Shown: in pieces, positions 1-20,439 of the stretch
How the letters are laid out: each line of letters starts with the position of its first letter
How positions within the stretch are numbered: position 1 is the first letter of the stretch
Notes under the pieces: model-generated
Databases searched by the model: none
What the model was told of the DNA's origin: nothing
The model's input: only the letters and a program-made list of their open reading frames with translations
Position numbers and translations under genes: made by a program
DNA from: a virus
Length of the DNA: 20,439 nt
IMG/VR virus record: IMGVR_UViG_3300042564_002657
Location: 1-20,439 of that record
Direction: 5' to 3' (one strand)

Positions 1-1004
1 AACTGGTCATCATCAGTATATGTTAATGACAATTTTGCTAACGACTGATGCACTTGATCCAATGCCCTAGCTGTTAAATCCTTGTTTAATAAAGAAAAAT
101 CAATTTGAAATGGAGTTACTGCTCTCCTTAAAGACCAACTAAAATCTTTTTTAGCCATTCGTGTATCAATTATAAACTCAACCAAACTTGATATGTCCAA
201 TATAGTATAACCAGAACTGACACTGTTAATAACTATATCTAAATTTGGTAAATCAAGATACAGGTAAAGATTTTGTTTAACAATTTCCCAGTCTGATCCA
301 TGCCGTTGATAATCGGCGACATTTCCTATTCCATCGATACTTAAAATTATTCTGACCGATTTAAATTGAGTAATTTTTTCCATTAATTTTGGATTAAATA
401 CACTTCCATTAGTGGTGATCTGAAGCATGATTTTTTCATGATGGTTATTTTCTATTAGATAATCAAGTATGTCATGATATTCTTTGATTAACATAGGCTC
501 ACCACCAGTTAAGTACAATGTGTCTAAATTTTTAGCTATGTTTTTTATTTGTTCTTGACTTGCATTAGAAAATTCGCCAGTAACATCCATCGGGAGAAAA
601 TATCTTTGTAATTTGTTATTTTCCTTAACTTCTCGGTCAAATCGATTACTATTAATAGGACCACACATCCGACATGCAAAGTTACATAAATTGCTGGTTC
701 TAAGTTCGAGATATTTTATTATAGTGGGTGTTTCTTCTGTAAGCCCAGATTGATCAATTGGGTACATCGAGTTAATTTGTGTTCGTAAACTTGCATTTCC
801 CAACTCTTCAAGTTGCCAACAATATATACAAGTTTTTGGTTTTTCATTATTCAAAAAATCTTTTTTTAAGTTTTTGACCACGTCGCTAGATATAAAATTT
901 ATTGGTGCCATTTTGATAGCATCTGTATTGGTACAACACACACTGGCCTGATCGGTTTGGTAAAACAAAGAAACCCATGGAGCAGAACAAAAATTATCGG
1001 CCAT
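1..1004 (-). CDS. Twitch-type radical SAM protein, C-terminus cut by window edge
   Basis: The reading frame is open from an ATG at 1004 to the left edge, giving about 334 residues without a stop. The N-terminus has the Cys/Trp pattern CSAPW (residues 6-10), then VCCTN (22-26), and TCIYCWQLEELG (58-69), which is typical of the phage and bacterial family of radical SAM proteins with an N-terminal twitch-like cysteine domain. The radical SAM cluster motif CNFACRMC lies at residues 107-114 (C107, C111, C114), followed by TGGEPML, the S-adenosylmethionine-binding GGE motif. It should bind at least one [4Fe-4S] cluster and generate a 5'-deoxyadenosyl radical; the substrate is unknown. The start lies 1 nt after the stop of the upstream oxygenase gene, so it is likely translated with it. 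Neighbours (oxygenase, NDP-sugar dehydrogenase, glycosyltransferase-like protein) suggest modification of a sugar or a surface molecule, but this is inference. The family is well supported, the function is not. Confidence 0.85.
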   Translation of the reverse strand, partial: MADNFCSAPWVSLFYQTDQASVCCTNTDAIKMAPINFISSDVVKNLKKDFLNNEKPKTCIYCWQLEELGNASLRTQINSMYPIDQSGLTEETPTIIKYLELRTSNLCNFACRMCGPINSNRFDREVKENNKLQRYFLPMDVTGEFSNASQEQIKNIAKNLDTLYLTGGEPMLIKEYHDILDYLIENNHHEKIMLQITTNGSVFNPKLMEKITQFKSVRIILSIDGIGNVADYQRHGSDWEIVKQNLYLYLDLPNLDIVINSVSSGYTILDISSLVEFIIDTRMAKKDFSWSLRRAVTPFQIDFSLLNKDLTARALDQVHQSLAKLSLTYTDDDQ

Positions 1005-1005
1005 A

Positions 1006-1521
1006 TCAGATGTGCCCGGTAATTTGTAGAGTATATCTGGGCATGGTTCCCAGGTTCGCGGCAATGTGTGGACTGTCCCAATCCCAAGTCAGGCAAAATC
1101 CTCGAACCCAGTTTGTATACCCCTGACCGTTGCATTCTGCATAGTGACCGGAATGCCACTCGTCCAGGAATATAACAGCACGTCTGATAGTATTTTCTCG
1201 ACCTTTTAAATCAAACAACTCAATGTATCTACGATATGTATCCACATGCTCGGGCAACATACTGCCTGCGTCCATACGATAATAACTTGTACCTATATTT
1301 TTCCATTTCTCATAGGTTGCAAAAAAATCCACAAACTGCTGATTCCAACTTGGTTGTGGGCTACGCATATCGCACATATGACCACCAAACGGACCGCGAA
1401 ATCCCGAATCCTCCCAGGCAATCATTGTCGCAGGATCGTTGAATTGTTCTTTTTTATATGTTAAATGTTTATATTCATCGTCCCAGAATGGAGCGATGTT
1501 AAAGGATTCGTGTGTTGCCAT
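1006..1521 (-). CDS. 2-oxoglutarate/Fe(II)-dependent oxygenase, 171 aa
   Basis: The double-stranded beta-helix iron site can be read directly: H92-x-D94 in MLPEHVDTYRRY, a distal H152 in DSPHIAANLG and R162 in PRYTLQITG, the usual site for the 2-oxoglutarate carboxylate. The spacing of 58 residues between the HxD and the distal His fits the family. Such small oxygenases are common in marine myoviruses; substrates are mostly unknown. I place the start at the ATG at 1521 (MATHESF) and not at the upstream alternative at 1581, because GAGGT lies 9 nt before it and it overlaps the dehydrogenase gene by only 23 nt. The gene sits between an NDP-sugar dehydrogenase and a radical SAM gene, all on one strand and probably one transcript. 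Hydroxylation of a sugar, protein or small molecule made by this cluster is plausible but unproven. Confidence 0.8.
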   Translation of the reverse strand: MATHESFNIAPFWDDEYKHLTYKKEQFNDPATMIAWEDSGFRGPFGGHMCDMRSPQPSWNQQFVDFFATYEKWKNIGTSYYRMDAGSMLPEHVDTYRRYIELFDLKGRENTIRRAVIFLDEWHSGHYAECNGQGYTNWVRGFCLTWDWDSPHIAANLGTMPRYTLQITGHI

Positions 1522-2725
1522 AATGTATAACCTCGTAATCTTTCTCTGTCTTATATTGACGCCATGGATCAACAACCACACTACCCGGTTCTAGGTCCAC
1601 ATATAGTTCTGGTTCTGTTTGTTCTCCAGTGTAGCCATAAGTTACTGTTCTACTGTGAGCTATGAATGCAATCACGGGCATTCCGGCAAACGGTGGAACA
1701 TCTCCAGTTAGCGGATCCACATAATAAAACTTTGCCTGTATTGAGTCCAAGTAATGGCCCAGTAACAAACTGTAACTACCATCAAGTATGTCCACATCGG
1801 GCTTGTATGCTTTTCCTAAAATATAGATAGGTAAGTTTTTTTCTAGTTGTATACGTTTTAAAAACCGTGCTAAATTAAGTGCCTGCGTTTCCCTTGCACT
1901 CATTATGGTATCAAATATATCATAACCTAAATTTAAATTTTCTGCTAACCAACGTAGTGCAATGTTGTCCCTGGGGTGGCAAGGTCCTGCATCACCCATT
2001 CCGGCGGTCATGTACTTGCTGCTCATGATGCGTGTGGTACTTGCTGCTAGTGCATCAGTGACTACGTCAACGTTGATGTTACCATTGGTCATCGCAACAT
2101 CTTGTATCATGTTGACCAGGGCGATTTTTGTACTAATAAATGTGTTATAAAATATCTTGATTGATTCAGCTTCGTCCCAAGTACCAACCACATATCGTGG
2201 ATCATTCTGCATCAATGGTTTATAAAAATCAATGAGCATTTGTGCATCACCGGTTTCACTGCCATCTTGAGTACCAATGATAACCATTTCAGGATTAACC
2301 ATGTCCCATTCTACACTGCCCATGGCAATGAGATAAGGATTGTAAATAAAGCGAGGTATAGTAATACATTCTCTCAACTCTCTGCGTACCGTTCCAGGTA
2401 GTACTGTACTAATAAGCACAATCAATTGATCAGGGCCAGCCCAGACGTCAATTTCTTTAAGTACATTTTTTACTATTGTGTAATCAAAGTCCTTGTTGGG
2501 TAAATGTGTGATTGGTTGACTACCATCATATGCCGGATCATGCGGAGTTTGTACTGCCACAAATACAATATCTTTACCAGTTACTGCGCCGCGTAGACTA
2601 TCGGATATTTTAATCCGACTACTTGATCTTGGGTAAATATCATATCCAGTTACGTCGTACTCTTGTGCCATTGTTTCAGCACAGGGTAATCCTAACTTTC
2701 CTATACCTACAAAACCAACTTTCAA
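1499..2725 (-). CDS. UDP-glucose/GDP-mannose dehydrogenase family protein, 408 aa
   Basis: This is a nucleotide-sugar dehydrogenase that would oxidise the C6 alcohol of an NDP-sugar to a carboxylate with NAD+. The N-terminal Rossmann loop is GIGKLG (residues 7-12). Further family motifs are STVLPGT (106-112), YNPYLIAMGS (129-137 region), E186/K190/N194 in the central helix and the catalytic cysteine C249 within GPCHPRDN, so the active site looks intact. The length is close to the usual 390-450 residues. The start codon is TTG at 2725, supported by a strong AAGGAG 8 nt upstream; that ribosome binding site lies inside the first codons of the divergent plus-strand gene. The downstream oxygenase overlaps its end by 23 nt. 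It would supply an acidic sugar, perhaps to the glycosyltransferase-like product of the divergent gene. Which sugar is used cannot be read from the sequence. Confidence 0.9.
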   Translation of the reverse strand: MKVGFVGIGKLGLPCAETMAQEYDVTGYDIYPRSSSRIKISDSLRGAVTGKDIVFVAVQTPHDPAYDGSQPITHLPNKDFDYTIVKNVLKEIDVWAGPDQLIVLISTVLPGTVRRELRECITIPRFIYNPYLIAMGSVEWDMVNPEMVIIGTQDGSETGDAQMLIDFYKPLMQNDPRYVVGTWDEAESIKIFYNTFISTKIALVNMIQDVAMTNGNINVDVVTDALAASTTRIMSSKYMTAGMGDAGPCHPRDNIALRWLAENLNLGYDIFDTIMSARETQALNLARFLKRIQLEKNLPIYILGKAYKPDVDILDGSYSLLLGHYLDSIQAKFYYVDPLTGDVPPFAGMPVIAFIAHSRTVTYGYTGEQTEPELYVDLEPGSVVVDPWRQYKTEKDYEVIHYGNTRIL

Positions 2726-2726
2726 T

Positions 2727-3956
2727 ATGTTCTCCTTAGATAGTTTTTATAATATTATTTCAAAAAATTTACTGGAACCAATCAACTGCGAAAGTCATTA
2801 TTTTAAAATTTTTGGATCAACAGAGCCAAATGATCTGGATTCTGTCTGGACCATAGACAAGTTGGGCTTAGATGAACTTGCTATAACTAAGTACGTCATA
2901 TTTTATGATCAAGAACCAATGTATAGTAATCAATTTGATAGACTTTATCAATTCCCACAGGGCGATTCTGAAACACAAGCCTTCATTTACATATTGAGCT
3001 GTCACACCTTGGATATGGCGTACTTTAAGACTAAATTTTACGCTATCGCAAACTCGGAACATAGTAAAGAAAAAGACGATCTATTAGAAAAACATGAGTT
3101 ACTAGATTGGTATTATTTTTTCCACGGTTTTGCTGCACTTGATTGGTATAAAAATGTTCGATATTTGCCGCCCATTAAGACGTTTTCAAAGGTATTTATT
3201 TCGTTCAACAACCTTATTAACAAAAAACGCAGTTACAGATTAACATTAATTTCCATGTTACTACAGCGTGACCTAGAACAATTTGGGTATATTTCAATGA
3301 CTCAGCAAGACACAGCTCAAAAAATAAAAAATGAACTATATTCTCCACATTCGTTATTATCAAAAGAGTCAAAGTATTTAATACATAAAACACTTCTACC
3401 CAATCCACCACTATTAGTTATAGACACTGATACCACCATCGGAATCCTAAGTGCCAACGACAACCTTGACACCCTATGTTTGGGATTGTTTCATGTTGTT
3501 ACTGAAACTATCTTCTATGACGAAAAACTGCACCTAACAGAGAAAATTTTCAAACCCATTGTTGCACGTAGACCATTCTTTCTAGTTGGCGCTCCGGGTA
3601 ATCTTGCATATCTCAAAAGCTATGGTTTCAAAACATTTGACCATTGGATAGATGAAAGTTACGACTCGGAAACGGATCCGGACCAACGACTTGCTAAAAT
3701 CGTCGACGATCTAGATAAGCTATGCAAGCTATCTGAATCAGAGTTAATGCAAATGTACGAAGAAATGCAAGAGATATTAGAGTATAACTTTAATTGGTTT
3801 TACACAGGATTTAGAGAACAAATTACCAATGAACTGGTGGATAACTTTGATCTACTAATTAAAAAATATAACGCAGGTAAAGACACAAGCTTTAAAAATT
3901 ATATTAATGTATCTAATATAGATTTTGATGCTGTAAAAAAACTATTGCTACAATAG
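2727..3956 (+). CDS. Glycosyltransferase-like protein (GT-B/GT10-like C-terminal half), 409 aa
   Basis: This large protein has no signal peptide or membrane segment. I recognise only its C-terminal half: residues around 255-310 contain VTETIFYDEKLHLTEKIFKP, then PFFLVGAPG and a GFKTFDHWIDESYD stretch. This E...LTEKIFKPI....PF arrangement is the sugar-nucleotide-binding pattern of GT10-like and related GT-B glycosyltransferases, and similar proteins occur in large phages as hypothetical proteins. The N-terminal half (for example YVIFYDQEPMYS) is unrecognised but could be the acceptor-binding Rossmann domain. It is one of two plus-strand genes in the window. Its ATG starts 2 nt from the start of the divergent dehydrogenase, without a clear ribosome binding site, and its TAG stop directly abuts the stop of the convergent peptidase gene. 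Glycosyl transfer is an inference; a purely structural role cannot be excluded. Confidence 0.55.
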   Translation: MFSLDSFYNIISKNLLEPINCESHYFKIFGSTEPNDLDSVWTIDKLGLDELAITKYVIFYDQEPMYSNQFDRLYQFPQGDSETQAFIYILSCHTLDMAYFKTKFYAIANSEHSKEKDDLLEKHELLDWYYFFHGFAALDWYKNVRYLPPIKTFSKVFISFNNLINKKRSYRLTLISMLLQRDLEQFGYISMTQQDTAQKIKNELYSPHSLLSKESKYLIHKTLLPNPPLLVIDTDTTIGILSANDNLDTLCLGLFHVVTETIFYDEKLHLTEKIFKPIVARRPFFLVGAPGNLAYLKSYGFKTFDHWIDESYDSETDPDQRLAKIVDDLDKLCKLSESELMQMYEEMQEILEYNFNWFYTGFREQITNELVDNFDLLIKKYNAGKDTSFKNYINVSNIDFDAVKKLLLQ

Positions 3957-4706
3957 TCAACTTTGTCCAGCAGCAGACAATATTAAAGTTTCCATGTCGT
4001 GTATTCTGGTTCTTGTCGTCTTGCTATTCAACACAACAAACAGCTTCTTTCTGTTACCAACATAAACGCTCATTACCAGACAGCCACCACTGGCTCGAAC
4101 GTACCCAGTTTTACTCACTAGCACATTATATTTTGCAACCAGGGGATTGGTGTTATTGAAGCGTATTTTACTTTTCTTTTTCTTTATCAATTCAACAATA
4201 GTTTGATTGCTGGCATTTACTATCATGGGGTATTTTTCCGCTGCCTGTAACAGTTTGATAAGGTCAATACCGTTGCTGATGTTGCGATTGTCTAGTCCAG
4301 TACTGTCATGAAACTCAGTATTGGTCATACCAATTACTCTTGCCTTGTGATTCATTTCCTTGATACATTCGGTATATCCCCACCGATATATTTTACACAA
4401 CATGTCAGCAGCCTGATTGTCTGAATGAATGATGGAAAGATCAAGTAATTGTCTTCGAGTGACCGTCATTCCTCTAAACTTACGTATCTTGACAGATTCT
4501 GTCATGCTCTCATTACTGTCTAGCACTACCATTGCAGTCATTAATTTAGTAATACTGGCGATGGGCTGAATTATTGTTGAGTTTTCTTGCTCAATGATGT
4601 TGCCATCACCGTCGGCTATTATCCAGACTTTTGCTTGGATGTTTGCGGCAAAAAGTGAGTCGCACACAATGGCCAGCATTGTGATAATTAAAATTTTTTT
4701 TATCAT
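3957..4706 (-). CDS. D-alanyl-D-alanine carboxypeptidase/endopeptidase, peptidase family S11
   Basis: The protein has a hydrophobic N-terminal signal peptide (about residues 1-20, ending SLFAA) and all three penicillin-binding motifs: S51-I-T-K54 with the nucleophile Ser, S95-D-N97 and K199-T-G201. STGLDNRN (135-142) also fits the S11 family, and the lack of a long C-terminal extension resembles the PBP7/8 (PbpG) endopeptidase type more than DacA. It would cleave D-Ala-D-Ala peptides or cross-links of peptidoglycan in the periplasm. The active site looks intact. The start ATG overlaps the stop of the upstream oxygenase by 1 nt (TGATG), so translation is coupled and the two share the promoter at 5416-5444. 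A phage-encoded S11 enzyme is unusual; roles in DNA entry, wall remodelling during infection or lysis are possible. Confidence 0.88.
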   Translation of the reverse strand: MIKKILIITMLAIVCDSLFAANIQAKVWIIADGDGNIIEQENSTIIQPIASITKLMTAMVVLDSNESMTESVKIRKFRGMTVTRRQLLDLSIIHSDNQAADMLCKIYRWGYTECIKEMNHKARVIGMTNTEFHDSTGLDNRNISNGIDLIKLLQAAEKYPMIVNASNQTIVELIKKKKSKIRFNNTNPLVAKYNVLVSKTGYVRASGGCLVMSVYVGNRKKLFVVLNSKTTRTRIHDMETLILSAAGQS

Positions 4707-5362
4707 CAGTCTTTAGGTAGGCAGGTCCAGGCAACAATTGCTCTTTTACTTTTTACGTTGTTTACCAAGAAGTTGTCGCTGGTGTGAAATTTAAATCTAT
4801 TGGCTGCAAACAATGACCCTCGTGTCCACTTGAATATATCTTCAATGGTCAGCCAACGAAACCAATCGTAAGGAGCATGGGAGAAATATTTTTTATATGT
4901 TGGGTAATCGATTGTGTTGGTATCATACGGTTCTGTTTCGGATATATAGTGTTGTGGCTGTTTAGCTTCGCTTCCTTCCTTAAAGACAATCGTATGACTA
5001 TCTACATCAAATAGAGGAATTATAAAAGTCCAGGCATGTTTGTGTGCAGGATCAAAGTAACCGCCGCTGTCCACATCACTGTGTATATTATAAGGGTCAA
5101 CAGAATCAAATATGTGTATTTGTTGAACAAATAAATCTTTACTAAAATATTCTTGAAACTTTGGTTCTAATATATCCCGGACCACTTTATTTTTTTCATT
5201 GTAAAAATCAAAGAGATAGTAGGTTCCGGAAAATACTTCCTTGCCATCGCTACCTGGATTGTAATTTAGGTGAATACTATCTGTGGCCAATATGTGTGTT
5301 TCAAGTATATTAATTTCTTCGTCAGTGAGAAAATTTGCAATTGTTCGAGTATCAATTTCCAT
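4706..5362 (-). CDS. 2-oxoglutarate/Fe(II)-dependent oxygenase, 218 aa
   Basis: The iron-binding triad can be seen as H94-x-D96 in YNIHSDVD, with the distal H193 in KFHTSDNF and R207 in SKRAIV as the likely 2-oxoglutarate-binding residue. WTFIIPLFD (111-119) is a typical core strand. This is the second such enzyme in the window; it is longer and not closely similar to the one at 1006-1521. The ATG at 5362 follows AAGGATACTA, a suitable ribosome binding site, and lies about 47 nt after the predicted transcription start of the consensus promoter at 5416-5444. It is the first gene of a two-gene unit with the S11 peptidase. The substrate is unknown; the linkage to a periplasmic wall enzyme does not by itself reveal it, as no signal peptide is seen here. 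Confidence 0.75.
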   Translation of the reverse strand: MEIDTRTIANFLTDEEINILETHILATDSIHLNYNPGSDGKEVFSGTYYLFDFYNEKNKVVRDILEPKFQEYFSKDLFVQQIHIFDSVDPYNIHSDVDSGGYFDPAHKHAWTFIIPLFDVDSHTIVFKEGSEAKQPQHYISETEPYDTNTIDYPTYKKYFSHAPYDWFRWLTIEDIFKWTRGSLFAANRFKFHTSDNFLVNNVKSKRAIVAWTCLPKD

Positions 5363-5415
5363 TAGTATCCTTGTTTATAAACTATCAGATATGCATCATT
5401 TCCAGTGTACATTTA

Positions 5416-5444
5416 AGTATAAACTACTTGGCTAAAGTTGTCAA
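5416..5444 (-). promoter_or_regulatory. Consensus sigma70-type promoter for oxygenase/S11 peptidase genes
   Basis: On the minus strand TTGACA (5444-5439) and TATACT (5421-5416) are separated by exactly 17 nt. The predicted start is near 5409, giving a leader of about 47 nt before the ATG at 5362. This is the best match to consensus in the window and explains the 124 nt gap between the genes. Confidence 0.8.
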
Positions 5445-5486
5445 CGAACCAGTCGTTTGGTGCTATTGGCGACTTCAAAGTAATAT

Positions 5487-6272
5487 TTAGTTGTTGGGTA
5501 TTTCACATTCAACCCACTTTAAATTGTTATACCAATTATACCCTGGCATACCTTTGGGTATTAAACATCTTCCAAGTTCCGGCTGCATTTCTATACGTAC
5601 CTGAACTACCGCCCATATTAGCCAACACAGGTAAAGCACAGCCAAGAAACTCATGCTCCAACACAATACCTTGTACTTGATCTTTTTTATTTGTTTGCGC
5701 TTGCGACGAGCAGCCTCGGCATTTCTTCGCATTTCCATACCAATTGCCACTGCTTGTTCTTTGCCCACTACTTCCATCATTGCTTCAACTTCAGTCCACA
5801 GAGCACCCAGTTCAGGTGGACTTTGATACACCATGATTTCACGCAGCTCTGCCCGCATTGCGTCCAATTGTTTTCTAAGCAGGACACGTTGTAGCGCACG
5901 TTTACCTATACTATCTTCACCGTGATACACTTCAGTTTTACTGCGGCGTTCCTCTTCCTCAAATATTGCATAACATTTATAAAGATTGTCGAAGTATGTG
6001 CCTAGCTGCTGACCAATTTCTGTGTAGATATTACTTGTTTCACCATCCTGCTTGTTTAGATTTATTACACGATTTTTTTCTTGTACGTACTGATTGTGTT
6101 CAGCAGCCGTGGCAGGTCGGTCTTTGTGTACTGTATGAAATTGGTCGTCAAGATCCTTGAGGACATCTTTAATATCCCCAGCCGCTCCTTTGATATCCTT
6201 GTAAAGCTTACAACCTTCTTTGACAAGTTTTACAGCACCGTTTGCCAGAGCAAACAGGGTTAACGGATCCAC
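5487..6272 (-). CDS. Unknown membrane-anchored, charged helical protein, 261 aa
   Basis: I do not recognise a function. The first 30 residues (MDPLTLFALANGAVKLVKEG) form an amphipathic, alanine-rich helix; similar openings occur in unassigned proteins of marine myoviruses. Residues about 30-200 are strongly charged and helical, with a basic stretch RRKRKQIKKIKYK (190-202) directly before one clear transmembrane helix at about 204-226. The remaining 35 residues contain two Cys and several Trp and would lie outside the cytoplasm by the positive-inside rule. The start is GTG at 6272, preceded by AGAGGA and GAGAAG sequences at two distances; no in-frame ATG lies nearby. It follows the proline-rich microprotein at 6338-6415 by 65 nt. 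A virion-associated or inner-membrane role is possible but not shown. Confidence 0.75.
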   Translation of the reverse strand: MDPLTLFALANGAVKLVKEGCKLYKDIKGAAGDIKDVLKDLDDQFHTVHKDRPATAAEHNQYVQEKNRVINLNKQDGETSNIYTEIGQQLGTYFDNLYKCYAIFEEEERRSKTEVYHGEDSIGKRALQRVLLRKQLDAMRAELREIMVYQSPPELGALWTEVEAMMEVVGKEQAVAIGMEMRRNAEAARRKRKQIKKIKYKVLCWSMSFLAVLYLCWLIWAVVQVRIEMQPELGRCLIPKGMPGYNWYNNLKWVECEIPNN

Positions 6273-6337
6273 GTCTTCTCGATTCCTCTGTTGTTATAAT
6301 TGATGGAACCAATAGTTATCGAATACGTTTATATTTA

Positions 6338-6415
6338 TTACATTCTACTAGGAGAACGGGTGGGTTCTGGCAGTGGGGGTGGATTTTTAGGGGGTCTGTG
6401 TGCAAACCAACTCAT
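6338..6415 (-). CDS. Proline-rich microprotein, 25 aa
   Basis: An ATG at 6415 is preceded by AGGAG at a 7 nt distance, a strong ribosome binding site. It opens a frame starting MSWFAHRPPKNPPP, and about a third of its 25 residues are proline; the stop is TAA at 6340-6338. Small proteins beginning MSWF and rich in proline and basic residues occur in related phages, from memory and unchecked. It lies just after the terminator of the previous unit and before the 261-residue membrane protein gene. The function is unknown. The good ribosome binding site is the main reason to accept it. Confidence 0.6.
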   Translation of the reverse strand: MSWFAHRPPKNPPPLPEPTRSPSRM

Positions 6416-6437
6416 AATATGCTCCTTTTATAGTCAT

Positions 6438-6462
6438 AAAAAAACCTGGAATAACCAGGTTT
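6438..6462 (-). terminator. Rho-independent terminator after the secreted protein gene
   Basis: On the minus strand an 8-bp stem AAACCTGG/CCAGGTTT with a 5 nt loop is followed by seven U residues. The stem includes the stop codon of the gene ending at 6461. It should end the long transcript that includes dnaK, hsp20 and clpS. Confidence 0.8.
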
Positions 6463-6799
6463 ATTTGTATGTTGTTCTTGTTCCAATTGGGGCGTTTTTT
6501 AATGGACTGTCCTCGGGTATAATTTGTTCGAGACCAACTGCAATCATACACCATTCTCCGGTAGCCAATACCTGTGTTATCCAGCTGCTTGTTCCTGTTT
6601 TTAAGTTTGCCCAGAGACTGGTAACTACACCATTCTCTTTGTTAATACCTACGTATATAGGCTCTTCGCCGTATTTTTCAACTGTGAATTTAACTTCCGC
6701 TTTGCTAGCACAAATAACTCCCATTGTTCTTTGATGGGGTTCTGCATATACCGATGCAGTAGTTACTAGTGATAATATAGCAGCCAAAAGTTTGTTCAT
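6461..6799 (-). CDS. Secreted protein of unknown function, 112 aa
   Basis: The N-terminus MNKLLAAILSLVTTASVYA is a classical signal peptide with a likely cleavage after YA at residue 19. The mature part is small (about 93 residues) and contains two cysteines, C30 and C84, which could form a disulfide in the periplasm. A TSLWANLKTGTSSWI stretch and a GEWCMIAVG segment resemble small periplasmic unknowns that I recall from other large phages; no function is known to me. The start ATG at 6799 has no clear ribosome binding site. An AT-rich inverted repeat, AACTATT/AATAGTT, lies in the short gap upstream. It is the last gene before the terminator at 6438-6462. Confidence 0.75.
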   Translation of the reverse strand: MNKLLAAILSLVTTASVYAEPHQRTMGVICASKAEVKFTVEKYGEEPIYVGINKENGVVTSLWANLKTGTSSWITQVLATGEWCMIAVGLEQIIPEDSPLKNAPIGTRTTYK

Positions 6800-6834
6800 A
6801 ATAATATGTATTTGAACAAACTATTTTTAAATAG

Positions 6835-7137
6835 TTAGTTATATCGGCTGCAGATTATATCGTAAAATTCGTCAAGTTCACCGCCCCACTTGCCTTTAAG
6901 ATGTTCTGCCAATTCACGACACAATTTTTCGTTTTTATCTTTATTTGCTTGCACAAGCTCAGCGTGTAATTTCTTCCAATGTTCCAACATTGATAGTTCA
7001 GCCATGGAAATTTTATTTCCAGGTACCACACAAAAGGTTTCCAGTATGTTATCGCCAGCCTGATGTGGCTCAAGTTCTAACACCAGATATCTTTCAGAAA
7101 TTTCGTCTGCTGCGGCCCTTGAAAATATAATATCCAT
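6835..7137 (-). CDS. Unknown small protein, 100 aa
   Basis: No family recognised. The protein is charged, with a predicted helical middle (SMLEHWKKLHAELVQANKDK, about residues 48-67) and an acidic C-terminal half ending ELDEFYDIICSRYN. No signal peptide or membrane segment is seen. The ATG at 7137 overlaps the TAA of the exonuclease gene by 1 nt (TAATG) and is preceded by AGAGGA, so it is cotranslated with the exonuclease. A role linked to that enzyme is possible but unsupported. Confidence 0.75.
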   Translation of the reverse strand: MDIIFSRAAADEISERYLVLELEPHQAGDNILETFCVVPGNKISMAELSMLEHWKKLHAELVQANKDKNEKLCRELAEHLKGKWGGELDEFYDIICSRYN

Positions 7138-7673
7138 TAATTCCTCTTTTGTACGTTTGCAATTTTATATACCTGTTGGACCGCCCGAGCCTGATAATAA
7201 CAATCTATTAGAGCATTGTGTGCCCCAACAGCGTTTTTATTTCTGGGATCTCCGTGTACACCAAACAGTGTACGACTATCTCGTATCTGCCAGAATTGCC
7301 AGGGTGCAGGTCTATTCAGTTGTCGATATAAGTTTTCAAGTATAACAATGTCAAACGCCGGACCCTGACACCAAATATTATTTGAACCAACTAAAAATTT
7401 ATTTAACTGGTCCATGGACGCATCCAGACTGGTACGCTCTTGTTCGCCCAGTGCCTCTTCACGAACATCTTCGGGTTGACGACCCCACCAGTCAACAGTG
7501 TCCTGTTGAACATGGCGATTCAGTGTTAGTTGCTCATCAACATCAATCCGAATATAAAGTCCAGTTTCGGTATTGACGTCGTCAGCAAAAGGATCAAACT
7601 TAACTGCACCCAATGTGAGAACCACCGCTTCCGGGCGGGTACTCAGTGTTTCAATATCAAGCATTATGTCCAT
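7137..7673 (-). CDS. DEDDh 3'-5' exonuclease (Rv2179c/DexA-like), 178 aa
   Basis: All five acidic/His catalytic residues of the DEDDh superfamily are visible: D6 and E8 in MLDIETLSTRP, D108 in GPAFDIVILENL, H152 and D157 in GAHNALIDC. The opening MDIMLDIETLSTRPEAVVLT and the short length match the Rv2179c-like exonuclease family and the T4 DexA type. It would trim single-stranded DNA or RNA from the 3' end with two metal ions in the cytoplasm. The active site is intact. The gene overlaps both neighbours by 1 nt (TAATG at each end) and has AAGGA before its ATG. Whether DNA or RNA is the substrate cannot be told from sequence. Confidence 0.88.
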   Translation of the reverse strand: MDIMLDIETLSTRPEAVVLTLGAVKFDPFADDVNTETGLYIRIDVDEQLTLNRHVQQDTVDWWGRQPEDVREEALGEQERTSLDASMDQLNKFLVGSNNIWCQGPAFDIVILENLYRQLNRPAPWQFWQIRDSRTLFGVHGDPRNKNAVGAHNALIDCYYQARAVQQVYKIANVQKRN

Positions 7674-8149
7674 TATTGATTCCTTAGTGCTTTTTCGGTT
7701 TCGGCTGCTACTACACGTTTACGTAGGCTACTAGAACTAAAACTATGATCGCGTCCATTAAATATTAATTCAATTTCTCGATCCCAACATTCTTTCTTGC
7801 CAGTAAAATCTTTGTTTTCGTATTCCACACCCAGTATTCTAACATCAACTGGTAATATAAGCAAAAGGTCAATTAAGTCTCGTTCAGTTTGATACACAAC
7901 TATTTCGTCCACAAATCTAGTGGCACTAAGTTGTATTTGTCTTTCCACAATACTTTGCACCGGAGGATTCTTGGTATCTGGCCGATCTATGGTGGGATCT
8001 GTTTGCAGAGCAGCAATAAGATAATCGCAGTGATTTTTTGCTTCCGACAACATAGCAATATGTCCGGCATGTAGCATATCAAAGGTGCTGAAGGTTATAC
8101 CAATCTTAAGGCCCTGTGCCTTAAGCTCTTTGATTTTATTGAATATCAT
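7673..8149 (-). CDS. Cytidylyltransferase-like nucleotidyltransferase, 158 aa
   Basis: The HxGH nucleotide-binding motif HAGH (27-30) is preceded by GITFSTFDML and followed by a helical Rossmann-like core; a serine-rich SSSSLRKR near residues 136-143 corresponds to the second ISTT-like signature. This is the fold of glycerol-3-phosphate cytidylyltransferase, RfaE/HldE C-domain and FAD synthetases. It would couple a phosphorylated substrate to CMP or AMP with release of pyrophosphate. Phages of this type often carry such enzymes. Substrate cannot be assigned; a sugar phosphate or glycerol phosphate would fit the sugar genes at 1-3956. The ATG at 8149 lies 1 nt after the clpS stop. Confidence 0.85.
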   Translation of the reverse strand: MIFNKIKELKAQGLKIGITFSTFDMLHAGHIAMLSEAKNHCDYLIAALQTDPTIDRPDTKNPPVQSIVERQIQLSATRFVDEIVVYQTERDLIDLLLILPVDVRILGVEYENKDFTGKKECWDREIELIFNGRDHSFSSSSLRKRVVAAETEKALRNQ

Positions 8150-8150
8150 A

Positions 8151-8462
8151 TTAGGTTGCTGGTTCTAGCTTAACGTTGAGTGGAAAACCATTGGTGCGGG
8201 CCAGCATGGTGGCTTCAACACCTTTTTGTTCGGCAATCTCGTAGGGCAGTGTACTAACTACGCTACTGCCTTCTTCGTGTATTTTGTGTGTGATTTCCAT
8301 AGCAGACTCTTCGCTATGATGGAAAATATTTTTGAGACTTTCAACTACAAATTCCATTGTAGTAGTATCATCGTTTAAGTATATAACATTAAACAAACTA
8401 GGAGGTTTGATATTTGTCTTAGTTTGTATTCGAGGTTTTACTATAACGTCTGTTTTGCTCAT
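8151..8462 (-). CDS. clpS: ATP-dependent Clp protease adaptor ClpS
   Basis: ClpS binds proteins with N-degrons (Leu, Phe, Tyr, Trp at the N-terminus) and hands them to ClpAP. The ClpS core is complete: PPSLFNVIYLNDDTTTMEFV (20-39) and KIHEEG (60-65). With an offset of four from E. coli ClpS, the substrate-pocket residues N30, D31, D32, T34, M36, V39, H62 and L95 all match N34, D35, D36, T38, M40, V43, H66 and L99, so N-degron binding is expected. The first 20 residues are a flexible tail that in E. coli modulates ClpA. No ClpA or ClpP is encoded here, so host partners would be needed. The gene follows hsp20 with a 62 nt gap that contains a strong hairpin; the ribosome binding site is weak (GAG close to the ATG at 8462). 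Confidence 0.93.
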   Translation of the reverse strand: MSKTDVIVKPRIQTKTNIKPPSLFNVIYLNDDTTTMEFVVESLKNIFHHSEESAMEITHKIHEEGSSVVSTLPYEIAEQKGVEATMLARTNGFPLNVKLEPAT

Positions 8463-8477
8463 AATCTCATATAGTTG

Positions 8478-8501
8478 TGTGGGGAGACGATACTCCCCAC
8501 A
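8478..8501 (-). promoter_or_regulatory. GC-rich hairpin between hsp20 and clpS
   Basis: On the minus strand TGTGGGGAG and CTCCCCACA form a perfect 9-bp stem with a 6 nt loop, ending 16 nt before the clpS ATG. No U-run follows, so it is not an ordinary intrinsic terminator. It may stabilise or process the mRNA, or influence clpS translation. Confidence 0.5.
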
Positions 8502-8524
8502 TGTTCATTATATTACTTATTCAA

Positions 8525-8962
8525 TTACTTTGCAAATGTAATGGCGATTTTCTTGGGTTTTTGTTCTTCGGGAACAATGTGCTCAATACTGATTGCCAGA
8601 ATACCGTTTATTACAGTGGCACCCTTGACTTCCATGTGGTCAGCCAGTGGAAAGCTACGTGTAAACGTACGAGCACTAATGCCACGATAATGGTAAGTGT
8701 ACTCGTCTTTTTGTTTTTGCTCACCACGAATGGTTAACACATTTTCCTTGAATTCAATGTCCAGATCTTCTTCAGTGAAGCCAGCAACTGCCAATTGAAT
8801 AGCATAATGTGTTTCATCAATCTGCACAATATTGTGCGGAGGATAGTTTCCATCTGTTTTGCTGTTGGCAAATGTGCGATTTAGTTCGTTGAATAAACGA
8901 TCAAATCCCACGGCATGGCGATGGATAGTGGGTAAGTCAAAAGCGGTGATATAGGTTGTCAT
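8525..8962 (-). CDS. Small heat shock protein Hsp20 (IbpA class)
   Basis: An ATP-independent holdase that binds unfolding proteins and keeps them ready for DnaK. The alpha-crystallin domain spans about residues 41-130. It contains the signature A115-T-V-I-N119-G120-I-L122, the strand VLTIRGEQKQ (75-84) and the arginine-rich YRGISARTFTRSF dimer region. The C-terminal tail has the I-x-I motif in KKIAI (137-141), needed for oligomer assembly. The N-terminus with GFDRLFNELNR is typical of the IbpA class. Length (145 aa) is normal. Hsp20 is well known in T4-like cyanophages. It lies 77 nt downstream of dnaK and its leader copies features of the dnaK leader (AAGGAG sequestered by CTTGCTT, see 8969-8987). 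Confidence 0.93.
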   Translation of the reverse strand: MTTYITAFDLPTIHRHAVGFDRLFNELNRTFANSKTDGNYPPHNIVQIDETHYAIQLAVAGFTEEDLDIEFKENVLTIRGEQKQKDEYTYHYRGISARTFTRSFPLADHMEVKGATVINGILAISIEHIVPEEQKPKKIAITFAK

Positions 8963-8968
8963 AGTTTT

Positions 8969-8987
8969 CTCCTTTCAAATAAGCAAG
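8969..8987 (-). promoter_or_regulatory. Candidate ROSE-like RNA thermometer over the hsp20 ribosome binding site
   Basis: In the mRNA, CUUGCUU (8987-8981) can pair with the Shine-Dalgarno AAGGAG (8974-8969) across a 6 nt loop: C:G, U:A, U:G, bulged G, C:G, U:A, U:A. The UUGCU opposite AGGA with a bulged G is the defining feature of ROSE elements in bacterial hsp20 leaders. The same pairing occurs before dnaK. Confidence 0.5.
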
Positions 8988-9002
8988 TTATGACGTATAT
9001 GA

Positions 9003-9029
9003 GTGCAGACCCCACCTGGGCATCTACAC
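9003..9029 (-). promoter_or_regulatory. Upstream hairpin in hsp20 leader, shared core with dnaK leader
   Basis: GTGTAGAT pairs with GTCTGCAC (two wobble pairs), with an inner CCC/GGG stem and AGGT loop. The internal GATGCC...GGGTC is also found in the hairpin at 10947-10969 before dnaK. No U-run follows, so it is not a plain dnaK terminator. Confidence 0.5.
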
Positions 9030-9039
9030 CGCATATTCT

Positions 9040-10920
9040 TTACTTCGTTTCTTTAAATTCAGCATCAACTACATCGTCATCAGCCTTGGGCTGTTCCGCT
9101 GTTGTCTCTGGCTGTTGTACTTCATTAAGTATATTTGCAGCAACAAGTAGTTCGGATATCTTGGTAGTAATTAGTTCCTTGTCTGTTTCTGTAATTGTTT
9201 TTTCGAGGTTGGTGATAGCCTCATTAATTTTAGTCGTCTGATCTGCTGTTAGCTTGCCTTCCGCTTCCTTGATATCAGTCTGAACCTTGTGGATAACGGA
9301 ATCCGCTTGGTTGCGTACTTCAATCAATTCACGTTGCTTTGTATCTGCATCAGCATTGGCTTCAGCATCGCGAATCATTTCTTCAATTTGCTCTTTGCTT
9401 AGACCACTGTCAGACTTAATGGTAATCTTATTTTCTTTGCCAGTGTTTTTATCCCGGGCACTTACTTTAAGAATACCATTGGCGTCAACATCCAGCATGA
9501 CTTCCACTTGTGGTACACCACGTCGAGCAGGTTGAATTCCTTCTAAGTTGAATTCACCCAATAGTTTATTATATTGTACAAGTTCGCGTTCACCCTGATA
9601 GACTTTAATAGTTACAGCCGGCTGGTTGTCTTCGGCTGTGCTGAACACCTGACCATTCTTGGTTGGTATTGTGGTGTTCTTGGTAATTAGTTTCGTCATC
9701 ACTCCGCCCATGGTTTCGATACCTAGGCTTAGTGGTGTCACATCAAGTAGTAATACGTCTTTACGGCTACCGCCCAGCACAGCACCTTGTACTGCTGCAC
9801 CTACCGCTACTGCTTCATCCGGATTGACATCACGACGTGGTGCCCGTCCAAATAACTTTTCAACTTCTTCTTGTACTCGTGGCATACGAGTCATACCACC
9901 AACCAGGATAACTTCATCAATGTCCGTGGCTGTTACACCTGCGTCACGCATGGCAACACGGCATGGTTCAATACTGCGTTGGATCAATTCGTCTACCAGG
10001 CTTTCCAGTTTAGCACGAGTCATCTTGATGTTCATGTGCTTGGGACCTGTGGCATCTGCTGTGATATAAGGTAAGTTTACATCTGTTTGTGTGCTATTAG
10101 ATAGTTCAATCTTGGTACGCTCTGCAGCTTCTTTAAGACGCTGTAGTGCCATTACGTCTTTACTTAAATCAACACCTGATTCCTTTTTAAACTCGGTAAT
10201 CAAGTAATTCATAATGCGTTGGTCAAAGTCTTCGCCGCCTAGGAATGTATCACCATTAGTGGAAAGGACTTCAAATTGTTTATCACCGTCCACATTGGCA
10301 ATATCAATAATACTAACGTCAAAGGTACCACCACCCAGGTCGTACACAGCGATCTTGCGATCAGCTTTTTCATTTTTGTCCACTCCATATGCCAATGCTG
10401 CTGCAGTTGGCTCATTGATAATACGTAATACTTCTAGTCCGGCAATTGCTCCGGCATCTTTGGTTGCTTGACGCTGACTATCATTGAAGTAAGCAGGTAC
10501 AGTAATAACTGCCTGTGTTACTTCGTGTCCCAGATAATCTTCTGCGGTCTTCTTCATCTTGCGAAGAACTTCAGCACTGATTTGCGGAGGTGCTAGTTCA
10601 GTGTCGTTGGCTGATACCCATGCATCACCGTTTGCACTTTCAATGATCCGGTATGGCATGAGATCAATATCTTTTTGTACTGCTTCTTCTTTAAATTTAC
10701 GGCCAATTAATCTCTTGGACGCATAGATAGTATTTTTGGGGTTTGTTACTGCTTGACGTTTTGCGCCGGCACCTACAATAATCTCTTCAGCAGTATAGGC
10801 AACGATACTGGGTGTAGTACGTGCGCCTTCACTATTTTCAATTACTTTTGGGATTCCGTTTTCGATTACTGCTACGCAGCTATTAGTGGTACCGAGATCG
10901 ATACCGATGATTGTGCTCAT
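9040..10920 (-). CDS. dnaK: Full-length chaperone DnaK (Hsp70)
   Basis: DnaK is the ATP-driven Hsp70 chaperone that folds and disaggregates proteins with DnaJ and GrpE. The nucleotide-binding domain has [14 protein letters not shown] (5-18), the catalytic Lys K69, [19 protein letters not shown] (139-157), [12 protein letters not shown] (168-179) and YDLGGGTFD with T199. The hydrophobic linker [10 protein letters not shown] is at 389-398, then the substrate-binding domain, an alpha-helical lid (about 505-605) and the C-terminal tail DVVDAEF. At 626 residues it is nearly as long as E. coli DnaK (638), and it shares the insert region and tail of the Pseudomonadota proteins, so it looks like a fairly recent transfer from such a host. 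No dnaJ or grpE is in the window. The ATG at 10920 follows AAGGAG; it is first in the chaperone set and may have its own late-type promoter. Confidence 0.97.
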
Positions 10921-10925
10921 AGTTT

Positions 10926-10943
10926 CTCCTTAAGTTAAGCAAG
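10926..10943 (-). promoter_or_regulatory. Candidate ROSE-like RNA thermometer over the dnaK ribosome binding site
   Basis: CUUGCUU (10943-10937) faces the Shine-Dalgarno AAGGAG (10931-10926) across a 5 nt loop and pairs with it with one bulged G, as at 8969-8987. The stem is short, so it would melt easily; this is expected of a thermometer but also makes chance pairing possible. The paired occurrence in two heat-shock genes supports it. Confidence 0.5.
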
Positions 10944-10946
10944 TTT

Positions 10947-10969
10947 TATAGGACCCGAGGCATCCTATA
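10947..10969 (-). promoter_or_regulatory. 5' hairpin in the dnaK leader
   Basis: TATAGGA and TCCTATA form a perfect 7-bp stem around a 9 nt loop. The GATGCC...GGGTC core matches the hairpin before hsp20. If transcription starts from the late-type box at 10974-10981, this hairpin would be at the very 5' end of the mRNA. Confidence 0.55.
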
Positions 10970-10973
10970 CAAT

Positions 10974-10981
10974 TATTTATA
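10974..10981 (-). promoter_or_regulatory. Possible T4-type late promoter box before dnaK
   Basis: TATAAATA on the minus strand is the exact T4 late promoter sequence, about 54 nt before the dnaK ATG. An 8-mer of this composition is expected a few times by chance in a window of this size, so support is from position only. Confidence 0.35.
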
Positions 10982-10992
10982 CATGTAGCAAA

Positions 10993-11340
10993 TTATTTAT
11001 CAGGTTGTTTTCTAAATAAAAAATAGTCCAATACACCATTGACTTTTTTAGCAGGGCTTAGAAAATTGTTGGGTCCATAGTAATAGGTTTTTTCTTGACC
11101 GCATAGCCATTGATTACCTTCTGTGACATTTACTATGACTGCATCGGATCGCAACACAGCCGCGGCAAGCCATTCGGCATTTTGCATTTCATCTCGATGC
11201 AGATAGATGTTATACATTTCGTCACTGTTCTCACACATACGGGCCAATAACTCTACATCGTCCATGGTGGCATCAACCACAGTCACCGTGTGCAGTTCAT
11301 CATCAACAAAGTCCGGAGGAGTTATAAAGTTACTATGCAT
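10993..11340 (-). CDS. Unknown protein of marine T4-like phages, 115 aa
   Basis: The protein begins MHSNFITPPDFVDDELHTV and continues with an alternating strand/helix pattern (VTVVDATMDDVELLARMC, then MYNIYLHRDEM, then SDAVIVNVTE) that suggests a small alpha/beta fold. The C-terminal YYYGPNNFLSPAKKVNGVLDYF is a segment I associate with a conserved unknown family of T4-like cyanophages. No catalytic motif is recognisable. Its ATG overlaps the end of the large membrane protein gene by 8 nt, so it belongs to the same transcript; a clear ribosome binding site is missing, which points to translational coupling. It lies immediately upstream of the dnaK leader. Confidence 0.75.
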   Translation of the reverse strand: MHSNFITPPDFVDDELHTVTVVDATMDDVELLARMCENSDEMYNIYLHRDEMQNAEWLAAAVLRSDAVIVNVTEGNQWLCGQEKTYYYGPNNFLSPAKKVNGVLDYFLFRKQPDK

Positions 11341-12976
11341 TTTTATTTTTCAAAATATCTTCGATCTGTTGTTCAACTTGACTTTGTTCAGCGTCATTTA
11401 GGTCTTCAACTTCATATTCACCGGCTTCTAATTTTTGTATCAGATGCTGAATGTAAGCCTGATTATAAGTGTAGCTGTCAGTAGAGTTTTTATCAATCTC
11501 GATCCACTTAACGCTATTCCATTTAAACAGTCTCTCAGGCAAATAGTCGGTACGTATGAACATGTCGCCCTTGGCCGGGCTTGGCGGAAACGCTTCACCA
11601 AATCCACATTGTGCAGCATTACTGTTAGATATCTCATTGTCAGCCTGAATTGATAACTCTGGGTGCAAACTGGAAAATGCATCTAAATTATAAACCTTGC
11701 CTTGATACCGAACAGCATAGTCAGCACCGCGACGTATCGGGGTATTGAATGGGTCAACAGGCTTTACAGGCTCAGGCGGAGTTTCTTCGACTGTTTGTTC
11801 AACTTCTTTGGGTGCATTATCTTGAAATAATTTTACCAGTGCTTCGTGTGAAGCTTGTTCAGCAGCTTGGTCTTCGGCTTGTTCTTTGTGTTCATCTATA
11901 ACACGCTGTGCCCACATTTCTTCATTTTCCAAAACTGGAATATCTAAATCTTCCGCATGATATTCATCAGCATCAATTGTCTGTGCTGTAGCCTGTGCGT
12001 TGGCAAAGAACTGCTCCGTCTCAGGCTCTATAACTTCAACAACAGGTTCCAATTGGTCTACAGCAGCATTGGCTGCAATGGCACGTATCTGTTCCAATTG
12101 TTCTTGGGTTAGTTCAGGATAAGGTTCATAAGGAGGTGGCGACTCTTCTGGTGGTTCCTCTGTCGCAGTGGCTACAGGAACGGTTTGTTCTTCCTCATCA
12201 TGCACCAGACCTTTTTTATCTTCCCTGGCCCATTCCAGTTGTTTATTGGATGCTAGAATCAAACATAAGGCCAAAGGATCAAAAACTATTACAATAAGAA
12301 TAATGATCCAACTCACAGCACGTTCCAATACATTAGCATCCGGATTGTCACCGTAGACAAAGGCTGCAATGTATTTTACTGGACCAACATCGGCTTCGAT
12401 CTTTCTAAACTCTGCTGCCAGTGGCGCACGTTCTTGTTGTAATTTGGCAATCTTCTTTTGTGCAGTTACAATTTCTGTTTGTAGACTGGAACGTTCCTTG
12501 GCCTGTTGCTTACGTACTAGTACCGCTCTTTCAGCGCCACGTTCGGTATCTGTACGACCAAGCAAACTGTCTACCTGTGCATCCATTTGCAGTAATGCTC
12601 GTTTGTTTGCGTCTATGTTGTCTTTTTCGGTTTTGATCTGTTCGTCGTAGATGGCAACTTTACTCATTGCATCGCCACTGACTAGATTTTGATCACTGTG
12701 TGCCTTGGATAAGAATCCAAAAATACCCATGCTGGTTAATAGCATCAGGAACACAATGGCCGGAATTAGATAAGTTTTATATGCCCACGAAATTCTGGCC
12801 CAGTTATTGTGTAACCACACTGTGGCAGTAATCTTGCCAGCTTCCAATGCACCGCCCATAATAATAACAGGCACCACGGCTGCTGCAAAGATGGCTGTAA
12901 GGCCTTCAACTGAATACCATGCAGCAATAGCACTGATGGTGATGGCAATCACCATCATTAAGTAACCGAATATCAT
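11333..12976 (-). CDS. Large phage membrane protein with coiled coil, 547 aa
   Basis: Four transmembrane helices are visible at about 3-21, 27-45, 68-89 and 221-243. Between helices 3 and 4 lies a long coiled coil (about 105-195) rich in Lys, Glu and Gln, facing one side of the membrane. After helix 4 comes an acidic, Pro/Glu-rich stretch (about 258-430) of low complexity. The C-terminal domain (about 430-547) has SPAKGDMFIRTDYLPERLFKW, and then KWIEIDK and TDSYTYNQAYI, a module I have seen in membrane proteins of marine myoviruses; its role is unknown. The ATG at 12976 lacks a ribosome binding site. A consensus-like promoter lies 30-58 nt upstream. A role in membrane remodelling or in anchoring replication or virion assembly is possible, but none is demonstrated. 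Confidence 0.85.
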   Translation of the reverse strand: MIFGYLMMVIAITISAIAAWYSVEGLTAIFAAAVVPVIIMGGALEAGKITATVWLHNNWARISWAYKTYLIPAIVFLMLLTSMGIFGFLSKAHSDQNLVSGDAMSKVAIYDEQIKTEKDNIDANKRALLQMDAQVDSLLGRTDTERGAERAVLVRKQQAKERSSLQTEIVTAQKKIAKLQQERAPLAAEFRKIEADVGPVKYIAAFVYGDNPDANVLERAVSWIIILIVIVFDPLALCLILASNKQLEWAREDKKGLVHDEEEQTVPVATATEEPPEESPPPYEPYPELTQEQLEQIRAIAANAAVDQLEPVVEVIEPETEQFFANAQATAQTIDADEYHAEDLDIPVLENEEMWAQRVIDEHKEQAEDQAAEQASHEALVKLFQDNAPKEVEQTVEETPPEPVKPVDPFNTPIRRGADYAVRYQGKVYNLDAFSSLHPELSIQADNEISNSNAAQCGFGEAFPPSPAKGDMFIRTDYLPERLFKWNSVKWIEIDKNSTDSYTYNQAYIQHLIQKLEAGEYEVEDLNDAEQSQVEQQIEDILKNKNA

Positions 12977-13005
12977 AGAGTGTATTTATTTAGAATAGTC
13001 TTGTC

Positions 13006-13034
13006 AATATAGCAGATTACTGTGATGTTGTCAA
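13006..13034 (-). promoter_or_regulatory. Sigma70-type promoter for the large membrane protein
   Basis: TTGACA (13034-13029) and TATATT (13011-13006) are separated by 17 nt; predicted start is near 12999, about 23 nt before the ATG. The -35 box overlaps the end of the micro-ORF at 13017-13091. A second TTGACA at 13007-13002 with TACACT would start inside the gene and is less likely. Confidence 0.65.
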
Positions 13035-13091
13035 CTGTTTTGGTTCGTCTGGATGAACGTAACCGGTGCTGTTAGGATTTTGTACGCCCAT
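13017..13091 (-). CDS. Possible micro-ORF, 24 aa
   Basis: An ATG at 13091, 3 nt after the stop of the ILEI-domain gene, opens a 24-codon frame (MGVQNPNSTGYVHPDEP...) ending in TAA at 13019-13017. The composition looks like a real phage peptide, but a ribosome binding site is weak, so it would depend on coupling to the gene before it. Without it, the 118 nt gap holds only the promoter at 13006-13034. Low confidence. Confidence 0.35.
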   Translation of the reverse strand: MGVQNPNSTGYVHPDEPKQLTTSQ

Positions 13092-13094
13092 TGA

Positions 13095-13739
13095 TTAAAT
13101 TTTTACGCCAATAAAGATGTGGCTATTTCTACCTGCTGCCCATGTGTTAGCATTAGTGGATCCGTAACCGGTATTAATGGCAGATCTAACTCCAGCATTT
13201 AGTGCTGATGCATCCCATACCGTTAACGCAACAATGTTGCCACTGGCCACTGTAGACAAAGCATTGGCCAATGCTGTTAAATCCCCTGCTACACCATATG
13301 TATCATAATTGGCCGTGCTAACTAGATTGCCATAGGTATCCAGGACTACCATATTGTGTCCTCGATCATCGATATTTAAAACTTCAATGTCATTGACCAC
13401 AACTCTGGAGTTTTGGTAGCTAGGAACATCCCATGATGATGCGTAAACATAAATTTTGTTGCCACTTACATATTGTGTAGTTTCTAACGCCGCTGTTGTA
13501 CCAAATGCTTCATAGAACGTAAAAGCCGGCGCAGTACTGATCCAGGGACGACCCACTATTAATCCGCCTGTATTTGGATTGTTTATTGTGCTATTGTCAT
13601 TGAATTGTGTGGGTAGCAAAGTTATATCGTATGTTGCTCTTGGTTCTCCATCTGCTGCTCGGCCCGAAGCTGCTAGATCTAGTTTTGCTTTTTGTCTTAG
13701 CTCTCTTGTGGCTAAATGTGCGATTCCATTTGCTGACAT
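13095..13739 (-). CDS. Putative structural protein with ILEI/PANDER (FAM3-like) domain, 214 aa
   Basis: The C-terminal half (about 110-214) matches the ILEI/PANDER domain of FAM3 and related proteins. Its features in order are VNDIEV, RGHNMVVLD (126-134), the YDTYG turn (145-149), GNIVALTVWDAS (167-178) and the terminal RNSHIFIGVKI. In eukaryotes this is a carbohydrate-binding-like extracellular domain; in phages it occurs in tail-associated proteins, which fits a receptor-contacting role. The N-terminal half starts MSANGIAHLATRELRQ and contains a proline/threonine-rich ITLLPTQF...NTGGLIVGRPW part that I do not recognise. I chose the ATG at 13739 because AAGGAG lies 8 nt before it; the longer frame uses a TTG 21 nt upstream that overlaps that ribosome binding site. 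It follows the 100-residue protein by 2 nt. Confidence 0.75.
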   Translation of the reverse strand: MSANGIAHLATRELRQKAKLDLAASGRAADGEPRATYDITLLPTQFNDNSTINNPNTGGLIVGRPWISTAPAFTFYEAFGTTAALETTQYVSGNKIYVYASSWDVPSYQNSRVVVNDIEVLNIDDRGHNMVVLDTYGNLVSTANYDTYGVAGDLTALANALSTVASGNIVALTVWDASALNAGVRSAINTGYGSTNANTWAAGRNSHIFIGVKI

Positions 13740-13741
13740 CG

Positions 13742-14041
13742 TTAACTCCTTGCTTGCCAATCCGGGAACATACTGGGTGCATTGGTTCTAATATCTGCAG
13801 GATTTTTGCTGTGATGTACATCGTCGCCGGCTGGAAATGCTGCACCAAGAGGAGCAATAACTTCGGCAGGCTCATTTGCATACTCCGGTGTATCAGTGCC
13901 GAAAATACCAGCAAGCTTTTGCATATCAGCAAGTTCTTGTTCGGGTTGAGCAGATATTTCTATAGCAACCACTGGCTCAGCAGGAGCTTCTGCGCTGTCG
14001 ATAATATCTAATACACCACGTATAATATCTGTAATCTTCAT
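13742..14041 (-). CDS. Unknown acidic protein next to the ILEI-domain gene, 99 aa
   Basis: No known domain. The N-terminus MKITDIIRGVLDIID is an amphipathic helix, followed by an Ala/Pro/Glu-rich middle and a C-terminus with HSKNPADIRTNAPSMFPD that resembles the end of an unassigned family in T4-like cyanophages (DIRVKDPSMYP type), from memory. The start is ATG at 14041, with AGGA 7 nt upstream; a TTG 6 nt earlier is less likely. The AGGA is part of the palindrome at 14047-14060, so translation may be controlled. It is the first gene after the terminator at 14068-14093. Confidence 0.75.
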   Translation of the reverse strand: MKITDIIRGVLDIIDSAEAPAEPVVAIEISAQPEQELADMQKLAGIFGTDTPEYANEPAEVIAPLGAAFPAGDDVHHSKNPADIRTNAPSMFPDWQARS

Positions 14042-14046
14042 GATCA

Positions 14047-14060
14047 ATCCTATATAGGAT
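14047..14060 (-). promoter_or_regulatory. Palindrome covering a ribosome binding site
   Basis: ATCCTATATAGGAT is a perfect 14 nt palindrome. As RNA, ATCCT pairs with AGGAT, hiding the Shine-Dalgarno of the gene starting at 14041. It may equally be a protein-binding operator. Confidence 0.45.
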
Positions 14061-14067
14061 ATTTAGT

Positions 14068-14093
14068 CAAAAAGAAGCCCGCTGTAGCGGGTT
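14068..14093 (-). terminator. Rho-independent terminator after the small-gene block
   Basis: On the minus strand AACCCGC/GCGGGCT pair around a TACA loop and are followed by CTTCTTTTTG. It lies 17 nt after the stop at 14111 and separates the small-gene block from the acidic protein and ILEI-domain genes. Confidence 0.75.
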
Positions 14094-14110
14094 CAATTGT
14101 CCTGAAAATT

Positions 14111-14290
14111 TTACAGAGCTTTGACGTAATCGATAATGTCCCGAGACTGTTGCATATCGCTATGCTCCAGTGCTCGTTCAACCATGTCAAAATATTGACC
14201 ATGCAAATCTTCTAATAGGTTGTCAATGATCTGACGTTTTCGATTCAGACTGGGAGTTTGATAATAACGTGGTCTATAATCAGGCGTCAT
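14111..14290 (-). CDS. Unknown small basic/helical protein, 59 aa
   Basis: An ATG at 14290 opens a frame of 59 codons, too short for most gene finders. The N-terminus MTPDYRPRYYQTPSLNRKRQ is basic and tyrosine-rich; the remainder (IIDNLLEDLHGQYFDMVERA and beyond) is an amphipathic acidic helix. The arrangement looks like a real small phage protein, perhaps a nucleic-acid- or protein-binding one. GGAAAG lies 7 nt before the ATG. It overlaps the upstream 49-residue frame by 11 nt and is followed directly by a terminator. Confidence 0.65.
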   Translation of the reverse strand: MTPDYRPRYYQTPSLNRKRQIIDNLLEDLHGQYFDMVERALEHSDMQQSRDIIDYVKAL

Positions 14291-14429
14291 ACGATCTTTC
14301 CCTATGTTTGGTGTTGCGTTGATAACGTGTTTTATTTTCTACGGTACGACTCCGAAACGGTGACCCAGTCTCAAACAGAACACGATGTGCTCGAGTGCGC
14401 TGTACAGGAAGTGTTTTGGTCTTGATCAT
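14280..14429 (-). CDS. Unknown very basic small protein, 49 aa
   Basis: The ATG at 14429 overlaps the TGA of the upstream gene in an ATGA, the classical arrangement for translational coupling. The frame of 49 codons is very rich in Arg, Lys and Thr (for example RTRAHRVLFETGSPFRSRTV) and ends inside the next gene. The high positive charge suggests nucleic-acid binding, as in many small phage proteins, but no motif is recognised. No separate ribosome binding site is seen. Confidence 0.55.
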   Translation of the reverse strand: MIKTKTLPVQRTRAHRVLFETGSPFRSRTVENKTRYQRNTKHRERSYDA

Positions 14430-14827
14430 GATTGGTTATTTACTTCTTCTTTAGTAAAAATAAAACGGTACAAGGGTGTGCATTGCGTCAAGAAGTCCGG
14501 ACCCACATCCAGACTAACATAGTTTTCACCTTGCATACCTTGCTCGGTATAACTGATGTCAGCAAGTGCCTGAACACTAAAACCCAGAGATGCCATACAA
14601 CTACGGAACGACTTGAGCCAGGCCTGGTCGGAATAAATCAATCCGTCGGATTCAACGTTCCATTCACTTGGATCAAAGTAGGCACGTAGTTCACCGTACT
14701 CGTACTCACCATCGTCGCTAACCGAGGCCACTGCTACACGATTAACACAAACAGTTTTTGCCACTGTGCTCCAATAACCCGTGCCGTAGGTACTGGTAAC
14801 GAAATTAACCTGGCGATCGAATTTCAT
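14426..14827 (-). CDS. Unknown protein, 133 aa
   Basis: No family recognised. The protein begins MKFDRQVNFVTSTYGTGYW and seems to be of mixed alpha/beta type without signal peptide or membrane segment; a repeated aromatic pattern (GEYEYGELRAYFDPSEW) occurs at about 40-56. The start ATG at 14827 is preceded by AAGGAG at 9 nt. The stop overlaps the following small gene in ATGA. It belongs to the block of small genes from 16511 to 14111, which are likely early or middle genes acting on the host, by position only. Confidence 0.75.
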   Translation of the reverse strand: MKFDRQVNFVTSTYGTGYWSTVAKTVCVNRVAVASVSDDGEYEYGELRAYFDPSEWNVESDGLIYSDQAWLKSFRSCMASLGFSVQALADISYTEQGMQGENYVSLDVGPDFLTQCTPLYRFIFTKEEVNNQS

Positions 14828-14838
14828 GTTGTGTCTCC

Positions 14839-15168
14839 TTAGTCCAGTCTGCTGCCAGCATAGGCACTCAGTCCCAGTTTATCACGCAGCACCTGGGCCA
14901 TGGCATCAGCACCGGCTTCTTTGATGTCGATATTCTGCACACCCAGTCCACCCGGATTCCACATGCTCAGGCACTTGGGCTTGTGATCCTTCTTGAAGCC
15001 TGCGGCAATCAGCTCCTTGGCTACCTTGCTGTTGGTACGATCCACAAATACTTCCACCCAGGCGAAACCACAGGCATACTGATCGCCACCTATCTTGTTG
15101 TACATTTCTTTGCTGGCACGTTGTGCTTCAGCCAGGGCTTCACTAACTACAGATTTAATGTCGCTCAT
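14839..15168 (-). CDS. Conserved phage protein of unknown function, 109 aa
   Basis: The N-terminal helix (SVVSEALAEAQRASKEMYNK) is followed by CGFAWVEVF (33-41) and the C-terminal part contains SMWNPGGLGVQNIDIKEAGADA and ends in LSAYAGSRLD. This set, with FAWV, the WNPGG.GVQN(I/M)D segment and the final AYAGSRLD, recurs in a family of unknown phage and plasmid proteins that I recall from large phages; no activity is known to me. The ATG at 15168 overlaps the previous stop (TAATG) and is preceded by GGAGACTGC, a ribosome binding sequence repeated at the next two junctions. Confidence 0.8.
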   Translation of the reverse strand: MSDIKSVVSEALAEAQRASKEMYNKIGGDQYACGFAWVEVFVDRTNSKVAKELIAAGFKKDHKPKCLSMWNPGGLGVQNIDIKEAGADAMAQVLRDKLGLSAYAGSRLD

Positions 15169-15371
15169 TATGCAGTCTCCAGATCTTGATAATTCATCAC
15201 AGCAGCATTGAACTGTTCCAATGCCTCGTAGTATTCGGTTTCGTAAAACTTAAGATTCTTCTTGTAAATGCCCGAACCGATGTCAAGTTCGTAAGTGTAT
15301 TCACCGGTGCGCCAAAGTATAACACGCTCATCACGGCCGTTACGGCCATCTGTAATAAATTGAATACTCAT
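15168..15371 (-). CDS. Unknown small protein, 67 aa
   Basis: No family recognised. The N-terminal half (FITDGRNGRDERVILWRTGEY) looks like beta strands, the C-terminal half (YETEYYEALEQFNAAVMNYQ) like one acidic amphipathic helix. The ATG at 15371 overlaps the previous stop (TAATG), after AAGGAGATTGC. It lies in a run of five small genes with almost no spacing. Confidence 0.75.
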   Translation of the reverse strand: MSIQFITDGRNGRDERVILWRTGEYTYELDIGSGIYKKNLKFYETEYYEALEQFNAAVMNYQDLETA

Positions 15372-15580
15372 TATGCAATCTCCTTGGCTTCCACCAATTG
15401 CTTGATGTTGGTTGAGTAAAAAGGCAGACGTACAGTACTGCGTGTCGACACCACTTCCACCGAGAGGTTGCGGAAGTTATCGACCACCTCACGAACAACA
15501 ACTTCCGTGCCCTTGCGAATTATATTACCTTCCGATGCAACATCCATCGTAAGAGCTCCAGCCACACTATCGATTACCAT
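15371..15580 (-). CDS. Unknown small beta-rich protein, 69 aa
   Basis: No family recognised. The sequence alternates hydrophobic and polar residues (EVVVREVVDNFRNLSVEVVS), as expected for a small beta barrel or SH3-like fold, and ends in a short helix. There is no signal peptide or membrane segment. The ATG at 15580 follows TAAGGAGACTGTATA, the same junction element as at the next two genes. Confidence 0.72.
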   Translation of the reverse strand: MVIDSVAGALTMDVASEGNIIRKGTEVVVREVVDNFRNLSVEVVSTRSTVRLPFYSTNIKQLVEAKEIA

Positions 15581-15592
15581 TATACAGTCTCC

Positions 15593-15910
15593 TTAAACAG
15601 TGTATGTGTGACCAGTTAACGCATTTACTACTTTGGCACCTGCACCAAAAGCAGCCCTCATTTCAAAACGTTCTTCTTGGCTAGGACCTTTGTAGTTTTT
15701 GCAATAAGCTTCAAGTGCAACACGGTCTTCTTCGTCACGTTGCACCAGGCTGTTGTTTTGTTCTTGTTTGGTAATCCAACCTGCATCCACAAAGTTCTGC
15801 AACATGTCTGCAAAAGGAATACGATCGTTACTATTCCAACGAACCACAGGACCAGTTTCGCTGTTGGTTTCATCGATGTAAAATTCTGTACTGTATTTTG
15901 CGTCTAACAT
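15593..15910 (-). CDS. Unknown protein under promoter/operator copy A, 105 aa
   Basis: No family recognised. Acidic, mostly helical, with IPFADMLQNFVDAGWITKQEQ (about 32-52) and EEDRVALEAYCKNYKGPSQEERF. The N-terminus is FYIDETNSETGPVVRW, a likely beta hairpin. The start ATG at 15910 has AAGGAG 6 nt upstream and lies about 25 nt after the predicted start of its own promoter at 15942-15970. It leads the run of small genes to 14111. Confidence 0.75.
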   Translation of the reverse strand: MLDAKYSTEFYIDETNSETGPVVRWNSNDRIPFADMLQNFVDAGWITKQEQNNSLVQRDEEDRVALEAYCKNYKGPSQEERFEMRAAFGAGAKVVNALTGHTYTV

Positions 15911-15928
15911 TTTGCGCTCCTTACTAGT

Positions 15929-15970
15929 TAATATACTTCGTATTCTAGCAAAACTGGCATTTTAGGTCAA
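15929..15970 (-). promoter_or_regulatory. Promoter/operator copy A
   Basis: TTGACC (15970-15965), 17 nt, TAGAAT (15947-15942). A palindrome (15947-15929) overlaps the -10 box: arms TAGAATAC and GTATATTA with a GAA spacer. The unit is a near copy of the one at 16235-16276, including the spacer sequence. Confidence 0.78.
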
Positions 15971-15976
15971 CCTTTT

Positions 15977-16216
15977 TTAGAACTCCGCCGTCAGTTCACC
16001 AGTTGCATCTTTTTTAACAAACACTTCGCTGGTTTGCTCGTTCTCGTACACATTGTCGAAATACTTAACAGAATAGCAAAAATTACCGCTGCTGGTAAAT
16101 CCCAGAAACTTAACAGAATTAAAACTCATTCCAGTATAGCCGCTGCGGGCAAGAATGTTGCTGATTTCGTAACGGTCCAGGCTTGTATACTTGCTGAGTT
16201 CGGCGGCTGTTATCAT
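15977..16216 (-). CDS. Unknown protein under promoter/operator copy B, 79 aa
   Basis: No family recognised. The N-terminus MITAAELSKYTSLDRYEISNILARSGYTG resembles a helix-turn-helix (two short helices around a TSLDRYE turn), so DNA binding is conceivable; the remainder is beta-rich (SVKFLGFTSSGNFCYSVKYFD). I place the start at the ATG at 16216, with AAGGA 8 nt upstream, not at the earlier ORF start at 16276, since that would lie within the -35 box of its own promoter. It could be the regulator of the twin operators, but this is only suggested by position and the possible helix-turn-helix. Confidence 0.7.
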   Translation of the reverse strand: MITAAELSKYTSLDRYEISNILARSGYTGMSFNSVKFLGFTSSGNFCYSVKYFDNVYENEQTSEVFVKKDATGELTAEF

Positions 16217-16234
16217 TTGCTGTTCCTTGCTAGT

Positions 16235-16276
16235 TAATATACTTGGTATATTAGCAAATCTGGCACTTTGGGTCAA
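16235..16276 (-). promoter_or_regulatory. Promoter/operator copy B with perfect palindrome
   Basis: TTGACC (16276-16271), 17 nt, TAATAT (16253-16248). The palindrome at 16253-16235 has identical arms TAATATAC and GTATATTA around CAA and covers the -10 box and the start site, the usual layout for repression. It starts 8 nt beyond the stop of the membrane protein gene. Confidence 0.82.
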
Positions 16277-16283
16277 CCAGTTT

Positions 16284-16511
16284 TTATGTTGCTAATTTAA
16301 CAACAAGTCCCACGGTGTAGATTAGCAACAATGTTGCATTAATAACAATCAGGCTCCATTCCCGCCAGATTACAGAAACAATAAGCCAGAAAAATGCTCC
16401 CAGGTTGAGTAGAGCAGGCCCTTCAGGATACATGTTGACGCTGGTGCAAATGGCTCCCGCAATAGTTACGAAAGTAGCAAGCCATTTAAGATACCAGATT
16501 GGTGTTTTCAT
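16284..16511 (-). CDS. Small membrane protein of marine phages, 75 aa
   Basis: Two or three hydrophobic helices span about residues 10-25, 35-50 and 53-72; the start MKTPIWYLKW and the WREWSLIVIN segment match a small membrane protein family widespread in marine myoviruses (I believe DUF6552, not verified). Function unknown; a role in the inner membrane is likely. The start is ATG at 16511; the preceding TTG codon is less likely. No ribosome binding site precedes it, and the predicted transcription start falls on the A of this ATG, so the message is probably leaderless. Confidence 0.75.
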   Translation of the reverse strand: MKTPIWYLKWLATFVTIAGAICTSVNMYPEGPALLNLGAFFWLIVSVIWREWSLIVINATLLLIYTVGLVVKLAT

Positions 16512-16517
16512 CAAGGA

Positions 16518-16546
16518 ACTGTAACAGATTGAGTGTTTTCAGTCAA
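16518..16546 (-). promoter_or_regulatory. Promoter for a probably leaderless mRNA
   Basis: TTGACT (16546-16541), 17 nt, TACAGT (16523-16518). Seven nt after the -10 box is the A of the start codon at 16511. Overlaps the divergent promoter at 16529-16557. Confidence 0.6.
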
Positions 16547-16557
16547 GACAATATTTA
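16529..16557 (+). promoter_or_regulatory. Possible promoter of the B12-type radical SAM gene
   Basis: TTGAGT (16529-16534), 17 nt, TATTTA (16552-16557) on the plus strand, with a predicted start near 16564 and a leader of about 13 nt before the ATG at 16577. It shares DNA with the minus-strand promoter, so the two may exclude each other. Confidence 0.5.
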
Positions 16558-16576
16558 ATGGGTAAATAGCTATGCA

Positions 16577-18601
16577 ATGAGCAATAAAATAATTCCCATA
16601 AAAACTCGCACTAACAAAGACATTCAGGAAACCTTACGCAACCCCGTTGACTCAAACATGGGCAGTTCGCTGAGTAAGTTACATGAAGAATTCAATAGTA
16701 CTGACATGCCCGAGGACAAATATCTGGCCACAGCAAAAGGCATGCTCAAATATGCCATGCCTACAGCTCAGAAAAATTTGTCCACAGTAAAAATTGAAAA
16801 CGTCACCAGGCGCACACACATTGCACTGATTCTCATGCCCAAGTGGGCCGTATTTTTTGCGCCATACAACATTGCCCGACTGGCTGCAGTTGCCAGAGCT
16901 GCAGGTTATCGAACCAGTGTGTTTGATTGGAATGTTGACACCTGGCACAAACTTAAAAAAGTTTTACCAGAAGATCCTTACGAAGGTCATGGATCAAGAG
17001 ATTATCTCTGGCTTGACGACATGTACGAAACCAGATTGCAATCACACGTTGAGCCCATACTGGAAGAATACTTAACAAAAATTATAGAACTAAAACCAGA
17101 TGTAGTGGGATTTAGTTTGTATTACACCAATGTGTTTCCCACACTGTGGTTGGCAAAAAAGATCAGGCAGCATCTACCCGATACCAAGATAATCGCCGGC
17201 GGATCACATATACAATGGAATCCAGATCCTTTTCCTGAATTTGATCATGTGGTCAAAGGCGAAGGCGAAGAACTACTATTACAGATGTTGGATGATATCG
17301 AAAATGGTGTTCCCTTGACCGAGTATCAGTACAATGCAGACAAAACAAAACGAATCAATCTGGATCAATTGCCATTTCCCGACTATTCGGATCTAGACGT
17401 AAATGCTTATATGATACCCAATGCCATAAGCTCGGAATTGAGTCGAGGTTGTGTGGCTAAATGCACATTCTGCCAGGAAACACATTACTGGAAATATCGT
17501 AGTAGACAGGCACCCTTTATTCTGGAAGAAGTTGAGCATCAATATCGAACCTACGGCACAAATGTGTTCTGGTTTATTGACAGTCTGGTCAACGGAAACA
17601 TCAATGAGCTACGTGCGTTTGCACTGGGTGTTGTGGAACGCGGACTAAAAATCAAGTGGGAAGGATATGCTCGTTGCGACGAACGTATGGATCTGGAATA
17701 TTATCAAGACTTAAAAGCCAGTGGTTGCATGGCACTGAATTACGGTATAGAGAGTGGTAGTCAGCGTGTGCTTGATGCCATGCGTAAAAATGTCACTATA
17801 GCCGAAGTTGAAAAAAACTTGCGCGATGGGGCATCAGTTGGGATTGAGGCTCAATCAAACTGGATGCTGTGTTATCTCAACGAAGAGTCAGTGGACTTTG
17901 CCAAGACAATGACCCTGGCCTGGAGAATTCAAGACTGCCGGTTAACTTCAATGGCCCGCGGTACCATGAACATTGGACCCGGCAGAATCGACGATGATAG
18001 AGAATTTTATAATGTTCATCCAAAATATTTTTGTCTGAGTTGGGCAACCAAAGATCTTGGTAATACAAAAATACACAGATTGATAAGATTCAAGAGCTTC
18101 AATATCTTTGTTGAACAAATGCCCGCATATGGACAATGGGACTCAGACAAAAGCGGCAGATTAAAAACTCAGTACCAAGTTAACTATAATAATCAAAACG
18201 TTCAACGAGTCAACATTAAGGAATACCTGGACGTACCGTACGAAGAATTTGATTACGAAATTATTAAAGATCCCAGTCTGGATTGTGTGTTTATGCGAAC
18301 TGTAGTAAATGAACCCTGGGCTCTTGTGAGATCATTATGGCGTAGTAGACACCGACAGGGCATGGAATTCTCTGTTAAATTTGATCCCGAGTGGGACTTA
18401 AATGAATACGGCAATAGGCTTGCTGATAAATTTACTGCTAATTACTATTTTAAAATTGATGATGCAGGCAATTGGACTGCCAATGTCACTGCTAAATTTG
18501 ATTGCCCAGAAAACCCACATGCTCCTTGGTCTCCAGAAAATGATGTTAGGTCAGACTATAACATAGACTTGGCCTGGTCAGGATCTGGAAACTGGAATTA
18601 A
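16577..18601 (+). CDS. B12-binding-type radical SAM enzyme, 674 aa
   Basis: Residues about 80-240 form a Rossmann-like domain (IALILMPKWAVFFAPYNIARLAAVARAAGY, PDVVGFSLYYTN, IIAGGSHIQW, HVVKGEGEE) of the cobalamin-binding type seen before radical SAM domains. The canonical DxHxxG histidine for base-off B12 is not visible, so cobalamin binding is uncertain. The radical SAM motif is C292-V-A-K-C296-T-F-C299 in SRGCVAKCTFCQ; the core runs to about 470 with NYGIESGSQRVLDAM as the late motif. The last 180-200 residues are a large extension of unknown type. It should carry out methylation or another radical reaction on an unknown substrate. It is the only gene on its strand in this half; the ATG lacks a good ribosome binding site, and its TAA overlaps the stop of the convergent gene. 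Confidence 0.85.
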   Translation: MSNKIIPIKTRTNKDIQETLRNPVDSNMGSSLSKLHEEFNSTDMPEDKYLATAKGMLKYAMPTAQKNLSTVKIENVTRRTHIALILMPKWAVFFAPYNIARLAAVARAAGYRTSVFDWNVDTWHKLKKVLPEDPYEGHGSRDYLWLDDMYETRLQSHVEPILEEYLTKIIELKPDVVGFSLYYTNVFPTLWLAKKIRQHLPDTKIIAGGSHIQWNPDPFPEFDHVVKGEGEELLLQMLDDIENGVPLTEYQYNADKTKRINLDQLPFPDYSDLDVNAYMIPNAISSELSRGCVAKCTFCQETHYWKYRSRQAPFILEEVEHQYRTYGTNVFWFIDSLVNGNINELRAFALGVVERGLKIKWEGYARCDERMDLEYYQDLKASGCMALNYGIESGSQRVLDAMRKNVTIAEVEKNLRDGASVGIEAQSNWMLCYLNEESVDFAKTMTLAWRIQDCRLTSMARGTMNIGPGRIDDDREFYNVHPKYFCLSWATKDLGNTKIHRLIRFKSFNIFVEQMPAYGQWDSDKSGRLKTQYQVNYNNQNVQRVNIKEYLDVPYEEFDYEIIKDPSLDCVFMRTVVNEPWALVRSLWRSRHRQGMEFSVKFDPEWDLNEYGNRLADKFTANYYFKIDDAGNWTANVTAKFDCPENPHAPWSPENDVRSDYNIDLAWSGSGNWN

Positions 18602-18819
18602 TGAAAGGTTATATCGTCGTTGAATTGATCGAGATCAATTACGCCCAGTATCTTCATTATCTTTGCAATATTTTTTGGTGGCTTGTCGGGACAAACTTCA
18701 GGAATAAATGCATACTTTAAATTACCATCGGCGTCGAAGATAAAACCATAATCTTCATCGCCGATGTCTTGGTAATCAGGATCTAGCTCTTGAATTTCTA
18801 TTTCGGCACGTTTACTCAT
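18598..18819 (-). CDS. Unknown acidic small protein, 73 aa
   Basis: No family recognised; a resembling small protein occurs in T4-like cyanophages, from memory. It is strongly acidic in its N-terminal half (EIQELDPDYQDIGDEDYGFI) and contains DADGNLKYAF and the helix KNIAKIMKILGVIDLDQF. The ATG at 18819 follows a very strong AGGAGG. Its TAA stop overlaps the TAA of the convergent radical SAM gene. Confidence 0.75.
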   Translation of the reverse strand: MSKRAEIEIQELDPDYQDIGDEDYGFIFDADGNLKYAFIPEVCPDKPPKNIAKIMKILGVIDLDQFNDDITFH

Positions 18820-18850
18820 CGTTGCCTCCTGTTCTAAATATATTTATTGA

Positions 18851-19186
18851 TTACTTAAACAGGATGAGTGCCATTAATACCGCCTGAATAACAAACCCCA
18901 GACCAATTGTAACGATGTTTAGTATATCCTTGAGAATTACTGCACGACCAAAAAGAAACACTAATCCCAACCATAAAAACATTACAACATCAACACTGGG
19001 AGTAGTATCAGTTAATCCGGTTAGTAATGCCAACAATGTGGGAATGGTGGCTGCGTGTAATGCTATTGCAGCCAACCATCCCAGTGTGTCGGCACTGATT
19101 TTGTGGAAGTGAGCCAAAAAGAACTCGGCTACACCATTTTTAATACGATTGAAATCAATTTTATTTGAATCTTCAGTTTTTGACAT
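18851..19186 (-). CDS. Small membrane protein, about 111 aa
   Basis: Three hydrophobic segments lie in the frame: roughly TLGWLAAIALHAATIPTLLAL, VDVVMFLWLGLVFLFG and VTIGLGFVIQAVLMALIL. The N-terminal 35 residues are polar. I favour the ATG at 19186 (MSKTEDSNK), but the frame continues upstream to an ATG at 19225 and a GTG at 19237 that overlaps the stop of the hydrolase gene; neither start has a convincing ribosome binding site. Proteins of this kind are found near lysis genes in phages; a holin-like role is conceivable given the hydrolase directly before it, but it is longer at the N-terminus than typical holins and this is inference only. Confidence 0.65.
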   Translation of the reverse strand: MSKTEDSNKIDFNRIKNGVAEFFLAHFHKISADTLGWLAAIALHAATIPTLLALLTGLTDTTPSVDVVMFLWLGLVFLFGRAVILKDILNIVTIGLGFVIQAVLMALILFK

Positions 19187-19236
19187 ATTGGCTCTAGGTC
19201 TAAAGGTTGAATTTAACAGTGGCATTCTGTATCCCA

Positions 19237-19791
19237 CTAACTACCATAAAAAACATGGCGTCCAATTTTTGTAATTGGAGTCTTGCCCCAGGTGGGTTTG
19301 ACGTAGTCAGCATGAAAATACATTGCATTTTTGAGACTGGGTAACCGGAAGTTTTCCAGTAGAACTTTTTTTGCTACTTCTTCGCTTTCGCGATAAAGTG
19401 GTTGATAAATTGGCTTCACTCTATGAGTTCCATCACAGTACCATGAGAACTGACATACCACTTTTGAGTACACAATATTTTTCTGATAAACTACTCCACA
19501 TACGTCTCCAGGAAAATTTCCACTTGCAACACGATTCATGGTCACCTGCGCCACAGCAACTTTTCCTTCAAATGGCTCACTGGCGGCTTCCCAATAGATA
19601 TTCTGAGTCAAGCAACGCAGTTGACGTTCACGATCATTTGATGATACTAATTTTACTTTTTGCATTTGGGCCTTCTCGGCTGCCAATGCTTCAAATTTAT
19701 TTTTGGTTACTGTTACTAATGCAGCAGTGGCTAACCACATACCAAAAACGATTGTCACAAATTTTGCAATACTAGGCAAATATTGTTTCAT
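19237..19791 (-). CDS. Cell wall hydrolase, SleB/Hydrolase_2 family, 184 aa
   Basis: A peptidoglycan-cleaving enzyme likely acting as endolysin. The N-terminal hydrophobic helix (about 8-28) is a signal anchor or signal peptide that would bring the protein to the periplasm, as in signal-arrest-release lysins. The catalytic domain has LTQNIYWEAASEPFEGKVAVAQVTMNRV, with the likely catalytic Glu E68, then DVCGVVYQK and CQFSWYCDG, the standard SleB-like signature. Residue numbers of four cysteines (60, 98, 113, 119) suggest disulfides. The ATG at 19791 follows AAGGAGG. The adjacent small membrane protein and the S11 peptidase at 3957 are possible partners in wall attack. Confidence 0.87.
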   Translation of the reverse strand: MKQYLPSIAKFVTIVFGMWLATAALVTVTKNKFEALAAEKAQMQKVKLVSSNDRERQLRCLTQNIYWEAASEPFEGKVAVAQVTMNRVASGNFPGDVCGVVYQKNIVYSKVVCQFSWYCDGTHRVKPIYQPLYRESEEVAKKVLLENFRLPSLKNAMYFHADYVKPTWGKTPITKIGRHVFYGS

Positions 19792-19814
19792 GTTACACCC
19801 TCCTTATTCAGGTT

Positions 19815-19832
19815 GTAGTTTTATATAACTAC
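19815..19832 (-). promoter_or_regulatory. Hairpin upstream of the hydrolase ribosome binding site
   Basis: GTAGTT and AACTAC pair perfectly around a 6 nt AT loop, 11 nt upstream of the AAGGAGG. No U-run follows on the minus strand. Possible control of lysin expression; could also be accidental. Confidence 0.35.
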
Positions 19833-19872
19833 GAGATTTTTTAGAAAACAACTGCTATAACACCATTATCTG

Positions 19873-19887
19873 GTACTATAATAGTAC
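19873..19887. promoter_or_regulatory. Palindrome in the gap between PAAR and hydrolase genes
   Basis: GTACTATAATAGTAC is a perfect 15 nt palindrome with a 3 nt centre, in the 139 nt gap. On the plus strand a T-rich run follows, but there is no plus-strand gene to terminate. It may be an operator or a bidirectional terminator-like element. Confidence 0.4.
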
Positions 19888-19930
19888 TTTCTTTGATTTT
19901 TTACTAGTTATGTAAGCAGTTAATTGTATA

Positions 19931-20227
19931 TCAACCACAAATTACGTCTGGACTTCCAGCGGCACAAAAATCTCCGCAACTGATTGAATCACCAATTCTG
20001 GCCAAGGCCAAGCCATTGACAAATACTGTTGATGAGCCAGAACTCTGATTACTACCATGTGTGTCTGGTGGTCCTGGGTCAGTATGATCAGGCCATGCAT
20101 CAGTGACCCTGACTGTACCCTGCCCATTTACAAAAGTATCAGTACTGCCGTTGGGGGTACTGGGACGAGGAACATATCCGCCATGGCCAGTACTGGGGTC
20201 AACATTGGTTCTAGTTACTGGTGGCAT
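19931..20227 (-). CDS. PAAR-domain protein, tail spike tip, 98 aa
   Basis: PAAR proteins form a sharp, metal-holding cone that caps the central spike of contractile tails and pierces the host envelope. The size (98 aa) is usual. The PAAR repeat features are visible: FVNGQGTVRVTD (32-43), TVFVNGLALARIGDSISCG (about 67-85) and a final GSPDVICG, plus several His and Cys that can bind iron or zinc. T4 gp5.4 is the classical member, which supports a myovirus. The ATG at 20227 overlaps the stop of the upstream gene (TAATG). An exact TATAAATA late promoter box at 20286-20293 lies 58 nt upstream, but within coding sequence. Confidence 0.85.
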   Translation of the reverse strand: MPPVTRTNVDPSTGHGGYVPRPSTPNGSTDTFVNGQGTVRVTDAWPDHTDPGPPDTHGSNQSSGSSTVFVNGLALARIGDSISCGDFCAAGSPDVICG

Positions 20228-20439
20228 TACACTTTCCCCATGGCAACATACTCCACTAGTGTTAATGCTCCTGGAGTATAACTGTTATTTATAACCTGTG
20301 TCAATGGTAAAGTTGTTACTCCATTAATTGTAACGGTGTAACTTGCAGTTTTACTATCAGGTGATACTGCAGCTATATAATTACCAACGAAATTTAAATT
20401 AGCACTAACGTTTGACCATCTGGTCACGGTCACAAAAGT
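20227..20439 (-). CDS. C-terminal part of an unknown, possibly structural, protein; cut by window edge
   Basis: The frame is open to the right edge; the GTG at 20433 need not be the true start, as codons before it are also open. The visible 70 residues are rich in Ser, Thr, Val and Asn (WSNVSANLNFVGNYIAAVSP, then ASYTVTINGVTTLPL), a beta-strand pattern typical of phage tail or baseplate proteins. It overlaps the PAAR gene by 1 nt. The family cannot be named from this fragment. Confidence 0.6.
   Translation of the reverse strand, partial: TFVTVTRWSNVSANLNFVGNYIAAVSPDSKTASYTVTINGVTTLPLTQVINNSYTPGALTLVEYVAMGKV

Follow-up and report, generated by a model that had tools for sequence, protein, structure and literature searches.

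The window analysed here is a stretch of 20,439 nucleotides (positions 1 to 20,439 of IMG/VR virus record IMGVR_UViG_3300042564_002657) from an uncultured bacterial virus. Two promoter units, A (15908-15970) and B (16214-16276), both lie on its minus strand at a spacing of 306 nt, with the same leader and Shine-Dalgarno sequence downstream. In unit B, the -35 box TTGACC (16276-16271) is followed by a spacer of 17 nt, CAAAGTGCCAGATTTGC, with a TGn element at 16256-16254, and by the -10 box TAATAT (16253-16248), after which comes ACCAAGTATATTAACTAGCAAGGAACAGCAAATG. The Shine-Dalgarno sequence AAGGA is at 16228-16224 and the ATG at 16216, so that the full order is TTGACC-CAAAGTGCCAGATTTGC-TAATAT-ACCAAGTATATTAACTAGCAAGGAACAGCAA-ATG. 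Unit A is built in the same way, with TTGACC at 15970-15965, the 17-nt spacer TAAAATGCCAGTTTTGC, TGn at 15950-15948, the -10 box TAGAAT at 15947-15942 followed by ACGAAGTATATTAACTAGTAAGGAGCGCAAAATG, AAGGAG at 15922-15917 and ATG at 15910 (TTGACC-TAAAATGCCAGTTTTGC-TAGAAT-ACGAAGTATATTAACTAGTAAGGAGCGCAAA-ATG). The extended -10 triplet directly 5' of the -10 box is TGC in both. Of the 17 spacer positions, 14 are identical, and a count by eye gives 46 identities over the 54 nt of the units; the leader in the units of this phage is AAGTATATTAACTAG. Direct reading thus confirms what a preliminary description of this DNA had reported, with correct coordinates: twin units sharing TTGACC, a nearly identical 17-nt spacer, the -10 box and the leader up to the Shine-Dalgarno sequence.

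With near-consensus -35 and -10 hexamers about 17 nt apart, both units are of the sigma70 type. The -10 box of B, TAATAT, agrees with the consensus at four of six positions and is weaker than that of the family described below. Transcription would start near 16240-16241 from B and near 15934-15935 from A. The window was scored with a position model made from 59 promoters of other phages, containing no copy from this one. Unit A ranked first in the window (30.3) and unit B second (22.5), against a best score of 15.5 in 30 dinucleotide-shuffled windows; a pair of such scores is far outside chance expectation.

Genes behind the promoters and elsewhere in the contig

Promoter B serves a gene of 79 amino acids (15977-16216, minus strand). 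Behind promoter A, genes of 105, 69, 67, 109 and 133 amino acids (14426-15910, minus strand) are tightly packed, with gaps of -1 to 12 nt: they either overlap or stand 11-12 nt apart. The preliminary description had given each promoter a separate small gene of its own, which holds for B but not for A, which probably drives a five-gene operon. As no terminator was seen, B would transcribe the 79-residue gene and then read on into A.

The 79-residue protein was folded together with its two homologues. The model (pLDDT 90) consists of two helices and four strands. Significant structural matches came only from a viral library and are uncharacterised proteins, from Sinorhizobium phage phiM9 and from an uncultured phage; a comparison with the PDB gave no significant match, and searches of Pfam and PHROG gave none either. 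The protein was considered as a candidate regulator and set aside: no DNA-binding regulator is among the significant structural matches, and no Pfam or PHROG family speaks for such a role.

Several other features of the contig deserve mention. Full-length genes for DnaK/HSP70 (9040-10920, 626 amino acids), HSP20 (8525-8962) and ClpS (8151-8462) are adjacent on the minus strand of this phage contig; the best matches of the DnaK in phage records are 54-69% identical, and bacterial DNA may lie behind some of these records. Immediately past the promoter cluster, the plus strand carries a gene (16577-18601) for a 674-residue radical SAM protein that includes a B12-binding domain. Further genes on the minus strand encode a D-alanyl-D-alanine carboxypeptidase-like protein (3957-4706), a UDP-glucose/GDP-mannose dehydrogenase-like protein (1499-2725) and a PAAR-motif protein (19931-20227). 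Ahead of a gene of 547 amino acids (11333-12976), also on the minus strand, TTGACA-17-TATATT with TGC before the -10 box is found at 13006-13034, followed by TAAATAAATA. A similar arrangement occurs in a relative at L013:9823, which may make this a conserved promoter that carries a T4-late-like motif; across the window, T4-late-like TAAATA motifs occur at chance level.

A promoter family in related phages

One contig (L004) comes from an almost identical phage and carries both units without change. Relatives of the 105-residue gene behind promoter A are encoded at 23 further loci, in other phages, and are 49-79% identical to it. Directly before these homologues, at the right distance, TTGAC and a -10 box (TTGAC-17-TATAAT type) are present at all 23 loci except L026 and L028, which were left out as the upstream DNA was cut or the gene start could not be read. 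Homologues of the 79-residue gene (66-67% identity) were found in two phages, L073 and L074, where a promoter stands both before and after the gene, and the gene that follows is different from that in the window. The promoters therefore stay while the genes change, a pattern that, judged from sequence, would fit module shuffling. Among cultured phages, no DNA match of the region and no match of the 105-residue protein was found. The exact promoter consensus is absent from phages phiM9, CRP-9 and Seuss and occurs four times in Mosig EXVC030M.

The family is large. Among the relatives' loci examined, 299 distinct sites have a Shine-Dalgarno sequence and a start codon, 272 of them with a spacer of 17 nt. 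The exact motif TTGAC-N18-TATAAT has 4-39 copies per contig in 12 relatives (0-2 in the reversed control), for example 16 in a contig of 149 kb, 13 in one of 83 kb and 10 in one of 157 kb, all on one strand and with 0-1 in the reversed control; in the nearest relatives, exact-consensus copies are all or mostly on one strand. The 20 kb window of the present phage has two clear copies and one weak one.

Within one phage, the copies resemble each other. In the 149-kb contig, the leader ACTTGTATAGAAACTAAAAAGGAG is letter-identical in eight of the copies retrieved. Spacer identity is 0.57 within phages versus 0.43 between them, and leader identity 0.63 versus 0.45; over the 15 nt that precede the -35 box, the values are 0.35 and 0.33. 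The likeness thus covers spacer and leader and hardly extends upstream, from which it follows that the repeated unit runs approximately from the -35 box to the Shine-Dalgarno sequence. Such likeness would be expected if units were copied or homogenised within a genome, although shared selection by one host polymerase may be its source instead. The higher agreement of spacers within phages would also suit a reading in which the spacer motif AAAAT-N-CC-N-TTTG before the -10 box, and not the palindrome described below, is a regulator site common to all copies of a phage; some spacers are themselves palindromic, for instance AAATGGCCCATTT. We consider this unlikely, because the leader is equally conserved and copying of whole units explains the same spacer pattern; spacer symmetry, moreover, is not in excess of that in halves recombined within phages (P 0.14-0.41).

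The weak copy in the window, a possible third member of the family, is at 16509-16546 on the minus strand. It reads TTGACT, 17 nt ending in TGT, TACAGT, 6 nt and then the ATG (16511) of a DUF6552 gene. Its score is 12.7, and about 0.2 such scores are expected per shuffled window. The spacing to the ATG is the same as in leaderless copies of relatives, so this promoter, too, may give a leaderless mRNA. In the family, 16 of 282 promoters have their ATG exactly 6 nt downstream of the -10 box, and 12 of these lack a Shine-Dalgarno sequence; neighbouring distances have counts of 0-3. A peak at this distance is expected if transcription begins with the A of the ATG, and it supports the start-site position given above. 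The subset with the ATG at 6 nt includes, besides 16509-16546 (minus strand), L014:5588, L083, L034:4289 and L048:3265. Several of the genes behind leaderless copies, in different phages, encode similar proteins with a YIG motif, such as MKTRKRRQDTKHAVYMLVNTNTNESYIGIT, possibly GIY-YIG nucleases. Other members (L057:4023, L059:3244, L062:1206, L066:3267, L031:809, L087, L092 and L105) have a hairpin of varying sequence at or near the predicted transcript start, for example TGCGAAATAATTCGCA and GTTAGAGATAGTTCTAAC; about 20-40 nt after it, a conserved gene of about 115-140 amino acids of the GxSKLxGxxKVRFAND type follows.

The palindrome over the -10 box

In unit B, the -10 box and the start of the leader form a perfect palindrome of 19 nt (16235-16253) with arms of 8 bp; in unit A, the palindrome at the same place (15929-15947) has two mismatches. 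A sequence search bore out the preliminary description on both points. That description went on to propose that the two copies have different affinity for one repressor. In the form considered here, a dimer of a phage or host repressor would bind the palindrome where it overlies the -10 box and start site and shut both promoters, B more tightly than A. In lambdoid-type repressor operators, a palindrome lies over the -10 box and start site of a phage promoter. The palindrome in the window, perfect in B and degenerate in A, occupies this classic position, but unlike those operators it is not conserved in relatives, and no repressor gene was found in the window. Relatives keep the promoter and not the palindrome, which is present at the promoters of none of the readable relatives of the 105-residue gene (L004 apart). 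Absence of conservation in relatives is the outcome that the preliminary description had itself named as speaking against its proposal. Elsewhere in the relatives' contigs, there are two matches with one mismatch, of which the one in G006, on reading, proved to lack a -35 box at the proper position. The evidence for a conserved operator sequence is negative. In the 20 kb of the genome that the window covers, regulator families matched none of the proteins scanned with Pfam, and the product of 15977-16216 is not recognisably DNA-binding.

Taken alone, the palindrome is not exceptional. The window contains eight perfect inverted repeats with arms of at least 8 nt and loops of up to 5 nt, and 40 shuffles gave a mean of 3.0 (range 0-9). 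Copies A and B are related to each other, and their two palindromes are therefore not two independent events. A further match with two mismatches, at 14009-14027, falls within a frame that is probably coding. Of the two arms, the left one is formed by the -10 box and the right one belongs to the leader, which is nearly constant within a phage and variable between phages. The arms in B match because its -10 box deviates from the consensus. The palindrome would thus have arisen when the leader of this phage, drifted to AAGTATATTAAC, came by chance to complement the -10 box; by the ruler of the leaderless ATGs, transcription of A and B would start inside the right arm.

Symmetry might still be selected without the sequence being kept. 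This was addressed by comparing observed arms with arms formed by recombined halves of different promoters. In a first compensation test, the observed arms were no longer than the joined halves (P 0.17). In an enlarged set of 42 distinct sites, the mean arm was slightly above that of recombined halves (P 0.01-0.12 depending on the cut, uncorrected), but long arms were not in excess. A shorter symmetric core, ATAC-N2-3-GTAT, occurs in 10 of the 42 distinct copies of the group, two of the ten being those of the window, and some phages have other symmetric sequences at the -10 region (TAATATATGTATATTA in G004, CAATACTTGTATTG in G006). The excess of symmetry that the -10 region shows across phages is retained within phages only when the cut lies near the -10 box. 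The sequences hence give at most weak evidence for selected symmetry or compensating change between the arms, and we regard the pair of operators as very unlikely.

Symmetry at the -10 region is also met in pseudo-symmetric promoters with divergent transcription, which are common in bacteria (PMC12825309). In B, the -10-like TAATAT is present on both strands, from which polymerase might also start an antisense transcript. The two start sites would then be only about 6-8 bp apart, whereas bidirectional start sites are most often separated by 18 bp, with 10 and 23 bp also common (PMC12825309). By eye, neither a -35 box nor a TGn is evident in the reverse direction of B, and the symmetry is absent in relatives. 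Bidirectional transcription from B appears very unlikely.

Early promoters and related cassettes

We propose, with a probability of roughly 85%, that A and B are members of a family of strong sigma70-type early promoters. This reading is carried by direct observations: the anatomy of the promoters, their membership of the family, its repetition, the similarity of copies within a phage and the absence of the palindrome in relatives. The common layout consists of the -35 box TTGACC, a 17-nt spacer, the extended -10 element TGn, the -10 box, an A+T-rich leader and a Shine-Dalgarno sequence. The sigma70-type polymerase of the host would recognise the -35 box, TGn and -10 box directly and use the units right after infection. 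Early timing is suggested by the likeness to T4 early promoters. Phages of this group would furnish many of their short operons and small accessory genes with one unit each. Duplication or recombination would keep the stretch that runs from the -35 box through the Shine-Dalgarno sequence alike inside a given phage, with drift from one phage to the next.

The operator reading, though plausible, thereby gives way to that of a repeated early-promoter cassette. Such a cassette flags the accessory genes in this group of phages and provides a tested motif for finding them. If homogenisation within genomes is confirmed, the cassettes would show how large phages insert or swap accessory genes with expression kept. 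More tentatively, and in our estimate with odds clearly below even, promoter-plus-leader cassettes in large uncultured phages may be copied and homogenised per genome and provide three kinds of 5' end: a Shine-Dalgarno leader that stays constant, an mRNA that has no leader and begins with its AUG, and a leader with a 5'-terminal hairpin that compensating changes preserve. If true, such a cassette would be a standard socket for the exchange of accessory genes.

Early promoters of phage T4 are excellent sigma70 sites that combine the -35, TGn and -10 elements with additional consensus positions (PMC2988021). Like the family described here, they are strong, numerous in the genome and often placed before small genes of unknown function (PMC2988021). 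Unlike them, the present group mostly has TTGACC as its -35 box, its leaders are near-identical within one phage and a subset of its members seems to give leaderless mRNAs. The promoter early stem-loop cassettes (PeSLs) of T4-type phages (Arbiol 2010; Comeau 2014, as cited in PMC4503421) are, in the outline given in that citing paper, likewise repeated regulatory cassettes between small genes, linked with gene shuffling. A repeated cassette separating shuffled genes is what we find after the 79-residue gene: two phages retain the promoter there and have a next gene different from that of the window. A terminator-like stem-loop lies just upstream of 20 of 222 family sites (one in the shuffled control). 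A PeSL-type terminator stem-loop was looked for and not found within the 80 nt ahead of B or, in a scan of the region, near A or B, and the two units are therefore not filed as PeSLs. The closest known kinds are the early promoters of T4 and the PeSL cassettes of T4-type phages.
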